In this document: positions 1-64,000 of the stretch, piece by piece
How the letters are laid out: every line of letters begins with the position of its first letter
Numbering within the stretch: the stretch's first letter is position 1
Assembly: GCA_022842165.1 (NCBI GenBank)
Contig: JALHQC010000001.1
Span: 124,001 to 188,000 of the forward strand
Source: a bacterium
GTDB taxonomy: Bacteria > Pseudomonadota > Alphaproteobacteria > Rhizobiales > Aestuariivirgaceae
DNA length: 64,000 bases
Direction of reading: 5' to 3'
The notes under the pieces: model-generated
What the model saw: the letters and a program-made list of their open reading frames with translations, nothing else
Databases searched by the model: none
What the model was told of the DNA's origin: nothing
Program-made: the position numbers and the translations under genes

Positions 1-1397
1 ATCATCGCCACCACGTCGAGAGCGTTTCGCGTGTGATAGGACTGGCCATCATCGAGCACCTCGTCCAGCCAGTGCGGCTCAGGCTCCGGCGCCGTGCGGT
101 CGAGAAGCATGATCATCGCGGGCAGCAGCGTCAGCGTGGCGATCCAGGCGATTACCGCGCCGATGATGGCGATCACCGCGAACTGGCTGAGCGAGGGCAG
201 CTGCCGCACCAGCCACGATAGCCAGAAGGCCAGAAACAGGAAGGCGAAACCCGAGATCATGCCGCCCCGCCGTTGCGCGGCCAGCATCATGGCCTGAAGC
301 ACCGGCAGGCCCCTGGCGCGCCCCTGTGTATAAGACAATGTCAGCACCACGCCCATGAGGATGACAGGCGCCAGAACCGCCGCTGCGAACGACCAGGTGG
401 CACCGTCGAGCGCCTGGCCCATGCCCGCCGCCACCGCTGCCGCCAGCGCCAGCGTTACCGCGCCCGGAACGATGATCGCAAAGGTCAGCCGGAAGGAGCC
501 GAGCCCTGCCCCCAGCAGCGTGAGCGTGATGAACGCCGAAAGCCCTGCCGGAACCACGAAATCGCGCAGCGGGTTTGCGTTGCTGCCGAGCGCCCGCCGG
601 GGCCACAGCCAGCGTACGCCCTGCATGCCATCGGCAGCCTGGCGTGCAACGCTTGCCGCCATGCGCTCCGACCCCGGCTTCGGGGTCGCGATCACGAACC
701 ACCTGAGGCTTTGCGTCTCGCCCGCGAGGCCTGCAAGCACCGGCCAGTTTATGGGCCGCGAACTGCCACGCACCTCCGCCTCTATCGTGGCGGAAGCGGT
801 CAGGAGCAGCGCCTCGAGGCCGGGTGGCGAGCGGCCCTGCTCTACCGCCTTGCCGATTTCGGACACCAGCGCCACCAGCCCCAGCACGTCGGGCGCCGCC
901 GCAATGGCCTGGTAGAGCGGCTGCATCTGAAGGGCGGCGTCAACGCGCCCGCGCACGTCGGCGATATCGTGATAGAGCAGCGCATTGCTGTCGTAGAAAA
1001 CGCCGGTGCCGGGCACGAAGGACGAGATGAACAGGTCGCCGCGCTCTGCAAGCGACGCAGCGAGCGCCACCGCCTGGGCGCGCGCGGTTTCGGCCTCGCG
1101 GCTTTCGACGATGGCGAGGAACGTCTGGTCGATGCCGGGAAAGCGCTTGTCGAGTTCGGCCTGCGCCAGAAAGGTCTTTTCGTCGAGCGTGATCCGGGGG
1201 CCCTGATCGGGGTCGATCTCCAACGTGGTGGCGGCGAATCCGCCGCACAGCAGCGCCAGCAGAAGCGACAGGCCGATGACGGCGAAGCGCTGCTCGGCCG
1301 ACCAGCGCACCATTCTGGCAAAGCCGTTGGGGCGCAGCTTTTGACGCGGTGCGCCAGTCCGCGGCCTGCCGCTCCAATGGGGCTGCTCCCACTCCAT
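1..1397 (-). CDS. MMPL/RND-family exporter, N-terminal part (gene runs off window)
   Basis: Reading the minus strand from an ATG at 1397, the frame stays open to base 1, giving about 465 residues with no stop, so the C-terminal half lies outside the window. The start follows a GGGGGAA purine tract. Residues about 30-52 form a first membrane segment (VIGLSLLLALLCGGFAATTL), followed by a roughly 200-residue periplasmic region. A cluster of five further hydrophobic segments then follows, the layout of MMPL/RND exporters such as the hopanoid-associated HpnN proteins. HpnN-like proteins move hopanoids or other lipids to the outer membrane using the proton gradient. Family membership is well supported by the topology, but the exact cargo is not, because no hopanoid biosynthesis gene is visible here. 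Confidence 0.8.
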   Translation of the reverse strand, partial: MEWEQPHWSGRPRTGAPRQKLRPNGFARMVRWSAEQRFAVIGLSLLLALLCGGFAATTLEIDPDQGPRITLDEKTFLAQAELDKRFPGIDQTFLAIVESREAETARAQAVALAASLAERGDLFISSFVPGTGVFYDSNALLYHDIADVRGRVDAALQMQPLYQAIAAAPDVLGLVALVSEIGKAVEQGRSPPGLEALLLTASATIEAEVRGSSRPINWPVLAGLAGETQSLRWFVIATPKPGSERMAASVARQAADGMQGVRWLWPRRALGSNANPLRDFVVPAGLSAFITLTLLGAGLGSFRLTFAIIVPGAVTLALAAAVAAGMGQALDGATWSFAAAVLAPVILMGVVLTLSYTQGRARGLPVLQAMMLAAQRRGGMISGFAFLFLAFWLSWLVRQLPSLSQFAVIAIIGAVIAWIATLTLLPAMIMLLDRTAPEPEPHWLDEVLDDGQSYHTRNALDVVAM

Positions 1398-1496
1398 ATA
1401 CTTCGCCGTTTCCCCCAAAAGCCCGTCTTGTGTTGCAGATTCGATTGCCCGCCGTCATCATAGGGAAGATTTGATTTTAGGAAAGCAGTGCAGATC

Positions 1497-2714
1497 ATGG
1501 CCGGACCGAAAGGGCGCAACGAGACGTGGGCGACCGAGACAACCGCGGTCCACGCGGGCGAGTTTGTCGATCCCGCCACGCGCGCATCGTCTCCGAACCT
1601 CGTCATGTCCGTTACTTTCGCGCCCGAGACGCTGACGGGGTTTTCGGCCCGCGACGAGCAGGACTATGAGGGCTTCGTCTATGGCCGGGTCTCGAGCCCC
1701 ACCGTCAAGCAGCTCGAGGACAAGCTTGCAGCGCTTGAAGGTGCCGAAGCCGCCCTGTGTTTCGGCTCGGGCGTGGCGGCGGCCCATGCGCTGATCTGCG
1801 GGCGGCTCGGCAAGGGCGATCACCTGATCGTGCCGGATGCGAATTACGTCGGCATCGCCGAACTGGCGCGAGATACCCTGCCCCGTTTCGGCATCGAGGT
1901 ATCGTATGTCGATGTCTCCGTGCCTGAAGAAGTCGAGGTTGCCATCCGGCCCAATACCCGGATGCTGTGGCTCGAAACGCCTGCCAATCCGACGATGAAG
2001 CTCTGCGACATCGCCGGTCTCGCGGCACTTGCCCATGCCAAGGGCGTACGCGACGTTGCGGTCGATTCGACCTATGCGACGCCCATTGCCACGCAGCCCC
2101 TGGCGCTGGGCGCCGATTTCGTCGTCCACTCGCTGACCAAATACATTTGCGGCCATGGCGATGCGATGGGTGGCGCCGTCATCGGGCGGAAGGTGGAGCT
2201 CGATGCGCTGAACCTCGAGGCCTCGGTGCATTTCGGCGGCATCCTTTCGCCCTTCAATGCCTGGCTGATCTTGCGCGGCGCCGCAACGCTTCCCATCCGC
2301 ATGAAGGCGCATCAGGAAGCGGCGATGAAGGTGGCGCAGTTCCTCGAAACCCATCCAGCGGTGTCGAGGGTCTTCTATCCGGGCCTCGCGTCGCATCCCC
2401 AGCACGGGCTCGCAAAGCGGCAGATGAAGAATTTCTCCGGCATGATGACCTTCCAGACGAAGCGTCCCGGACCCGAAATCGCGGCGCGCATGGTGAAGGA
2501 ACTTGAGATCATCCACTATGCCGTGTCGCTCGGCCATCACCGCAGCCTCATCTACTGGATCGGTACGGATGACATCCAGGCCTCGACGTTCCGCCACGAC
2601 GCGAATCAACTCCGGCGTTACCGGGAATATGCGGGCGACGGCGTGTTCCGACTTTCCGTCGGCATCGAAGGGGCCGACGACCTCATCGCCGATCTGGCAA
2701 AAACGCTAGGCTGA
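1497..2714 (+). CDS. Cys/Met metabolism PLP-dependent enzyme (cystathionine beta-lyase / gamma-synthase type)
   Basis: A 405-residue protein of the transsulfuration fold-type I PLP family. Visible family features are the glycine-rich FGSGVAAAHAL phosphate-binding stretch, the LETPANPTM segment, the aspartate of VAVDSTYATP and the SLTKY motif whose lysine forms the internal aldimine. The family cleaves or forms C-S bonds of cystathionine, homocysteine or methionine in the cytosol. ATG at 1497 is chosen because AGGAAAG at 1479-1485 is well spaced from it; an in-frame GTG at 1488 is too close. The gene is convergent with pssA and overlaps it by 9 bases. Sequence reading alone does not separate beta-lyase, gamma-synthase and methionine gamma-lyase. 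No methionine-pathway neighbour helps. Confidence 0.88.
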   Translation: MAGPKGRNETWATETTAVHAGEFVDPATRASSPNLVMSVTFAPETLTGFSARDEQDYEGFVYGRVSSPTVKQLEDKLAALEGAEAALCFGSGVAAAHALICGRLGKGDHLIVPDANYVGIAELARDTLPRFGIEVSYVDVSVPEEVEVAIRPNTRMLWLETPANPTMKLCDIAGLAALAHAKGVRDVAVDSTYATPIATQPLALGADFVVHSLTKYICGHGDAMGGAVIGRKVELDALNLEASVHFGGILSPFNAWLILRGAATLPIRMKAHQEAAMKVAQFLETHPAVSRVFYPGLASHPQHGLAKRQMKNFSGMMTFQTKRPGPEIAARMVKELEIIHYAVSLGHHRSLIYWIGTDDIQASTFRHDANQLRRYREYAGDGVFRLSVGIEGADDLIADLAKTLG

Positions 2715-3533
2715 GGGTGGCGGCGCCTCGGGCAGCTGCGCGTCACTGGCCTTGTGGCGGCGGTAGGAGCGCATGCTGATCGGGATCATCACCAGATAGG
2801 CGATGGCAACGACGGAGAGGAACTCCCACGGATAGGCAATCAGCATGATCGCCGCAAAGGCAACGAGGCCCAGAACCGGCAACACCGTCTCGCGGGGAAT
2901 GCGGCTGCCGAAATTCTTGCCGGAAAACGTCGGAACGCGGCTCACCATCAGCAGCGCCACGACGACGATATAGGGCCCGATCAGGATCGCGTAGTCGTGG
3001 CCGTCATCGATCAGCCCGAGAAATCCCAGATACATCGGCAGCAACGCAAGACCCGCGCCCGCGGGTGCCGGCGCGCCGGTGAAGAACATGTTGGCCCATT
3101 GCGGCTTGTGCGGATCGTCGAGCGCCACGTTGAAGCGCGCCAAACGCAAGGCGCAGCAGATCGCCAGGATGAGGGCGATCACCCAGCCCGCGGTGCGCAA
3201 CGAATTGAGCGACCAGATGTATATGAGAAGTGCCGGCGCCACGCCGAAGTTCACGAAATCGGCCAGCGAATCGAGTTCGGCGCCAAAGCGCGACGTGCCT
3301 TTCAGGAAGCGCGCCAGGCGGCCATCGACCGCATCGAGAACCACGGCCACGATGATGCCCGCCACCGCGAGCTCGTATCGCCCTTCGATCGCCATGCGGA
3401 TGGCGGTCACGCCGCTGCACAGCGCCAGAAGGGTTATCAGATTGGGCAGCAGGAAGCGCACCGGCACCATCTGGAAGCGCCGCTGGGTGGCTTCTTCCGG
3501 TTCGTCGCGATCTTGGTTTACGGGGTCAGCCAT
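2706..3533 (-). CDS. pssA: CDP-diacylglycerol--serine O-phosphatidyltransferase
   Basis: A 275-residue inner-membrane enzyme that condenses CDP-diacylglycerol with serine to make phosphatidylserine, the precursor of phosphatidylethanolamine. The CDP-alcohol phosphotransferase signature is intact: DAVDGRLAR, then eight residues, G, three residues, D, three residues, D (ending AELDSLAD) near residues 66-90. Six to eight hydrophobic helices follow. The start ATG shares its A with the TGA stop of the upstream psd (TGATG at 3535-3531), so the two are translationally coupled and act in sequence in the same pathway. The length and type II (eukaryote/Bacillus-like) character fit alphaproteobacterial PssA. 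Confidence 0.95.
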   Translation of the reverse strand: MADPVNQDRDEPEEATQRRFQMVPVRFLLPNLITLLALCSGVTAIRMAIEGRYELAVAGIIVAVVLDAVDGRLARFLKGTSRFGAELDSLADFVNFGVAPALLIYIWSLNSLRTAGWVIALILAICCALRLARFNVALDDPHKPQWANMFFTGAPAPAGAGLALLPMYLGFLGLIDDGHDYAILIGPYIVVVALLMVSRVPTFSGKNFGSRIPRETVLPVLGLVAFAAIMLIAYPWEFLSVVAIAYLVMIPISMRSYRRHKASDAQLPEAPPPSA

Positions 3534-4237
3534 CAGCTTGTCCGCCCGGCGCGTTCGGGTTCGGCGGCATTCAAATCCGCCAGAACGGTTTCGCCCGCCA
3601 CGGCGCGCTGACCGATGCAGGCGAAGGATTTGACGCCCCGGGGCAGATAGACGTCAACCCGGCTGCCAAAACGGATCAGGCCGAAGCGCTGGCCGGCAGA
3701 CACATGCTCGCCCTCGTTCACGAATTTGACGATACGCCGCGCGACGAGACCGGCGATCTGGACGACGCCGATCAGCTGGCCGCCGGGCCGTTCCAAGGTC
3801 AGCGCCTGACGCTCATTGTCGAGGGAGGCCTTGTCGAGGTCGGCATTGACGAAAAGGCCCGGCACATAGACGATCTTGCGGATCGCGGCATCGAGCGGCG
3901 AGCGGTTCACATGCACGTCGAACACATTCATGAACACCGAGATGCGCGTTACCGGCTCACGCGGCAGGTCGAGCTCGGGAGGCGGTATCACCTCCTCGAT
4001 GGCGCTCACCCGGCCATCGGCGGGCGAAATCACCAGCCCGTCGCGCAGCGGCGTCACCCGCTCGGGATCGCGGAAGAAATAGGCGCACCAGAGCGTCAGC
4101 ACTACGCCGGCCCAGCCCAGCGGGCCGAAGCCCAGCCAGAACAGCAGCAGCGTGACGCCCGCGAAGATCGCGATGAAGCGGTAACCTTCGCGGTGGATGG
4201 GCACAAGAACTTCTGAGGCGGAGTTAATGATCGACAT
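3533..4237 (-). CDS. psd: Phosphatidylserine decarboxylase proenzyme
   Basis: A 234-residue protein that decarboxylates phosphatidylserine to phosphatidylethanolamine. It belongs to the short PSD-A class typical of alphaproteobacteria. An N-terminal membrane hairpin (about residues 20-52) precedes the [13 protein letters not shown] segment and the [13 protein letters not shown] core. The self-cleavage serine that becomes the pyruvoyl cofactor is the Ser of RFGSRVDVY near the C-terminus (a GS rather than LGST motif, as is usual for this class). It is the first gene of a coupled psd-pssA operon; pssA overlaps its stop by one base. Confidence 0.95.
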
Positions 4238-4338
4238 GAGGGCTCATGTAGCCCCTCGCACCCCGTTTGCAAAGAACTTCGGGCCCGCCAGAGGTCCCAC
4301 CCCCTCACGAGCCCGAGTTCAGGTGCTGCATGCACTTC

Positions 4339-4770
4339 CTAGTGGCGAAGGGTTGAACCCTCGTAGGCGGGCCGTGCGGCAAGGAAGGACATGTCGAAAT
4401 CCATGTCCTGTTCCATCGGCGGCGTGATCTCGAAGGACGGGACCGTCGCCGGCAGCTTCACGGACTTCACCGCCGTTCCGGTGGTGTTGACGCAGAATGT
4501 GCCGCTCGACAGTTCGACCACGTCGATCTTCACGCCAAGAATGGAATCGGCGCCCAGGACCTTGGCCTGCTCGATCATCGCTTTCTGGGCCTGGTCCTTG
4601 GCATCGGCCAGGCCCTGGTCCAGTTCCTTCATGCCGGTCACCTCGAAGTTGCGGATGCCGCCAATGCAGCTCTTGATGACCCGCTTGCTCCACAGCACGG
4701 TGCCGCGCACCACGCCAAGAGTGTCTTCCGTAATATGGCCGGCAATGCCGTCCATGGTTGTCACGATCAT
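4339..4770 (-). CDS. YbjQ/UPF0145 family protein
   Basis: A 143-residue protein of the YbjQ (UPF0145, putative heavy-metal-binding) family. Family-like features are the N-terminal MIVTTMDGIAGHITEDTLGVVRGT strand-turn-strand, the GGIRNFEVTGMKELDQGLADAKDQA helix and the KVLGADSILGVKID segment. Such proteins form small oligomers; their molecular role is unsettled. The C-terminal 35 residues (after FCVNTTGTAV) are an extension beyond the core domain. ATG at 4770 follows GGAGAG with good spacing. The gene appears to be transcribed alone. The 238 bases upstream (4771-5008) hold no gene; they are AT-richer than the surroundings and contain a tandem GTCGAATTT (two copies, three bases apart). Confidence 0.85.
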   Translation of the reverse strand: MIVTTMDGIAGHITEDTLGVVRGTVLWSKRVIKSCIGGIRNFEVTGMKELDQGLADAKDQAQKAMIEQAKVLGADSILGVKIDVVELSSGTFCVNTTGTAVKSVKLPATVPSFEITPPMEQDMDFDMSFLAARPAYEGSTLRH

Positions 4771-5008
4771 TTGACTCTCCCCAATCCCTTGGTTGAGCGT
4801 TCACCGGTGTTCCACCTCCGGCGGCGCTGGTTGTCCCTGTCCGGTCCACCCACTCATCGGGGCTTTTCCGGCTCCACGGTTCATCCCCGTGGCGTGATCT
4901 CAACATGGGGGATAGTTCTAAATGAATTGGAATCGGAGTCGAATTTGCGTCGAATTTTCAGTGCTCAAGCCATTGATTTGACTCACAGGCTTAACATCCG
5001 GTCTCGGA

Positions 5009-6928
5009 TCAGGGTGTATAAGTCGTTGTCAGCCTCGATGCCGCCAGCGAGGTTTCCCGCTCCAGCCGCAAGGCATCTTCCTCGGCCTGCTTCAGCTTGG
5101 TGCGCGCTTCGTCGGCCTCGCGCTGGCGGTTCCACAGGGCGGCATAAAGGCCCTTCTTCTTTTTCAGAAGCTGATCATGGGTGCCGCGCTCGGCCACCTG
5201 GCCCTTGTCGAGCACGATGATCTCGTCGGCATCGACCACTGTCGACAGGCGATGCGCGATCACCAGTGTGGTGCGGTTCTCGGAGACTTTCTTCAGCGCC
5301 ACCTGGATCTGGTGCTCGGTGAAGCTGTCCAGCGCGGAAGTCGCCTCATCGAGGATCAGTATCGGCGGACCTTTGAGAATGGTGCGCGCGATCGACACGC
5401 GCTGCTTCTCACCGCCCGACAGCTTGAGGCCGCGCTCGCCCACCAGCGCCTCATAGCCCATCGGCAGGCTCATCACGAAGTCATGGACCTGCGCCATCTT
5501 CGCCGCGGCTTCAACCTCCTCGTCGGTCGCGTCAGGCCTGCCATAGCGGATGTTGTAGCGGATCGTGTCGTTGAACAGCACAGTGTCCTGCGGAACCATG
5601 CCGATGGCGGCGCGGAGCGACTTCTGCGTCACCTGCGAGATGTCCTGGCCGTCGATGGTGATGCGGCCCGCATTCACGTCATAGAAGCGGTAGAGGAGAC
5701 GCGAGATGGTGGACTTTCCCGCCCCCGATGCGCCGACGATCGCCACCGTCTTTCCCGGCGGCACGCGCAGCGACAGCTTCTTGAGGATCGGCCGCTCGGG
5801 ATCGTAGGCAAAATCCACATCCTCGAACACCACCTCCGCATCGCCGACGCGCAGCGGCTCCGCACCCGGCTTGTCCTCGATTTCGGCATTCACCTTCAGC
5901 AGCGTGAACATCTGCTCGACGTCGATCAGCCCCTGCTTGATCTCGCGGTAGGAGGAGCCGATGAAATTCAACGGCATGTAAAGCTGGATCATGAGGGCGT
6001 TCACCATCACGAAATCGCCCACCGTGCCATTGCCCGCCTGCACCGCGAGTGCGGACATCACCATGATCACCGTCATGCCCACGGCATAGATGAAGGCCTG
6101 GCCGGCGTTCAGCACCGCCAGCGAAATCCAGGTCTTGACGGCCGCCTTCTCGTAGGTCGCCATCGACTTTCCGAAACGCCCGGCTTCATGCTCCTCGTTG
6201 CCGAAATACTTCACGGTCTCGAAGTTCAGAAGGCTGTCCACCGCCTTCGTGTTCGCCTCGGTGTCCGCGGCATTCATGTCGCGGCGGATGTTGATGCGCC
6301 ATTCGGTTGCCATGTAGGTGAACCACACATAGGCAACGACCGTGACAAGGATGACGCCGGCATAGCTCCAGCCGAAGGAATAGGCGAAGACGCCCGCTAC
6401 CAGCGCGATTTCGAGAATGGTGGGAATGGTGTTGAACAGCGCGAAGCGCAGCACCGTGTCGATGCCCATTGTCCCGCGCGAGACGATGCGCGAAAGCCCG
6501 CCGGTGCGGCGCTCGAGATGGAACTTCAGCGACAGCGCATGAAGATGCCGGAAGGTTTTGACGGCAAGCTCGCGCACCGCCCGCTGGCTGACGCGCGCGA
6601 AAACCGCATCGCGAAGCTGCGCCAGCGCCACCATCATGATGCGGCCGAGGCCATAGGCCAGCACCATGAATAGAGCGACCGACGCCGCAGCCGAGATGGC
6701 GGAGCCGGTCGCGGTCAGTGCATCGGTTGCGTATTTGAAGCTGTAGGGTGTCGCAACCGTCACCAGCTTCGACAGGACCAGCGCCACCATGGCGAAGGCC
6801 ACCCGCGCCTTGAGGCCCAGATGACCCTTCGGCCACAGGTAGGGCATCATGTCCTTCAGGATGGCCCACTGGTCGCCATCGCTGGTCAGGGGCACCGCTG
6901 TCGAGGCAGGCGTCTTGCGGCTCAACAC
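5009..6928 (-). CDS. ABC transporter, fused permease/ATPase, Atm1/HMT1-type heavy-metal or glutathione-conjugate exporter
   Basis: A 639-residue half-transporter with an N-terminal six-helix type 1 exporter domain (about residues 40-330) and a C-terminal nucleotide-binding domain. Walker A is GASGAGKST (about 398-406), the signature is LSGGEKQRVSIAR (about 503) and Walker B is ILILDEATSALD. The membrane domain carries the NFETVKYFGNEEHE stretch diagnostic of the Atm1/ABCB7 group, which exports glutathione-linked metal or sulfur compounds. A C-terminal charged helix (EARTKLKQAEEDALRLERE) follows the ATPase. The start is GTG 6928 or, three bases on, TTG 6925; GGAGG at 6931-6935 lies 2 or 5 bases upstream respectively, so TTG may be preferred. 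It lies 21 bases downstream of the LysM gene and is probably cotranscribed with it. Confidence 0.92.
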   Translation of the reverse strand: MLSRKTPASTAVPLTSDGDQWAILKDMMPYLWPKGHLGLKARVAFAMVALVLSKLVTVATPYSFKYATDALTATGSAISAAASVALFMVLAYGLGRIMMVALAQLRDAVFARVSQRAVRELAVKTFRHLHALSLKFHLERRTGGLSRIVSRGTMGIDTVLRFALFNTIPTILEIALVAGVFAYSFGWSYAGVILVTVVAYVWFTYMATEWRINIRRDMNAADTEANTKAVDSLLNFETVKYFGNEEHEAGRFGKSMATYEKAAVKTWISLAVLNAGQAFIYAVGMTVIMVMSALAVQAGNGTVGDFVMVNALMIQLYMPLNFIGSSYREIKQGLIDVEQMFTLLKVNAEIEDKPGAEPLRVGDAEVVFEDVDFAYDPERPILKKLSLRVPPGKTVAIVGASGAGKSTISRLLYRFYDVNAGRITIDGQDISQVTQKSLRAAIGMVPQDTVLFNDTIRYNIRYGRPDATDEEVEAAAKMAQVHDFVMSLPMGYEALVGERGLKLSGGEKQRVSIARTILKGPPILILDEATSALDSFTEHQIQVALKKVSENRTTLVIAHRLSTVVDADEIIVLDKGQVAERGTHDQLLKKKKGLYAALWNRQREADEARTKLKQAEEDALRLERETSLAASRLTTTYTP

Positions 6929-6949
6929 GCCCTCCGCGGCACGTTCTCT

Positions 6950-8581
6950 CTACTGGCCACTCGCGGCATTCTCTTCCGGTGTCAGCGGGTCGCGCCGGTC
7001 AGGATCGATGTTTTCGACCTTGGGCGAGACATCCGGTGTCTTGAAGATCTGCCCCGGGTAGATCTTGTCCGGGTCGCGGATCTGGTCCTTGTTGGCCTGG
7101 TAGAGCAGCGTGTACTTCATGCCCGAACCATAGAGAACGCGCGAAATGCGCCACAGGTTGTTGCCAGGCTGGATGACGACGCGACCTTCCTTCGGTGCTG
7201 CCGGCGCCGCTGCCTCGGGCTGATCGGTACCGGAAGCAGCGGCCGTCTGCTGCTCAGGTTCGGCGTTGGCTGCGGGTTCCGTAGGAGCAGCGGTTTCGGC
7301 AGCGGGCGCGGCAGTGGCGGCGGGTGCTGCAGGGGCCGGTTCAGGCTCGGTCTTGGCTACCGTCTGGTCTGCCACCGGTTCGGCGGGCGGCGCGGATGCC
7401 ACCACCTTCTTCGTTTCCTCGCGGAAGAAGGGAACCTCGACACGGTTGATCACTGTGCCTTTCGCATCGACACCGTCGACGCGCAGGGCGTGAACACCGG
7501 TCTTGACCTCGGCTGTCCCCGCAAACGACCAGCGGCCATCGGCGGCGACCGGCGCATCGCCCACGAAATTGTTGTCGACGTAAATCCGCGCGCCGTTGCC
7601 GGGCTCGCCACGGCCCGAGAACACGATGTTTCCGGTCTCGTCGTAATCGACCGAATCGATGCTGACGAGCTGCGCGGGCTTGGCCGCGGGCGCTGCCGCC
7701 GCCGGCTGTTCCGCTGCCGGGGCTGCCGCTGCAGGCTCGGCCGGAGCCTCCGTGGCGGGATCGGCCAGTGCCACCTGTGTTTCGGCCTCCTCCTCCGCGC
7801 CCGGCTTCTGGAGAACCTTGGTGGGCGCATTGGGGCTGACGATCGCTACCAGCGATTCCTGCTTTTCTTCGGACGCCGGCACGATCACGGCAACGGTTTC
7901 TTCAGAAGCGGTCGGGGCTGCATCGCCCTCGCCCTTCGATTCGATCGTCAAGGCGCCACTGCCGGAGGGCAGCGGCGCTTCGGGCACCACCACGAAGGCA
8001 CCATCGGAATTGGCGACCGTCTTGCCGATTTCCTCGCCATCGAGCTTCACGACGACTTCGGAGCCGGCCTCGGCGGTTCCGGCGATGACAGCCTCGCCCG
8101 ACTTCTCGATGCGAACGGTATCAAAGGCCGGAACGTCGCTCTTTCCAGCTTCAGCGGCAGCCGGAGCCGGCGTTTCAGGGGCAGCGGCAGCGGGTGTTGT
8201 GGCCTCAGGTGCGGCAGCCTCAGGAGCGGCAGCCTCGGACGTGGCGGCGGCGGGCGCTGCGGCCTCGGGCACGGGAGTTTCGGGCGCAGGCGCGGCCACT
8301 TGCGGCTGAACGGCAGCAGTCTGCTGTTCAGCCTCTGCGGCAGCCGGCGCTTCGGCGGCCGGTGTCTCGGCCACTGGCGTTTTCTCTACACTGGCCGCTG
8401 GAACTTCCGCCGTTGCGGCGGGTTGCTCCGCAGGTGGCTGAACGGCAGGCGACTTGCTCACTTCAGCGCCTGCAATTTGCGACGGGACGTCACCCATCCA
8501 CTGATCGCGCGTCAGACCCGCGACACCTGCCACAGCTGCCACTGCGAGGCCCGTAAACACCAGAATAGGTTTCTTTGTCAT
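6950..8581 (-). CDS. LysM peptidoglycan-binding protein with long Ala/Pro-rich linkers
   Basis: A 543-residue envelope protein. An N-terminal membrane segment (about residues 5-24) is followed by a roughly 120-residue Ala/Pro/Glu-rich linker. Next come an Ig-like/Big_6-type domain (SGEAVIAGTAEAGSEVVVKLDGEEIG...) and a second similar fold (NIVFSGRGEPGNGARIYVDNNFVG...), separated and followed by further low-complexity linkers. A single LysM domain lies near residues 465-520 (VVIQPGNNLWRISRVLYG ... YPGQIF). Such proteins are common in Hyphomicrobiales and are thought to span the periplasm and hold the peptidoglycan. The opposite strand is also open across this region because of the biased Ala codons. 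That frame is a shadow. Confidence 0.9.
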   Translation of the reverse strand: MTKKPILVFTGLAVAAVAGVAGLTRDQWMGDVPSQIAGAEVSKSPAVQPPAEQPAATAEVPAASVEKTPVAETPAAEAPAAAEAEQQTAAVQPQVAAPAPETPVPEAAAPAAATSEAAAPEAAAPEATTPAAAAPETPAPAAAEAGKSDVPAFDTVRIEKSGEAVIAGTAEAGSEVVVKLDGEEIGKTVANSDGAFVVVPEAPLPSGSGALTIESKGEGDAAPTASEETVAVIVPASEEKQESLVAIVSPNAPTKVLQKPGAEEEAETQVALADPATEAPAEPAAAAPAAEQPAAAAPAAKPAQLVSIDSVDYDETGNIVFSGRGEPGNGARIYVDNNFVGDAPVAADGRWSFAGTAEVKTGVHALRVDGVDAKGTVINRVEVPFFREETKKVVASAPPAEPVADQTVAKTEPEPAPAAPAATAAPAAETAAPTEPAANAEPEQQTAAASGTDQPEAAAPAAPKEGRVVIQPGNNLWRISRVLYGSGMKYTLLYQANKDQIRDPDKIYPGQIFKTPDVSPKVENIDPDRRDPLTPEENAASGQ

Positions 8582-8753
8582 ATCGTTTCTGCCGTCCCAA
8601 TCTCCGTCCGCCCTGTGGCGAATGGCCCCTTCGCTATGAAGCAGGCACGGCCTTATTAAGGCCCCCGCCGCAATTCTGCAAAGAATTGCGATGGATTTTC
8701 GTGGGCAAAGCCGAGATTAATCGTCGCGATTCCCGTTTTTTGGAGTTTCACTC

Positions 8754-9353
8754 ATGAGCCCGCCCCGAAAGCTTTGCGTCTATTGCGGTTCAGGCAATGG
8801 CAGAAATCCGGCCTATGTGCAGGCGGCGCGCGACCTCGGGCGGAGCATGGCGGAAGCCGAGATCGGCCTCGTCTATGGCGGCGGCAGCCTCGGCCTGATG
8901 GGGGAAGTGGCCCGCTCGGTTCTTGAGAACGGCGGGCATGTTACTGGAATCATTCCGGAATTTCTGGCGAACCGCGAAAAGATGCTCACCGACGTCAACG
9001 AGCTGGTCGTCACCGCCGACATGCATGAGCGCAAGATGACCATGTTCGCCCGGTCGACGGGCTTTGTCGCGCTCCCCGGCGGCCTCGGCACGCTGGAGGA
9101 ATTGGCCGAAATCTCCACCTGGGCGCAGCTCGGCCAGCACCAGAAGCCGATCGTGCTCTGCAATATCGAAGGCTACTGGGACCCTCTCGTTACCCTCCTC
9201 GACCACATGCGGGACGAGCGATTCATCCGCCCCGAACTCGAATTCAGGATGGATGTCGTGAAGAAGGCCGAAGAAGTAGTGCCGGCCTTCGAATACAGGA
9301 TGAAGGCAACGCCCCAGCGCGTGCCCGAGCATCCGATCATCACCAAGATGTAA
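8754..9353 (+). CDS. LOG family protein (TIGR00730; cytokinin riboside 5'-monophosphate phosphoribohydrolase-like)
   Basis: A 199-residue Rossmann-like protein. The nucleotide-binding VYCGSGNGRNPAY start, the VYGGGSLGLMGEVA loop and the family signature PGGLGTLEELAEI are all present. LOG proteins hydrolyse nucleoside 5'-monophosphates to the free base plus ribose 5-phosphate. In plants this activates cytokinins; in most bacteria the physiological substrate is AMP or unknown. The gene is transcribed alone, divergent from the LysM gene across a 172-base spacer, and ends 8 bases before the convergent rarD. Confidence 0.9.
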   Translation: MSPPRKLCVYCGSGNGRNPAYVQAARDLGRSMAEAEIGLVYGGGSLGLMGEVARSVLENGGHVTGIIPEFLANREKMLTDVNELVVTADMHERKMTMFARSTGFVALPGGLGTLEELAEISTWAQLGQHQKPIVLCNIEGYWDPLVTLLDHMRDERFIRPELEFRMDVVKKAEEVVPAFEYRMKATPQRVPEHPIITKM

Positions 9354-9361
9354 TTTCGCGG

Positions 9362-10294
9362 CTAAACCGGCTCGATATCCTGCCGCTTGCTGCGCTCGTC
9401 GCGGATGGCCGAGAACGAAAACACTGCCAGCGCCATCCAGATGACGGCGAAAGACGCCAGCTTCCACATGTCGAGCGGTTCGCGGAAGATAAAGACCGCC
9501 GTCAGGAACACCAGCGAGGGCGAAATATACTGCAGCAGACCCGCCGTCGAATAGCGCAGGCGCCGCAGCGAGGCCGCGAACAGCATGAGCGAAAGTGCCG
9601 TCATCACGCCGCAGCCCATCAGCAACAGCGTATCGCGCGTGGTCTGGCCGAAATGCGCCTGGCCCTTTGACACCAGCCAGTATTGCGCGGCGAGCAACGG
9701 AACGGCAATGATCGCCACCTCGACGAAGAAGCCCTGGATCGGCCCCACCGGAATCGTCTTGCGCAGGAAGCCGTAGAGGCAGAAGGTCGCCGCCAGCATC
9801 AGGCCCAGCCACGGAAAATGGCCCAGCGCCACGGTCTGGATCAGCACGCCGATGGCGGCGAGGCCAAGCGCCAGCTTCTGCGGCGCGGTGAAGCGCTCGC
9901 CCAGAAACACATAGCCCATCACCACGTTCAGCAGCGGATTGATGAAATAGCCAAGGCTCGATTCCAGCGTGCGTCCGACCTGGATCGACCAGACATAGAA
10001 GCCCCAGTTGAATACGACGAGGGCAGAGGTCAGCGTAAGGATGGCAAGGTTCCGCGGCGAGGTGACGGCGCGCCACACATCGCCCCACAGTCCAAGATAC
10101 CAGACCATGAATCCGGCGATCGGCAAGGACCAGACGCCGCGGTTCACCGCGATCTCGATCGGAGAGACATGGCGGATCAGGCCGAAATAGACGGCCATGC
10201 CGCCCCAGATCAGGTGCGCCATCACGGCGAGCAGGACGCCCTTTTCGGCATTCGTCAGTGTACGGGGCAATCTGGTCTCATGCGCAAGGGCCAT
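9362..10294 (-). CDS. rarD: EamA-family permease RarD
   Basis: A 310-residue, ten-helix inner-membrane protein of the drug/metabolite transporter superfamily. Two EamA repeats are seen (about residues 18-150 and 165-295). RarD-type landmarks are AHLIWGGMAVYFGLIRHVSPIEIAVNRGVWSLP, NWGFYVWSIQVGRTLESSLGYFINPL and LRRLRYSTAGLLQYISPS. The physiological solute is not established for the subfamily. It reads in the same direction as cimA but is 85 bases downstream of its stop, so cotranscription is possible. Confidence 0.9.
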   Translation of the reverse strand: MALAHETRLPRTLTNAEKGVLLAVMAHLIWGGMAVYFGLIRHVSPIEIAVNRGVWSLPIAGFMVWYLGLWGDVWRAVTSPRNLAILTLTSALVVFNWGFYVWSIQVGRTLESSLGYFINPLLNVVMGYVFLGERFTAPQKLALGLAAIGVLIQTVALGHFPWLGLMLAATFCLYGFLRKTIPVGPIQGFFVEVAIIAVPLLAAQYWLVSKGQAHFGQTTRDTLLLMGCGVMTALSLMLFAASLRRLRYSTAGLLQYISPSLVFLTAVFIFREPLDMWKLASFAVIWMALAVFSFSAIRDERSKRQDIEPV

Positions 10295-10379
10295 CGCCGC
10301 CCTTTAGACCCTCGCGCCCCGCCCGGCAAATCCCGAGCCGGACATGGGCTACATGCCAGGCGCGCATGCCGGGAACCCG

Positions 10380-11966
10380 TCAACTCGCGGCAACGCCTTC
10401 ACGCACCAGCTTGTAGGTGATCGAGTCCGAGAGGGCCTGGAACGAAGCATCCACGATGTTGGGCGACACGCCCACCGTGAACCAGCGATTGCCCCTGCCG
10501 TCGCGGCTTTCGATCAAAACGCGGGTCGTGGCGCCCGTACCGCCATTGAGGATGCGGACCTTGAAGTCGACGAGTTCCATGTCGTCGATGTAGCCCTGAT
10601 ACTTGCCGAGGTCCTTGCGCAGGGCGACATCGAGTGCGTTCACCGGGCCGTTGCCTTCGCCGGCATTGAGGTAGACCTGGTCATCGACCTTCACCTTCAC
10701 CACGGCTTCCGAGATCATTTCATTATCGCGCTGTTCCACGATCACGCGGAAGGACAACACGTCGAAATATTTCGGCACGGTTCCGAGTGCGCGGCGCGCC
10801 AGCAGTTCGAAGGAGGCATCGGCCCCGTCATAGGCATAGCCTTCAGCCTCGCGTTCCTTCACGCTGCGCAAGAGGTCATCGAGCCGTGAATCATCCTTCG
10901 CCACGCTCAAGCCTATGCGCTGCAGTTCCGCCAGCAGATTCGATTTTCCGGCCTGGTCCGAAATCAGCATCTGGCGGCGGTTGCCTACCGATTCAGGCGG
11001 CACGTGCTCATAGGTCTGCGGTTCCTTGACGATGGCGGAGGCATGGATGCCGGCCTTGGTCGCAAAGGCGCTTTTTCCCACATAGGGCGCCTGCTTGTTG
11101 GGCGAGCGGTTCAGCAACTCGTCGAAGGCGCGGGCCACGGGTGTCAGCTCCTGCAGCCGCGCGGCGTCGATGCCGGTCTCGAAGCGTTCCGCGTAGTGTT
11201 TCTTCAACACCAGCGTAGGAATGAGCGACACGAGATTGGCATTGCCGCAGCGCTCGCCGATGCCGTTCAACGTCCCTTGAATCTGCCGCACGCCGGCATC
11301 GACGGCGGCCAGCGAATTGGCCACCGCCTGGTCGGTGTCGTTGTGGGCATGAATGCCGAGATTGGCGCCAGGCACCGCTTTCGTCACGGTACGGACGATT
11401 TCGGAAACCTCTGCCGGCAGCGTGCCGCCGTTGGTATCGCACAGCACCACCCAGCGCGCGCCTGCCTCATAGGCGGTCGCCGCACAGGCCAGCGCATAAG
11501 CGGGGTTCGCCTTGTAGCCATCGAAGAAATGCTCGCAGTCGATCAGCACTTCCTTGCCAACGGCGCGCGCGGCTTCAACCGTCTGGCGGAGCGTCTCGAG
11601 ATTTTCCTCGTTCGTGCAACCGAGTGCGACCCGCACATGATAGTCCCAGGATTTTGCCACGAAACACACGGCGGACGCATTGGCGTTCAGCAACTGCTGG
11701 AGGCCGGCATCGTTCGAGACGGACCGCCCGGCCCGCTTGGTCATCCCGAAGGCCGTGAAGGTCGCCTTTGTCGTGCGCGCGGTTGCGAACAGGGCCGTGT
11801 CGGTGGGGTTGCCGCCCGGAAAGCCGCCCTCGATATAGTCGATGCCGATCTGGTCCAGCATGGCTATCACGACGAGCTTGTCCTCCAGCGAAAAATCCAC
11901 GCCCGGAGTCTGCTGCCCATCGCGCAGCGTGGTGTCGAAGAGATAAAGGCGTTCACGGGTCATCAT
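10380..11966 (-). CDS. cimA: (R)-citramalate synthase
   Basis: A 528-residue protein with an N-terminal TIM-barrel acyltransferase (DTTLRDGQQTPGVDFS metal-binding start, HAHNDTDQAVANSLAAVDAG metal-binding His pair, NGIGERCGNANL). A C-terminal LeuA-type allosteric domain follows (about residues 400-520). The long form with FDTTLRDGQQ and the GYAYDGADASFELLARR linker is typical of CimA, which condenses pyruvate and acetyl-CoA to (R)-citramalate for threonine-independent isoleucine synthesis, rather than of leuA or homocitrate synthase. ATG 11966 follows AAGGAA; a second ATG is at 11963. The ribosome-binding site abuts a palindromic repeat at 11977. Confidence 0.9.
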   Translation of the reverse strand: MMTRERLYLFDTTLRDGQQTPGVDFSLEDKLVVIAMLDQIGIDYIEGGFPGGNPTDTALFATARTTKATFTAFGMTKRAGRSVSNDAGLQQLLNANASAVCFVAKSWDYHVRVALGCTNEENLETLRQTVEAARAVGKEVLIDCEHFFDGYKANPAYALACAATAYEAGARWVVLCDTNGGTLPAEVSEIVRTVTKAVPGANLGIHAHNDTDQAVANSLAAVDAGVRQIQGTLNGIGERCGNANLVSLIPTLVLKKHYAERFETGIDAARLQELTPVARAFDELLNRSPNKQAPYVGKSAFATKAGIHASAIVKEPQTYEHVPPESVGNRRQMLISDQAGKSNLLAELQRIGLSVAKDDSRLDDLLRSVKEREAEGYAYDGADASFELLARRALGTVPKYFDVLSFRVIVEQRDNEMISEAVVKVKVDDQVYLNAGEGNGPVNALDVALRKDLGKYQGYIDDMELVDFKVRILNGGTGATTRVLIESRDGRGNRWFTVGVSPNIVDASFQALSDSITYKLVREGVAAS

Positions 11967-11976
11967 GTAATTCCTT

Positions 11977-12023
11977 CCTTCTCCCCTTGCGGGAGAAGGT
12001 GGCGCGCAGCGCCGGATGAGGGG
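11977..12023. repeat. REP-like palindromic repeat
   Basis: CCTTCTCCC (11977-11985), spacer cttgc, GGGAGAAGG (11991-11999) forms a perfect 9-bp stem. It is followed directly by a second stem, GGCGC gca GCGCC (12001-12013), and a GGATGAGGGG tail. This two-hairpin layout matches a family of short dispersed repeats common between genes of Hyphomicrobiales. It sits immediately upstream of the cimA ribosome-binding site, on the 3' side of the small membrane-protein gene at 12033-12167, so its RNA could shape the boundary between the two messages. Confidence 0.75.
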
Positions 12024-12032
12024 TCTCCTTGC

Positions 12033-12167
12033 TCACAGCAGCCCGTTCCAACGCAGCACGATGTAGATGGCAAGCGCCAGTACGATCACTTTCAGCGCGA
12101 TGTAGCCGAGCCAATGCCTGGGGAATGGCAGATTATCGTGCCAGGATTTCTTTTCGGGATCGTTCAT
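12033..12167 (-). CDS. 44-residue single-pass membrane protein
   Basis: Reverse-strand frame starting MNDPEKKSWHDNLPFPRHW, followed by one hydrophobic segment of about 20 residues (IALKVIVLALAIYIVLRW) and a short tail ending GLL. AAGGA lies eight bases before the ATG at 12167. The protein is basic and aromatic at the membrane edge, the usual look of a small inner-membrane protein. It lies between cysS and cimA on the same strand, with a palindromic repeat on either side. The function is unknown. Good codon use, a ribosome-binding site and membrane topology support a real gene. Confidence 0.6.
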   Translation of the reverse strand: MNDPEKKSWHDNLPFPRHWLGYIALKVIVLALAIYIVLRWNGLL

Positions 12168-12190
12168 GCACTCGTTCCTTCAAGACATTC

Positions 12191-12263
12191 GTCATTCCGG
12201 CGCAGGCCGGAATCCAGCTTCTTCCCGTAGCAAAGCGGGGCCCCGGCCTTCGCCGGGGTGACG
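12191..12263. repeat. Two-hairpin intergenic palindromic repeat
   Basis: ATTCCGGC gcag GCCGGAAT (12194-12213) and, 27 bases on, CCCCGGC cttc GCCGGGG (12241-12258) form two perfect stems. They are bounded by GTCATTCCGG and GGGGTGACGG, which are themselves roughly complementary. This is the familiar dispersed-repeat pattern of many alphaproteobacterial genomes. It fills most of the gap between cysS and the small membrane-protein gene and could serve as a transcript end for cysS. Confidence 0.75.
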
Positions 12264-12282
12264 GAATTGTGAGATGCGCGCA

Positions 12283-13917
<1,635 letters not shown>

Positions 13918-14157
13918 GGTGTTCCTCGAGGCTTGCCGGCCCGGGGATCGCTTCGTCTCAATTCAAGTCAAGCGGCGCCCTGCCAGCGGATGTGAGCTAG
14001 CTGCAAATAATGCCGCAAATGGCGGCGATGGCGCGGGTACGGGTCATTTCGGGGCGCACCATGCGTCAGCAGGCTGTTTCCGTCAAGGGTGTGGAACAAA
14101 GCAGGGTTGCCATGCCGTTTCCAGCCTACCGGCGCGGGCGGCCCCTGCGTTAAGGAA

Positions 14158-15036
14158 GTGCTCTTCAAACGGCGGAAACTCGGCGTGCCAGAACAGAAGA
14201 TCGGCCAGGCGGGAATGTGGATGGCAGGCTGGCTCACCGCCACGCTCGGCATGACCATTGCCGGGCGCGAACTGGCGCAAGCGGTCTCGATCTTCGAACT
14301 CATGATGTTCCGGAGCGTTTTCGCCACCCTGATCCTCATTCCCTTCGTCATGCTGAACGGCGGCATCCGCCACCGGCTGTCGCAGTTCCGCCTGCACACG
14401 CTCCGCAACGTCATCCACTATGCCGCGCAATATGCGTGGTTTTCGGCTCTGCTGCTCATCCCGCTGGCCGAGGTCATCGCCATCGAATTCACCATGCCGC
14501 TGTGGATTGCCATGCTGGCGGTAGCCTTCCTGGGCGAGCGCATGTTCGGCTTCAAGATCGCCGCGCTCATCATCGGTTTTGCCGGTGTGCTAATGATCGT
14601 CAAGCCGGGCCTCACGCTCAACCCCGGCCATGTGGTGGCGCTGGCTGCGGCGCTGCTGTTTGCCGGGTCGGTCACCCTCACCAAATTCATCACCAGGCGG
14701 GATAGCGCGCTCACCGTCATCTTCCTGATGTTCGCGATCCAGTCGGTGTTCGGCGCCATACCGGCCTGGCTCACCTGGACCACGCCGCCCCTCGAAAGCT
14801 GGAAGTGGATCGCCGTCGTCGCCACCACCGGAACGGTGTCGCATTACTGCCTGTCGAAGGCGATCTCGCTGGCCGACGCGACTGTCGTCATGCCGATGGA
14901 TTTCCTGCGCCTGCCGCTCACCGCGCTTGCGGGTTTCCTGATCTATCAGGAGGGGATCGATGCGTGGTCGATTGCCGGGGCGATCCTCATTCTCGCCGCC
15001 AACACCATCAACCTCGTGAAAGCCCGCCAGCAATGA
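14158..15036 (+). CDS. DMT superfamily (EamA) transporter
   Basis: About 292 residues with ten predicted membrane helices in two EamA repeats. Typical segments are ELMMFRSVFATLILIPFVML, AEVIAIEFTMPLWIAMLAVAFLGERM and ADATVVMPMDFLRLPLTALAGFLIYQE. The solute is unknown. The start is uncertain: the frame is open from GTG 14089, GTG 14158 (AAGGA just upstream but too close), ATG 14215 and ATG 14221. The basic KRRKLG stretch encoded after 14158 suits the cytoplasmic N-terminus. Its TGA overlaps the ATG of the next transporter gene (ATGA), so the two are coupled and may be paired exporters. The 240 bases upstream back to cysS show no gene. Confidence 0.8.
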   Translation: MLFKRRKLGVPEQKIGQAGMWMAGWLTATLGMTIAGRELAQAVSIFELMMFRSVFATLILIPFVMLNGGIRHRLSQFRLHTLRNVIHYAAQYAWFSALLLIPLAEVIAIEFTMPLWIAMLAVAFLGERMFGFKIAALIIGFAGVLMIVKPGLTLNPGHVVALAAALLFAGSVTLTKFITRRDSALTVIFLMFAIQSVFGAIPAWLTWTTPPLESWKWIAVVATTGTVSHYCLSKAISLADATVVMPMDFLRLPLTALAGFLIYQEGIDAWSIAGAILILAANTINLVKARQQ

Positions 15037-15935
15037 CCGCCGCCGAACAGAAGAACCACAGGCTCGGCCTGATGCTGGTGGCTGCCGCCGCACTGGCCTG
15101 GTCGTCATCCGGCGTCTTCGTGCGGCTGATCGGGGCCGATCTCTTCACCATGCTGTTCTGGCGCGGCATCTTCTCAGGCGCTGGCGTCTTCGCGGTCTTC
15201 GTCATCATGGAGCGCGAGAAAACCTTCGCGGTGCTGAAGACGCTGCGCTGGCCAGCACTCGCCGTGGCGCTGCTTTCCACCATGGGCATGATCACCGGCA
15301 TCGGCTCGATGCGCTATACCTCCGTTGCCGATGCCATGGTGATCTATGCCACCGTGCCATTCATGACGGCGGCACTCGCCTTCGTCACCATCGGCGAAAG
15401 GCCGAGCCGCTCGACCATGACGGCAAGCGTCGTGGCGCTCTGCGGTGTTGGCGTCATGCTATGGGGTTCGGAACTCGGCGGCAGCCTGTTCGGCAAGTTC
15501 CTCGCGGTGCTGATGACGCTGTCGATGGCGGGCTTCACCGTCATCATGCGCCGCCACCGCGAGGTGCCGATGCTGCCGGCCATGGCGGCTTCGGCCTGGA
15601 TCTGCTCTTTCGTGTGTTTCTGGTGGGCCGAACCCATGGGCATCAGCCAGCAGGACCTGGTGTTGATCGCGCTGTTCGGAATTTTCCAGAACGCGGCAGG
15701 CCTCGCGCTCTATACCTTTGGCTCGAAACGCATCCCGGCGGCGGAGGCCACGTTGCTGGCGGCGCTCGAAGTGCCCTTCACGCCGCTGTGGGTATTCCTG
15801 CTGCTGGGCGAAACGCCTGCCGCGCAGACGCTGATCGGCGGCGCCATCGTGCTCATCGCCCTGTTCACGCATATCCTGGCGGAATTCCGCGGCAAGAAAC
15901 CCGCCGCGGCGGACGCCTTCCCCATTGCCCCATAG
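15033..15935 (+). CDS. DMT superfamily (EamA) transporter
   Basis: A 300-residue, ten-helix membrane protein with two EamA domains. Recognisable segments are AAALAWSSSGVFVRLIGADLFTMLFWRG, YTSVADAMVIYATVPFMTAALAFVTIGERPS and RIPAAEATLLAALEVPFTPLWVFLLLGETP. The start ATG at 15033 overlaps the stop of the preceding DMT gene (ATGA), fixing the start and implying translational coupling. The two proteins belong to different DMT subgroups by eye, so this is not a recent duplication. The substrate is unknown. Confidence 0.88.
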   Translation: MTAAEQKNHRLGLMLVAAAALAWSSSGVFVRLIGADLFTMLFWRGIFSGAGVFAVFVIMEREKTFAVLKTLRWPALAVALLSTMGMITGIGSMRYTSVADAMVIYATVPFMTAALAFVTIGERPSRSTMTASVVALCGVGVMLWGSELGGSLFGKFLAVLMTLSMAGFTVIMRRHREVPMLPAMAASAWICSFVCFWWAEPMGISQQDLVLIALFGIFQNAAGLALYTFGSKRIPAAEATLLAALEVPFTPLWVFLLLGETPAAQTLIGGAIVLIALFTHILAEFRGKKPAAADAFPIAP

Positions 15936-16008
15936 TCCGGCCGATGATTTGCCATTGCCGGGAAACCGGCCGTCACCTACCAATATCGCGAAATCAGGCG
16001 GGGGCCAG

Positions 16009-16809
16009 ATGGCGCATTTGCTGAGATATGGAGCTTCGGTGAACACGTCCATCCTGCGGGCGAACCCGAAGCATAACTTCGCGCATACGCATGCCCTGCA
16101 GGTTTTCGACAGCAGTTCCATCTACTCGATGATTCCGAAGAATGGCTGCACCACGCTGCGCGTCTCGATCGCGCTCGCGAACGGCATGATCGCCGATCGA
16201 TCGCAATGGGAATGGGTCCACCTCAACAACGATTCCTTCCGACCGAACCTGAAGGATCTTGGGCTGGCGCGCTACCGCTTCACCATCCTGCGCTGCCCCT
16301 ATGGGCGGCTGGTCAGCTGTTACCTCGAGAAAATCGTCCGTCGCAGCCCCGATGCCGCCAAGTTCCAGGCGGCCACCGGCATCTCCGATCTCGATCCCCT
16401 CACCTTCCGCCAGTTCTGCGGCGCGCTTGCCCAACTGGACGTGCTGCGATCCAACCTGCACTGGCGGCCGCAGATCGATTTTCTCGTCTATGCCGATTAC
16501 GACGACTATTTCTGCTTCGAAAGTTTTGGCGCCATCGCAGCAACGCTCGACACCAGGATCGGGCTCAGGATCGTCGATGCGCGACCGATGGCGAGGCATG
16601 ATTCAAGCCAGTACGAGACGGTCGATGCCAGCTGCGGCTTCGCGGACGCGGAATTGCGCGATCTCGAAGCGATGCTCGACAGCGGCCGCTATCCCCGGCC
16701 CGGCCAGTTCTACGACGCGGCGCTCATCGAACAGACCGGCACGATCTACCGGGACGATCTCGTCCTCTACCAGCAGCATTGCCCCGGCAAGGGCCTGTTC
16801 GCGGCCTAG
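16009..16809 (+). CDS. Sulfotransferase-like protein
   Basis: A 266-residue protein resembling the sulfotransferase family 2 fold. IPKNGCTT (residues about 42-49) sits in the position of the PAPS 5'-phosphosulfate loop (usually IPKTGGTS), with the preceding strand SSIYSM. FTILRCPYGRLVSCYLEKI (about 93-111) matches the 3'-phosphate-binding region (usually R-x-P-x-R-x-x-S). These features suggest transfer of sulfate from PAPS to a carbohydrate or other acceptor, but no acceptor can be named. ATG 16009 is chosen; an upstream in-frame ATG at 15925 would overlap the previous gene. It converges on the GST gene with a 4-base overlap. Confidence 0.65.
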   Translation: MAHLLRYGASVNTSILRANPKHNFAHTHALQVFDSSSIYSMIPKNGCTTLRVSIALANGMIADRSQWEWVHLNNDSFRPNLKDLGLARYRFTILRCPYGRLVSCYLEKIVRRSPDAAKFQAATGISDLDPLTFRQFCGALAQLDVLRSNLHWRPQIDFLVYADYDDYFCFESFGAIAATLDTRIGLRIVDARPMARHDSSQYETVDASCGFADAELRDLEAMLDSGRYPRPGQFYDAALIEQTGTIYRDDLVLYQQHCPGKGLFAA

Positions 16810-17501
16810 GCGGGGGATGGCGCGGAGCCCTGACCGAACAGTACGCGGCGTTCCTCGTCCGTCAGCGGTTTCGAGTAGGACGGTTCTACCGCCGCGTAGA
16901 CCTTCGTCACCGCGGGCCTTGCGGCAATCGTCTCGAACCAGCGCTTCAGGTGCGGAAAATCCCCGATCTTCTGCTTGTGGCGCTCGTGCGGCACGATCCA
17001 GGGATAGGACGCCATGTCGGCAATCGAGTATTCGCCCGCCAGATATTCCCGGTCGGCCAGCCGCGTGTTCATGACGCCATAAAGCCGCGCCGTTTCCCTG
17101 GTGTAGCGGTCCATCGCATAGGGGATTTTCTCTGGCGCATAGATGTTGAAATGGCCGTTCTGCCCCGCCATCGGCCCCAGCCCGCCCACTTGCCAGAACA
17201 GCCATTGCAGCACCTCGGTCCGGCCGCGCAGGTCCTTGGGCAGGAACAAACCGGACTTCTCGGCGAGATAGAGAAGGATCGCCCCCGACTCGAAGAGTGA
17301 AACAGGCTTGCCGCCATCGGCGGGCGCGTGATCGACAATGGCCGGAATGCGGTTGTTGGGCGAAACCGCCAGGAAGTCCGGCCGGAACTGCTCGCCCTTG
17401 CCGATATCGACGGAATGAATGCGGTAGTCGATCCCCGCTTCTTCCAGGAAAATCGTGATCTTGTGGCCGTTGGGCGTGGGCCAGTGATAGAGATCGATCA
17501 T
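16806..17501 (-). CDS. Glutathione S-transferase, YfcG/nu-class-like
   Basis: A 231-residue cytosolic protein. The thioredoxin-like N-domain begins MIDLYHWPTPNGHKITIFLEEAG; TPNGHK is the nu-class disulfide-reductase signature. NNRIPAIVD (cis-Pro) and LFESGAILLYLAEKSG (Ser for the glutathione gamma-glutamyl group) follow, then a helical C-domain (about 90-200) with EYSIADMASYPW. Nu-class enzymes reduce disulfide-bonded substrates with glutathione more than they conjugate xenobiotics. ATG 17501 is preferred over an upstream start because GGAG lies nine bases before it. Confidence 0.9.
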   Translation of the reverse strand: MIDLYHWPTPNGHKITIFLEEAGIDYRIHSVDIGKGEQFRPDFLAVSPNNRIPAIVDHAPADGGKPVSLFESGAILLYLAEKSGLFLPKDLRGRTEVLQWLFWQVGGLGPMAGQNGHFNIYAPEKIPYAMDRYTRETARLYGVMNTRLADREYLAGEYSIADMASYPWIVPHERHKQKIGDFPHLKRWFETIAARPAVTKVYAAVEPSYSKPLTDEERRVLFGQGSAPSPA

Positions 17502-17709
17502 CTTGCGGTTCTCCAAATCCCGTCTCAGGGGCGCAGCCGTCATGGTCTTGCCAGATCAGACGCCGGAGTGCCGGATTTGGTTGCGTTTGGCAATGCTCGG
17601 GCAGCCGAAACCCGGCCGAGGCGGAACAACTGCACCTGGCAGCGAATTGCTGGCCATGCCGTTGATCGGCGCAGCGACGGGTCATTCTGCCCGGGAAGGA
17701 CGCTTGTTG

Positions 17710-18786
17710 ATGCCTCATCGCCAGTCTTCAGGACTGTCTGGTGCCGAAATGGAACCGCCCCGCCGTTCCCTGTCGCCTACGGGCGCAGCCGTTCTTCTGT
17801 CCTTGGGGCTCGTCTTCACCGGGTTTGCAATATGGGCTCTGGCGGGCATCCTCTTTCTGTTTTTTGCAGCGCTCCTGCTGTCCATTTTGCTTCGCAGTCT
17901 GGGCGGGTTCATCGAAACCCACACGCCGGTCAATGACAACTGGTCGCTTGCGCTTGCCGGGCTGATCCTCTTCGGGGCAGTTGCGGCGTTCGTCACGCTG
18001 CTGGGCGCCCAACTCAGCGACGAGTGGGGGCAGCTCGTCAGCGGACTTCCGGGTCTGGTCGACGGCGTCGGCCGCAGAGCCGGATTCGACAATCTTGCCG
18101 CGACCATCATCGAAAGGCTGCAGGGCAACTTCAGCCAGCAGGGCGCGCTTGGCCGCATCGCCGGCTACACTTCTACGGTTGCCGGCGTCTTGACGAACAT
18201 TGCGCTGGTCATCGCTGCAGGGATTTATCTTGCGGCCCAGCATGATCTCTACTGGAGAGGCACTCTACAACTGTTTCCGGCGGGTGTCCGGCCGGTGGCG
18301 GCTAATGCACTGGGAAAAATCGGCGCTGCCCTGAGGCTGTGGATCCTCGGCCAGCTGATCTCGATGACGCTGGTCGGCACGCTGACGACGCTCGGCCTCT
18401 GGATGATCGGCATTCCATCTGCCCTCGCGCTTGGTTCGATCGCCGGGTTGGCCGAGTTCATTCCCCTGATCGGCCCGGTGCTCGGCGCCATTCCGGCCGT
18501 GCTCGTGGCGTCCAACCAGGGCACGACCGAGTTGTTGTGGGTGCTCGGCCTGTTTCTGGTGATCCAGCAGCTCGAGGGCAATCTGATCATGCCTCTCGTC
18601 CAGCAGAACATGGTGAAACTGCCTCCGGTCCTCACCTTGTTCGCGGTCGTGGGGTTTGGCTCGCTGTTCGGTTTCCCGGGCGCGCTGCTTGGTGCGCCGC
18701 TGGCCGTGGTGCTGCTGGTGGCCGTCAAGGAACTCTATGTCCGCCGCACGCTGGGGGAAGACACGGAAATCCCCGGCAGCGACTGA
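17710..18786 (+). CDS. AI-2E family transporter
   Basis: A 358-residue membrane protein of the AI-2E (PF01594-like) family. Paired N-terminal helices (residues about 25-70), a helical extramembrane middle (QLVSGLPGLVDGVGRR...) and a C-terminal hydrophobic core with the family hallmarks GLAEFIPLIGPVLGAIPAVL and QQLEGNLIMPLVQQNMVKLPPVL are present. Members include autoinducer-2 exporters and Na+/H+ antiporters; the solute cannot be assigned. ATG 17710 has AAGGA nine bases upstream and is preferred over an open extension back to 17503. Confidence 0.88.
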   Translation: MPHRQSSGLSGAEMEPPRRSLSPTGAAVLLSLGLVFTGFAIWALAGILFLFFAALLLSILLRSLGGFIETHTPVNDNWSLALAGLILFGAVAAFVTLLGAQLSDEWGQLVSGLPGLVDGVGRRAGFDNLAATIIERLQGNFSQQGALGRIAGYTSTVAGVLTNIALVIAAGIYLAAQHDLYWRGTLQLFPAGVRPVAANALGKIGAALRLWILGQLISMTLVGTLTTLGLWMIGIPSALALGSIAGLAEFIPLIGPVLGAIPAVLVASNQGTTELLWVLGLFLVIQQLEGNLIMPLVQQNMVKLPPVLTLFAVVGFGSLFGFPGALLGAPLAVVLLVAVKELYVRRTLGEDTEIPGSD

Positions 18787-18856
18787 GCCGACCAGGCCGC
18801 CATCATCAACCTGGCGCCGCGCGGCAGTTGGCACGCATCGATCGTCGCCGTTGGCC

Positions 18857-19906
18857 TCATGAGGTGATGGAGAACAACCGTTCGGTATCCGCCTTTCCAG
18901 CGCCCGCCGTCGGCTTCTGGTCCTGCAACCATCGGCTGGGGCTGGCGCCCTTTACGCGCAGGAATTCGCGATTGAAGTTGGATTTGGTGTTGAAGCCGCT
19001 GTCGAGCATGGCGCTGGTCACCGTGCGGCCTTCCAGCAACATCCGGCAAGCCTCCTCGATGCGCTGGCGGTTGATGTAGCGCGAGACATTCTCACCCTTC
19101 ACCCGGTTGATGGCGGCGGAAAGCTGCTTTGCCGGCACGATGAGTTTGCGGGCAAGGCGGGCAAGCGTCAGGTCGGGGTCGGTGAAAGGCTTGTGAGTTT
19201 GCACATAGTAATCGAGCCGGGCGACGATGATCTGATCGCGCTCGAGATCGGCCTGCGAGAGGGCGTCATCTCCCGCGGCATCGTCGCGCTGGCTTTCGGC
19301 CGCGTGCGAGAGGCCGAGCACGCCAAGGCTGAGGAGTGAGAGCGAGGACACGAGGCTCGGCAGCCAGAACAGGGCGCCGGTATTGCCCATCGCCAGATTG
19401 TAGGCAATCAGCACATCGCAAGCAGCGGAGGCGATGAGCGCAATCGCGATGATGCGCCAGGCGAGCAGCGGCATGGCCCCGCTTTGCAGGCGGCTGTGAA
19501 GCAGGCTGTCGGCACCCTGCCCCAGCCGCAGCAGCATGGCCGCGCCATAGCCCGCGAACGACAAGGGGATCAGCACATCGAGAAGCGCCGGGCTGGTCGA
19601 CAGCAAAACAAGCGCCAGGACCGGCCCCAGTCCATGCCAGGCGAGGCGGCGCCATTTCCGGTCTCCACCTGAGACCCGCGCGAAGGCAAACCAGGCGATC
19701 GGCGGAATGAGCGTTGCCATGACCGGTTGCAGCGGCCTCAGTCCGGCAAATCCATAATGCTGGACGAGCGCGATGATGGCGCTTTGCACGGCGCAGGCCG
19801 CGATCAAGAACAGTACGGTTGCATGGGTCTCACGCGCCACGAGGCGGTGGATGAGAAATCCTGCCAGCAGCAGGGCGATGATCATGGGAATCGGCAGGAC
19901 GGGCAT
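18857..19906 (-). CDS. Membrane-anchored AraC-family transcriptional regulator
   Basis: A 349-residue protein. Residues about 1-215 form seven hydrophobic segments; residues about 245-340 form the AraC/XylS DNA-binding domain with two helix-turn-helix units (LTLARLARKLIVPAKQLSAAIN and TVTSAMLDSGFNTKSNFNREFLRVKGASPSRW). This architecture suggests a regulator sensing a membrane or extracellular signal. It is divergent from the secreted hydrolase gene at 20040; the 133-base spacer holds a perfect 11-bp inverted repeat (19941-19979), a plausible binding site for the protein itself. The link to the hydrolase is inferred from that arrangement. Confidence 0.88.
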   Translation of the reverse strand: MPVLPIPMIIALLLAGFLIHRLVARETHATVLFLIAACAVQSAIIALVQHYGFAGLRPLQPVMATLIPPIAWFAFARVSGGDRKWRRLAWHGLGPVLALVLLSTSPALLDVLIPLSFAGYGAAMLLRLGQGADSLLHSRLQSGAMPLLAWRIIAIALIASAACDVLIAYNLAMGNTGALFWLPSLVSSLSLLSLGVLGLSHAAESQRDDAAGDDALSQADLERDQIIVARLDYYVQTHKPFTDPDLTLARLARKLIVPAKQLSAAINRVKGENVSRYINRQRIEEACRMLLEGRTVTSAMLDSGFNTKSNFNREFLRVKGASPSRWLQDQKPTAGAGKADTERLFSITS

Positions 19907-19940
19907 CGGTCTCCCCTCGGTCTGGAGACATGTCTAACAA

Positions 19941-19979
19941 CCTCGAACCGGTTTGGCGCGACCTCAATCCGGTTCGAGG
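19941..19979. promoter_or_regulatory. Perfect 11-bp inverted repeat between AraC and hydrolase genes
   Basis: CCTCGAACCGG at 19941-19951 is matched by CCGGTTCGAGG at 19969-19979 with a 17-base spacer. The inner part of each arm (AACCGG/CCGGTT) is itself half of a palindrome, so each arm resembles a binding half-site. The arms are centred about 28 bases apart, between two divergent genes. This suggests an operator for the AraC-type protein, although most AraC regulators bind direct repeats. An RNA hairpin is the alternative. Confidence 0.55.
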
Positions 19980-20039
19980 ACGTTTTCGGGCGGCGAACAT
20001 GGCTGAAAGGTGCGGCACCCCAACCGAAAGGACACTTCC

Positions 20040-21062
20040 ATGAAACACTTCCTGCTTGCACTCGTACTTCTGGCACCAATTCCCGCCGCAGCCGAAGAAG
20101 CGCCGGGCCTCATCACGCGTGAAATCGCCGCGCCCCACCATGGCACGAGGATGAGCTTCGCGGTGTGGTATCCAGGCGAAGCCGGTGCCGAAACCATGTT
20201 TGCCGAGAACCCGGTGTTCCAGGGCGGGCTGGTGCATGAAGGAGCAAGACCGAAGGCCGGAAAGCGCCCCGTCGTGCTCTTGTCCCATGGCATGGGCGGC
20301 AGCTATCTCAGCCTCAACTGGCTCGCCTCGGGCCTCGCCTCTCGCGGCGCGGTGGTAATCGCCGTCAATCATCCGAATGGGTGGTTCAAGGACCGCCAAC
20401 CAGACAAGATGTTCAATCACTGGACCCGCGCACAGGACCTGCAGGCGGCGCTCGATCATGTCCTGGCCGATGACGCGCTTTCAGCGGTAGTTGATCCTTC
20501 GCGCATCTATGCGGCAGGATTCTCCTTCGGCGGGTGGACGGCGCTTTCCCTCGCCGGCGTCACCGGCAAGCCGGAGGGCAATGCCGCCTATTGCGCCGCC
20601 GCGGGAAAGCGCTCGCACACCTGCACCGATCTGGCGACCTTCGGTTTCGATCTTGCGCAGGCGGACCGCGAGAAATGGATGGCCAGCTACAAGGATGCCC
20701 GCATTCGCGCTGTGGCGGCGATCGATCCGGGCCTCACCTGGGACCTGTCGGCAGAAGATGTCCGCGGCGTCGATCCGGAAAAGCTGCTGCTCATCGGTCT
20801 CGGAACGGGCGAAGACAGGCTCTATGCGACCGACACAACCGCCAAAGGATCAGGCTTCGAGGCGCTGGTGCCCGGTGCCAGTGTCGAGTTGCTGGCACCA
20901 GCCAATCACTTCACCGCCATGCCCATCTGCAAGCCTGAGGGCGAGGCCATACTCGCCGACGAGAAGGACGACCCGGTCTGCACTGATCCCGCAGGCGGCG
21001 ACCGTCAGGCCGTCCATGACAGGATCATCGCACTGATCGCCGGCCACTTCGGCTTGAACTGA
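20040..21062 (+). CDS. Secreted alpha/beta hydrolase (dienelactone hydrolase / PAF-acetylhydrolase-like)
   Basis: A 340-residue protein with a clean Sec signal peptide (MKHFLLALVLLAPIPAAAEE). The alpha/beta hydrolase core has VVLLSHGMGGSY (oxyanion strand-turn), YAAGFSFGGWTAL (nucleophile Ser in G-x-S-x-G) and a late ANHFTAM histidine. The DNHxxxx-type region and four cysteines in the cap (YCAAAGKRSHTC, PICKPEG, VCTDP) suggest disulfides, consistent with a periplasmic enzyme. The substrate is unknown; an ester is likely. ATG 20040 follows AAAGGA with good spacing. It is divergent from, and may be controlled by, the AraC-type membrane regulator. Confidence 0.82.
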   Translation: MKHFLLALVLLAPIPAAAEEAPGLITREIAAPHHGTRMSFAVWYPGEAGAETMFAENPVFQGGLVHEGARPKAGKRPVVLLSHGMGGSYLSLNWLASGLASRGAVVIAVNHPNGWFKDRQPDKMFNHWTRAQDLQAALDHVLADDALSAVVDPSRIYAAGFSFGGWTALSLAGVTGKPEGNAAYCAAAGKRSHTCTDLATFGFDLAQADREKWMASYKDARIRAVAAIDPGLTWDLSAEDVRGVDPEKLLLIGLGTGEDRLYATDTTAKGSGFEALVPGASVELLAPANHFTAMPICKPEGEAILADEKDDPVCTDPAGGDRQAVHDRIIALIAGHFGLN

Positions 21063-21072
21063 ACGGATACCG

Positions 21073-21102
21073 GGAAGCGGCGGAGATTACTCCGCCGCTT
21101 CC
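21073..21102. terminator. Perfect 13-bp hairpin over the aroG stop codon
   Basis: GGAAGCGGCGGAG (21073-21085), loop atta, CTCCGCCGCTTCC (21090-21102). The aroG stop codon lies in the loop and the 3' arm encodes the last aroG residues (EAAE). It lies between the convergent hydrolase and aroG genes and reads the same on both strands, so it could end transcripts from both sides. No T-run follows, so termination would depend on the stem or Rho. Confidence 0.6.
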
Positions 21103-22484
21103 ACGATGTCGTCGTCATCGGCCTTGGGCCGCGAGGCCATTTCCTTCTTGATCTCCTCGGCGACCAGGAACGACAGTTCCAGCGCCTGCGCCGCGTTGAG
21201 GCGCGGATCGCAGAAGGTGTGGTAGCGGTCGTTCAGGTCCTCGTCGCGCAACGCCCTCAGGCCGCCCGTGCATTCGGTCACGTCCTTGCCGGTCATCTCC
21301 ACATGGATGCCGCCGGCATGCGTTCCTTCCGCCTGGTGCACGCCCATGAAGCGACGCACTTCGGTGAGCACCGCCTCGAAGGGGCGGGTCTTGTAGCCGC
21401 TCGTCGACTTGATGGTGTTGCCGTGCATCGGGTCGCAGGACCAGACGACGACCCTCCCCTCGCGCTTCACGGCGCGGATCAGGTCCGGCAGGTGCTTTTC
21501 CACCTTATCGGCGCCGAAGCGGGCGATCAGCGTCAGGCGGCCCGGCTCGTTCTCGGGGTTCAGCGTATCGATCAGCCGGATCAGTTCATCGGCCTTCAGC
21601 GATGGCCCGCATTTGAGGCCGATCGGGTTCTTGACGCCGCGCATGAACTCGACATGCGCGTGGTCCGGCTGGCGGGTGCGGTCGCCAATCCACAGCATGT
21701 GGCCCGAGGTCGCATACCAGTCGCCACTGGTCGAATCGACGCGGGTCAGCGCCTGCTCGTAGCCCAGCAGCAGCGCTTCGTGGCTGGTGAAGAAATCGGT
21801 GGTGCGAAGCTGGGGCGCCGTGTCGGAATTGATGCCGCAGGCCCGCATGAAGCCCACCGCCTCGGTGATCCGGTCGGAAATCTCCTGATAGCGCTCGTAG
21901 GCTGGTGAGTCCTTGAGGAAGCCCAGCGTCCATTTATGGACGTGCTCGAGGTTGGCATAGCCGCCCTGCGCGAAGGCGCGCAGCAGGTTCAGCGTCGCTG
22001 CCGACTGCCGGTAAGCCATGATCTGGCGTTCCGGGTCGGGCTTTCTCTGTTCGAGAGTTGCCTCCGCGCCATTCACGATATCGCCGCGGTAGATCGGCAG
22101 TTCGACGCCGTCGACCATTTCGGTCGGCGAGGAGCGCGGCTTGGCAAACTGACCGGCGATGCGGCCGACCTTCACCACGGGCTGGCCGCCGGCGAATGTC
22201 AGCACCACCGACATCTGCAGGAAGACGCGGAAGAAATCGCGGATATTGTCGGCCGAGTGCTCGGCGAAGCTTTCGGCGCAATCGCCGCCCTGCAGAAGGA
22301 AGCCCTTGCCTTCCGCCACCTTGGCCAGCTTGCGCTTCAGCTTCCTGGCCTCGCCGGCAAAAACCAGCGGCGGAAAGCCCGCGAGAGACTTCTCGACAGC
22401 CATCAGTTTCGTCTGGTCGTCATAGTCGGGCACCTGCACGACCGGGAAATTCCGCCAGCTCTCAGGTGTCCAGTTCATCGCCAT
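21087..22484 (-). CDS. aroG: 3-deoxy-7-phosphoheptulonate synthase, class II
   Basis: A 465-residue plant-like (type II) DAHP synthase, the first enzyme of the shikimate pathway, joining phosphoenolpyruvate and erythrose 4-phosphate. Family landmarks are [15 protein letters not shown] (metal-binding Cys), [57 protein letters not shown] and [15 protein letters not shown] 22484 is preferred to TTG 22490 because GGAG lies eight bases before it. It is transcribed alone, and its 3' end is embedded in a strong hairpin. Confidence 0.95.
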
Positions 22485-22658
22485 CTGCAAAACTCCAACC
22501 GCCCGGCATCATCGTACCGGAGCGTTATCCATTACCACGGGAGGCCGCCATATACACGCCCTCCGGAATTGATTCCAGTGCGGCGGGCAGGTCAATAAAG
22601 GCTTAACCCCGACGTGCAAATATAGGGTTTCAGATGGTTAACAACCGGCACGGGCCAC

Positions 22659-22910
22659 ATGCTTGAACTCTTTCACAGGGCGCGCTGGGATCAGGCGTAT
22701 GATTTTCTGGCCGCGGGCGATCCCCCGATGGTCCTGAAACTGCTCGCCATCAACACCGTTTTCGTGATGTTCTACATCGTCAGGCGCGCGCGGGTGACGT
22801 CCAAGATGCGGCCCGAAACCATGATCCAGGTTCAGGTCTTCCTGATCCTCGCCAACGTCCTCATCCTGTTCCAGCGCGACATCACGCAGTTCCTCGACCG
22901 CTTCATCTGA
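22659..22910 (+). CDS. Small conserved-looking membrane protein
   Basis: An 83-residue protein with two hydrophobic segments (MVLKLLAINTVFVMFYIV, about residues 24-41, and MIQVQVFLILANVLILF, about 55-71) joined by a basic loop (RRARVTSKMRPE). No named family is recognised. It is divergent from aroG and overlaps the convergent DUF2093 gene by 8 bases. The upstream spacer contains GGCTTAACC and GGTTAAC elements but no clear promoter. Codon use matches the neighbours. Confidence 0.65.
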   Translation: MLELFHRARWDQAYDFLAAGDPPMVLKLLAINTVFVMFYIVRRARVTSKMRPETMIQVQVFLILANVLILFQRDITQFLDRFI

Positions 22911-23121
22911 GGGTCTTCAGGAACTCCGCGAAAGCCACGTCAGCCGAACGAAACGGCGCCTGTCGGCCCACATTCCAATAGCGCAGGTTTTCGATGCGGA
23001 TCGGCTCGCCCGTTGCGGCGCAGCGCACGAAATCGCCCTCCCGCAACACCTGAAAATCGGCGTCGAGATACTTGAGCTTCGCTTCGCGGCGGGGCGCCAC
23101 GGCATGGTCGAGAAAATTCAT
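22903..23121 (-). CDS. DUF2093 domain protein
   Basis: A 72-residue protein whose middle, REAKLKYLDADFQVLREGDFVRCAATGEPIRIENLRYWNV, closely follows the DUF2093 pattern found almost only in alphaproteobacteria. The compact beta-rich segment with CAATGEPI looks like a small domain for which no function is known. It overlaps the 3' end of the gene at 22659 by 8 bases in a tail-to-tail arrangement. Confidence 0.8.
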   Translation of the reverse strand: MNFLDHAVAPRREAKLKYLDADFQVLREGDFVRCAATGEPIRIENLRYWNVGRQAPFRSADVAFAEFLKTLR

Positions 23122-23225
23122 CGTGCTTCAATAGCGCGTCACGGCGGCAATTTGAAGATGCCTTCATTCCGGCCAGGCGGTCTCGCGGGTTGGCGCGAGC
23201 CGTCCGATGCCCTATAGATTCCTCC

Positions 23226-24455
23226 ATGACCCATGACATCCTGCTCGACCGCTATGCCCACCTCGCGGTGAAGACCGGCCTGAACATCCAGCCGGGCCAG
23301 CAACTCCTCATCACCGCGCCGCTCGATGCCGTGCCGCTGGTGCGGCGCATTACCGAACATGCCTATAGATCAGGCGCCAGCCTCGTCACCACCATCTATG
23401 CCGATGACGTGACGACGCTCGCCCGCTACGCCCATGCGCCGGACGAGGCCTTCGACGTGGCGCCGGCGTGGCTGTTCAATGGCATGGCGGAGGCCTTCAA
23501 GGATGGCGCCGCGCGGCTGGCGATTGCCGGCGAAGACCCCTCGCTGCTTTCAGGGCAAGACCCGAAAAAGCTGTCGCGCGCCAACAAGGCCCGCTCCATC
23601 GCCTATCGCCCAGCACTCGAACTCATCACCGGCTTCACCATCAACTGGTGTGTCATCGCTGCTGCTACGCCCGCCTGGGCAAAGTCGGTGTTTCCCGGTC
23701 TGCCGGCCGAGCAGGCCTTGAACAAGCTGTGGGACGCGATCTTCGCCTGCACACGTGCCAACCTCGATGATCCCGTCGCCGCATGGGAAGACCATTCCGC
23801 CAACCTCGCGCGGCGGACAGCCTTTCTCAACGAGCGGCGTTACCGCGCCCTGAAGTACACCGGCCCCGGCACCGACCTGATGCTGGGCCTAGCGGAAGAT
23901 CATTACTGGAAGGGCGGTGCGGGCCGTGCGCGGAATGGCGTCATCTGCAACGCCAACATCCCCACGGAAGAAGTCTTTACCGCGCCCCACAAGGACATGG
24001 TGGATGGCATCGTGCAATCGTCCAAGCCTCTCTCCTACCAGGGCTCGCTGATCGATGGCATCAAGGTTCGCTTCGAGCGCGGAAAGATCGTCGAAATGAC
24101 GGCGGAGAAGGGCGAAGATGCCTTCCGCAGCCTGATCTCGACGGACGAAGGTGCGGCACGGCTCGGCGAAGTGGCCCTCGTGCCGCATTCCTCGCCCATC
24201 TCGAAAAGCGGCATCATCTTCAACAACACGTTGTTCGACGAGAACGCGGCAAGCCACGTGGCGGTCGGCCAGTCCTACACCGAGAACATTCGCAACGGTT
24301 CGAAGCGCTCGAAGGAAGAACTGTCCGCATTGGGTGCCAACACCAGCCTCGTTCATGTCGACTGGATGATCGGCTCCGGCGAACTCGATGTCGATGGCAT
24401 CATGGCAGACGGCACCGCCGAACCCCTGATGCGCAAGGGCGAGTGGGCGATCTGA
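23226..24455 (+). CDS. M29-family metallo-aminopeptidase
   Basis: A 409-residue cytosolic protein of the thermophilic (M29) aminopeptidase family. Recognisable features are the N-terminal LDRYAHLAVKTGLNIQPGQQLLI and the metal-ligand region around NIPTEEVFTAPHKDMVDGIV (Glu ligand). EVALVPHSSPIS (His), FNNTLFDENAASHVAVGQSY (Asp, His, Tyr) and SLVHVDWMIGS (His, Asp) follow. Such enzymes remove N-terminal residues from peptides using two metal ions. ATG 23226 is chosen because of its position after CCTCC-poor spacing; an extension to 23190 is open but lacks support. Confidence 0.9.
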   Translation: MTHDILLDRYAHLAVKTGLNIQPGQQLLITAPLDAVPLVRRITEHAYRSGASLVTTIYADDVTTLARYAHAPDEAFDVAPAWLFNGMAEAFKDGAARLAIAGEDPSLLSGQDPKKLSRANKARSIAYRPALELITGFTINWCVIAAATPAWAKSVFPGLPAEQALNKLWDAIFACTRANLDDPVAAWEDHSANLARRTAFLNERRYRALKYTGPGTDLMLGLAEDHYWKGGAGRARNGVICNANIPTEEVFTAPHKDMVDGIVQSSKPLSYQGSLIDGIKVRFERGKIVEMTAEKGEDAFRSLISTDEGAARLGEVALVPHSSPISKSGIIFNNTLFDENAASHVAVGQSYTENIRNGSKRSKEELSALGANTSLVHVDWMIGSGELDVDGIMADGTAEPLMRKGEWAI

Positions 24456-24476
24456 CACCTGCCCCGGAGCAGCCGG

Positions 24477-24574
24477 ACCCTTCGAGGCTCGCGTACGCTC
24501 GCATCTCAGCGTGAGGATTACCCAAGTTCCCTCATGCTGAGGTGCCCACGGCAACGCCGTGGGCCTCGAAGCAT
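24477..24574. repeat. Dispersed palindromic repeat, intergenic copy
   Basis: About 98 bases with ends CCCTTCGAGG... and ...GGCCTCGAAGCAT, that is, inverted termini. On the minus strand it reads TGCTTCGAGGCCC, a variable hairpin, GGGCACCTCAGCATGAGGG, a variable spacer, then CCTCACGCTGAGATGCGAGCG and GCGAGCCTCGAAGGGT. The same order of blocks occurs at 42726-42820 inside ileS. It lies just past the M29 gene stop and beside the decayed xseA tail. Confidence 0.8.
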
Positions 24575-24582
24575 ATAATTCC

Positions 24583-24645
24583 TCAGAACAGCTTTCCCTG
24601 CTTCGGGCTGTCCTCCACGACTCTTGTCTCGCCATCGAACAGCAC
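24583..24645 (-). pseudogene. Remnant of a second xseA 3' end
   Basis: On the minus strand this reads ...[19 protein letters not shown] and a stop. The intact xseA ends ...[29 protein letters not shown] is identical at protein level; over the last 27 coding bases only four differ, all at positions that leave the shared residues unchanged. Upstream the similarity fades within about 20 codons. The intact xseA lies about 760 bases further along with the lower-GC gene 24715-25293 in between. It looks like a displaced gene end left by an insertion or recombination event. Confidence 0.6.
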
Positions 24646-24714
24646 AGCAGGCTGACACGGGGTCAGCTTTTCGACATTCGCGGTGGGCACGACCACAGTC
24701 CTTCAAACCAAGCT

Positions 24715-25293
24715 CTACTCTTGAGCCTTGCGCTGAGCATGAGTGATTGCGTCAACAACTGAGACCACGCCTAGGGTGAAGAAAAGACCGAGGATGAGAC
24801 ATAGCAACCACACAGTCATCGGCGAGTAGTCGGGATTGCCAATGAAAAGGGCAACACCTGTGCATTTTCCACGGCACTCATTATCTTCAAGGTCCGCAAA
24901 ACTTATGTCCAGCATACTGATAACGAAAAGGGGGATTATGAGATACGCGACGCCCATCGCGACCGACTGTAGCGGTGATGATCTCCGCCACTTATGCCAA
25001 TCCTTGAAAACGTGCGTTCTGGACTTACGCCACAACAAGTAGAGCAAGACGGTATTGAGAAGAGTAGTCGCGGCGGCTGACCAGGCAACTACAGTCCAAT
25101 TCAAACTCCCGACGCTGACATATCCCGCTGCCAGAACTCCCAATGCCGCCAGAAGTGGGCTTACCACGAAAGGAGCACAAGCGATGTTGCCGGTGAGCCG
25201 CTGCTTACCTTGCAGAACCCGGACGATATAGTACGCACTTATGCCAAACGCAGCTATCGCTCCCGGACCAATGATTGGCAGATGCTCAAGCAC
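24715..25293 (-). CDS. Lower-GC multi-pass membrane protein, unknown function
   Basis: A 192-residue protein with five hydrophobic segments (about residues 8-27, 40-62, 68-88, 110-130, 158-182). A charged loop (LWRKSRTHVFKDWHKWRR) and a periplasmic-looking CRGKC pair lie between the last helices. No family is recognised. GC counted in two lines is about 48% and 53%, lower than the flanking genes. It lies between the intact xseA 3' end and a decayed copy of the same 3' end, which suggests it arrived with that rearrangement. The ATG at 25293 is the first of the frame. Confidence 0.7.
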   Translation of the reverse strand: MLEHLPIIGPGAIAAFGISAYYIVRVLQGKQRLTGNIACAPFVVSPLLAALGVLAAGYVSVGSLNWTVVAWSAAATTLLNTVLLYLLWRKSRTHVFKDWHKWRRSSPLQSVAMGVAYLIIPLFVISMLDISFADLEDNECRGKCTGVALFIGNPDYSPMTVWLLCLILGLFFTLGVVSVVDAITHAQRKAQE

Positions 25294-25347
25294 TGATGCC
25301 TCTCGTTCCGTTGCCTGTGGGCGCCTGTGTGCGATTCGAGAAACCAG

Positions 25348-26745
25348 TTACAGCAGCTTCCCCTGTTTTGGGCTGTCTTCCCGCACCTTCACTTCGCCAT
25401 CGGCGAATTCGATGGTGAGGGCCTGCCAAGGCTTCACGGCGGATGCGGTGTGGATGGGCTGGCCCTTCTCGTTCCGCACCAGCGCGAAGCCACGTTGCAG
25501 GACGGATCTGTAGGAAAGCGCGTCCAGCAGTTTTGCGGTCGCGTCGAAGCGCTGGCGGCGGAACTCCAGGACGCGGGTCAATCCACGCAACGAACGCTTT
25601 CCCGAGACATCGAGCGCTCGCCGTTCATTGGCGATCACCGCCTTTAGCGGCGCCAGAGAAAGGCGCGGCGCCACGCGGTTCAACCGCGCGCCATGCTCGC
25701 GCGTGTTAGCCTTCAATGCCTGCACCAATCGGCCCGAGGCGGAATCGAAGCGTTGCCGCGCAAGCCCCAGCAATTCATCCGGCCTCGGCAGGGCGCGCGC
25801 GGCGGACTTCACCCGCGTGCGGCGCTCTTCCATGCCGCGCCGCAAGCCGCCCTGCAGCCGCGCACCTTTGTTCGCCAGTTCCGCCAGCAGATCGGCCCGC
25901 ACCGGAACCGCCTTTTCGGCAGCGGCAGTTGGCGTCGGAGCGCGCAAATCCGAGACGTAATCGATCAGCGTCGTATCGGTCTCATGGCCCACAGCGGAAA
26001 TCAGCGGAATTGCACTCGCCGCCACGGCGCGGGCCACGATTTCCTCGTTGAACCCCCAGAGGTCTTCGAGAGAGCCGCCGCCCCTCGCCACGATGATGAC
26101 GTCGGGCTTCACCGCCATCGCATTGAAACCCGCAATCGCTGCTGCCACTTCCGCCGCACAACTGTCGCCCTGCACGCGCACCGGCCACACCAGCACGTGG
26201 CGCGGAAAACGGTCGTTGAGGCGATGCAGGATATCACGGATCACCGCGCCGGTGGGTGACGTCACCACGCCGATCACCCTGGGCAGATAGGGAATGGGCT
26301 TCTTGCGCGCCTCGTCGAACAGTCCCTCCGCCTGCAGCTTGCGTTTCCGCTCCTCCAGCAGCGCCATCAGCGCGCCCACACCTGCGGGCTCAACATTTTC
26401 GATGACGATCTGATAGCCGGATTTCTGCGGATAGGAGGTGATCTTGCCGGTGGCGATCACCTCGAGCCCTTCCTGCAGTTTCGAGCGCAGCCGCGAGAAA
26501 CTGCCGCGCCAGACTACGGCGTCAAGCTTCGCGCCCTCGTCCTTGATCGAGAAATAGCAATGCCCTGAGGAATGCGGACCCCGGAAGCCCGAAATCTCGC
26601 CCCGCACCCGCACATGGCCAAAAGTATCCTCCAGCGTGCGCTTCAGAGCGTGTGCAATCTCGGTGACCGAATATTCGCCGGCGTTCGAGCCTGCGCCCTC
26701 GATGATTTCTCCCGTTTCGGGATCGTGATCCCAGATGGTGGACAT
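25348..26745 (-). CDS. xseA: Exodeoxyribonuclease VII large subunit
   Basis: A 465-residue protein. The N-terminal OB-fold ([57 protein letters not shown], residues about 22-78) binds single-stranded DNA. The catalytic core contains [21 protein letters not shown], the [21 protein letters not shown] motif and [29 protein letters not shown] long coiled-coil C-terminus follows. With XseB (not in the window) it degrades single-stranded DNA to oligonucleotides. ATG 26745 matches the homologous N-terminus; the frame stays open upstream across purD only as a shadow. It is divergent from purD across 69 bases. Confidence 0.95.
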
Positions 26746-26814
26746 GTGAAATTCCGCGCTTTGATTCAGGCGCATCAAATGCGAGAAGGCGCGGGAAAGC
26801 AAGGATTGCTCCAG

Positions 26815-28089
26815 ATGAACATCCTCCTCATCGGTTCCGGCGGCCGCGAGCATGCGCTGGCCTGGGCCATTGCCAACAGCCCGCTCTGCGACAAGCTGTT
26901 CTGCGCGCCCGGCAATCCCGGCATCGACCAGATCGCCCGCGTGATCGACCTGAGCATCACCGATCATCCTGCCGTCATCGATTTCTGCCAGAGGGAAAAA
27001 ATAGATCTCGTGGTCGTCGGCCCCGAAGGGCCGCTCGTCGCCGGCCTTGGCGATGACCTGCGCGCCGCCGGGATCAAGGTCTTCGGCCCGTCGAAGTTTG
27101 CTGCCCAACTCGAAGGTTCCAAGGGCTTCACCAAGGATATCTGCGCCAAATATGATATCGCCACCGCCGCCTATGGCCGCTTCCGCGACAAGGCTGCGGC
27201 CCTGGCCTATCTCGACGCCCAAGGCGCGCCCATCGTCATCAAGGCCGATGGCTTGGCAGCGGGAAAGGGCGTCACCGTCGCGATGGATATCGCGGAAGCC
27301 CGCGCCGCCGTGGAAGACATCTTTTCCGGCAAGTTCGGCGGTGCCGAATGCGTCATCGAGGAGTTTCTCGAGGGTGAGGAAGCGAGCTTCTTTGTGCTCA
27401 CCGATGGCACCCATGCGCTGCCGCTTGCCACCGCGCAGGATCACAAGCGCGTGGGCGATGGCGACACCGGCCCCAACACCGGCGGCATGGGTGCCTATTC
27501 GCCCGCCCCTTGCATGACGCAGGCACTGTGCGATGAGACACTGGAGAAGATCGTCAAGCCGACGATCCGTGCACTGAGCGATATGGGGCACCCTTACGTC
27601 GGCGTGCTCTACGCGGGCCTCATCCTCACGAGGCAAGGCCCCAAGCTCATCGAGTACAATGCCCGCTTCGGCGACCCCGAGGCCCAGGTCCTCATGATGC
27701 GGTTGAAGGACGATCTCGTCACCCTGCTGCTTGCCAGCTGCGATGGCACCCTCGGCAAGATGAGCGCCCGCTGGTTCGACGACGTGGCCCTGACCGTCGT
27801 CATGTGCGCCAAAGGCTATCCGGGCGAGGTCATCAAGGGCACCGAGATTCGCGGCCTCGAAGGAGCCGCCGCCATGGAGGGCGTCGAGATTTTCCATGCG
27901 GGGACGGCAAGCAAGGACGGCAAGATTGTCGCCAATGGCGGGCGCGTGCTGAGTGTCACCGCGCGCGGCCGGACCGTGCAGGAAGCACAGGCCCGCGCCT
28001 ATGCCGCGGTCGACCGCATCGACTGGCCTGAAGGTTTCTGCCGCCGCGACATCGGCTGGCGTGCAATTGAAAAGGAGAACTCCAGATGA
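26815..28089 (+). CDS. purD: Phosphoribosylamine--glycine ligase (GARS)
   Basis: A 424-residue ATP-grasp enzyme of purine synthesis, making glycinamide ribonucleotide. Seen are [31 protein letters not shown], the ATP-grasp region [42 protein letters not shown] and [18 protein letters not shown] lies nine bases before the ATG at 26815. Its stop overlaps the ATG of the Dabb gene (ATGA), so purD heads a tightly packed run of five genes down to 31178. Confidence 0.96.
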
Positions 28090-28385
28090 TCCGCCACACC
28101 GTGTTTTGCCGCTTCCGCCGGGATGCCGACGTTTCCGCCATCTTCGCGGCCATCGAAGGCCTGCAGGCTCATATCCCCGGCATTCTCCATATCACCTGCG
28201 GCAAGGACAATTCTCCCGAAGGCCTGCAGAAGGGCTTCACCCATGCCTTCTCGGTCGATTTCAAGGATGCCGCCGCACGCGATGCCTATCTTCCCCACCC
28301 CGAGCACCAGATCGTCGGCAAGATGGTGGTTGACGGGCTGGAGGGCGGTATCGAGGGCTTGGCGGTGATCGATTGGGAGGTGTAA
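28086..28385 (+). CDS. Dabb (stress-response A/B barrel) domain protein
   Basis: A 99-residue protein spanning one dimeric alpha/beta-barrel (Dabb) domain: [26 protein letters not shown] at the N-terminus, then [25 protein letters not shown], the conserved pattern with the central H-P-x-H. Dabb proteins act as small dimers; some are enzymes, many have no known role. Translational coupling to purD (ATGA overlap) fixes the start. Confidence 0.88.
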
Positions 28386-28394
28386 CCTCCCTCC

Positions 28395-29297
28395 ATGAGC
28401 AAGCTGTTCCCAGACACGCGCGAGCATCGCTTCAAGACTGGTGGCGTCGAGATTTTCGCCCGCATCGGCGGGTCCGGCCCGCCGCTGCTGCTGGTCCACG
28501 GCTTTCCACAGACGCATGCCATGTGGCACCGCGTGGCGCCGGAACTGATGAAGAACTTCACCTGCGTGATGCCGGACCTGCGCGGCTATGGCTATTCCTC
28601 CTGCCCACCGAACGATGCGAAGAACGAAGCCTATTCGAAGCGCGCCATGGCGAATGATCTTGTGGCGCTTATGGCTTCGCTTGGGCACTCGCGTTTCGCA
28701 ATCGCGGGCCATGACCGCGGCGGGCGCGTCGCCTATCGGATGGCGCTCGATCATCCGGATGTGATTTCCTGCCTCACAGTGCTCGATATCGTTCCGACTT
28801 ACGCGATGTGGCACAATTTCACCGTGAAGCTGGCGATGAAGACCTATCACTGGCTCATGCTCGCGCAGCCGCACCCGCTGCCCGAAATGCTGATCGAGCC
28901 GAACCCTGTGGGCTATCTCGATTATACGCTTGCCAGCTGGACGAAGGCGAAGGACTTGTCATCCTTCAGCGAGGACGCACTCGCCGAATACCGCCTGCAC
29001 TACGCAACGCCCGAACATATCCATGCCACCTGCAACGACTATCGCGCCGGTGCCACCTATGATCTCGCGGTGGATGAAGCAGACCGTGCGGCGAAGCGGA
29101 TGATCACCTGCTCCACGCTCGCCGTCTGGGGCAATGCCGGGATTCCGAGCGAGACAGATGGCCCGCTCGCAACATGGCGCGAATGGTGCACGAGCATCGA
29201 AGGACATGGCGTCGACTCCGGTCACTTCATACCGGAAGAAAATCCGGATGCGCTGCTTGCCGCTCTCATGCCATTCCTGGGCGCCCATGCGCATTGA
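28395..29297 (+). CDS. Alpha/beta hydrolase, fluoroacetate/haloacetate dehalogenase-like
   Basis: A 300-residue cytosolic protein close in pattern to fluoroacetate dehalogenases. The nucleophile is Asp107 in GHDRGGRVAYRMALDHP, with the two carboxylate-binding arginines Arg108 and Arg111. LDIVPTYAMW follows, then the halide-binding His-Trp of TYHWLMLAQPHPLPE, a downstream CNDYRAG and a general-base His277 in SGHFIPE. The known enzymes hydrolyse the C-F or C-Cl bond of short haloacids through an ester intermediate. An epoxide hydrolase role is less likely because of the Arg pair and His-Trp. It starts 9 bases after the Dabb gene. Confidence 0.8.
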   Translation: MSKLFPDTREHRFKTGGVEIFARIGGSGPPLLLVHGFPQTHAMWHRVAPELMKNFTCVMPDLRGYGYSSCPPNDAKNEAYSKRAMANDLVALMASLGHSRFAIAGHDRGGRVAYRMALDHPDVISCLTVLDIVPTYAMWHNFTVKLAMKTYHWLMLAQPHPLPEMLIEPNPVGYLDYTLASWTKAKDLSSFSEDALAEYRLHYATPEHIHATCNDYRAGATYDLAVDEADRAAKRMITCSTLAVWGNAGIPSETDGPLATWREWCTSIEGHGVDSGHFIPEENPDALLAALMPFLGAHAH

Positions 29298-30351
29298 CCG
29301 GCAGCAGGCCTTCTCCGGCACCACTGATGCCGATATTCCGGTCGCAGCACTTGAAGCCTATCTGAGCCAGCACATTTCGGGCTTCGAAGGTACGCTCATC
29401 GCGCAACGCTTCAGGGGCGGACAATCCAACCCTACCTACAAGCTCGCGACGCCGCAGCGCGCCTACGTTCTCCGCCGCAAGCCCTTCGGCAAGCTGCTGC
29501 CTTCCGCGCATGCCATCGAACGCGAATTCCGGGTGACGGAAGCTCTTGCCCACGCCGGCTTTCCTGTCGCCCACCCGCTTCATCTGTGCACGGACGAGAA
29601 CATCATCGGGGCCGCCTTCTACGTGATGGAGCATGCCGAAGGCCGCGTGTTCTGGGAACCGCATGCACGGGGACTATCCAAGCAAGACCGGGCCGCGCTG
29701 TTTTCTTCCCTTAACCAAACCATTGCGAAGCTCCACGGCTTCGATCCCGTTAGCCTGGGCCTCGCCGATTTCGGCAGGCCGCAGGGCTATGTGGCCCGCC
29801 AGATCAAGCGGTGGAGCGAGCAGTATCGCGCCTCCGAAACCGAAACGATTCCGGAGATGGACCGCCTCATCGCCTGGCTTCCGGGTGCCTGCCCGCCGGA
29901 CTCCGGTGCCGCCATCGTCCACGGCGATTTCCGCCTCGACAATTGCATCATCCACCCCACGGAGCCGCGCGTCATCGCCGTGCTGGACTGGGAGCTTTCG
30001 ACCATCGGCGACCCGCTGGCGGATTTCACCTATCACCTGATGCAGTGGTACATGCCCGTGTCCGAGACGGGTGCCGGCGTCGGCTCGCTTCTGGGCCACG
30101 AGCGCGACCCTGGCATCCCGCCGGTCGAGAGCTACATTGCTGAATATTGCCACGGCACAGGCCGCGACGGAATTCCCGGTCTCGATGTCTACATGGCCTA
30201 TAATTTCTTCCGCCTCGCCGCCATCCTGCAGGGCATTCTGGGCCGGGTGAGGGATGGCACGGCGGCAAACGCCGATGCCGCCGCGATGGCGCGGCAGGTG
30301 CGGCCGCTCGCCGAAACCGCATGGACCTTCGCGCGGAAGGCCGGCGCATGA
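29287..30351 (+). CDS. Phosphotransferase-family (APH/ACAD10-like) protein
   Basis: A 354-residue protein kinase-like fold enzyme. It shows RFRGGQSNPTYKLATPQRAYVLRRKPFGKLLPSAHAIEREF (nucleotide loop and Lys region), AIVHGDFRLDNCIIHP (catalytic loop with Asp and Asn) and VIAVLDWELSTIGDPLADF (metal-binding DWE). This pattern matches the N-terminal kinase domain of ACAD10/11, which phosphorylates 4-hydroxy acyl-CoAs in other organisms, rather than antibiotic kinases. Its ATG at 29287 overlaps the previous gene by 11 bases. The actual substrate is unknown. Confidence 0.82.
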   Translation: MRIDRQQAFSGTTDADIPVAALEAYLSQHISGFEGTLIAQRFRGGQSNPTYKLATPQRAYVLRRKPFGKLLPSAHAIEREFRVTEALAHAGFPVAHPLHLCTDENIIGAAFYVMEHAEGRVFWEPHARGLSKQDRAALFSSLNQTIAKLHGFDPVSLGLADFGRPQGYVARQIKRWSEQYRASETETIPEMDRLIAWLPGACPPDSGAAIVHGDFRLDNCIIHPTEPRVIAVLDWELSTIGDPLADFTYHLMQWYMPVSETGAGVGSLLGHERDPGIPPVESYIAEYCHGTGRDGIPGLDVYMAYNFFRLAAILQGILGRVRDGTAANADAAAMARQVRPLAETAWTFARKAGA

Positions 30352-31178
30352 GCGGCCCCCGCATCGGCCTCGCGCTTGGCGGCGGCAGCGCGCGGGGCCT
30401 GGCACATATTCCAATGCTGGAAGTGTTCGACGAGCTTGGCATCAAGCCCTGCGTCATCGCGGGCTGTTCGATCGGGTCGCTGGTCGGCGCCGCCTATGCC
30501 GGCGGCATGAGCGCGCAGGAAATCCGCGAGCGCGCCGAAATGCTGCTCGCGAACCGCTTGGGCGCCATGCGCTATGTGTTCGGGCGCACCAAGATCACCG
30601 ATCTTCTGGCACTCAAGAGCTTCGGTTCGCTGCACCTGCAGGGCGAAACGCTGGCGGGCCTGGCGCTACCCGACACGCTGCCGAAGAATATCGAGGACCT
30701 GCCGATCCCGCTGAAGATCATCGCGACAGATTTCGACCTGATGGAAGAGCACGTCTTCCTGAAAGGCCCGCTGCGCACCGCCGTGGCGGCGTCGATCGCC
30801 ATTCCCGGCGTCATCCTCGGTCCCAGCTACGAGGGCCATTCCTATGTCGATGGCGGTGTCACCAATCCGGTTCCCTTCGATCATGTGCGCGCCGAGAGCG
30901 ACGTCGTCGTGGCGGTGGACGTGACCGGACGGCCCAGGGCCCCGAATGGCAAGTCGCGCTCCAACATGGAGATCGCGGTCGGCTCCATGCTCATCATGTT
31001 CCACCAGATGGCCAACCTCCGCCGCGCCGCTTCGCCGCCGGACATCTATGTGCGGCCGGCGCTGCAAGACTTCTCGGCTGGCGATTTCTTCCGGGTGAAG
31101 GAATTCTTCGATGCCGCGCAGGTCACCAAGGACCAGTTGAAGCGCGAGCTGGAAAAGCGAATCGAAGCCGTGGCTTAA
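30348..31178 (+). CDS. Patatin-like phospholipase
   Basis: A 276-residue protein with the patatin catalytic dyad: oxyanion loop LALGGGSARGLAHIP, nucleophile Ser in AGCSIGSLVGAAYAGG (G-x-S-x-G), and catalytic Asp in YVDGGVTNPVP. Such proteins release fatty acids from phospholipids or other lipids; it is similar to the short NTE/RssA-type bacterial members. The start ATGA overlaps the upstream kinase gene. It ends tail-to-tail with tadA with a 4-base overlap. Confidence 0.9.
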   Translation: MSGPRIGLALGGGSARGLAHIPMLEVFDELGIKPCVIAGCSIGSLVGAAYAGGMSAQEIRERAEMLLANRLGAMRYVFGRTKITDLLALKSFGSLHLQGETLAGLALPDTLPKNIEDLPIPLKIIATDFDLMEEHVFLKGPLRTAVAASIAIPGVILGPSYEGHSYVDGGVTNPVPFDHVRAESDVVVAVDVTGRPRAPNGKSRSNMEIAVGSMLIMFHQMANLRRAASPPDIYVRPALQDFSAGDFFRVKEFFDAAQVTKDQLKRELEKRIEAVA

Positions 31179-31630
31179 CGGCGCGCCTTGAAGAACTCTC
31201 TGAGCAGCGTTCTGGCTCGTTCCTCGCCAATGCCGCTGTAGACCTCCGGCGCGTGGTGGCAGGTCGCCTGACCAAAGAAGCGTGCGCCATGCTCCACCGC
31301 CCCCATCTTTTCATCCGCCGCGCCGAAATAGAGCCGCCGCACCCGCGCGAATGAAATTGCCGCTGCGCACATGGCGCAGGGTTCCAGTGTCACGTAGAGG
31401 TCGCAGCCGATGAGGCGTTCACTGCCGAGAAGCCGCGCCGCCTCGCGGATCACCAGCATCTCGGCATGGGCCGTCGGGTCCTTCAGTTCCAGCGTCCGGT
31501 TCCCGGCCCTTGCGATAATGTTCCCGGCAGCATCGGCGATCACGGCGCCCACCGGCACCTCGCCCCGCAGGGCAGCCGCCTCAGCCTCCTCGAAGGCGAT
31601 CCGCATTGGCTCTGGCAGTTTCATCCGCAT
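31175..31630 (-). CDS. tadA: tRNA-specific adenosine deaminase
   Basis: A 151-residue zinc enzyme that converts A34 of tRNA-Arg(ACG) to inosine. The deaminase signature is complete: THAEMLVIREAAR (His ligand and catalytic Glu) and TLEPCAMCAAAI (two Cys ligands). The C-terminal EVYSGIGEERARTLLREFFKARR is typical. The start may be ATG 31630 (MRMKLPEP) or ATG 31624; neither has a strong ribosome-binding site. The 36-base gap to rluB is the divergent promoter space. Open reading further upstream across rluB is a shadow. Confidence 0.92.
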   Translation of the reverse strand: MRMKLPEPMRIAFEEAEAAALRGEVPVGAVIADAAGNIIARAGNRTLELKDPTAHAEMLVIREAARLLGSERLIGCDLYVTLEPCAMCAAAISFARVRRLYFGAADEKMGAVEHGARFFGQATCHHAPEVYSGIGEERARTLLREFFKARR

Positions 31631-31666
31631 CGTGCCACATGGGGCAATCATGGAGCGTACGTCAAG

Positions 31667-32440
31667 ATGAGCGAGTTCGAGGGCGAACGCATTGCCAAGG
31701 TGATCGCGCGGGCCGGCATCTGCTCCAGGCGCGAGGCCGAACGGCTGATCGAGGATGGCCGTGTGAAGCTCAACGGCGCGGTGCTGAAATCCGCTGCCGT
31801 CAATGTCACGCCGAAGGACCTCGTCACCGTCAACGGCAAGCCGCTGCCGCAGAAGGAAGAGACCAAGCTCTGGCGCTACCACAAGCCGGCGGGTCTCGTC
31901 GTCAGCAACAACGACCCCGAAGGCCGCCCGACGATTTTCGACAAGCTCCGCCAGCAATTGCCGCGCGTCATTTCGATCGGCCGCCTCGACATCAACACCG
32001 AGGGGCTGCTGCTCCTCACCAATGACGGCGAACTTGCCCGTTATCTCGAGCTTCCGGCCACCGGATGGATCAGGCGCTACCGGGTGCGCGCCTATGGCCG
32101 CGTCGATGATGCGGGGCTCGCCAGGATCGCCAAGGGTGTCGAAATCGAGGGTGTGAAATATGGCCCCGTCGAAGGCAAGGTCGAGACATCGCAAGGCGAC
32201 AATCAATGGCTCTCCATCGCCATCCGCGAGGGCAAGAACCGTGAAGTGAAGAAGATCTGCGAATATCTGGGCCTCAAGGTGAACCGCCTGATCCGCACTT
32301 CCTTCGGTCCCTTCATGCTGGGCGACATGGCGCGCGGAGCCATCGAGGAGGTGCCGCCCAAGGTGATGAAATCCAATATCGGAACAGGATTCTTCAAGGA
32401 CAGCCATGCGGATCGTCGGCGGAAAGTTCAGAAATCATAG
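31667..32440 (+). CDS. rluB: 23S rRNA pseudouridine synthase, RsuA/RluB family
   Basis: A 257-residue protein: an S4 RNA-binding domain (RIAKVIARAGICSRREAERLIEDGRVKLNGAVL, residues about 8-41), then the RsuA-type catalytic domain. Its RISIGRLDINTEGLLLLTNDG contains the catalytic Asp in GRLD, and EGKNREVKKICEYLGLKVNRLIR follows. RluB modifies U2605 of 23S rRNA; RsuA or RluE cannot be excluded by eye, although the KPAGLVVSNNDPEGRPTIFD segment favours RluB. The coding end overlaps rsmD by 35 bases, an rRNA-modification pair. Confidence 0.88.
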   Translation: MSEFEGERIAKVIARAGICSRREAERLIEDGRVKLNGAVLKSAAVNVTPKDLVTVNGKPLPQKEETKLWRYHKPAGLVVSNNDPEGRPTIFDKLRQQLPRVISIGRLDINTEGLLLLTNDGELARYLELPATGWIRRYRVRAYGRVDDAGLARIAKGVEIEGVKYGPVEGKVETSQGDNQWLSIAIREGKNREVKKICEYLGLKVNRLIRTSFGPFMLGDMARGAIEEVPPKVMKSNIGTGFFKDSHADRRRKVQKS

Positions 32441-32966
32441 CATCGCGCCGCCGTCGGGCTCGGCGACCCGGCCGACGAGCGACCGGGTGCGGGAATCGAT
32501 CTTCAACATCCTTGCCCACGGTATCGAAGGCTTCGAGCTTGAAGGCGCCCGCGTGCTCGATCTGTTTGCCGGAACGGGCGCACTCGGGCTTGAAGCCATC
32601 TCGCGCGGCGCCCGCTTCTGCCAGTTCGTGGACGACAGCGCGGAAGCCCGCGGCCTCGTCCGCAAAAATGCCGATGCGCTGGGGATTATCGGCCTCGTCA
32701 AGATCTGGCGGCGGGATGCGGCCGATCTCGGCCCCTGCGCGCCGCAACCCGCTTTCGATCTCGCATTCGCCGACCCGCCCTATGGCAAGGGACTGGGCGA
32801 AAAGGCACTCATTGCGTTGGTGAAGGGCCAATGGCTGAATCCGAAAGCGATTGTGGTTCTGGAGGAGGCGCTGAAGGCCGAGGTGCCGGATGTTCCCGGC
32901 CTCACGCTCCTCGACCGGCGCGACTATGGCGACACACAGGTGCGCTTCTACCGCAATGGAATGTGA
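32406..32966 (+). CDS. rsmD: 16S rRNA (guanine966-N2)-methyltransferase
   Basis: A 186-residue Rossmann-fold methyltransferase with MRIVGGKFR, RPTSDRVRESIFNILAH (the RsmD-specific start), the SAM loop VLDLFAGTGALGLEAISRGA and the catalytic ADPPYGKG. It methylates G966 of 16S rRNA in the small subunit. It overlaps the 3' end of rluB by 35 bases and so is probably translated from the same message. Confidence 0.94.
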   Translation: MRIVGGKFRNHSIAPPSGSATRPTSDRVRESIFNILAHGIEGFELEGARVLDLFAGTGALGLEAISRGARFCQFVDDSAEARGLVRKNADALGIIGLVKIWRRDAADLGPCAPQPAFDLAFADPPYGKGLGEKALIALVKGQWLNPKAIVVLEEALKAEVPDVPGLTLLDRRDYGDTQVRFYRNGM

Positions 32967-33012
32967 CGGAACCGTCCGCTATTCTGCCTGCAAAACACGG
33001 CGGGGCCCTTTC

Positions 33013-34113
33013 ATGAAAATCCGGAAACTCGAAACCTTCACCAATGAATTCGTCGGTTTTGTGCGCGTCACGGCCGACAGCGGCGAACAGGGCTGGGGCC
33101 AGGTCTCGACCTACAATGCCGACATCACCTGCGAGGTGTTCCACCGCCAGGTCGCGCGCCACGCGCTCGGCACCGATGCCCTGGATTTTTCCGACACGCT
33201 GCTGAAAATCAACGAGCGCGAACACAAGTACCCGGGCTCATATTTGCGCCGCGCCACCACGGGCCTCGATACCGCATTGCTCGATCTTCGCGGCAAGGTG
33301 GAAGGAAAGCCCGTCACCTCGCTGCTTGGCGGCAGTCCGGGAAAGATCCGCGCCTACGCCTCGTCGATGAAGCGCGACATCACGCCGGAGGATGAGGCCA
33401 AGCGCTTCCTGAAACTCCGCGACGAGAAGGGTTTCGATGCCTTCAAATGGCGGGTGGGTGCCGAATGCGGGCGCGACCAGGATGAGTGGCCGGGCCGCAC
33501 CGAGGCGATTGTGCCGCTGGTGTCACGCGCGTTGGGAGATGGCGTCGCGAAACTCGTCGATGCCAACTCCTGCTATTCGCCGAAGCGGGCCATTGAGGTG
33601 GGCAGGCTGCTCGAGGCCGAGGGCATCGGCCATTTCGAAGAGCCCTGCCCCTATTGGGAATTCGCGCAGACGAAAGAAGTTGCCGATGCATTGTCGATCG
33701 ACGTCACTGGCGGCGAGCAGGACTGCGAGTTCACCACCTGGGATGCGATGATCGCGTCGCGCTGCGTCGACATCGTGCAGCCGGACATCATGTATATCGG
33801 CGGCATGATGCGCACGCTGGAAATCTGCAGGAAGGCGGAGAAGGCGGGCCTCCCCGTCACGCCGCATGCGGCAAACCTGTCGCTCGTCACGCTCTGCACC
33901 ATGCACCTGCTGCGGGCCATTCCGAATGCCGGCAAATATCTCGAGTTCTCGATCGAGGAAGAGGATTACTATCCCTGGCAGTACGGCCTGTTCCGCAACG
34001 ACCCCTATGCGATCGAGGACGGCTTTGCGACGGTGACGGATGCCCCCGGCTGGGGCGTCGAAATCGACCCTGCATGGCTCGACAAGGCGCAGTACAAGTC
34101 GAGCGAAGTCTAG
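33013..34113 (+). CDS. Mandelate racemase/muconate lactonizing enzyme-family protein (enolase superfamily)
   Basis: A 366-residue protein with the capping domain (residues about 1-115) and the (beta/alpha)7-beta barrel. Likely acid/base and metal residues are K145 (FKWRVG; KxR rather than KxK), metal ligands D183 (LVDANSCY), E209 or E210 (FEEPCPYWE) and E235 (GGEQDCE), and H285 in TPHAANLS. This pattern is that of sugar-acid dehydratases of the MR group. No sugar operon surrounds it, so the substrate is unknown. ATG 33013 follows a weak site. The gene converges on mutL with a 4-base overlap. Confidence 0.85.
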   Translation: MKIRKLETFTNEFVGFVRVTADSGEQGWGQVSTYNADITCEVFHRQVARHALGTDALDFSDTLLKINEREHKYPGSYLRRATTGLDTALLDLRGKVEGKPVTSLLGGSPGKIRAYASSMKRDITPEDEAKRFLKLRDEKGFDAFKWRVGAECGRDQDEWPGRTEAIVPLVSRALGDGVAKLVDANSCYSPKRAIEVGRLLEAEGIGHFEEPCPYWEFAQTKEVADALSIDVTGGEQDCEFTTWDAMIASRCVDIVQPDIMYIGGMMRTLEICRKAEKAGLPVTPHAANLSLVTLCTMHLLRAIPNAGKYLEFSIEEEDYYPWQYGLFRNDPYAIEDGFATVTDAPGWGVEIDPAWLDKAQYKSSEV

Positions 34114-35831
34114 CGCCGTCCGAACAGCTTCTCGATATCGCTGAGCTTCAGTTCGATGAAGGTCGGGCGGCCGTGGTTGCACTGGCCGGAATTGGGTGTT
34201 GCTTCCATCTCGCGCAACAGCGCGTTCATTTCCTCGGGCTTCAGCTTTCTCCCTGAGCGCACGGAATGGTGGCAGGCCATGGTGGCCAGCACATGGTTGA
34301 TGCGCTCTTCCAATGTCGTCGAAACGCCGAGTTCAGAGAGTTCGTCCGCCACGTCGCGCACGATGCCGGCGATGTCTCCGCCGAGACTTGCGGGCACTTC
34401 GCGGATGATCACTGCCGTGTCGCCGAACGGCTCCAGCACGAGGCCGCCCTGGGCCAGAATGTCGGATGAGTCCGCCAGCCGCTCCACCTGCGCGGGGTCG
34501 AGGTCGACCACTTCCGGCACCAGCAGCGGCTGGGTGGCGATGCCCTTCTCCGCCCGCTCGCGCTTCAGCCGCTCATAGACGAGGCGTTCGTGGGCGGCGT
34601 GCTGGTCCACCAGAATGAAGCCCTCGCGTGTCTGCGAAACGATATAGTTGTCGTGGATCTGCGCGCGGGCCTGCCCCAGGGGATACTCCGTCGGCGGAGC
34701 ATCTTCCACCGCGGGCATCCCGGCTGGGGGCATGTTCATTGCGAAGGCTGCTTGTGTTTCCGCCAATCCCGGATTGAACGAGCCTTGCGGCATCACCGGC
34801 CTGAAGCTCGCAACGGTTTCGCGCGCAAGCCCTGTATCCGCCGTCATCTTGCGGCCCGCCAGCGCCGCCCTCACCGCGCTCACGATCACGCCGCGCACGA
34901 GACTACCGTCGCGGAAGCGCACTTCCGCCTTGGCGGGGTGAACGTTCACGTCCACGCGTTCAGGCGCGCAGGTCACGAACAGCACGATCGCCGGATAGCG
35001 GCCAGACGGCATCAGGTCGGCGTAGGCGCCGCGGATCGCTCCGCCCAGCAGCTTGTCTCTCACGGCTCGGCCATTGACGAACATGTATTGCATCGCCGCC
35101 TGCCCGCGTGACCATGTGGGGAGACCGGCAAAACCGCGCACCCCGACATCCTCGCGCGTGAGTTCGAAGGGCACGGCGTTGTCCATGAAGTCGCGGCCCA
35201 GCACGCGGGCGATACGAGAGGCCTCATCATCGCCCGCAGGCACATCCACAAGGCGGCGCTCTTCGGTGACAAAGGCAAAGCCTGCATGGGGGTTGGCCAG
35301 CGCCATGCGCCGCACCACTTCGGCGGCTTCCGCGGTTTCCGAGCGGTCCGCCTTCAGGAATTTCAGCCGCGCGGGTGTTGCGAAGAACAGGTCCTTGACC
35401 TCGATCTCGGTGCCGCGCGACAGGGCCGCAGGCCGTGGCGGTGCAACCTCGCCGCCTTCGACGGCGATCACATGCGCCATATCGCCACCGCGCACCCGCG
35501 AGCAGATGGACAGCCGGCTGACGGAGCCGATCGAGGGCAGCGCCTCGCCCCTGAATCCCAGGAACCTGATATCGGCCAGATCATCGTCGGAGAGTTTCGA
35601 AGTGGCATGCCGCTCGATGGCGAGCGCCAGATCTTCAGGCCCCATGCCGATCCCGTCGTCTGTCACGCGGATCAGGCTTTTGCCACCGCCCCGGAAGGCA
35701 ACGTCGATCTGCGTGGCGCCCGCATCGATGGCGTTTTCGACAAGCTCTTTCACCACGCTCGCCGGGCGCTCGATCACCTCGCCCGCCGCGATGCGGTTCA
35801 CCGTTCCTTCCGATAGCCTGCGGATTTGCAT
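34110..35831 (-). CDS. mutL: DNA mismatch repair protein MutL
   Basis: A 573-residue protein. The GHKL ATPase domain includes NRIAAGEVIERPASVVKELVENAIDAGA, VTDDGIGMGPEDL and FLGFRGEALPSIGSVS. A variable linker separates it from the C-terminal dimerisation domain, which carries VDQHAAHERLVYE, the DQHA-x2-E-x4-E endonuclease motif (Asp near 409). MutL therefore probably has nicking activity, as in bacteria lacking MutH. MutS is not in the window. ATG 35831 is used; a GTG extension to 35861 is open but less likely. Confidence 0.95.
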   Translation of the reverse strand: MQIRRLSEGTVNRIAAGEVIERPASVVKELVENAIDAGATQIDVAFRGGGKSLIRVTDDGIGMGPEDLALAIERHATSKLSDDDLADIRFLGFRGEALPSIGSVSRLSICSRVRGGDMAHVIAVEGGEVAPPRPAALSRGTEIEVKDLFFATPARLKFLKADRSETAEAAEVVRRMALANPHAGFAFVTEERRLVDVPAGDDEASRIARVLGRDFMDNAVPFELTREDVGVRGFAGLPTWSRGQAAMQYMFVNGRAVRDKLLGGAIRGAYADLMPSGRYPAIVLFVTCAPERVDVNVHPAKAEVRFRDGSLVRGVIVSAVRAALAGRKMTADTGLARETVASFRPVMPQGSFNPGLAETQAAFAMNMPPAGMPAVEDAPPTEYPLGQARAQIHDNYIVSQTREGFILVDQHAAHERLVYERLKRERAEKGIATQPLLVPEVVDLDPAQVERLADSSDILAQGGLVLEPFGDTAVIIREVPASLGGDIAGIVRDVADELSELGVSTTLEERINHVLATMACHHSVRSGRKLKPEEMNALLREMEATPNSGQCNHGRPTFIELKLSDIEKLFGRR

Positions 35832-36032
35832 AGGATAAAGAATAGAGGCAGTTCCCCGCACTTGCTACCCCACATCACTGAAAAGCGGATGGCGAGATCG
35901 AGGCGAAAACGCGCCGGGAATGGGAATGCTATCACCTTGTTCATTTGTCCAAGCCGTAGAGGAACCTTCCCGACTCGGAGACTGTTTTCTCCAAAAGGCG
36001 GATGTGTCCGCCAGCCGAAAAAGGAGAACAAA

Positions 36033-36788
36033 ATGACGAGGTCTACATTCGTTTACATGTCAATGCTGACCATGCTGACAGCTTCATTGGCACTCGCTCA
36101 AGAGGCCGCCGGGCAGCAGGATACCACAGCATCTACAACGGCAGCCGATTCAATGCTGATCGACCCGAACGCAAGCCAGGTGCCGATGGTCCCTGAAGAC
36201 CAGCTCTACTCGGGCTGGCGCGCCAAGACCCTGATTGACCAGGAAGTGTATGGCCCTAATGGCAACGACCTGGGCGAAATTCATGACATGATCGTCGGGC
36301 CGGACGGCAAGGTTTCGGCAATCGTTGTTGAAGGTGGCGGCTTTCTTGAGATCGGCGATGCGATGTTCCGCATATCCTGGGATCAGGTAAAAGCGCGTAC
36401 TGGCGGTGATGGTGTGATGGTGCCATTGACAGAGGAAACAGCCGAGAACTTCGGCCTCTACGATAGTGGCGATTTCGTTCGCGAAGGTCCGCAGGAATTT
36501 CGCCTAAGTGAACTTTTAGGCGATCGTGTAGTCCTCAACAACGGTGTTTCATATGGCTATGTGAACGACGTCGTGATCGGCCAGGACGGCAAGCTGCTGT
36601 CGGTTATCGTGAACAACGCTGCAGCCCCATACGGAGCCTACGCCTACCCTTGGTATGGCTATAATTATGGCTGGAATCCTGGCCTCGCCTATTATGCTCT
36701 GCCGGTAACCGAGGTGAACCCGGCAGCGGGTGTCGTGAAAGTTGACCCCGGCCGATTCGGTCAAGTGCCGTTCGCTGCCGCGCAGTAG
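36033..36788 (+). CDS. Secreted PRC-barrel domain protein
   Basis: A 251-residue protein with a signal peptide (MTRSTFVYMSMLTMLTASLALA) and two PRC-barrel-like units: YSGWRAKTLIDQEVYGPNGNDLGEIHDMIVGPDGKVSAIVVEGGG (about 65-110) and a second near LLGDRVVLNNGVSYGYVNDVVIGQDGKLLSVIV (about 152-185). The tail is Tyr/Pro/Ala rich (YGAYAYPWYGYNYGWNPGLAYYALP). Secreted PRC-barrel proteins in alphaproteobacteria often respond to osmotic or envelope stress; the function here is unknown. AAGGAG precedes the ATG. Base composition is slightly lower than the neighbours. The 201-base spacer to mutL and the 251 bases downstream hold no gene. Confidence 0.82.
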   Translation: MTRSTFVYMSMLTMLTASLALAQEAAGQQDTTASTTAADSMLIDPNASQVPMVPEDQLYSGWRAKTLIDQEVYGPNGNDLGEIHDMIVGPDGKVSAIVVEGGGFLEIGDAMFRISWDQVKARTGGDGVMVPLTEETAENFGLYDSGDFVREGPQEFRLSELLGDRVVLNNGVSYGYVNDVVIGQDGKLLSVIVNNAAAPYGAYAYPWYGYNYGWNPGLAYYALPVTEVNPAAGVVKVDPGRFGQVPFAAAQ

Positions 36789-37039
36789 TACATTCCGTCT
36801 GGTTGGTCAGGCTGCGGGACGATTCGCTGCCTGCCTTCCGGACCTTTGCTTGCGCCAAACCAGAAAGTGGGCATAGGGGGGGTGAACCGTGTTTTGCGAT
36901 CATTCACCACCGTCAAACACTCTGTTTAAAGGCCTCATTCGTGACTCTGCGTGTCATCCATGCAGTCTCAGGCGTTGCGTTTCTGGCACTACGGCGACGT
37001 CGCCAGGCGCGAGCTTGTGGTCGCAGTTAGGCGCAGGGG

Positions 37040-38359
37040 CTAGTTCAGCCCCACAGGCTTGCCGACCACGCTGACGATCAGCCGGTCCGGGTGAAGCAGC
37101 CGCTTCGCCTGGGCCTTTACCTGATCCAGCGTCACCGCCTCGATCAGGCTGTTGCGGCGCTCGACGTAGTCGATGCCGAGGTCCTGCTGCTGCAATCCCA
37201 GCAACTGGTTGGCAATGGCGCTGTTGGAGGAAAAGCGCAAGGCGTAGGAACCCGTCAGATAGGTCTTGGCCTCATCGAGTTCGGCCTGGGTCGGGCCTTC
37301 ATTGGCCATTTTCGCCATCACCTCGCGCACCAGCGCCAGGGCCTCGCCGGCCTTGTCGTTCGAAGTCTGGAGTGAGCCGACATAGAGACCCACGCGTTCG
37401 GCGGGAGACAGCCCCATCCCCACGCCATAGGTCAGTCCGCGCTTCTCGCGGATTTCGGTCGTCAGCCTTGAACTGAAGCCGCCGCCGCCGAGGATTTCCG
37501 ACATCACGAAAGCCGGGATGAAGTCGGGATCGTCGCGGGTGATGCTTTCGTGCCCAAAGACGATCACGCTCTGCGGCATCTCGCGCTCGAACACAACTGT
37601 CTTGGGCCCCATAACGGGCTTGGCAGCGGCAACAGCCTCGCGGGAAGACGAGACCGGCAGCCCGCCGAACACCTGGTCCAGAACGGTGCCAAGCTCGACG
37701 GCGTCAATATCGCCGACGACGGCCACCTGCAATTTGTCGCGCGTGAAGATGCGCCTGTGCGCGGCGTTCAGATCATCAGCGCCGATCGCCGCCATCGTTT
37801 CCACGGTGCCGTTCAAGTCGCGCGCATAGGCGTCTCCCGGCAATGCCTCCTTCATCCAGTTCCGGAAGGCGATCGTCTGCGGGTCCTGGTTCTCGTTCTG
37901 GACGCTCAGGATGAATTGCTGGCGCACGCGCTCGAGGGGCTCAGCGTCAAAGCGCGGCGCATTGATCGCCAGCTTCAGAAGCTCGAAGGACTTCGCGCGG
38001 TTGCGCGTCAGCGTCTGGAACGAACCTTCGAAGAAATCACGGCCCGAATCGAACGACATGCGGAAAGCAAGCGCATCGCGCTGCTGCTGGAATTCCTTGG
38101 ACGAGAGATCGCCCGCGCCCTCGTCAAGCATGCCCGTCAGGAATTCCGACACGCCTTCCTTTCCCTGGGGGTCGTACACGCTGCCGCCCTTGAAGGAAAA
38201 GTTCATGGCGATCAGCGGTACGGCTTTCTCCTGCACCAGCCAGGCCGTGATGCCGCCAGGGCTCTTCACTTCCTGGATCGCGAAGGCCTGTGCCGATATT
38301 GCGGAGGCAAGCAGCACGGCCGCCGCGGCAATGGCGCGTGTAACGCTGAGCATGGACAT
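37040..38359 (-). CDS. M16-family peptidase homologue lacking the zinc motif (partner subunit)
   Basis: A 439-residue protein with an N-terminal signal peptide (ending ISAQAFA). It has the two-domain M16 fold but no HxxEH: the equivalent stretch reads EFLTGMLDEGAG. It keeps the substrate-binding Arg-Tyr pair (REKRGLTYGVG), the complementary half of the active site in M16 heterodimers such as the Sphingomonas SPH2681/2682 type. The catalytic partner lies 12 bases upstream in the same operon (38372-39712). Probably a periplasmic or membrane-facing peptidase subunit. Confidence 0.88.
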   Translation of the reverse strand: MSMLSVTRAIAAAAVLLASAISAQAFAIQEVKSPGGITAWLVQEKAVPLIAMNFSFKGGSVYDPQGKEGVSEFLTGMLDEGAGDLSSKEFQQQRDALAFRMSFDSGRDFFEGSFQTLTRNRAKSFELLKLAINAPRFDAEPLERVRQQFILSVQNENQDPQTIAFRNWMKEALPGDAYARDLNGTVETMAAIGADDLNAAHRRIFTRDKLQVAVVGDIDAVELGTVLDQVFGGLPVSSSREAVAAAKPVMGPKTVVFEREMPQSVIVFGHESITRDDPDFIPAFVMSEILGGGGFSSRLTTEIREKRGLTYGVGMGLSPAERVGLYVGSLQTSNDKAGEALALVREVMAKMANEGPTQAELDEAKTYLTGSYALRFSSNSAIANQLLGLQQQDLGIDYVERRNSLIEAVTLDQVKAQAKRLLHPDRLIVSVVGKPVGLN

Positions 38360-38371
38360 GTGTCTTGTTCC

Positions 38372-39712
38372 TTACGAACCGTTGGCGGGCAGCAGCAGGC
38401 CGGTGACGGAGGCGCGGAGATCGAGAACCGTTCGTGCCGCCTTGGCCACATCCTCCACGGTGACGGCCGCGAGGTCGCGCTCCCAGTTCATCACGTTGCC
38501 GATCGACTGGCCCGTGGTCAGTGCGACGCCGAAGATGCGGGCCAGCGATTCCTGCGAGTCGAGCACATAGGCAGCCTCGGCGATGCTGCGATCGCGGGTG
38601 CGATCCAGTTCCTCCTGACTGATGCCCTTGTCGCGGATCAATGCCAGTTCCTCATCGATGACCTTCTCGATCTCCGCCGTGCTGGCGCCGGGATTGGGAG
38701 CCGCATAGATGGCGAAGCTGCCGCTGTCGAGCGAGTCGGTCGAGGACCACGCGCCGGCATAGGCCGCGAGCTTCTTTTCAAGCGTCAGCTTCTGGTGCAG
38801 GCGGCTTTGGGTGCCGCCGCCCAGCACGTCAGCCAGGAGCGAGAGCGCATGGTCCTCGCGGCGCGACAGATTGCGCGAGGACGCCGTAAGGTATCGCCGC
38901 TGCCATAGGGGGCTGCTCACGCGTTCGTCGCGCATGATCACGCGGCGCTCGGCCACCGGGGCCGGTTCCTGTGTCCGCACACGCGCCTCCGGGGGCCGCC
39001 GGTTTTTCAGCGGGCCATAATGACGTTCGGCAAGAAGCTTCACTTCATCGCCCGTCACGTCTCCCGCGACGACGAGCACCGCGTTGGCGGGCTCATAATG
39101 CTCGGCATAGAAGTCGAGCGCGTCCTGGCGGGTGAGCTGTGCCACTTCGCTCATCCAGCCAATGACCGGCTTGCCATAGGGATGCGCGGTATAAAGCGCG
39201 GCGTCGAGCTGTTCGGCCAGCAGGCTCGAAGGGTCGTTGTCGGTGCGCTCGCGGCGCTCTTCCTGAACGACGCTGCGCTCCGGCAGCACGTTCTCGTCGG
39301 TGAGCACGAGGTTATGCATGCGGTCGGCCTCAAGCTCCATCACCAGTTCGAGGCGCTCCCTGGCGATGCGCTGGAAATAGGCGGTGTAGTCCTGTGAGGT
39401 GAAGGCGTTCTCGTCGCCGCCATTGGCGCGCACGATGCGGCTGAATTCGCCTTCGGGATATTTCGGCGTGCCCTTGAACATCAGGTGTTCGAGCAGATGA
39501 GCGATACCGGCCTTGCCCTGCGGCTCGTCGGCGGCGCCAACCTTGTACCACACCATGTGGGTGACGACTGGCGCGCGGCGATCGGGGATCACCACCACCT
39601 CCATGCCGTTCGCCAGCGTGAAGGAGGTGACGTCGATATCGAGCGCGCGCGCCGGTGCTCCCAGGATTATTGTCAGTACAATGATCAAAATCAATCGGGC
39701 ACGGAAGATCAT
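38372..39712 (-). CDS. M16-family zinc peptidase, catalytic subunit
   Basis: A 446-residue secreted protein (signal peptide MIFRARLILIIVLTIILGAPARA). The zinc-binding HxxEH motif is present as HLLEHLMFKGTPKYP, about residues 73-77, with the distal Glu about 75 residues on (ELEADRMHN). The second domain contains the usual M16 repeat. It is the first gene of the pair with the non-catalytic homologue 12 bases downstream, so the two should form an alpha/beta enzyme. The substrate is unknown. Confidence 0.9.
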   Translation of the reverse strand: MIFRARLILIIVLTIILGAPARALDIDVTSFTLANGMEVVVIPDRRAPVVTHMVWYKVGAADEPQGKAGIAHLLEHLMFKGTPKYPEGEFSRIVRANGGDENAFTSQDYTAYFQRIARERLELVMELEADRMHNLVLTDENVLPERSVVQEERRERTDNDPSSLLAEQLDAALYTAHPYGKPVIGWMSEVAQLTRQDALDFYAEHYEPANAVLVVAGDVTGDEVKLLAERHYGPLKNRRPPEARVRTQEPAPVAERRVIMRDERVSSPLWQRRYLTASSRNLSRREDHALSLLADVLGGGTQSRLHQKLTLEKKLAAYAGAWSSTDSLDSGSFAIYAAPNPGASTAEIEKVIDEELALIRDKGISQEELDRTRDRSIAEAAYVLDSQESLARIFGVALTTGQSIGNVMNWERDLAAVTVEDVAKAARTVLDLRASVTGLLLPANGS

Positions 39713-39784
39713 GAAAGTTCCTGTCTGGCGCCAGATGGCGCTGGAAATGGTAATGCGGAACGGACGGCCTGGGCGCCTGAGCGC

Positions 39785-40252
39785 CTACTCATCCTTGAAG
39801 ATGTTTCCGATGTTGAAAACGGTGCCGTAGTTGCCGTTCTTCTGCTTCTTCTTCGCAAGCTGGATCTGGCGCAGTTCCTCGCGCAGTTCGACATCGGTTT
39901 TCCGCGTGCCGTCAGGCTTGGTGAGCGAGATGCCGGCTTCGGTATAGACGTTGTCGACGGCGCTCGGGCGCGGCTTGGCAGGTGCGGCCGGAGGTGCGGA
40001 GGCGGTCGCGGGGGCGTCGAGATTTTCGCCGGAGTAGAGGTCGGGTTCGCTGGACTGATAGCTGGCCTCAGGCGCGGCGGGGGCCGATCCCGGAGGGGCA
40101 AGCCGCATGTCGGGCGGCATGGTGAGGTCGCGGTTCACCACGGCCGTCTGGGTGGGCGTGTCCTTTTCCAGCCAGTTGCTCATGGTCGAGCCGCAGCCGG
40201 CGAGACCGAATGCCACGACACCAAGCAGAACGGCAGAAACGGCAGATTTCAT
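39785..40252 (-). CDS. Putative outer-membrane lipoprotein
   Basis: A 155-residue protein starting MKSAVSAVLLGVVAFGLAGCGST; the LAGC lipobox places the lipidated Cys at residue 20. It continues with a Pro/Ala-rich tract and a C-terminal charged helix (ELREELRQIQLAKKKQKNG). The LTMPPDMRLAPPG segment resembles the DUF3035/BamF-type lipoproteins of alphaproteobacteria, but the match is weak. An in-frame ATG at 40264 is an alternative start. It lies between lspA and the M16 pair on the same strand, and LspA would be the signal peptidase that matures it. Confidence 0.72.
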   Translation of the reverse strand: MKSAVSAVLLGVVAFGLAGCGSTMSNWLEKDTPTQTAVVNRDLTMPPDMRLAPPGSAPAAPEASYQSSEPDLYSGENLDAPATASAPPAAPAKPRPSAVDNVYTEAGISLTKPDGTRKTDVELREELRQIQLAKKKQKNGNYGTVFNIGNIFKDE

Positions 40253-40283
40253 CGAAACACCCATTTTCCGAACATAACCCTAG

Positions 40284-40802
40284 CTACTGGCGCGGGAATC
40301 CGGCTTTTCCGCGGCGCTCGTGACCGGCACCGTCAAACAGCGATTCATACAGCAGCAGCCCGACTCCAGCAACGATTGCTACATCGGCGATGTTGAAGAC
40401 ATACCAACTAAAATTTCCGTAATGAAAGTGGAAGAAATCCGCCACCGCACCGCGCAATCCGCGGTCCAGCGCATTGGCCAGCGCACCGCCGATCACAAGT
40501 GCGAGAGCTGCCGCCCCGAGCGCCCTCTCCATCCGGCAGGCCCAGATCCACAGCATCGCCGTGATGACCAGGCTCAGCGCGATCAGCAGTTCCTGGGTGT
40601 GCGTGGTCAGGAGGCCGTAGGACACGCCACGGTTCCACACCATGACGAGTTCGAAGAACGGCGTCACCGTCACCGGCGACTTCGCGGCGATGTCGAAAAC
40701 GCTGATCATCCACCACTTGTGGGTCTGGTCCAGCCCGAAGACGAGGGCCGCCAGCGCCAGCACCAGAGGCGCCAGCGGGCTCCAGAGTTTCAGCCCCTTC
40801 AT
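40284..40802 (-). CDS. lspA: Lipoprotein signal peptidase
   Basis: A 172-residue membrane protein with four helices. The two catalytic aspartates are in the conserved C-terminal block: [21 protein letters not shown] and [15 protein letters not shown]. It cleaves prolipoproteins after lipidation of the Cys. ATG at 40802 overlaps the TGA of ileS (ATGA), the widespread ileS-lspA coupling. The longer frame upstream is inside ileS and is not used. Confidence 0.95.
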
Positions 40803-43800
40803 ACGGCCGTGCCGAAGCGCGTCTGCCATTCGCGCACGGCTTCGGCATCGCGGGGTGTGATGTCGGGGAACTCGGCATCGCTGCCGACTTGAGGGCTGAT
40901 TTTCCACGAGCGGGCGCATTTCCGGCCCTCCGCCGGCTTGAAGAGCACGGCCACGCCCTTCACGCTGTCGAGCCGGAAGGCGTCCGCCGGCCCCCCGCCT
41001 TCGATCAGCTTCGCGTCCGAGGTGATCGAGATTTCAGCCAAGTCCACGCCATCGAGTGCTGCAAGCAGTCCCGCATCCGAGACATAGACATCGGGTGCCG
41101 CTTCCAGCGCCGAGCCGATCGTCTTCTTCACCTGCCGCTCGATTTCGAGAGCGCCGGTGATGACGGAGCGCACGTCGCGCACCTTGTCCCACTTCGCGGC
41201 CAATTCCGGTGCCGCCCATTCATCCGGGCATTTCGCCATCTGCATCAGGTGAACGGACGAGCCATCGCCGCTGAAGCGCGACAGCCACACTTCCTCCATG
41301 GTGAAGGCCAGCACCGGCGCCCACCAGGTGGTGAGGCAATGGAACAGCTGGTCCAGCACGGTGCGGCAGGACCGCCGCCGCAAGCTCGACCAGGCATCGC
41401 AATAGAGCGAGTCCTTGCGGATATCGAAATAGAAGGCCGAGAGATCGACCGTCATGAAGTTGGTCAGCAGCGCGAACAGCTTCTTGTAGTCGAACACCTC
41501 GTAAGCCGCCCGCACCTGGCCTTCCAGTTCATGGAGGCGATGCAGGATGTAGCGGTCGAGTTCGGGCATGTCCTTCGCCTGGACGAATTCCCAGTCGTTC
41601 AGCTCATCAACAGCGCCGAGGATGTAGCGCATGGTGTTGCGGAGCTTGCGATAGCCTTCGATGTTGGTCTTCAGAACCTCCGGACCAAGCCGAAGATCTT
41701 CCGCGTAATCGGCGGAAGCGACCCACAGGCGGAGAATGTCCGCGCCCGATTGCTTGATCACGTCCTGCGGCGTCACGATGTTTCCCAAGGACTTCGACAT
41801 CTTGCGGCCGTCCTCAGCCACGACGAAACCATGCGTCAGCACCGCGTCATAAGGTGCGCGGCCGCGCGTGCCGCAGGCTTCGAGAAGGGAGGAGTGAAAC
41901 CAGCCGCGATGCTGGTCGGAGCCTTCCAGATAGAGGTCAGCTGGCCACTTGAGGTCGGGCCGCTGCTCGAGGCAGAAGGCATGGGTGGAGCCTGAATCGA
42001 ACCAGACGTCCAGGATGTCCCGCACCTGTTCCCACTGCTGCGAATTGTAATCGGCTCCCAAGAACCGCTGCGCCGCGCCTTCGGCGAACCAGGCATCCGC
42101 ACCTTCCTCAGAAAATGAATCCACAATGCGCTGGTTCACATTGTTATCATTGAGGATTTCGCCAGTTTCCTTGTTCACGAAAACGGCGATCGGCACCCCC
42201 CAGGCGCGCTGGCGCGAGATCACCCAGTCGGGCCGGTCGGCGATCATGGCACGCAGGCGGTTCTGGCCCGCCGCGGGGAAGAACTTCGTGTCGTCGATGG
42301 CTTTCAGCGCAATGTCGCGAAGCCCATGGCTCGACATCGAGATGAACCATTGCGGCGTGTTGCGGAAGATGATCGGCTTCTTCGAGCGCCAGGAATGCGG
42401 ATACTGGTGCTTCAGGCGGCCACGCGCGATCAGCGCATTGGCATCCGTCAGTGCACGGATCACCGCGTCATTGGCATCGCCCTTCTCGCCCTTGTCGGTG
42501 ATGACGCGGCGGCCCTCAAAGCCCGGCGCTTCCTTGGTGAAATAGCCATCGGCGTTGACGGTGAAGGGGATCGGCCCGTTCACCTTCTCGATCCAGATGT
42601 TGTAGTCATCCGCGCCATGACCAGGTGCCGTGTGCACGAAGCCCGTGCCGGTATCATCCGTTACATGATCGCCGTCGAGGAGGGGCACGTCGAAACCATA
42701 GCCGCCTGCTCCTTCGCCAGCAGCATGCTTCGAGGCCCGGCTGCCGCCGGGCACCTCAGCATGAGGGTTTTCCCCCGCTCCCTCACCCTGAGGCGCGAGC
42801 GCAGCGAGCCTCGAAGGGTTCCATGCGGCGAGCGGATGATCGCAAGCCATGCCTTCGAGTTCGGAGGCCTCGATCTTTCGAACTGTGCTCCAGCCCGTCA
42901 CCTTCGCGGCCTTCATTACGCCTTCGATCAGGCGGTCTGCGAGGATCAGCTTGTCGCCGGCCTTTGCCCAATTATTCTCGGGCGCCTCCGTCACAAGCAC
43001 GAGGCTATAGTCGATCTTGCGGGAATAGGAGATGGCGCGGTTGCCAGGGATGGTCCACGGTGTCGTGGTCCAGATGACGACGGACGCATCATCGAGTTGC
43101 GCGCTACCTCCGAGCCCTGCTTCTCTGATGCTGCTGATTGCCGTGTCCAGCGCCTTCACGCCGGTCAAGTCCAGCCGCTTCACCGGAAACTTCACATAGA
43201 TCGTATCCGACTGATAATCCTGATACTCGATCTCCGCTTCGGCCAGCGCGGTCTTTTCCACCACGCTCCACATCACCGGCTTCGAGCCGCGATAGAGCTG
43301 GCCCGAACTTGCGAATTTCAGCAGCTCGTTGGCGATCAGCGCTTCGGCGCGGTAGTTCATGGTGAGGTAGGGATTGTCCCAGTCGCCCGTCACACCCAGC
43401 CGCTTGAATTCCTCGCGCTGCACGTCGATCCAGTGGGCGGCGAAGGTCCGGCATTCCTTACGGAAGTCGTTGATCGGCACTTCGTCCTTGTTCTTGCCCT
43501 TCTCGCGGTATTGCTCTTCGATCTTCCATTCGATGGGCAGGCCATGGCAATCCCAGCCCGGCACGTAGTTCGAATCAAACCCCTGCATCTGGCGCGAGCG
43601 GGTGACGATATCCTTCAGGATCTTGTTCAGCGCATGCCCGATGTGCAGGTGCCCGTTGGCATAGGGGGGGCCATCGTGCAGCACGTATTTGGGCCGGCCC
43701 CTGCTCTGCTCGCGCAGTTTCTTGTAAAGGTCCATTTCCGCCCAGCGCTTCAGCAGTTCGGGCTCCTTCTGCGGCAGGCCCGCTTTCATGCCGAATTGGG

Positions 43801-43858
43801 TCTTCGGCAGGAATACGGTGTCCCGGTAGCGGTCGGTCTTCTGCGGCTTGTCGTCCAT
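40799..43858 (-). CDS. ileS: Isoleucine--tRNA ligase with an in-frame palindromic repeat
   Basis: A 1019-residue class I synthetase. It has [19 protein letters not shown] (HIGH), the editing CP1 domain ([31 protein letters not shown]), [12 protein letters not shown] (KMSKS) and a long C-terminus. It is longer than typical IleS (about 940-970). Residues about 347-378 ([20 protein letters not shown]...SRASKHAAG) replace the short loop expected between DHPLAA and [14 protein letters not shown], and their DNA is the dispersed repeat also seen at 24477-24574. The frame and all catalytic motifs are intact. It is coupled to lspA by an ATGA overlap. Confidence 0.95.
42726..42820. repeat. Dispersed palindromic repeat inside ileS
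   Basis: About 95 bases beginning TGCTTCGAGGCCC and ending GCGAGCCTCGAAGGGTT (inverted termini). In between are a GGCTGCCGCC hairpin, GGGCACCTCAGCATGAGGG, a spacer, and CCTCACCCTGAGGCGCGAGCG. Each block matches the intergenic copy at 24477-24574 read on its minus strand; the hairpin loop and spacer differ. On the ileS strand it is open in frame and adds about 32-40 residues within the editing domain. Confidence 0.8.
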
Positions 43859-43920
43859 GGTCGAGGAGGTCCAATCTCTTGATCGGACGCGCTTCTAGCA
43901 GTGCCGCCCCCGCGCCGCAA

Positions 43921-44877
43921 TCAGCCGCGGCGGGCCTTCGAATCGGCCAGCACGCAGAGCATTTCCCACATCAGGTTCGCGGCGGTGACCGCCGTGATCC
44001 CGGTGGGGTCATAGCAGGGCGCCACCTCGCAGATGTCGCCCCCTACCAGGTGCTTGCCCTGCAGGCTCCGCACCATCACCTGTACCTCGCGCGGGGTGAG
44101 GCCGCCGATTTCGGGAACGCCCGTGCCCGGCGCCCAGGCGGGGTCGATCCCGTCGATGTCGATGGTCATGTAGGTCGGGCCGTTGCCCAGCACCTCGTGG
44201 ATCTTCTTGATGACCGCTGCGCGGCCCATTTCCTCGTAATCCTCGAAGGTGATGCAGGTGAAGCCCGCATCCTGCCCCCACTTGATGTCGTCTGGCGAGA
44301 AGCGCGAGCCGCGCAACCCGATCTGGATCGTGCGTTTTGGGTCGATCAGCCCTTCCTCCACGCCGCGCCGGAAGGTCGTCGCGTGGTTGATCTTGGTGTC
44401 CGCCAGCGTGTCGAGCGTGTCGGCATGGCTGTCGATGTGGAAGATGCCCACAGGGCCATCCTTCGCCAGCGCGCGCAGGATCGGCAGCGGCACGGTGTGG
44501 TCGCCGCCGATCGACAAGGGCAAAGCGCCTGCCGCATGAATCCTCGCGAAGAACTCCTCGATCATGGCGATCGAGCGGTGAAGGTCGATGGGGTTCACCG
44601 GCGCATCGCCCACATCGGCCACGTTGCAGATGTCGTAGGGCGCGATGCCCGACACATTGTGCACGCGCCTGATCAGCCGCGAGGCTTCGCGCACGGCGGA
44701 GGGCCCCTGCCGTGCACCGGCGCGGTAGTTGACGCCGATATCGAAAGGCACGCCCACCAGCGCGATATCGAGATCCTTCGACACATCATGACGCTCAGTG
44801 CGCATGAAGGTTGCAATTCCTGCAAAGCGCGGCGTTACGGATGCATCGACAGGCTGGAAGCGCGGGTCTTTCTTCAT
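43921..44877 (-). CDS. Agmatinase-family ureohydrolase
   Basis: A 318-residue manganese enzyme of the arginase/agmatinase family. Metal-ligand motifs are present: LSIGGDHTVPLP (His), GIFHIDSHADTLDT (Asp, His, Asp; usual DAHxD is DSHAD here) and TIDIDGIDPAWAPGTGVPE (Asp, Asp). Members hydrolyse agmatine, guanidinobutyrate or related guanidino compounds to urea and an amine; the substrate is not determinable by eye. ATG 44877 follows GAAGG; a GTG at 44901 is open but would overlap the divergent gene region. It faces the DUF1989 gene, whose start is 37 bases away. Confidence 0.85.
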   Translation of the reverse strand: MKKDPRFQPVDASVTPRFAGIATFMRTERHDVSKDLDIALVGVPFDIGVNYRAGARQGPSAVREASRLIRRVHNVSGIAPYDICNVADVGDAPVNPIDLHRSIAMIEEFFARIHAAGALPLSIGGDHTVPLPILRALAKDGPVGIFHIDSHADTLDTLADTKINHATTFRRGVEEGLIDPKRTIQIGLRGSRFSPDDIKWGQDAGFTCITFEDYEEMGRAAVIKKIHEVLGNGPTYMTIDIDGIDPAWAPGTGVPEIGGLTPREVQVMVRSLQGKHLVGGDICEVAPCYDPTGITAVTAANLMWEMLCVLADSKARRG

Positions 44878-44913
44878 TATGGGTACCTTCACAAGTTTCA
44901 CCAGGAGGACGAC

Positions 44914-45507
44914 GTGACCGCACTACAGACCATTCCGGCCCGCCGGGGCAAGGCCGTTCGCGTGAGCAAGGGCCAGTCCATCAAGGTCATCAACACCCAC
45001 GGCAACCAGGTCGTCGATTTCTGGGCCTTCAATGCGGGTGACTTGCGCGAATACATGGGCATGGAACATTGCCGCGCCTTCTGGACGAGGCTGTTCCCCG
45101 TCGAAGGCGACAAGATGATCACCAACCGCCGCCGCCCGATCCTGACGCTCACCGAGGATTCGTCCCCCGGCCGCCACGATACGCTGATCGCCCCTTGCGA
45201 CAACGAGCGTTACGGCCTCTTGGGCTGCACGCATTATCACGACAACTGCCGCGACAACATGCATGCGGGGCTGATGGAGCTTGGACACTTCCTGCCCTAC
45301 ACGCCAGACTCGCTCAACCTGTTCATGAACATCCCATGGCGGCAGGATGGCGCGCTCGAATGGGGCAACTGCCTGTGCAAGCCGGGCGACCATGTGGTGT
45401 TCAAGGCCGAGATGGACGCGATCATCGTGTTCTCCGCCTGCCCGCAGGACATGCTGCCGATCAACAACGGCATCACCACGGAAGCGCACTTCCAGGTTCT
45501 GGACTGA
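44914..45507 (+). CDS. DUF1989 urea carboxylase-associated family protein
   Basis: A 197-residue protein of the DUF1989 (urea carboxylase-associated) family. Features include IPARRGKAVRVSKGQSIKVINTHGNQVVDFWAF, NRRRPILTLTEDSSPGRHDTLIAPCDNERY and CLCKPGDHVVFKAEMDAIIVFSACPQD, with Cys and His residues compatible with metal binding. Start is GTG 44914 with AGGAGG five bases upstream. Members lie beside urea carboxylase or guanidine-degradation genes. Here the divergent agmatinase-family gene shares the start region, pointing to guanidino-compound or urea metabolism. No urea carboxylase is in the window. Confidence 0.85.
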   Translation: MTALQTIPARRGKAVRVSKGQSIKVINTHGNQVVDFWAFNAGDLREYMGMEHCRAFWTRLFPVEGDKMITNRRRPILTLTEDSSPGRHDTLIAPCDNERYGLLGCTHYHDNCRDNMHAGLMELGHFLPYTPDSLNLFMNIPWRQDGALEWGNCLCKPGDHVVFKAEMDAIIVFSACPQDMLPINNGITTEAHFQVLD

Positions 45508-46266
45508 TCAGCCCTCAAACGCGTCGTAAACGGCCTCCGCGAGCTTCATCATCGGCTCGCGGGGCATTTCGCCCGCCACTGCGAAGGCGAGCTTGCCATC
45601 GCGCCAGTAGCAGGCGGTGAGGTTGCCGCGCTGCTCGACATGCAGCGCCGTGTCGGTGTTCTCAGCCGCCGCAGAGAGAAAGATGGTGATGCGGTCGGCC
45701 TTGGCATCTTCATACATCAGCAAGGCGGCCGGCCTGTCGCCCGCCGCCAGAAGCCTGCCGCCCAGCAGCGTGTAGCCCTGCGCCGTCAGGTCCGGCACGG
45801 TGAAGGCGGTTCCGACGCGCTTCGACAGCCAGGTCTGCAGATGATCCTTCTCGTCGGCGCGCACTTCAACCGGGTGGCGCACCTCCGCGGCGTAGATCGC
45901 ATGGGCCGACAGGGCGCGGCCGGCGAAATCCGCCACATGCGAATGCTCGGTTTCCATCGCCAGAAACCAGCCGCCGAAGCCGCCGAGCAGCAACAAGGCA
46001 AGAGCCGCCGCCATCGCCAGGTAAGGCCGCGCCGACAAGCTGCCGCCGGAGCGGAGCGTTGCGGCCAGGCTGCGCGGCAAGGGCTCGGCCAGCACGCCGT
46101 CATAGGCATGCTTCAGCAACTCGCCCTGGCGGCGCCACTCCTCCACGCGCTGGGCGAGTTCGGGATTGGCGCGCAGCAATTCCTCGATCTCGGCGCGCTG
46201 CTCGCCCGAAACTTCATTGTCCACATAGGCGTGAAGCGCCCAGTCGTCGATCTTGTTTGTTGTCAT
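45508..46266 (-). CDS. Anti-sigma factor (membrane-anchored)
   Basis: A 252-residue protein with an N-terminal cytoplasmic sigma-binding helix bundle (IDDWALHAYVDNEVSGEQRAEIEELLRANPELAQRVEEWRRQ), one membrane segment (about residues 82-102, YLAMAAALALLLLGGFGGWF) and a periplasmic C-domain. No HxxxCxxC zinc motif is seen. Its ATG at 46266 overlaps the stop of the ECF sigma gene (ATGA), the standard arrangement for a cognate pair. It ends directly against the convergent DUF1989 gene. Confidence 0.88.
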   Translation of the reverse strand: MTTNKIDDWALHAYVDNEVSGEQRAEIEELLRANPELAQRVEEWRRQGELLKHAYDGVLAEPLPRSLAATLRSGGSLSARPYLAMAAALALLLLGGFGGWFLAMETEHSHVADFAGRALSAHAIYAAEVRHPVEVRADEKDHLQTWLSKRVGTAFTVPDLTAQGYTLLGGRLLAAGDRPAALLMYEDAKADRITIFLSAAAENTDTALHVEQRGNLTACYWRDGKLAFAVAGEMPREPMMKLAEAVYDAFEG

Positions 46267-46772
46267 TTCACCCGCCTCAGGACCGTATGCCCACGGTCCT
46301 CGAGTATCCGTCTCAAGTGTTCGCGCGCGCGGGAAAGCCTGGACATCACCGTGCCCAACGGCACGCCCAGAATTTCGGCCACGTCGCGGTAGCTCATCTC
46401 TTCAAGCGCCACGAGCACGATCACCTCGCGGTGCTGGGAGGCCAACCGGTCCAGCGCCTGCGCCACCGAGCCGGCCGACAGGTGTTCCTCCTGCGCTGGA
46501 GGCACCGCGCCCTCGCCATCTGAAAGCTCGTCGACCGTCTTGACCACGCTGGCGCGTCCCGAGCGCCGCAAGCCGCTGATGTAGATGTTGCGCAGCACCG
46601 CATAGAGCCAGGCGCGCAATGGCCGCGCCGGATCATAGAGATGGCTCTTGTTCAGCGCCCGCTCGACGCAATCCTGGACAAGGTCGTCGGCAAGTGCTGC
46701 ATCTCCCGTCAGCGCCCGCGCAAAGCGCCGCAGCGCGGGCAATTCGCTACCCAATTGCGTCCGGAAGTCCAT
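46263..46772 (-). CDS. ECF-family RNA polymerase sigma factor
   Basis: A 169-residue sigma factor with region 2 (ALTGDAALADDLVQDCVERALNKSHLYDPARPLRAWLYAVLRNIYI) and region 4 (LDRLASQHREVIVLVALEEMSYRDVAEILGVPLGTVMSRLSRAREHLRR). ATG 46772 with AAGGGG just upstream is chosen over a TTG at 46775. It is coupled to the membrane anti-sigma factor downstream. Its targets are unknown; the adjacent gor gene (46832) is on the same strand but upstream of it, so it may share the transcript. Confidence 0.93.
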   Translation of the reverse strand: MDFRTQLGSELPALRRFARALTGDAALADDLVQDCVERALNKSHLYDPARPLRAWLYAVLRNIYISGLRRSGRASVVKTVDELSDGEGAVPPAQEEHLSAGSVAQALDRLASQHREVIVLVALEEMSYRDVAEILGVPLGTVMSRLSRAREHLRRILEDRGHTVLRRVK

Positions 46773-46831
46773 CAATGCCCCTTCTGCAAGAGTTACGCAG
46801 GAATCACGGCGTTATTCCATGGCGGGGCCGG

Positions 46832-48199
46832 TTACTTCGTGGGCACCCATTTCTCGCGCATGGTGACGAGTTCTTCGGCGGCCGTTGGGTGAACGGCCAT
46901 CGTTGCGTCAAAGTCGGATTTCGTGGCGCCGAGCCGAAGCGAAATGCCCAAAAGCTGCGCCATCTCGCCGGCGTCCGGCCCGCAGATGTGGCAGCCCAGC
47001 ACGCGGTCGCTGTCGCCATCGACGACAAGTTTCATCAGCGTGCGCTCATCGCGGCCCGATATCGTATGCTTCATCGGGCGATAGCTGGTCTTGTAGATGT
47101 CAACGGCCTTGAACCCCTGCCGTGCCTGTTCCTCGGTCAACCCCACCGTGCCGATCTCGGGCTGGGAGAAAACCGCCGTGGGGATCAGCGAATGGTCGAC
47201 CGCGACCTTCTTGCCGCCGAACACGGTGTCCGCAAAGGCATGGCCCTCGCGAATGGCGACGGGCGTCAGGTTCACGCGGTTTGTCACGTCGCCCACGGCA
47301 TAGATCGAGGCCACGCTCGACTGCGACCAGGCATCGACCTTCACGGCGAGATGCGGCGTCAGGTCAACGCCGGCTTCGGCCAGCCCAAGCCCCATCACAT
47401 TGGGAACACGCCCCGTCGCGAACATGATCTGGCCGGCGCCGAATGCCGCGCCGTCGTTCAGCGTCACGCGCACGCCGGTGCCGGAAGATTCGATCCGCGC
47501 GATATCGCTCCGCGTACGGATTTCAACGCCCTTCTTCTTCATCTCGGATGAAAGGTGGCTGCGGACATCCTCGTCGAAACCGCGCAGAATGTTTTCGCCG
47601 CGGCAGATCAGAACCGTCTCGACGCCGAGGCCTGAGAAGATTCCGGCAAATTCCACCGCGATATAACCGCCGCCCACGATGCAGATGCGCGAGGGCAAAC
47701 GCTCGAGATGAAAGGCCTCGTTGGAGGTGATCGCCAGCTCATGCCCCGGCAGATGCCGCGGCACGAAGGGGGAGGCGCCGGTCGCCACCAGAATGTATCT
47801 GGCCGTCACCTTGCGGCCGCTGGCCAGAGCCACGGTGTTGGGCCCGGCAACGGTCGCGCGCTCCTGGATCAGCTCAGCGCCCGCCGCCTCAAGATTGCGG
47901 ATGTAAGCCTTGTTGAGCCGGTCGATTTCCCTGTCCTTGTTCTCGATGAGCGTTACCCAGTCGAAGGACACTTTCTCGGTCGTCCAGCCGAAGCCCACGG
48001 CATCCTCGAACTCCTCGGCGAATTTCGAGGCGTAGACGAGGAGTTTCTTCGGCACGCAGCCACGGATGACGCAAGTGCCGCCGACGCGGTATTCCTCCGC
48101 CACGGCCACCTTCGCCCCATGCCGCGCGGCAATGCGCCCGGCACGAACGCCGCCGGAGCCTGCCCCGATGACGAACAGATCGTAGTCGAATGATGTCAT
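46832..48199 (-). CDS. gor: Glutathione-disulfide reductase
   Basis: A 455-residue flavoenzyme. FAD-binding FVIGAGSGGVRAGRIAARHGAKV, the redox-active pair GGTCVIRGCVPKK, the NAD(P)H site IVGGGYIAVEFAG and the C-terminal HPTAAEELVTMREKW are visible. It reduces oxidised glutathione with NADPH. Its ATG overlaps the stop of rpiA (ATGA), and rpiA in turn overlaps gabD, a three-gene coupled unit. Confidence 0.93.
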   Translation of the reverse strand: MTSFDYDLFVIGAGSGGVRAGRIAARHGAKVAVAEEYRVGGTCVIRGCVPKKLLVYASKFAEEFEDAVGFGWTTEKVSFDWVTLIENKDREIDRLNKAYIRNLEAAGAELIQERATVAGPNTVALASGRKVTARYILVATGASPFVPRHLPGHELAITSNEAFHLERLPSRICIVGGGYIAVEFAGIFSGLGVETVLICRGENILRGFDEDVRSHLSSEMKKKGVEIRTRSDIARIESSGTGVRVTLNDGAAFGAGQIMFATGRVPNVMGLGLAEAGVDLTPHLAVKVDAWSQSSVASIYAVGDVTNRVNLTPVAIREGHAFADTVFGGKKVAVDHSLIPTAVFSQPEIGTVGLTEEQARQGFKAVDIYKTSYRPMKHTISGRDERTLMKLVVDGDSDRVLGCHICGPDAGEMAQLLGISLRLGATKSDFDATMAVHPTAAEELVTMREKWVPTK

Positions 48200-48924
48200 T
48201 GCTTCCGCATCTTGGCCGGGGGCGTATTCGGTGGCTTGTCCAGTTGCTTCACGCCATCCTTGGTTCCCAGCAGAACCCGGCCGCAGATGCCAATGAACAG
48301 GCCGTGATCGACGACGCCGGGAAGAATGTTCAGAAGGTTGGACAGCTTAACCGGATCAGGAATCCAGCCGATCGCCGCATCAACGATGATGTTGCCGGCA
48401 TCGGTCTGGAAAGGTTTGCCGTCCTTCACGCGAACCGTCAGCTTGGCTGCGAGATTGCAGGACTTGAGGGCATTCTCGATCTTCCAGGCGGTGGCCTTGA
48501 AACCGAAGGGCACCACTTCGATGGGCAGCGGAAACTTGCCGAGCCGCGTGACCTTCTTCGACTCGTCCGCAATCACGAACATGTAGCGCGACGACGATGC
48601 GACGATCTTCTCCATCAGCAGCGCGCCGCCGCCGCCTTTGATCAAGTTGAAGTTGCCGTCGAACTCGTCGGCGCCGTCAACGGTAAGGTCGAGGCGCGGA
48701 AACTCCTCCAGCGTGATGAGCGTGATGCCGTTGTTCTTGGCACGGTCATAGCTTGCGCGAGACGTCGGTACGGCCTTGACGTCGAAGCCTTCCCGCACCT
48801 TGGCGCCCAAGAGATCGATGAAATAATTGGCGGTGGAACCCGTGCCGAGGCCGATCTTCATTCCCGGTCGCACGAGATCGACGGCAGCTTGCGCCGCCGC
48901 CTTCTTCTGTTCTTCAGTGTTCAC
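48196..48924 (-). CDS. rpiA: Ribose-5-phosphate isomerase A
   Basis: A 242-residue enzyme interconverting ribose 5-phosphate and ribulose 5-phosphate. Seen are MKIGLGTGSTANYFIDLLG, LTVDGADEFDGNFNLIKGGGGALLMEKIVA (catalytic Asp and Glu) and ADESKKVTRLGKFPLPIEVVPF. It is slightly longer than E. coli RpiA (219), with an extra C-terminal tail. It overlaps gabD (48921) and gor (48199) by 4 bases each, so all three are translationally coupled. Confidence 0.94.
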   Translation of the reverse strand: MNTEEQKKAAAQAAVDLVRPGMKIGLGTGSTANYFIDLLGAKVREGFDVKAVPTSRASYDRAKNNGITLITLEEFPRLDLTVDGADEFDGNFNLIKGGGGALLMEKIVASSSRYMFVIADESKKVTRLGKFPLPIEVVPFGFKATAWKIENALKSCNLAAKLTVRVKDGKPFQTDAGNIIVDAAIGWIPDPVKLSNLLNILPGVVDHGLFIGICGRVLLGTKDGVKQLDKPPNTPPAKMRKQ

Positions 48925-50396
48925 TTTCCGAGCCCGCCCATCAGCATGTATTTCATTTCCAGATATTCCTCGACACCATGGTGCGAGCCTTCGCGGCCGA
49001 GGCCTGACTCCTTCACGCCGCCGAAAGGTGCTTCCGCCGTCGAGATGATGCCCTCGTTGATGCCGACCATGCCATATTCGAGGCCTTCCGCCACGCGCCA
49101 GACGCGGCCGATGTCACGCGAGTAGAAATAGCAGGCGAGGCCGAACTCGGTGTTGTTGGCCATTTCGATCGCCTCTTCCTCGGTCTTGAAGCGGAACAGC
49201 GGTGCAACCGGGCCGAAGGTTTCCTCGCGCGCCACCGCCATGTCGGAGGTCACGTCGCGGATCAAGGTCGGCTCGAAGAAATTGCCGCCCAGCGACTTGC
49301 CGCCGACGACGACCTTGCCGCCCTTCTTCACCGCATCGTCGATATGTTCCTGCACCTTGGCGATCGCCGCCTTGTTGATCAAAGGGCCGGTGGTGACGCC
49401 GTTTTCGGTGCCGTCGCCCACCTTCAGCTTCTTGACGGCTTCCGCCAGCTTGTCGGCAAAGGCGTCATAGACGCCCTCCTGCACGAGAATGCGGTTGGCG
49501 CAGACGCAGGTCTGCCCGGCGTTCCGGTATTTCGACATCATGGCGCCCTGCACGGCGGCGTCCAAGTCGGCATCGTCGAACACGATGAAGGGCGCATTGC
49601 CGCCCAGTTCCAGGCCCACCTTCTTGATGGTCGGCGCGCATTGCGCCATCAGCACGCGGCCGACTTCGGTCGAGCCCGTAAACGTCAGTGCGCGGACGAT
49701 AGGGTTCGACGTCATCTCGGCACCGATCTCGCGGGAAACGCCGGTGAGGATCGAGAACAGCCCGGCGGGGAAACCGGCGCGCTCACCAAGCTCGGCCAGG
49801 GCGAGTGCCGACAGCGGCGTCTCATTGGCCGGCTTGCACACGAAGGCGCAGCCGGCGGCCAGTGCCGGGCCTGCCTTGCGGGTGATCATGGCATTGGGGA
49901 AGTTCCACGGGGTGATCGCCGCCACCACGCCGACCGGCTGCTTGATCACCACCATGCGGCCGTTGGGCCAGGGCGAGGGGATCGTCTCGCCATAGATGCG
50001 TTTTCCTTCCTCGGCGAAGAATTCGATGAAGCTCGCGCCATAGGCCACCTCGCCGCGCGATTCGGCGAGGGGCTTGCCCTGCTCCGCCGTCATGATCTGG
50101 GCCAGGTCTTCCTGATTCTCCATCATCAGGTTGAACCACTTGCGCAGCACCGCCGCACGGTCCTTGGCGGTGCGCCTGGCCCATTCCTTCTGGGCGCGCT
50201 GGGCCGCCACAATCGCCGTCTTCGTCTCGGCGGCGCCAAGCTTCGGCACGCTGCCGATGACGCTTTCGTCAACCGGGTTCGTCACGTCGATCGTCGCAGC
50301 GCCGCCCACCCATTTCCCGTCGATGTAGCATTTGTCCTTGAGCAGCGACTTGTCCTTGAGTATGTCGCGCAGGGCCTGGGTCTTCCGGATGTCCAT
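48921..50396 (-). CDS. gabD: NAD(P)-dependent succinate-semialdehyde dehydrogenase
   Basis: A 491-residue aldehyde dehydrogenase. TPWNFPNAMITRKAGPALAAGCAFVCKPANETP, FTGSTEVGRVL (coenzyme loop), LELGGNAPFIVFDDAD (catalytic Glu) and NAGQTCVCANRILVQ (catalytic Cys, with a second Cys two residues later as usual in GabD) are visible. It converts succinate semialdehyde to succinate, ending GABA breakdown. GGGAGAG precedes the ATG at 50396. It heads the coupled gabD-rpiA-gor operon. Confidence 0.9.
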   Translation of the reverse strand: MDIRKTQALRDILKDKSLLKDKCYIDGKWVGGAATIDVTNPVDESVIGSVPKLGAAETKTAIVAAQRAQKEWARRTAKDRAAVLRKWFNLMMENQEDLAQIMTAEQGKPLAESRGEVAYGASFIEFFAEEGKRIYGETIPSPWPNGRMVVIKQPVGVVAAITPWNFPNAMITRKAGPALAAGCAFVCKPANETPLSALALAELGERAGFPAGLFSILTGVSREIGAEMTSNPIVRALTFTGSTEVGRVLMAQCAPTIKKVGLELGGNAPFIVFDDADLDAAVQGAMMSKYRNAGQTCVCANRILVQEGVYDAFADKLAEAVKKLKVGDGTENGVTTGPLINKAAIAKVQEHIDDAVKKGGKVVVGGKSLGGNFFEPTLIRDVTSDMAVAREETFGPVAPLFRFKTEEEAIEMANNTEFGLACYFYSRDIGRVWRVAEGLEYGMVGINEGIISTAEAPFGGVKESGLGREGSHHGVEEYLEMKYMLMGGLGK

Positions 50397-50476
50397 CTGA
50401 GCTCTCCCGTTTCGGTTGGCGGGCTTCTAGCATAGGGCGTTCGCTCTCACCAACACACCAGATTTGCGGAGGTTGC

Positions 50477-51151
50477 ATGCCAGATCGCGCCGTCATTTTC
50501 GACCTCGATGGAACCCTGGTCGATACCGCGCCGGACCTGATGCGCGCTACCAACCACGTGCTGAACTTGAGCGGCCGCCGCCCGATCTCGATGGACGAGG
50601 TGCGGGTTTTCGTCGGCCACGGGGCACGCGCCCTCCTCACCCGCGGCTTTGCCGCCACCGGCGGATTGCCCGAGAACTACGACGTCGAGCCCGACTACGC
50701 GCGCTTCGTCGACTTCTATTCGCAGAACATCGCGGGCGGCAGCGAAGTCTTCCCCGGCCTCATCAAACTGCTGGACCGGCTGAAAGCCGACGGCTTCGCG
50801 CTCGGCGTCTGCACCAACAAGCTCGAAGGCCTTTCCGTCCAGCTTCTGGCCGCGCTGAACTTGTCGCAGTATTTCGGCTCGGTCATCGGCCCCGATACGC
50901 TCGGCATCGCCAAGCCCGATCCGCGGCCCTTCCAAGAAGCGGTGAAGCGCTTGGGCCTCACCTCTCCCCGCGCCATCATGGTGGGAGACAGCGAGACGGA
51001 CATCCTCACCGCGCGGAACGCCGGCGTCCCGGTGATCGGCGTTCCCTTCGGCTATACGCCAAGGCCTGTCGCGGAATATGGGCCGGATCGGATGATCGCC
51101 CATTTCGACGAGGCCTATGAGGCCATTCAGGATCTGTTCGCCGCGGTCTGA
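50477..51151 (+). CDS. gph: HAD-family phosphoglycolate phosphatase
   Basis: A 224-residue phosphatase with HAD motifs: nucleophile VIFDLDGTLVDTAPDL (Asp at residues 9 and 11), motif II Thr in LGVCTNKLEG, and motif IV IMVGDSETDILTARNAG. The PDLMRATNHVL and KPDPRPFQEAVKRLGL segments fit Gph, which removes 2-phosphoglycolate. GGAGG lies four bases before the ATG. Its 3' end overlaps the convergent esterase gene by 25 bases. Confidence 0.88.
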   Translation: MPDRAVIFDLDGTLVDTAPDLMRATNHVLNLSGRRPISMDEVRVFVGHGARALLTRGFAATGGLPENYDVEPDYARFVDFYSQNIAGGSEVFPGLIKLLDRLKADGFALGVCTNKLEGLSVQLLAALNLSQYFGSVIGPDTLGIAKPDPRPFQEAVKRLGLTSPRAIMVGDSETDILTARNAGVPVIGVPFGYTPRPVAEYGPDRMIAHFDEAYEAIQDLFAAV

Positions 51152-52011
51152 AGGCTTTCGAAAAACGTACCGATATCCTCCAGCACTGGCGCCCGCCAGC
51201 GCAGGGGGCGGGACAGCGCCAGCAGGATCGCGGCATGGCTGATCCCCTCGTACTCGATCAGCCTGTGCGGCACGCCGGCTTCTGCGAGCCGTGCCGCCAG
51301 CCGCCGCGAATTGCGCGGAAAGACGGTCGTGTCGCTGTCACCCGTCAGCAGCAGGAAGGGCGGCGCATCCCCGGTCACCACATTTACAGGCTGCGTCATC
51401 GGAAGATCGTTCCACTGGCCGAAAGCGGCGATGGCGGATGGATCGTCCAGCGGCAGGAAATCGAAGGGCCCCGCCAGCGCCGCCACGCCCGCCACCACGT
51501 CCTGCTGCAATCCGTGGGCCGCGAGATAGCGCGGGTCGAGTGCCGCCTGCGCCACATTATAGGCCCCCGCCGAATGGCCGACGAGGAACACGCGTGATCC
51601 ATCCCCGCCATGCTGCGCGGCATTGGCGGAAGCCCAGGCGATCGCCGCCGCCGTATCCTCCACAAAGCCCGGAAAGCGCGTTTCGGGCACCAGCCGATAG
51701 TCGAACACGATGGTGAGATAGCCCATCGCCGCGAAGGCCCGGCCGGCAAAATCATAGCCGGCCCGGTCGCCCGTATCCCAGGCCCCGCCATAGCAGAAGA
51801 CCAGCACAGGAAGCCCCGCGGCATCGCCGTCGGGGCGATAGACGTCGAGCCTCTGGCGCGGCTCCGGTCCATAGGCCGCGCCCTCCACGATGCGGGTCAC
51901 CCCCCGGTCGACGGGAACCAAAGCGTTGAACACACGAAGCGGTGAAAAGATCATGAGGGCTGCAACCAGGCTGAGAATGGCAGTAACCACAAGTGCAAGA
52001 AACAGTTTCAT
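51127..52011 (-). CDS. Alpha/beta hydrolase (esterase, BD-FAE-like)
   Basis: A 294-residue protein with an N-terminal membrane anchor or signal (MKLFLALVVTAILSLVAALMIF). The core holds LPVLVFCYGGAWDTGDRAGY (HGG-type oxyanion region as CYGGAW), FLVGHSAGAYNVAQAAL (nucleophile Ser in G-H-S-A-G) and a late EGISHAAILLAL (His). The pattern resembles bacterial esterases of the carboxylesterase/feruloyl type. The location is probably envelope. GGAGAGGC precedes the start. It overlaps the 3' end of gph by 25 bases. Confidence 0.84.
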   Translation of the reverse strand: MKLFLALVVTAILSLVAALMIFSPLRVFNALVPVDRGVTRIVEGAAYGPEPRQRLDVYRPDGDAAGLPVLVFCYGGAWDTGDRAGYDFAGRAFAAMGYLTIVFDYRLVPETRFPGFVEDTAAAIAWASANAAQHGGDGSRVFLVGHSAGAYNVAQAALDPRYLAAHGLQQDVVAGVAALAGPFDFLPLDDPSAIAAFGQWNDLPMTQPVNVVTGDAPPFLLLTGDSDTTVFPRNSRRLAARLAEAGVPHRLIEYEGISHAAILLALSRPLRWRAPVLEDIGTFFESLQTAANRS

Positions 52012-52123
52012 GCCTCTCCTTACGCCGGAACCCGCCGGACAGATGCCTCGATCGCGGCAGGCCCGACACTCGTTCTTGACTTGGCCTTGGCCTTCCGCCT
52101 ATACCCCCGCTCACCTTGGCAAA

Positions 52124-52198
52124 GGGTGCGTAGCTCAGCGGTAGAGCACACCGTTCACATCGGTGGGGTCACAGGTTCGATCCCTGTCGCGCCCACCA
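52124..52198 (+). tRNA. tRNA-Val (anticodon CAC)
   Basis: The cloverleaf is complete: acceptor GGGTGCG/CGCGCCC (with one T-G pair), D-arm GCTCAGCGGTAGAGC, anticodon stem CACCG/CGGTG with loop TTCACAT (anticodon CAC, reading GTG valine codons), variable GGGTC, T-arm ACAGGTTCGATCCCTGT, and an encoded ACCA end. It is transcribed forward between the esterase and TadG genes. A GCGGCC/GGCCGC hairpin some 35-60 bases downstream could help end it. Confidence 0.96.
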
Positions 52199-52276
52199 TC
52201 GCCCAGGCACCCCCACAAAATCAAATCTCATCGCGGCCTCCTCCGGGCCGGCCGCCACGCATGCGCGCAACTTGAC

Positions 52277-52293
52277 TAAACCCTTAGGGTTTA
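52277..52293. promoter_or_regulatory. 17-bp palindrome upstream of tadG
   Basis: TAAACCCTTAGGGTTTA is a perfect palindrome (8-bp arms around a central T). It overlaps the last base of a TTGACT-like -35 element (52272-52277) and lies 77 bases before the TadG start. It could be an operator or part of the promoter. The next 40 bases are AT-rich and contain two TTAA elements six bases apart. Confidence 0.45.
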
Positions 52294-52370
52294 TCGCGAG
52301 GTTTGCGTAATACCCATAACTTAAATTGGCTTAACCAGACGCATAAAAATTCACGCGGAGCGTTAAGCCC

Positions 52371-53720
52371 ATGCAAAACTTTGCAGCGAATACCCGTGCG
52401 TGCTTTATCCGCCTCCGTCGCGCCGAGGATGGCAACATCACAGTGATGATGACGCTGGCGATGATCGCCGCCACGGTGCTTTGCGGGTCCGCTGTCGACT
52501 ATGGCCGCCTGACCATGGCCCGCACCGAACTTGCCGCGGCCGTCGATGCCGCGGCACTGCACGCCGGAACCTCCAGCGTCACCGACGTCACGCGGCTGAA
52601 TGCCATGACGCGCGACATGGTGGAGAAGAACTTCTCGCAGGATGCCTATGGCGAGATCGTCGACTTCTCCTTGACCAGCACCGCAACCGAAATCGACCTT
52701 CTGGTTACCGCGCGGTTTGAGACCAGCTTCATGCAGCTTGCCGGAATCGAAAGCTTCGACCTGCCGGTGGCCGCCGAAGTCATCAGGTCGGGCAACAATC
52801 TCGAGGTTTCGCTCGTGCTCGATACGACGGGCTCGATGAAGGGCACCAAGCTGCAGTCGCTCAAGACAGCGGCAACTGAATTCGTCAACACGGTGGTATG
52901 GCCAAACCAGTCGCAGTTTTATTCGAAGGTGGCGCTGGTGCCCTATTCGATGGGTGTCAATCTCGGCAGCCAGGCGGCCAGCGCGCGCGGCACCGCGGTG
53001 GCAGGAACCTGCACGGCGCCCGGATGCCAGAGCTACCGGTTCCGCAATGCGCGTGGTGTGAACCGCACATTTGCGATCAGCACCTGCGTCAGCGAGCGCA
53101 CGGGCACGCATGCCTTCAGCGATGCTGCGCCGTCATCGGCACCGGTGGGGCGCAACTATGCGAGCACCAATAACCCCTGCCCCGGATCGGCCCTCATACC
53201 GCTCACGGCGGACAAGCAGACCCTGATCGATGCCATTGACGATCTTGAAGCAGTAGGCTCCACCGCTGGCCAGACCGGCATTGCCTGGGGCTGGTATGCT
53301 CTTTCGCGCGACTTCGGCATGTGGTCGGGCAGCAGCCGGCCGGCAGCCTATGGCGCCGAAAAAGTGAACAAGATCGCCGTCATCATGACGGATGGTCAAT
53401 TCAACACCAGCTACTGCAATGGCGTGATTGCCAGGGATTCGGGTAGTGGCAGCGGCTCCGCAGACGACAAGATCGACTGCAATGCCACGAACGGCAGCGC
53501 TACCAATCAGGCTCGCCAGCTTTGCACCGCGATGAAGAACAGGAACATCGAAGTCTTCACCATCGGATTCGATATCGCGGATGACGAAGCCGCCATCGCC
53601 ATCATGACCGATTGCGCCACCAGCGCGAGACATGCCTATCTTGCCGCCTCGACCAGCGAACTACAGGCAGCCTTCCGCGAAATTGGCCGGCGCCTGACCC
53701 AGCTGCGGATCTCGAAGTGA
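52371..53720 (+). CDS. TadG-type pilus-assembly protein with von Willebrand A domain
   Basis: A 449-residue protein. The N-terminal TadE/TadG-like membrane segment is EDGNITVMMTLAMIAATVLCGSAVDYGRL (residues about 20-48). A vWA domain begins at EVSLVLDTTGSMKGTKLQSLKTAATEFVN (metal-site variant D-x-T-G-S), with the later KIAVIMTDGQFNTSYC. Several Cys pairs suggest disulfides outside the membrane. Such proteins accompany Flp/Tad pilus loci; no other tad genes are in this window, so it may be an orphan. GGAG precedes the ATG by ten bases. Confidence 0.85.
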   Translation: MQNFAANTRACFIRLRRAEDGNITVMMTLAMIAATVLCGSAVDYGRLTMARTELAAAVDAAALHAGTSSVTDVTRLNAMTRDMVEKNFSQDAYGEIVDFSLTSTATEIDLLVTARFETSFMQLAGIESFDLPVAAEVIRSGNNLEVSLVLDTTGSMKGTKLQSLKTAATEFVNTVVWPNQSQFYSKVALVPYSMGVNLGSQAASARGTAVAGTCTAPGCQSYRFRNARGVNRTFAISTCVSERTGTHAFSDAAPSSAPVGRNYASTNNPCPGSALIPLTADKQTLIDAIDDLEAVGSTAGQTGIAWGWYALSRDFGMWSGSSRPAAYGAEKVNKIAVIMTDGQFNTSYCNGVIARDSGSGSGSADDKIDCNATNGSATNQARQLCTAMKNRNIEVFTIGFDIADDEAAIAIMTDCATSARHAYLAASTSELQAAFREIGRRLTQLRISK

Positions 53721-53742
53721 CCGCCGGAAAACTGTCCGGCGG
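53721..53742. terminator. Hairpin after tadG
   Basis: CCGCCGGA (53721-53728), loop aaactg, TCCGGCGG (53735-53742): a perfect 8-bp stem beginning with the first base after the TadG stop. It is followed by CCACAATTCTTG, with no long T-run. It lies in the 52-base gap between convergent genes, so it probably limits read-through. Confidence 0.6.
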
Positions 53743-53772
53743 CCACAATTCTTGTGAGCTTGGAACGGCCGG

Positions 53773-54594
53773 TTACGGCATCATGTCTTCATCATCGACG
53801 ATGCTGCCGGGGCCGCTGCGCTGCTGGCCGGTGTTGTTGCAGCGGGGATCCTGGCTTGCGCCATCACAGTCGTCGCCACCGCGCCGGTTTTCGCCGTCAT
53901 CATTGCCGCGCGTCCGGTTTCTGTTGCGTTCGGTTCCGCGCTCCGTGTTGCGGTTTCTGTCACCGGCCTGATCGCCGTCACGGTTGCGATCGCGCACGCG
54001 GGTGCGGTTGTCATCATCGCCGTCATCATCGCGGTTCCGGTCACGTGCCTGGTTGCCGTCACGGTCACGGTCGCGCACGCGGTTGCGGTTGTCGTCATCG
54101 CGGTCATCGTCGCGATCCCGGTCACGCGCCTGGTTGCCGTCACGGTCACGGTCACGATCTCGGTCGCGTACGCGGTCGCGGTCACGATCACGATCGCGAT
54201 CGCGTCCGCCCCAGCGGTCCCAGTCGTCGAACCACGGGCGGTCCCTATAGTTGCGGTCCCAGTAGTTGAAGCCGAAGGTGATCACGGGCAGGCTCGTCCT
54301 GCGGCGATACTCATAGAAGGGCACGTAGCTCTGGCCATAGATGCCTTCCAGATAGTCGCTGAACACCCAGCCGCGCTGGCGCCGCCAGCTGACATCGCAC
54401 CACTCGAAGTCGGCAAGGCAGCCGTGGATATAGACTTCACGATCCTCGGGCACGGTCGTGACCACGGGATAGCGCGATCCCGGTCCGGCGCGCATGTTCA
54501 CGTCGGCGGTGGTGTTCGCCTCCTGGGCGGTGGCAAAGGTGGCGCCGGCAAAGGTGGCGGCAGCAGCAAGTGCCAAGGTCTTCAAAGTTTTCAT
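53773..54594 (-). CDS. Secreted SH3b-domain protein with Arg-Asp repeat tail
   Basis: A 273-residue protein: signal peptide MKTLKTLALAAAATFAGATFATA, then a bacterial SH3 domain (TTADVNMRAGPGSRYPVVTTVPEDREVYIHGCLADFEWCDVSWRRQRGWVFSDYL, about residues 29-83). A C-terminal region of about 150 residues follows, dominated by Arg, Asp and Asn. Its core is a 27-residue repeat (G-N-Q-A-R-D-R ... N-R-x-R-V-R-D-R-D-R-D) present about 2.7 times. SH3b domains bind peptidoglycan; the mixed-charge tail is expected to be disordered. GGAG precedes the ATG at 54594. Upstream lies a terminator-like hairpin. Confidence 0.85.
   Translation of the reverse strand: MKTLKTLALAAAATFAGATFATAQEANTTADVNMRAGPGSRYPVVTTVPEDREVYIHGCLADFEWCDVSWRRQRGWVFSDYLEGIYGQSYVPFYEYRRRTSLPVITFGFNYWDRNYRDRPWFDDWDRWGGRDRDRDRDRDRVRDRDRDRDRDGNQARDRDRDDDRDDDNRNRVRDRDRDGNQARDRNRDDDGDDDNRTRVRDRNRDGDQAGDRNRNTERGTERNRNRTRGNDDGENRRGGDDCDGASQDPRCNNTGQQRSGPGSIVDDEDMMP
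53975..54220 (-). repeat. 81-bp tandem coding repeats (Arg-Asp)
   Basis: CTGGTTGCCGTCACGG recurs at 54049 and 54130, exactly 81 bases apart, and a third degenerate copy lies near 53970. Between them the GTCATCATCG and CGCACGCGG blocks line up. The period equals 27 codons of the SH3b protein. A further GTCACGATC-type hexanucleotide array (54148-54205) encodes simple RD dipeptides. The repeats are in frame, so length changes by whole units would keep the gene open. Confidence 0.8.
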
Positions 54595-54686
54595 GTGCTC
54601 ACTCCATGGAGATGGAAAGCGTCCCACTCGCTTGAAGTCCTGTGCGCCTGAAGGGTTCCCCGCAGCAGCATCGGCGTGCCGGTCAG

Positions 54687-54729
54687 AAAAAAGCCCGCCA
54701 GATGCCTTTCGAGAGGCAACGTGGCGGGC
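54687..54729 (-). terminator. Intrinsic terminator, minus strand
   Basis: Read on the minus strand: GCCCGCCA (54729-54722), an inner stem TGCCT/AGGCA with loop, then TGGCGGGC (54700-54693) and a run of six T (54692-54687). The nested GC stem plus T-run is a textbook Rho-independent terminator. It lies about 290 bases after the amidohydrolase stop (55025) and 93 bases before the SH3b start, so it either ends the catabolic operon or attenuates a transcript into the SH3b gene. Confidence 0.75.
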
Positions 54730-55024
54730 AAGTTCTGCGAAGAAGCTGCCAGACAGCGGCCTGGCATCGGGAGAATCATAGTCTGATTTGGCCTGCCGAA
54801 ACCAGTCCGGGATGGCCTGCGGGTGGCCAAAATTGCTGTGGAAGACCTGTGGATAAGTGACCAAACGCAACAATCCGGGCGAACCCTTTGATGTCGAAAG
54901 TGTTTTGGAGTCGCCTCGCCTCACACACGGGGCACTGCGGCACCAAATGTGCCCCGGTCCGCGGTATGGCGGCGGTTGGAAGCCCAGTTGGCCTACAACC
55001 GCCGCCTGTATTTCCTGAAGGTGC
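54730..55024. other. Gap between amidohydrolase and terminator, no gene seen
   Basis: About 295 bases without a convincing open frame. It contains a TGTGGATAA (54848-54856), an isolated match to a DnaA box, which is most likely chance. The region may simply be the 3' untranslated end of the catabolic operon. Confidence 0.5.
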
Positions 55025-56659
55025 CTAGCCCGAAAATCCGCTGTCGCGGTGCACTTCCTGCCCGCCCAGCACGGTCAAAACCACATGGGTGTCGCCGATA
55101 TCATAGACGTCGCAGGTCAGGATATCGCGGTCCAGGATGATGAAGTCGGCATATTTTCCGTAAGCGAGGGAGCCGGTGTCATCACCGCGCCAGGCCGCTG
55201 CGGCGGCATTCAGCGTATAGCCCATGATGCATTCCGCGCGCGTCATGCGCTGCTCGGGCAGGAACACCGGATGATCGCCCTGCTTTCGCGGCGGCTGACG
55301 GGTGATCGCGGTTTCCATGATCTGGAACGGATTGAGCGTCGAGACGCCCCAGTCGCTCGACAGGCAGAAGGGTGCGCCGGCATCGATCAACGAGCGGAAG
55401 GCATACATCCACTTGCCGCGTTCCGCCCCGACCATCGGCAGCGCCACATCGGTGACTGATGGTTCATGCCGCGCCCACAGCGCCTGCACATTCGCCATCG
55501 CGCCCAGGTCACGGAAGCGCGGAATGTCGGCGGGGTCGATACACTGTACATGCGCCAGCTGATGCAGGCTCGGCCAGCGGCCATTGGCGTTGCGCGCGGC
55601 TTCCAGTCCATCGAGGGCCGCCCGCACCGCCAGATCGCCGATCACATGCACATGGATCTGGAAGCGCGCGGCATCGAAGGCCGTGAACAGTTCCTTGATG
55701 TGCCTCGCCTCGAACATCAGCGGCGCATTGCCGCCGATCGCGTCTGAGTAAGGATCGATCATCGCGCCGGTGCGGTTTTCCAGCACGCCATCGAGAAAGA
55801 ACTTCGCCGAATGGATGTTGAACGCCGCCGAGCGATGCTCACGGCGCAGCGCCTCAATCCGTTCCAGCGCCTCGCGCGTCGTCTCCTCGGGCTTCACCTT
55901 CGCCGTGGCGCACAACCTCACCGTCAGTTTGCCCGCATCGGCCAGCCCCTGATAGACGCGCGCATGACGCCTGCCGACGGAAGCATCGAGAACGCCGGTG
56001 AAGCCGTTGCGGTTGCACAGCGCCTGCGCAAACCTGACGCCTTCTGCATATTCAGCATCGGTTACCGGCGGCATGCGTTTCAGCGCCCAGTCGATTGCAT
56101 CCTCGTGCAGCATGCCGGTCGGATCGCCGGCCTCGTCCAGCACGAAATGGCCGTTGAAAGGGTCGGGCGTGCCGCGCTCCAGCCCCACCGCCCTGCAGGC
56201 CGCAGAGTTCAGGCAGGCATTGTGCCCGTCGGAGGCGAGGATATAGCAGGGCCGGTCCGGCACGGCCTCGTCCAGCACCTGCCGCGTCAGGTTGTGATCG
56301 GTGAAGATGCCGGTGTACCAGCCCACACCATTCACCCAATTGCCCCTATGCCGCGCGGCAAAATCCTTCAGCTCCTTTGCAAGCTCCGCAATGCTGCGTG
56401 CAGCTTCCAGATTGGCGTTGAGGCCATAGCCATGGCCGGAGTCCTGCAGGTGGATGTGCGTATCCTGAAAACCCGGCAGCACCATCCGTCCGCCGGCGTC
56501 GATCACCTTCGTGGCGCGGCTCGCGAAGCTGCGGATGTCAGCACTCGTGCCCAGCGCAATGACCCTTCCCTGCGCCACGGCCAGCGCCTCGACGCGCGGG
56601 AACATCGCATCCATGGTGAGGATGTCGCCGTTGATGACGATCAGGTCAGCCTGCGCCAT
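55025..56659 (-). CDS. Metal-dependent amidohydrolase (YtcJ / amidohydro_3 type)
   Basis: A 544-residue protein with a beta-sandwich N-terminus (LIVINGDILTMDAMFPRVEALAV) and a TIM barrel with metal ligands: PGFQDTHIHLQDSG (HxH), the carboxylate or Lys region near AKFFLDGVLENRTGAM, HVHVIGDLAVRAAL (His), LAHVQCIDP (His) and LSSDWGVSTLNPFQIM (Asp). This is the amidohydrolase-3/YtcJ group (N-substituted formamide deformylase-like). It is the last gene of the catabolic operon, six bases after the cupin. The substrate is unknown. ATG 56659 is used; TTG 56665 is open. Confidence 0.88.
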   Translation of the reverse strand: MAQADLIVINGDILTMDAMFPRVEALAVAQGRVIALGTSADIRSFASRATKVIDAGGRMVLPGFQDTHIHLQDSGHGYGLNANLEAARSIAELAKELKDFAARHRGNWVNGVGWYTGIFTDHNLTRQVLDEAVPDRPCYILASDGHNACLNSAACRAVGLERGTPDPFNGHFVLDEAGDPTGMLHEDAIDWALKRMPPVTDAEYAEGVRFAQALCNRNGFTGVLDASVGRRHARVYQGLADAGKLTVRLCATAKVKPEETTREALERIEALRREHRSAAFNIHSAKFFLDGVLENRTGAMIDPYSDAIGGNAPLMFEARHIKELFTAFDAARFQIHVHVIGDLAVRAALDGLEAARNANGRWPSLHQLAHVQCIDPADIPRFRDLGAMANVQALWARHEPSVTDVALPMVGAERGKWMYAFRSLIDAGAPFCLSSDWGVSTLNPFQIMETAITRQPPRKQGDHPVFLPEQRMTRAECIMGYTLNAAAAAWRGDDTGSLAYGKYADFIILDRDILTCDVYDIGDTHVVLTVLGGQEVHRDSGFSG

Positions 56660-56665
56660 CGCCAA

Positions 56666-57028
56666 TCATTCCACCGTGGTTTCGGTGGCCGCGATATGCA
56701 CCGCCAGCAGGCAGCCATTGGGCGTATAGGAGCAGTGTTCCGTTCCGTCGCGCAGCCATACGAGGTCACCCTTGCGGAAGACTGTGCCATCGTTCTCGAT
56801 CAGTTCGCCATCGAGGATCAGGAACTGCTCATGGCCATTGTGGCGGTGCGGCCTCGTGGTCATGCCCGCAGGCATGCGGTAGACGTGAAAACCCACGCCC
56901 AATGGCTGTGTGTCATCGAGCTGCAGAACAGTATCGCCCAGCGCAGCACCATCTTCGAACACGAAGGGCTTGAACTCGGCGTCATAAATATTGGCTATGC
57001 GGCGGTCGGCGGAGTTGACGGGCTTCAC
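56666..57028 (-). CDS. Cupin-domain protein
   Basis: A 120-residue single-cupin protein. Metal-ligand motif 1 appears as RPHRHNGHEQFLILDGEL (His, His, Glu) and motif 2 as DGTEHCSYTPNG (His). Small cupins in amine catabolic operons can be isomerases, dioxygenases or binding proteins; no reaction is assigned. It overlaps the 79-residue gene (57025-57028) and precedes the amidohydrolase by six bases, so it is part of one message. Confidence 0.85.
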   Translation of the reverse strand: MKPVNSADRRIANIYDAEFKPFVFEDGAALGDTVLQLDDTQPLGVGFHVYRMPAGMTTRPHRHNGHEQFLILDGELIENDGTVFRKGDLVWLRDGTEHCSYTPNGCLLAVHIAATETTVE

Positions 57029-57264
57029 GTGCGGTTCCTTTCAAGAAGTTCCGGAATGGGATTGGCGATGCCGCGGCGCTCAAGCTGCGCAAAGGGATCG
57101 ATCTTGTCGTCGGGCGCGCAGATGCGGAACACTTCGAGCACGTCCTCCGTCAGCAGCCGCTTCTGGTAGAGATGCATCGCGGCGGCATAACGCGCCGCAC
57201 CCGTGCCCGGTTCGCCAACCGGCATCAGCAGGAACTCGAGCTGTCGGGCAATGCTGCTCATCAC
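57025..57264 (-). CDS. 79-residue protein of unknown function in the ABC/Rieske operon
   Basis: A small protein, MMSSIARQLEFLLMPVGEPGTG..., with a helical look: ARYAAAMHLYQKRLLTEDVLEVFRICAPDDKIDPFAQLERRG. No family is recognised. Overlaps of 4 bases with the permease gene upstream and 4 with the cupin downstream show it is translated with them. The frame is conserved by its tight packing rather than by any motif. It could be a small subunit or chaperone of one of the operon's enzymes. Confidence 0.72.
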   Translation of the reverse strand: MMSSIARQLEFLLMPVGEPGTGAARYAAAMHLYQKRLLTEDVLEVFRICAPDDKIDPFAQLERRGIANPIPELLERNRT

Positions 57265-58100
57265 TGCCCCGCGGCAATCGCCATCTGGATGTCGCGCTCG
57301 CGGCGGGCCTCGGCGCGGTGCATGATAATGCCGGCCATCACCACGCCGACGCCGACGATGCTGATGATGATGGTTGCCAGCGCGTTGATGTCCGGCGTTA
57401 CGCCGAGCTTCACCTTGCTCCAGATCAGGATCGGCAATGTGGTGGCGCCGGGTCCGGTCGTGAAATTGGTGATAACCACATCATCGAGCGAGATCGTGAA
57501 GGCGAGAAGCCAGCCCGCCAGAATGGCGGGCGCGATCACCGGCAACGTCACATCGGTCAGCACGCGCCAGGGCCTGGCGCCTAAGTCCATCGCCGCCTCC
57601 TCGATCGCGGCATCCATCGAAGCAAGCCGCGATTGCACGATCACCGCCACATAGGCCATCGAGAATGTGGTGTGGGCAATGGTCACCGTCGTGAAGCCGC
57701 GGCTTCCGGGCCAGCCGATCCATTCGGCCATCAGGATGAAGAGCATCAGGGACGATATGCCGGTGATCACTTCCGGCATCACCAGCGGCGCCGTCACCAT
57801 GCCGGAAAACACCACGCGCCCTTTGAACCTGCGGAAGCGGGCCAGCGTGATGCCGGCCATCGTTCCCAATATGGTGGCAAGGGTCGCGCTCACCACCGCG
57901 ATCTCGAGCGAGAGCACCGCAGCCTTGATGATCTGGTCGTTCTGGAACAGCTTGCCGTACCATTGCGTCGAGAAGCCGCCCCATACCGTCACCAGCCGCG
58001 ACCTGTTGAAGGAGAAGATGATCAGCGACAGGATGGGGATATAGAAGAACGCAAAGCCGAAGCAGAGGCAACTGATGAGGAAGACGGGCCGCCGGTTCAT
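57261..58100 (-). CDS. ABC transporter permease, spermidine/putrescine (PotC/PotI) type
   Basis: A 279-residue, six-helix protein. The C-terminal EAAMDLGARPWRVLTDVTLPVIAPAIL is the EAA-loop that docks the ATPase, and FTISLDDVVITNFTTGPGATTLPI is typical of the PotC/PotI subgroup. It would form the channel with the PotH-like permease. Start ATG 58100 overlaps the upstream permease (58097). The 3' end overlaps the 79-residue gene. Confidence 0.92.
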   Translation of the reverse strand: MNRRPVFLISCLCFGFAFFYIPILSLIIFSFNRSRLVTVWGGFSTQWYGKLFQNDQIIKAAVLSLEIAVVSATLATILGTMAGITLARFRRFKGRVVFSGMVTAPLVMPEVITGISSLMLFILMAEWIGWPGSRGFTTVTIAHTTFSMAYVAVIVQSRLASMDAAIEEAAMDLGARPWRVLTDVTLPVIAPAILAGWLLAFTISLDDVVITNFTTGPGATTLPILIWSKVKLGVTPDINALATIIISIVGVGVVMAGIIMHRAEARRERDIQMAIAAGQ

Positions 58101-59029
58101 GGCCTGGCCTCGCCTGCGGCTTGAGCGCGGTTCTCGAAATGGCTGTAGACCATCATCGGCAGCACCAGCATCAGCAGCAGGGCCACTGCTACGGCAGAGG
58201 CCATGGGCCAGTCGCGCGCCGAGGCAAATTCATCGCTGATGACGCGGCCGATCATCGGGTCCGACGCATTGCCGACGAGGCTCGGAATGATCAGTTCGCC
58301 CGAGGCCGGAATGAACACCAGCAGGCCGCCTGCGATGATGCCGGGGATCGAGAGCGGCAGCGTCACGTCCTTGAACACCTGCCAGGGCCTTGAGCCCAGG
58401 TCCATCGCCGCCTCGTTCAGCGTGTTGTCAAGCTTTTCGAGGTTGGCGTAGAGCGGCAGGATCATGAAGGGCAGATAGGAATAGACCATCACCAGCACGA
58501 CGGCGAAGTTCGAATTCATCATCGGCAGCGAGCGCAGCGCCATATCTGCCGGCAGCACCGTGTTGATGATCGAGGTCAATCCCTTGTTGAACCAGCTGTT
58601 CGATCCGAACAGCCCCATCCAGGCATAGACGCGCAGCAGGAACGAGGTCCAGAACGGCAGGATCACCAGCATCAGCAGCACGTTGCGCCAGGATTTTCCC
58701 ACCCGTGTGATGCCGAGCGCCATCGGATAGCCGATCAGCATGCAAAAGAAGGTGGCAACGCCTGCATTCCAGATCGATGTGAGATAGGCGCGGATATAGA
58801 GACTGTCGTTGAAGAGCCGCGCAAAATTGTCCCACCTCACGAAAGGCCAATCGTCGAGGAAGGCAATGGGGGGTGAGAACTCGGCGCGCCGAGCCAGGCT
58901 CATGGCGACGACGATGATGAAGGGGAGCAGGAAGAAGGTCGCGAGCCAGCCGTAGGGAATGGCGATGATCAGGTCACGCCAGCCGCGGCGGTTGAACCAT
59001 GATCCCTTGCCCGCCTGTCCCTCGATCAT
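58097..59029 (-). CDS. ABC transporter permease, spermidine/putrescine (PotB/PotH) type
   Basis: A 310-residue, six-helix protein with a cytoplasmic N-terminus (MIEGQAGKGSWFNRRGWRDL). The EAA-loop is LNEAAMDLGSRPWQVFKDVTLPLSIPGI, and VFIPASGELIIPSLVGNASDPMIGRVISDEFA is typical of PotB/PotH. It pairs with the permease encoded next (ATGA overlap) and starts three bases after the ATPase gene. Confidence 0.92.
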   Translation of the reverse strand: MIEGQAGKGSWFNRRGWRDLIIAIPYGWLATFFLLPFIIVVAMSLARRAEFSPPIAFLDDWPFVRWDNFARLFNDSLYIRAYLTSIWNAGVATFFCMLIGYPMALGITRVGKSWRNVLLMLVILPFWTSFLLRVYAWMGLFGSNSWFNKGLTSIINTVLPADMALRSLPMMNSNFAVVLVMVYSYLPFMILPLYANLEKLDNTLNEAAMDLGSRPWQVFKDVTLPLSIPGIIAGGLLVFIPASGELIIPSLVGNASDPMIGRVISDEFASARDWPMASAVAVALLLMLVLPMMVYSHFENRAQAAGEARP

Positions 59030-59032
59030 CGC

Positions 59033-60130
59033 CTAGTCCTTCAGCAGGATCGCGGCGGAAGGATCGAACGACAGCCAGACCTTGTCTTCCCAATCGGCGG
59101 TTTTCGCGGTACCGCCCCGGCTGATGTTGACGCTGTTGACGGAAACCAGCGCGCCGGTGGCAAGGCTCACGCGGTAAAGCGAATCCTTGCCGAAGTAGCC
59201 GAGGTCGCGCACCACACCGGAAATCGCATTGACGGCCTCGGGCCTATCGCGCGAAATCACGATCTTCTCGGGCCGGACCGCCACCGTCACCTTGTCTCCC
59301 ACAGCGGCGGCATCCGAGGAGACGGTGATGTCGCCGCCCAATGTCGGCACGGATATCGTCAGGCCGGCGCCATTCTTCGTCACCTCGCCCTCGAACATGT
59401 TGATCGAGCCGATGAAGCCCGCGACGAAGCGGCTGTTGGGGAACTCGTAGACATCGGTCGGCGCGCCGATCTGGCGGATTTCGCCATGGTCCATCACGGC
59501 GATCCGGTTGGCCAGCGTCATCGCCTCCTCCTGGTCATGGGTGACGACCACGAAGGTGATGCCGGTGCGCTCCTGAATGCTCATGATCTCGAACTGCGTG
59601 TGCTCGCGCAGCTTCTTGTCGAGCGCGCCCAGCGGTTCATCGAGAAGCAGAAGCTTCGGCTGCTTGGCCAGTGCGCGTGCAAGCGCCACGCGCTGGCGCT
59701 GCCCGCCCGAAAGCTGATGCGGCTTGCGGCCTGCCAGCGGCGTCAGCTGCACAAGATCAAGCATCTGCCGCACGCGGTCGGTTCGCTCCTTCGCCGTCAC
59801 CTTCTCGTGCTTCAATCCGTAGCCAACATTGCCTTCGACCGACATATGGGGAAACAGCGCGTAGGACTGGAACATCATGTTGACGGGTCGCTCATAGGGC
59901 GGAACACCCGTCATGTCCTGCCCGTCGATGAAGATGCGGCCCGAGGTTGGCGCCTCGAAGCCCGCCAGCATGCGGAGCAACGTGGTCTTGCCGCAGCCCG
60001 AACCGCCCAGCAGGGCAAACATCTCGCCCTTGAAGATGTCGAGCGAGACGTTCTTCACGGCGGTGAACTTGCCGAAATCCTTGGTCACGCCTTCGATGCG
60101 GATGAAGGGCGCCTGCCCTTCGGATGGCAT
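59033..60130 (-). CDS. ABC transporter ATP-binding protein, polyamine (PotA/PotG) type
   Basis: A 365-residue ATPase. Walker A is GGSGCGKTT, the Q-loop MFQSYALFPHMSVEGN, the signature LSGGQRQRVALARALAK, Walker B LLLLDEPLGALD, and the H-loop VVVTHDQEEAM. A C-terminal TOBE-type regulatory domain follows (about residues 240-365). It powers import through the adjacent permeases. The gene starts six bases after the solute-binding protein. Confidence 0.93.
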   Translation of the reverse strand: MPSEGQAPFIRIEGVTKDFGKFTAVKNVSLDIFKGEMFALLGGSGCGKTTLLRMLAGFEAPTSGRIFIDGQDMTGVPPYERPVNMMFQSYALFPHMSVEGNVGYGLKHEKVTAKERTDRVRQMLDLVQLTPLAGRKPHQLSGGQRQRVALARALAKQPKLLLLDEPLGALDKKLREHTQFEIMSIQERTGITFVVVTHDQEEAMTLANRIAVMDHGEIRQIGAPTDVYEFPNSRFVAGFIGSINMFEGEVTKNGAGLTISVPTLGGDITVSSDAAAVGDKVTVAVRPEKIVISRDRPEAVNAISGVVRDLGYFGKDSLYRVSLATGALVSVNSVNISRGGTAKTADWEDKVWLSFDPSAAILLKD

Positions 60131-60136
60131 GAGCCT

Positions 60137-61243
60137 TCAGCCCGACTTGATGGTCTGCCAGGCGCGCGTCATCTCGCGGTCCTGCTCCTCGCTGAACGGC
60201 TTCGGCGCCCACAGCCGCTTCATCACCTTCTCATCGGGATAGACGGCGGGATTGGCCAGCACGGCGGGGTCGATGAAGGGCTTCGATGCAAGGTTGCCAT
60301 TGGCATAATTCGTGAAGTTGGTGCACTTCGCGATCACCTCAGGCTGCAACATGTATTCGAGGAATACATAGGCGTTGTCCTTGTTCTTGGCGTCCGCCGG
60401 AATGCACAGGCAATCGACCCAGGCGGGCGATCCCGTTTCCGGAACATGATATTCGAGGTTGATCTCGACGCCTGCCTCTTCGGCGCGCGCCTTGGCCGTC
60501 GAATAGTCGCCAGACCAGCTGTTGATGACGCAGAGTTCCTTGTTGGGAATGGCGTTCAGGTAATTGGTGTTGTCGAAGGTCCGGATGTGCTGACGCACCG
60601 GCTTGAACGCCTCGATGACGGCCTCGTAATCCTTGACGTTCGTCGTGTCACGGTCCTTGCCGAGGTAGGGCAGCAGCATCAGCATCACGTCGGTCGGGCT
60701 GTCGAGAATGGATATGCCGCAATCGGCGAGCTTCGCGGCATTCTCGGGCTTGAACAGCAGATCGAGCGAGTCGAGCTTGGCGTCCGGAATGCGCTCCTTG
60801 ATCATGTCGGTATTGTAGGAGAAGCCGACCGAGCCCCACATATAGGGAATGGCATATTCATTGCCGGGGTCCCAGCCTGCAAGAATGCGCAGCACCTCGG
60901 GGTCGAGATTCTTCCAGCTCGGAAGCTTCGTCTTGTCCAGCTTGTCGTAGATGCCAGCCTTGATGAAATTGGGGAGCGTCAGGCCCGCCATGTCGACGAC
61001 ATCATAACCGGTGGAGCCTGCCAGCATCTTGGCCTGCATCTCTTCCGCCGAGCTATAGGTGTCATAGGTGACGGCGATACCGCTGGCCGCCTGGAAATCC
61101 TCGATCGTCGTCTCGCCGATATAGTCCGCCCAGTTATAGACGTTCAGGACCTTGTCCTGGGCGCGGACCCGGCTGACATACGGCATGGCAACTGCGGCCG
61201 CACTGGCCATCATGCCCATCGCGCGGCGTCTCGAAATGCTCAT
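60137..61243 (-). CDS. Periplasmic solute-binding protein, polyamine/betaine (PotD/PotF) type
   Basis: A 368-residue protein with a twin-arginine-like signal (SISRRRAMGMMASAAAVAMP). The mature part has the type II binding fold of PotD/PotF: KVLNVYNWADYIGETTIEDFQAASGI, AEEMQAKMLAGSTGYDVV, MWGSVGFSYNTDMI and a later YVFLEYMLQPEVIAKCTNFTNYANGN. ATG 61243 is chosen because GGGAGA lies six bases upstream; ATG 61249 is too close. It captures a cationic or quaternary-amine solute for the adjoining ABC importer. The exact ligand is not determinable. Confidence 0.92.
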   Translation of the reverse strand: MSISRRRAMGMMASAAAVAMPYVSRVRAQDKVLNVYNWADYIGETTIEDFQAASGIAVTYDTYSSAEEMQAKMLAGSTGYDVVDMAGLTLPNFIKAGIYDKLDKTKLPSWKNLDPEVLRILAGWDPGNEYAIPYMWGSVGFSYNTDMIKERIPDAKLDSLDLLFKPENAAKLADCGISILDSPTDVMLMLLPYLGKDRDTTNVKDYEAVIEAFKPVRQHIRTFDNTNYLNAIPNKELCVINSWSGDYSTAKARAEEAGVEINLEYHVPETGSPAWVDCLCIPADAKNKDNAYVFLEYMLQPEVIAKCTNFTNYANGNLASKPFIDPAVLANPAVYPDEKVMKRLWAPKPFSEEQDREMTRAWQTIKSG

Positions 61244-61305
61244 CGTCATTCTCCCTGTCTCGCTGGCCGTGTCCGGTAGAGGTTGTTTCGGGATACCACG
61301 CGCTG

Positions 61306-62532
61306 TCAAGCCGCGGATTCGGCAGGCAACTCATGCCCTTGCGTCAAAGCCGCATTCAGCGCCGCAATCCGGTCCTCCGCCGGGCGCTGGTCGAGCGTGG
61401 TCACAGGAAGAACGGCGCGAACATGGTCATGATGGCTGCGCACGCCTTTCTCGAGATCGGACAGGTGGAAATTCTCGAAGGCGGAAGATTTCATCGACTC
61501 GTTCGACCAGATCGAAAGCTGGATGTCTTCCTTGTAGGTCTCGCGATCGATGCGTCTTGCAAGGTAGCGCGCAACGCGTTCGGCACGGCTTTCATCGGGC
61601 CGCCTGTAAACAGCGCTGCGGATCATCGTCGTCCCGATCGTCAAAGGGAGTTCCTGATAGAACTGCACGCTTTCCGGCGTCACGGCGATCACGGCATTGG
61701 GAAACAATCCATAATACGCCCACAAGTCGCGCTTGTCTTCCGGCACCAGTGCGTTGTCTTTCGCCGCCTTCACATAATTCCGCACGCTCCAGCACCGTCC
61801 GGCATGGGCGTTGAAGCGGCCCAGCGAACGGCTCACGCCCTTCTCATAGGGCTGGTCCAGATAGGTCGCGCCATAAAGGTCCTGCAGTGCGGGATGGGCC
61901 ATCGCCACGTGATAGCCCTCGTTATCGACGTCGCGCACCGATTTCCAGTTGACGGGAATGACGACGTCATTGAATTGCGCCACCGGCACCAGATGTTCCA
62001 TGCGGTAGTCCGCCATTTCGGGCGCATATACCGCCATCGTCTCCGCGACGCTGGCCTGGCGGCCGCCGGCAAAGCGAATGAAGATGAAGCCCATCCAGAT
62101 TTCACTCTCGATCGGCTTCAGGCCAAACTCGCGCTTGTCCAGCGCGCCGAAGCTCTGCGGCCGCGCGGCGCCGCGCAACGTGCCATCGAAGTTATAGACC
62201 CAGCCATGGAACGGGCAGACGATGGCGTTCTTGCAATGGCCCTGCTTCTCGGCGGCAACGCGCGATCCCCGGTGACGGCAGAGATTGTGGAAGGCGCGAA
62301 CCACGCCATCATCGCCACGCATGATGATGGCGCGGTCATCGGCGATATCGACGGTGAAGAAATCGCCGGCCTTCGGAACATCGTTCACATGTCCTGCGAT
62401 CTGCCAGTGCTTGCGGAACAGTTCCTGCTTTTCAAGCTCCAGCATCGCAGGGCTATGATAGGTCCAGGCGGGAAGGCCGCGGCGGTCCCACTCGTTCGGT
62501 CTGGCGTCGTTCAGTTTCGCGATCTGGTTCAT
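61306..62532 (-). CDS. Rieske [2Fe-2S] ring-hydroxylating-type oxygenase, alpha subunit
   Basis: A 408-residue protein. The Rieske centre is CRHRGSRVAAEKQGHCKN followed by VCPFHGWVYNF. The mononuclear-iron site lies in NWKSVRDVDNEGYHVAMAHPAL (His, His, with a distant Asp). Proteins of this type use O2 and an electron-transfer partner to demethylate quaternary amines or hydroxylate aromatics. The start is ATG 62532 (GAGGG upstream); an ATG at 62547 overlaps the preceding stop (ATGA). No reductase gene is in the window. Confidence 0.88.
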   Translation of the reverse strand: MNQIAKLNDARPNEWDRRGLPAWTYHSPAMLELEKQELFRKHWQIAGHVNDVPKAGDFFTVDIADDRAIIMRGDDGVVRAFHNLCRHRGSRVAAEKQGHCKNAIVCPFHGWVYNFDGTLRGAARPQSFGALDKREFGLKPIESEIWMGFIFIRFAGGRQASVAETMAVYAPEMADYRMEHLVPVAQFNDVVIPVNWKSVRDVDNEGYHVAMAHPALQDLYGATYLDQPYEKGVSRSLGRFNAHAGRCWSVRNYVKAAKDNALVPEDKRDLWAYYGLFPNAVIAVTPESVQFYQELPLTIGTTMIRSAVYRRPDESRAERVARYLARRIDRETYKEDIQLSIWSNESMKSSAFENFHLSDLEKGVRSHHDHVRAVLPVTTLDQRPAEDRIAALNAALTQGHELPAESAA

Positions 62533-62543
62533 GGTGCCCTCGT

Positions 62544-63689
62544 TCATGCGAGTTGGGTCCGCACCCATTGCTGGAAGCGGTAGACGTCGAATTCCTGCGG
62601 CATCAGCCGTCCCGCCCTGAAGGCGGATGATTTCAGGCCGCGCTGGTTCATTTCGCTGGCAGCACTGTCTTCGGCGACGACAGTTGCCGCGAAGCGGGTG
62701 ACGTTGTCGAGGTCGAAACCGGGCTGCGCCAGCGTTTCCGCGGGGAATAGCCATTCGATGCGAAGCTCGGTTGCTTCCGGCCCCAGCGGGCGCAGCGAGA
62801 CGGCGCGCGCATAGTCGACATGCGCCACCACATACATGGTGGGCCACAGCGTCACGAAGGTCTGGCCCGCCGCTTTCTGGGCTTCGCTGAGATTGGGAAA
62901 CTCGGGGCCGCAGGGCCTGCCGTTCAAGGTCCAGGTTCGTGCGCCGGGTTTCAGGGCTCCCGCGTCTTCACCTTCACCGGGTTTCCAGCCGGGCGCCTCG
63001 TTGGGCGCCATCAGGCCCTTGCCGTAGATCGGCACCATGTCGCACAGCATGGGATGGATGCCCGGGCAATGCAGGCACTCATTGTAGTTTTCCCAGAAAA
63101 TCTTCCAGTTGCAGGCGATTTCCTTCACCATCGCATGCCCGGTCACAAGCTCCGCCATCGGCCAGTTGTCGAGCGCGGTCACGCCCATGTCGGGCGCTTC
63201 ATCGAAGGGCGGCGGACTTTCCGCAAGACAGACGAAGATGAAGCCGTTCCACGTCTTGACCTGCACTTTCAGAAGGCCGTGGTCCTCCTTGCGGAAATCC
63301 GGGGTGGGCGAGGCATAGGGAATGCGCACCAGCCTGCCCTGCAGGTCATAGGCCCATTCGTGATAGGGACAGGTCAGAAGCTTCGACCTGAGGCGCGTGG
63401 TCTCCGCCTGACAAAGTTCAGCCCCGCGGTGGCGGCAGGTGTTGTGGAAGCACGAAATCGTGCCGTCCTGATCCTTCACGAGAATGAGGTTCTGGCCACC
63501 CGCCTTCAGGCGCTTGACCACCATCGGCTGAAGATCCGCTGCCCGGCCGGCATAGATCCAGTTGCGCGCCCAGATCGCCTCCTGCTCGCGCTGGAAATGA
63601 TCCGGATCGTAGTACCAGCTTGCCGGCAACGATTCAGGGCAATGGCCGAGAAGCGGCGAAACACCTTTCGTACTGGCAAGCTCATTCAT
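62544..63689 (-). CDS. Rieske [2Fe-2S] oxygenase, GbcA/stachydrine-demethylase-like
   Basis: A 381-residue protein with NTCRHRGAELCQAE then LTCPYHEWAYDL as the Rieske cluster, and ACNWKIFWENYNECLHCPGIHP as the iron site. The N-terminus and CPGIHP block resemble glycine-betaine and proline-betaine (stachydrine) demethylases. GGGAG lies seven bases before the ATG at 63689. It is the first gene of the operon; the next Rieske gene follows within 15 bases, so the two act on related or successive steps. Confidence 0.88.
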   Translation of the reverse strand: MNELASTKGVSPLLGHCPESLPASWYYDPDHFQREQEAIWARNWIYAGRAADLQPMVVKRLKAGGQNLILVKDQDGTISCFHNTCRHRGAELCQAETTRLRSKLLTCPYHEWAYDLQGRLVRIPYASPTPDFRKEDHGLLKVQVKTWNGFIFVCLAESPPPFDEAPDMGVTALDNWPMAELVTGHAMVKEIACNWKIFWENYNECLHCPGIHPMLCDMVPIYGKGLMAPNEAPGWKPGEGEDAGALKPGARTWTLNGRPCGPEFPNLSEAQKAAGQTFVTLWPTMYVVAHVDYARAVSLRPLGPEATELRIEWLFPAETLAQPGFDLDNVTRFAATVVAEDSAASEMNQRGLKSSAFRAGRLMPQEFDVYRFQQWVRTQLA

Positions 63690-63740
63690 TGCGATGCTCC
63701 CTTGCGGCGTCATCGGTCTTGGCACGAGTGTCCTATTATT

Positions 63741-63756
63741 TTGACTGAACTGTCAA
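63741..63756. promoter_or_regulatory. TTGAC-N6-GTCAA palindrome in the divergent promoter
   Basis: TTGACTGAACTGTCAA is a perfect 5-bp inverted repeat with a 6-base centre, 52 bases upstream of the first Rieske gene and 90 bases upstream of the TetR-type gene. Its minus strand also contains TTGACA, a canonical -35. A repressor bound here could block both genes, as TetR/BetI proteins usually do. Confidence 0.5.
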
Positions 63757-63846
63757 TCAGAATAAGTTTGCGGATCTGTTAGCCTCGTGCGTTGCCGATT
63801 CCGTTCATTTCTTTCATTGCCCGATGATACGGCATAAAAGGCCGTC

Positions 63847-64000
63847 ATGAACCTGATTTCAATTGCACCGGCGCTGCCACGCAAGGCCAGCCGCGAACAT
63901 CGGCGCCAACAGCTCATCGAAGCGACCATCGCCACGATCGCGGCCAAGGGCTATGCCCAGACCACGTTGACGGATGTTGCCTTGCGCGCCGGCGTGTCGC
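63847..64000 (+). CDS. TetR-family regulator, BetI-like (N-terminal part only)
   Basis: From ATG 63847 the frame reads MNLISIAPALPRKASREHRRQQLIEATIATIAAKGYAQTTLTDVALRAGVS and continues past the window end. The KxSREHRRQQLIEATIATIAAKGY...TTLTDVALRAGVS segment is the TetR helix-turn-helix and most resembles BetI, the betaine/choline repressor. Only 51 residues are visible, so the ligand domain cannot be judged. It is divergent from the Rieske/ABC operon and is its likely regulator. Confidence 0.75.
   Translation, partial: MNLISIAPALPRKASREHRRQQLIEATIATIAAKGYAQTTLTDVALRAGVS

Follow-up and report, generated by a model that had tools for sequence, protein, structure and literature searches.

REPINs and BIMEs consist of small palindromic units that fall into subtypes and are joined as inverted doublets. 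REPs of the GTAG and CGTC superfamilies also occur inside genes in several bacteria—in tRNA synthetases of X. oryzae, E. litoralis, and S. alaskensis and, as different REPs near one recB site, in two Xanthomonas—and REP inserts have been speculated to change protein activity (main-text passages of PMC3733652). Rickettsia palindromic elements (RPEs) of about 100–150 bp are found within genes, in frame and at solvent-exposed positions; one of them, RPE-7 (144 nt), sits inside the isoleucyl-tRNA synthetase of R. japonica, with each rickettsial orthologue carrying an insertion at the same locus, and hotspots of RPE insertion are described as “not negligible” (passages of PMC3767692). Bru-RS of Brucella, a palindromic dispersed element of about 100 bp, is marked as intergenic (passages of PMC2267715).

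In the window (the whole stretch of 64,000 nucleotides analyzed here), the editing domain of ileS contains a dispersed palindromic repeat that is read in frame, as an earlier note on this DNA had claimed. The repeat is REP-like in the broad sense: it has a short palindromic unit (half-units of 38–46 nt) and many dispersed copies, and it lies mostly outside genes (12 of the 13 other places were examined, with frames tested by Pfam). The family resembles the GTAG/CGTC REPs, as portrayed in those passages of PMC3733652, in its short palindromic units, often inverted dimers and in part intragenic, but its units end in GAGG/CCTC rather than in the end tetranucleotide of that superfamily, and no RAYT gene was found in the source genome (G000). 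With REPINs and BIMEs the family shares the inverted doublet and the subtypes (GCA- and GGG-type half-units are joined in 9 of 12 pairs), but it differs in its low copy number and, again, in the RAYT gene that was looked for and not found; nor was the target-site duplication of MITEs found at 11 elements. As with RPEs, the palindrome is in frame in a gene whose frame is kept, a likeness drawn from descriptions of elements from another order. Whereas the passages on RPE-7 describe an insertion at one locus in every rickettsial orthologue, the repeats of Hyphomicrobiales ileS are patchy in presence and of differing kinds. Bru-RS, likewise compared by its description, comes from the same order and is of similar size, but is listed as intergenic.

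Coding palindromes are a known kind, and the earlier note's view that they are known mainly from Rickettsia was too narrow, given the intragenic REPs of several other bacteria in the passages of PMC3733652. What may be new is that a GAGG-ended family occurs in ileS, that two IleS loops are used repeatedly, and that the repeat kinds are mixed. Hyphomicrobiales ileS was not found among the intragenic REPs in the main-text passages of PMC3733652, no literature on repeats in Hyphomicrobiales ileS was found by title or start of abstract among the papers listed (open papers, without supplements), and a text search for the repeat's letters returned only papers unrelated by title.

The ileS insert and its repeat family

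The 1019 codons of ileS are free of stops, insert included (Table 1), and no second IleS was found in the source genome, where the other matches listed (C19) are paralogues of 25–28% identity; the single open ileS rules out a pseudogene reading. The closest IleS, that of the MAG KLAP69 (L061), shares 89.1% identity over 964 aligned residues and is without residues 347–383. These 37 extra residues (111 nt; edges uncertain by a few residues) fall within the 32–40 that the earlier note had proposed, and they comprise 95 nt of repeat and 16 nt of other sequence that completes the frame. The blocks and termini that the note had seen shared with an intergenic repeat were recovered where it had placed them, with limits now set at 42725–42819 and 24476–24575. 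On the ileS strand, the RNA of the doublet is predicted to fold at −63.7 kcal/mol (z −5.6, with 0 of 200 shuffles as good), and positions 42000–43500 gave no Rfam match at E ≤ 1.

Table 1. Coordinates (positions in the window) of ileS, its insert and loops, and the intergenic copy of the repeat.
Feature	Position	Strand	Remarks
ileS, isoleucyl-tRNA synthetase	40799..43858	-	1019 aa open frame; Pfam tRNA-synt_1 2e-140; PDB isoleucyl-tRNA ligases
Extra stretch relative to KLAP69, site A loop, CP1 editing domain	42710..42820	-	Pairwise alignment; the loop is short in most of the loci read
Core repeat doublet in ileS	42725..42819	.	95 nt; two inverted half-units, short spacer
GCA-type half-unit (ATGC-TTCGAGG ... 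CCTCA-GCA-TGAGG)	42724..42766	+	Model R1, 57.4 bits; G000:C1:166724-166766
GGG-type half-unit (ACCC-TTCGAGG ... CCTCA-GGG-TGAGG)	42781..42820	-	Model R1, 55.9 bits; G000:C1:166781-166820
Site B loop, residues 508-513, after NTPQWFIS	42320..42337	-	No insertion in G000
Intergenic copy, first half-unit	24476..24516	+	Model R1, 49.3 bits
Intergenic copy, second half-unit	24530..24575	-	Model R1, 49.9 bits

With the element and its flanks (42721–42824) as query, BLASTN gave 37 matches in the source genome at E ≤ 1; the best non-self match (5.6e-21), with 82% identity over 95 positions to another copy, rules out a chance resemblance to a repeat. Covariance model R1 (E ≤ 0.01) detected at least 26 half-units at 14 places (12 pairs and two singles), among which the ileS half-units rank third and fifth by score; the further copies for which the earlier note had proposed a search therefore exist. 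Because 150 candidates were scored per genome out of several thousand (150 of 6639 in the source genome), all R1 counts given here are lower bounds and zeros are no proof of absence. Beyond the nine GCA + GGG pairs, one pair is GGG + GGG and two have a degenerate half. The intergenic copy in the window sits behind a 421-aa ORF ending at 24455, and its + strand folds at −56.1 (z −7.0). At the 12 places examined (C7:9-80 was left out), 11 frames of ≥90 aa span elements, and none of the 10 tested gave a Pfam match over the cut-off; as far as these frames tell, no copy but the one in ileS was found within a credible gene.

Half-units are 38–46 nt long, and the 21 that were aligned end in GAGG (CCTC on the other strand), with AAGG in one of the 21. 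In their nine-pair stem, 98.9% of cells are paired, 19 cells are changed on both sides, and covariation is 0.275, each of these measures being reached by 0 of 500 shuffles; sliding the partner by 1–3 columns leaves only 33–50% of stem cells paired. Neither the number of stem pairs changed on both sides (2 vs. 2.2) nor that of further pair types (4 vs. 5.3) exceeded shuffles, and since the changes reduce to two subtypes (ATGC with GCAT, ACCC with GGGT), change events are few. No exact flank repeat of ≥5 bases was found at 11 elements of the source genome, the best being 3 and 4 bases in two of them. RAYT (Y1_Tnp) genes numbered zero in the source genome (99.3% complete) and in G005, G010, G024, G413, G414, and G415; G366 has one, interrupted by TGA. 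By eye, the flanks of L007 and L019 in the source genome hold other dispersed-looking repeats (GTCATCCCGGCG-like) near family copies.

Other genomes hold the family as well: at least 44, 24, and 8 half-units were detected in the congeners G005, G010, and G024, and, farther off, at least 59 in G366, 21 in Tianweitania populi, 14 in a Methylocystis MAG, and 12 in Jiella, with a single half-unit each (at least) in KLAP69 and G329. Among the 150 candidates scored in each, none was found in the eight congeners G001, G018, G019, G011, G002, G006, G229, and G327, nor in G091, G407, G397, and G073.

In an AlphaFold2 model of IleS (mean pLDDT 79.8; 36 sequences), the insert lies between strands 337–340 and 390–395, and residues 354–384 fall below pLDDT 50, as is to be expected of any insert that lacks homologues in the alignment. 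In the same model, site B lies between strand 501–507 and helix 510–523. The solved IleRS 8c9e has five residues between the aligned blocks that flank site A. The ~37 added residues are, as modelled, probably disordered, and they end ~20 residues ahead of a conserved segment that we take to hold the editing residues.

The ~80 IleS residues ahead of the insert are 56% identical between the source genome and KLAP69 vs. 96% around KMSKS; the diverged segment corresponds to residues about 263–344 (window about 42827–43072). This segment is fast in other pairs too, though less extremely (KLAP69–G018, 69% vs. 90%). Given its divergence from KLAP69, it may have been exchanged by recombination, or it may simply be fast-evolving. 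A separate variable stretch, residues about 227–258 (window 43085–43180), is longer in the source genome than in near relatives; it is not repeat-like by eye, and the matches of many genomes break there.

In-frame repeats at two IleS loops in relatives

The insert is absent in 21 of 24 congeners and present in G009, with G016 and G022 lacking a match over the site; 18 congeners were read at the loop, and G004, G006, and G008 were judged by match coordinates (3–6 nt between two matches). In G009 (L239, G009:C321:20700-24300), the same loop is occupied, in the same orientation and frame, by a 125-nt doublet of the family (58.0 and 54.5 bits), and the frame is open through the insert; changes elsewhere in the assembled ileS break it into three frames and may be assembly errors (the bin is 66% complete). 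The GCA half-units of the two genomes are identical at 40 of 43 positions, and the doublets differ in spacer and length (125 vs. 95 nt). IleS identity between the two is about 76–84% in longer flanking segments, 70.2% over 47 aligned residues (ed1), and 42% over 38 aligned residues just before the G009 insert. One old insertion, a segment exchange, or parallel insertions may account for the two doublets. The note had proposed to see whether only this lineage has the added residues; most congeners are without them, but G009 shows that the insert is not confined to this species. Most congeners are without the insert and the genome has further copies, so the earlier reading is supported on both of the points that could have overturned it.

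Site A and B loops vary in length even without repeats, and long site A loops also occur, beyond the congeners, in L064, L067, L129, and L134. Three of these are palindromic by comparison with 60 mononucleotide shuffles (Methylocystis L067, z −6.6; Tianweitania L129, z −8.6; Jiella L134, z −6.4), i.e., 3 of 80 in a locus set of named records chosen by IleS similarity and not by inserts; the 70-residue insert of a Bosea MAG (L064) is non-palindromic (z +0.6). The start of the Bosea insert resembles a nearby IleS segment (SYGVYRV) and is perhaps a partial duplication. An order-wide scan of 397 genomes, 374 of them with a match at 1e-30 (some distant), together with 18 fetched regions, added palindromic site A inserts in G073, G407, G091, G397, G076, and G366, bringing the order to at least 7 of 374 genomes with the source genome included; length surplus was computed for 25 of 150 rows, a sample outside which G009 fell. 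The added inserts have C/T-rich hairpins of the CTCCCC...GGGGAG type or, in G091, of the CCTCGGG...CCCGAGG type, and palindromic inserts overall span z −2.5 to −9.6. The Jiella and G366 inserts at site A may be one shared insertion. An exact R1 core motif occurs, among 128 ileS frames (L031–L158), in L031 (the source genome) and L144 (G366) only.

Two of these inserts are themselves multicopy. The Tianweitania insert, used as query, gave 21 matches in its own genome, two of them in ileS, and 26 in G073, one of them in the G073 ileS insert; the G407 insert gave 18 matches in G173 and, counting itself, 10 in its own genome. In Tianweitania populi (L129), both IleS loops hold copies of one repeat, 85% alike, a repeat taken up twice.

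Site B, the loop after NTPQWFxxM, holds in-frame repeats in other lineages. In G366, the repeat there belongs to the window's own family (half-units of 46.2 and 40.2 bits); in-frame repeats were also found in G329, G173, G025, G308, and G221 and, within the 80-locus set, in L067, L077, L088, L089, L090, L102, L106, L108, L118, L119, L129, L130, and L134, with L108 and G025 appearing to be one genome. Site B extensions of G349, G385, G362, G407, and G397 were not counted as repeats, though one motif match occurs in L155 (G362). G329 has two ileS genes (L146 on C47 and L157 on C204), one with and one without a site B repeat, which may represent two organisms in one bin. As read from the genome sequences, there are at least three kinds of palindromic repeat in frame at the two loops of Hyphomicrobiales IleS.

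The positions are concentrated. Motif hairpins lie inside ileS at 13 of the 80 loci, and of the 17 repeat-type hairpin clusters in ileS, 16 fall at residue 336 or 463–469 of a 976-residue reference, the 17th (residue 708 in the aligned sequence) being probably due to chance. If positions were uniform and independent, clustering at two loops would have p 1.6e-29, a value that is overstated because the lineages are related. CT-type clusters in the 80-locus set number 17 in 235 kb of ileS, 3 in 261 kb of other ORFs (≥200 aa), and 15 in 137 kb of the rest. A set of 76 unnamed loci (80 fetched from single-match rows, four duplicates dropped), which is biased against inserts and gives no rate, has one such cluster in ileS (outside the loops), three in other ORFs, and nine in the rest. 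This second set also has three R1-motif matches in other ORFs, of which, with names given by eye, one (L207) is a repeat doublet in a spurious-looking frame, one (L199) is ordinary coding sequence, and one (L209) lies in a RibF-like ORF but is not part of a full unit. The pooled comparison of ileS with other ORFs (18 vs. 6 clusters, p 0.0014) is descriptive only, because the inserts had been seen before the motif was defined, the ORFs are frames rather than gene calls, and the lineages are related. For generic hairpins (stems ≥11), ileS did not stand out, with 20 clusters (9.2 per 100 kb) against 35 (9.7 per 100 kb) in other ORFs.

Origin and persistence of the inserts

We consider it highly probable that these are tolerated insertions of REP-like doublets, filtered by two permissive IleS loops. 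A non-autonomous, REP-like palindromic doublet, dispersed at 14 or more places in the source genome, lies in ileS in a stop-free frame and adds ~37 residues between two beta strands of CP1. Repeats would insert widely and be mostly lost from genes, and insertions at the site A and site B loops would survive because loop length is variable there and the extra peptide remains outside the fold. Isoleucyl-tRNA synthetase is essential, and because a single ileS copy was found the insertion is presumably tolerated; we infer that the insert would be translated, that IleS would keep its activity with it, and likewise how the repeats would have moved. The permissive-loop filter is, we infer, the most likely cause of the pattern. 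This filter alone fails to explain the excess in ileS over neighboring ORFs (17 vs. 3); the neighboring ORFs may be without such loops. That excess, the repeated use of the same codons by three or more repeat kinds, and the agreement of the source genome and G009 at site A in family, orientation, and frame would also be expected if the loops were preferred DNA targets, their sequence or structure picked by a mobilising enzyme or a repair process. We regard such targeting as improbable, since the differing repeat kinds would need one common target, the 11 elements showed no convincing target duplication, and the loops vary in length even where repeats are lacking, as permissive loops do.

How the insert came to this particular ileS is a related question. 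It is possible, although we lean against it, that the insert was inherited or arrived with its ileS segment—as an old insertion that most congeners have since lost, or by exchange between congeners—and not by a fresh jump. The G009 doublet, in the same loop, orientation, and frame and with near-identical GCA half-units (40 of 43), is consistent with such a history, as is the pre-insert stretch at 56% vs. 96% identity to the closest IleS; yet G009 and the source genome are only about 76–84% identical in the longer flanks, 70.2% in ed1, and 42% just before the insert, the spacers and lengths differ (125 vs. 95 nt), and the pre-insert stretch is fast elsewhere too (69% vs. 90% for KLAP69–G018). 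We find it very improbable that the insert is kept for use, whether through an mRNA hairpin that slows ribosomes during CP1 folding or through a peptide that tunes editing or partner binding: the mRNA hairpins are strong (z −5.6 here, −2.5 to −9.6 across palindromic inserts), the recurrence is within one enzyme, and changed protein activity has been speculated for REP inserts (passages of PMC3733652), but presence among congeners is patchy, and both the sequence and the length of the inserts vary greatly. Chance resemblance to a repeat, produced by ordinary loop growth or by an assembly error, is hardly credible; the natural variability of the site A loop and the non-palindromic Bosea insert of 70 residues fit loop growth, but the 82% identity over 95 positions to another copy (5.6e-21), the closeness of both ileS half-units to consensus, and a frame open through the whole of ileS argue against it.

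Consequences for Hyphomicrobiales IleS

In relatives, the two loops are occupied by different repeats, so ileS would be an unusually tolerant landing place: palindromic inserts occur in about nine lineages in one loop and in about eleven genus-level groups (named records) in the other. It is doubtful, though conceivable, that Hyphomicrobiales IleS is a true order-wide sink, its two loops taking up and translating intergenic DNA beyond what the loops of other essential proteins do, via target preference or a useful hairpin or peptide; if this were true, new segments of an essential enzyme would arise from selfish DNA. For annotators and modellers, these IleS segments are to be read as repeat-derived additions. 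More broadly, the loci would represent dispersed repeats becoming protein outside Rickettsia, with natural replicates in an essential enzyme, and the old question of whether palindromes in coding sequence serve as raw material or are junk that is tolerated is now testable in cultured relatives.
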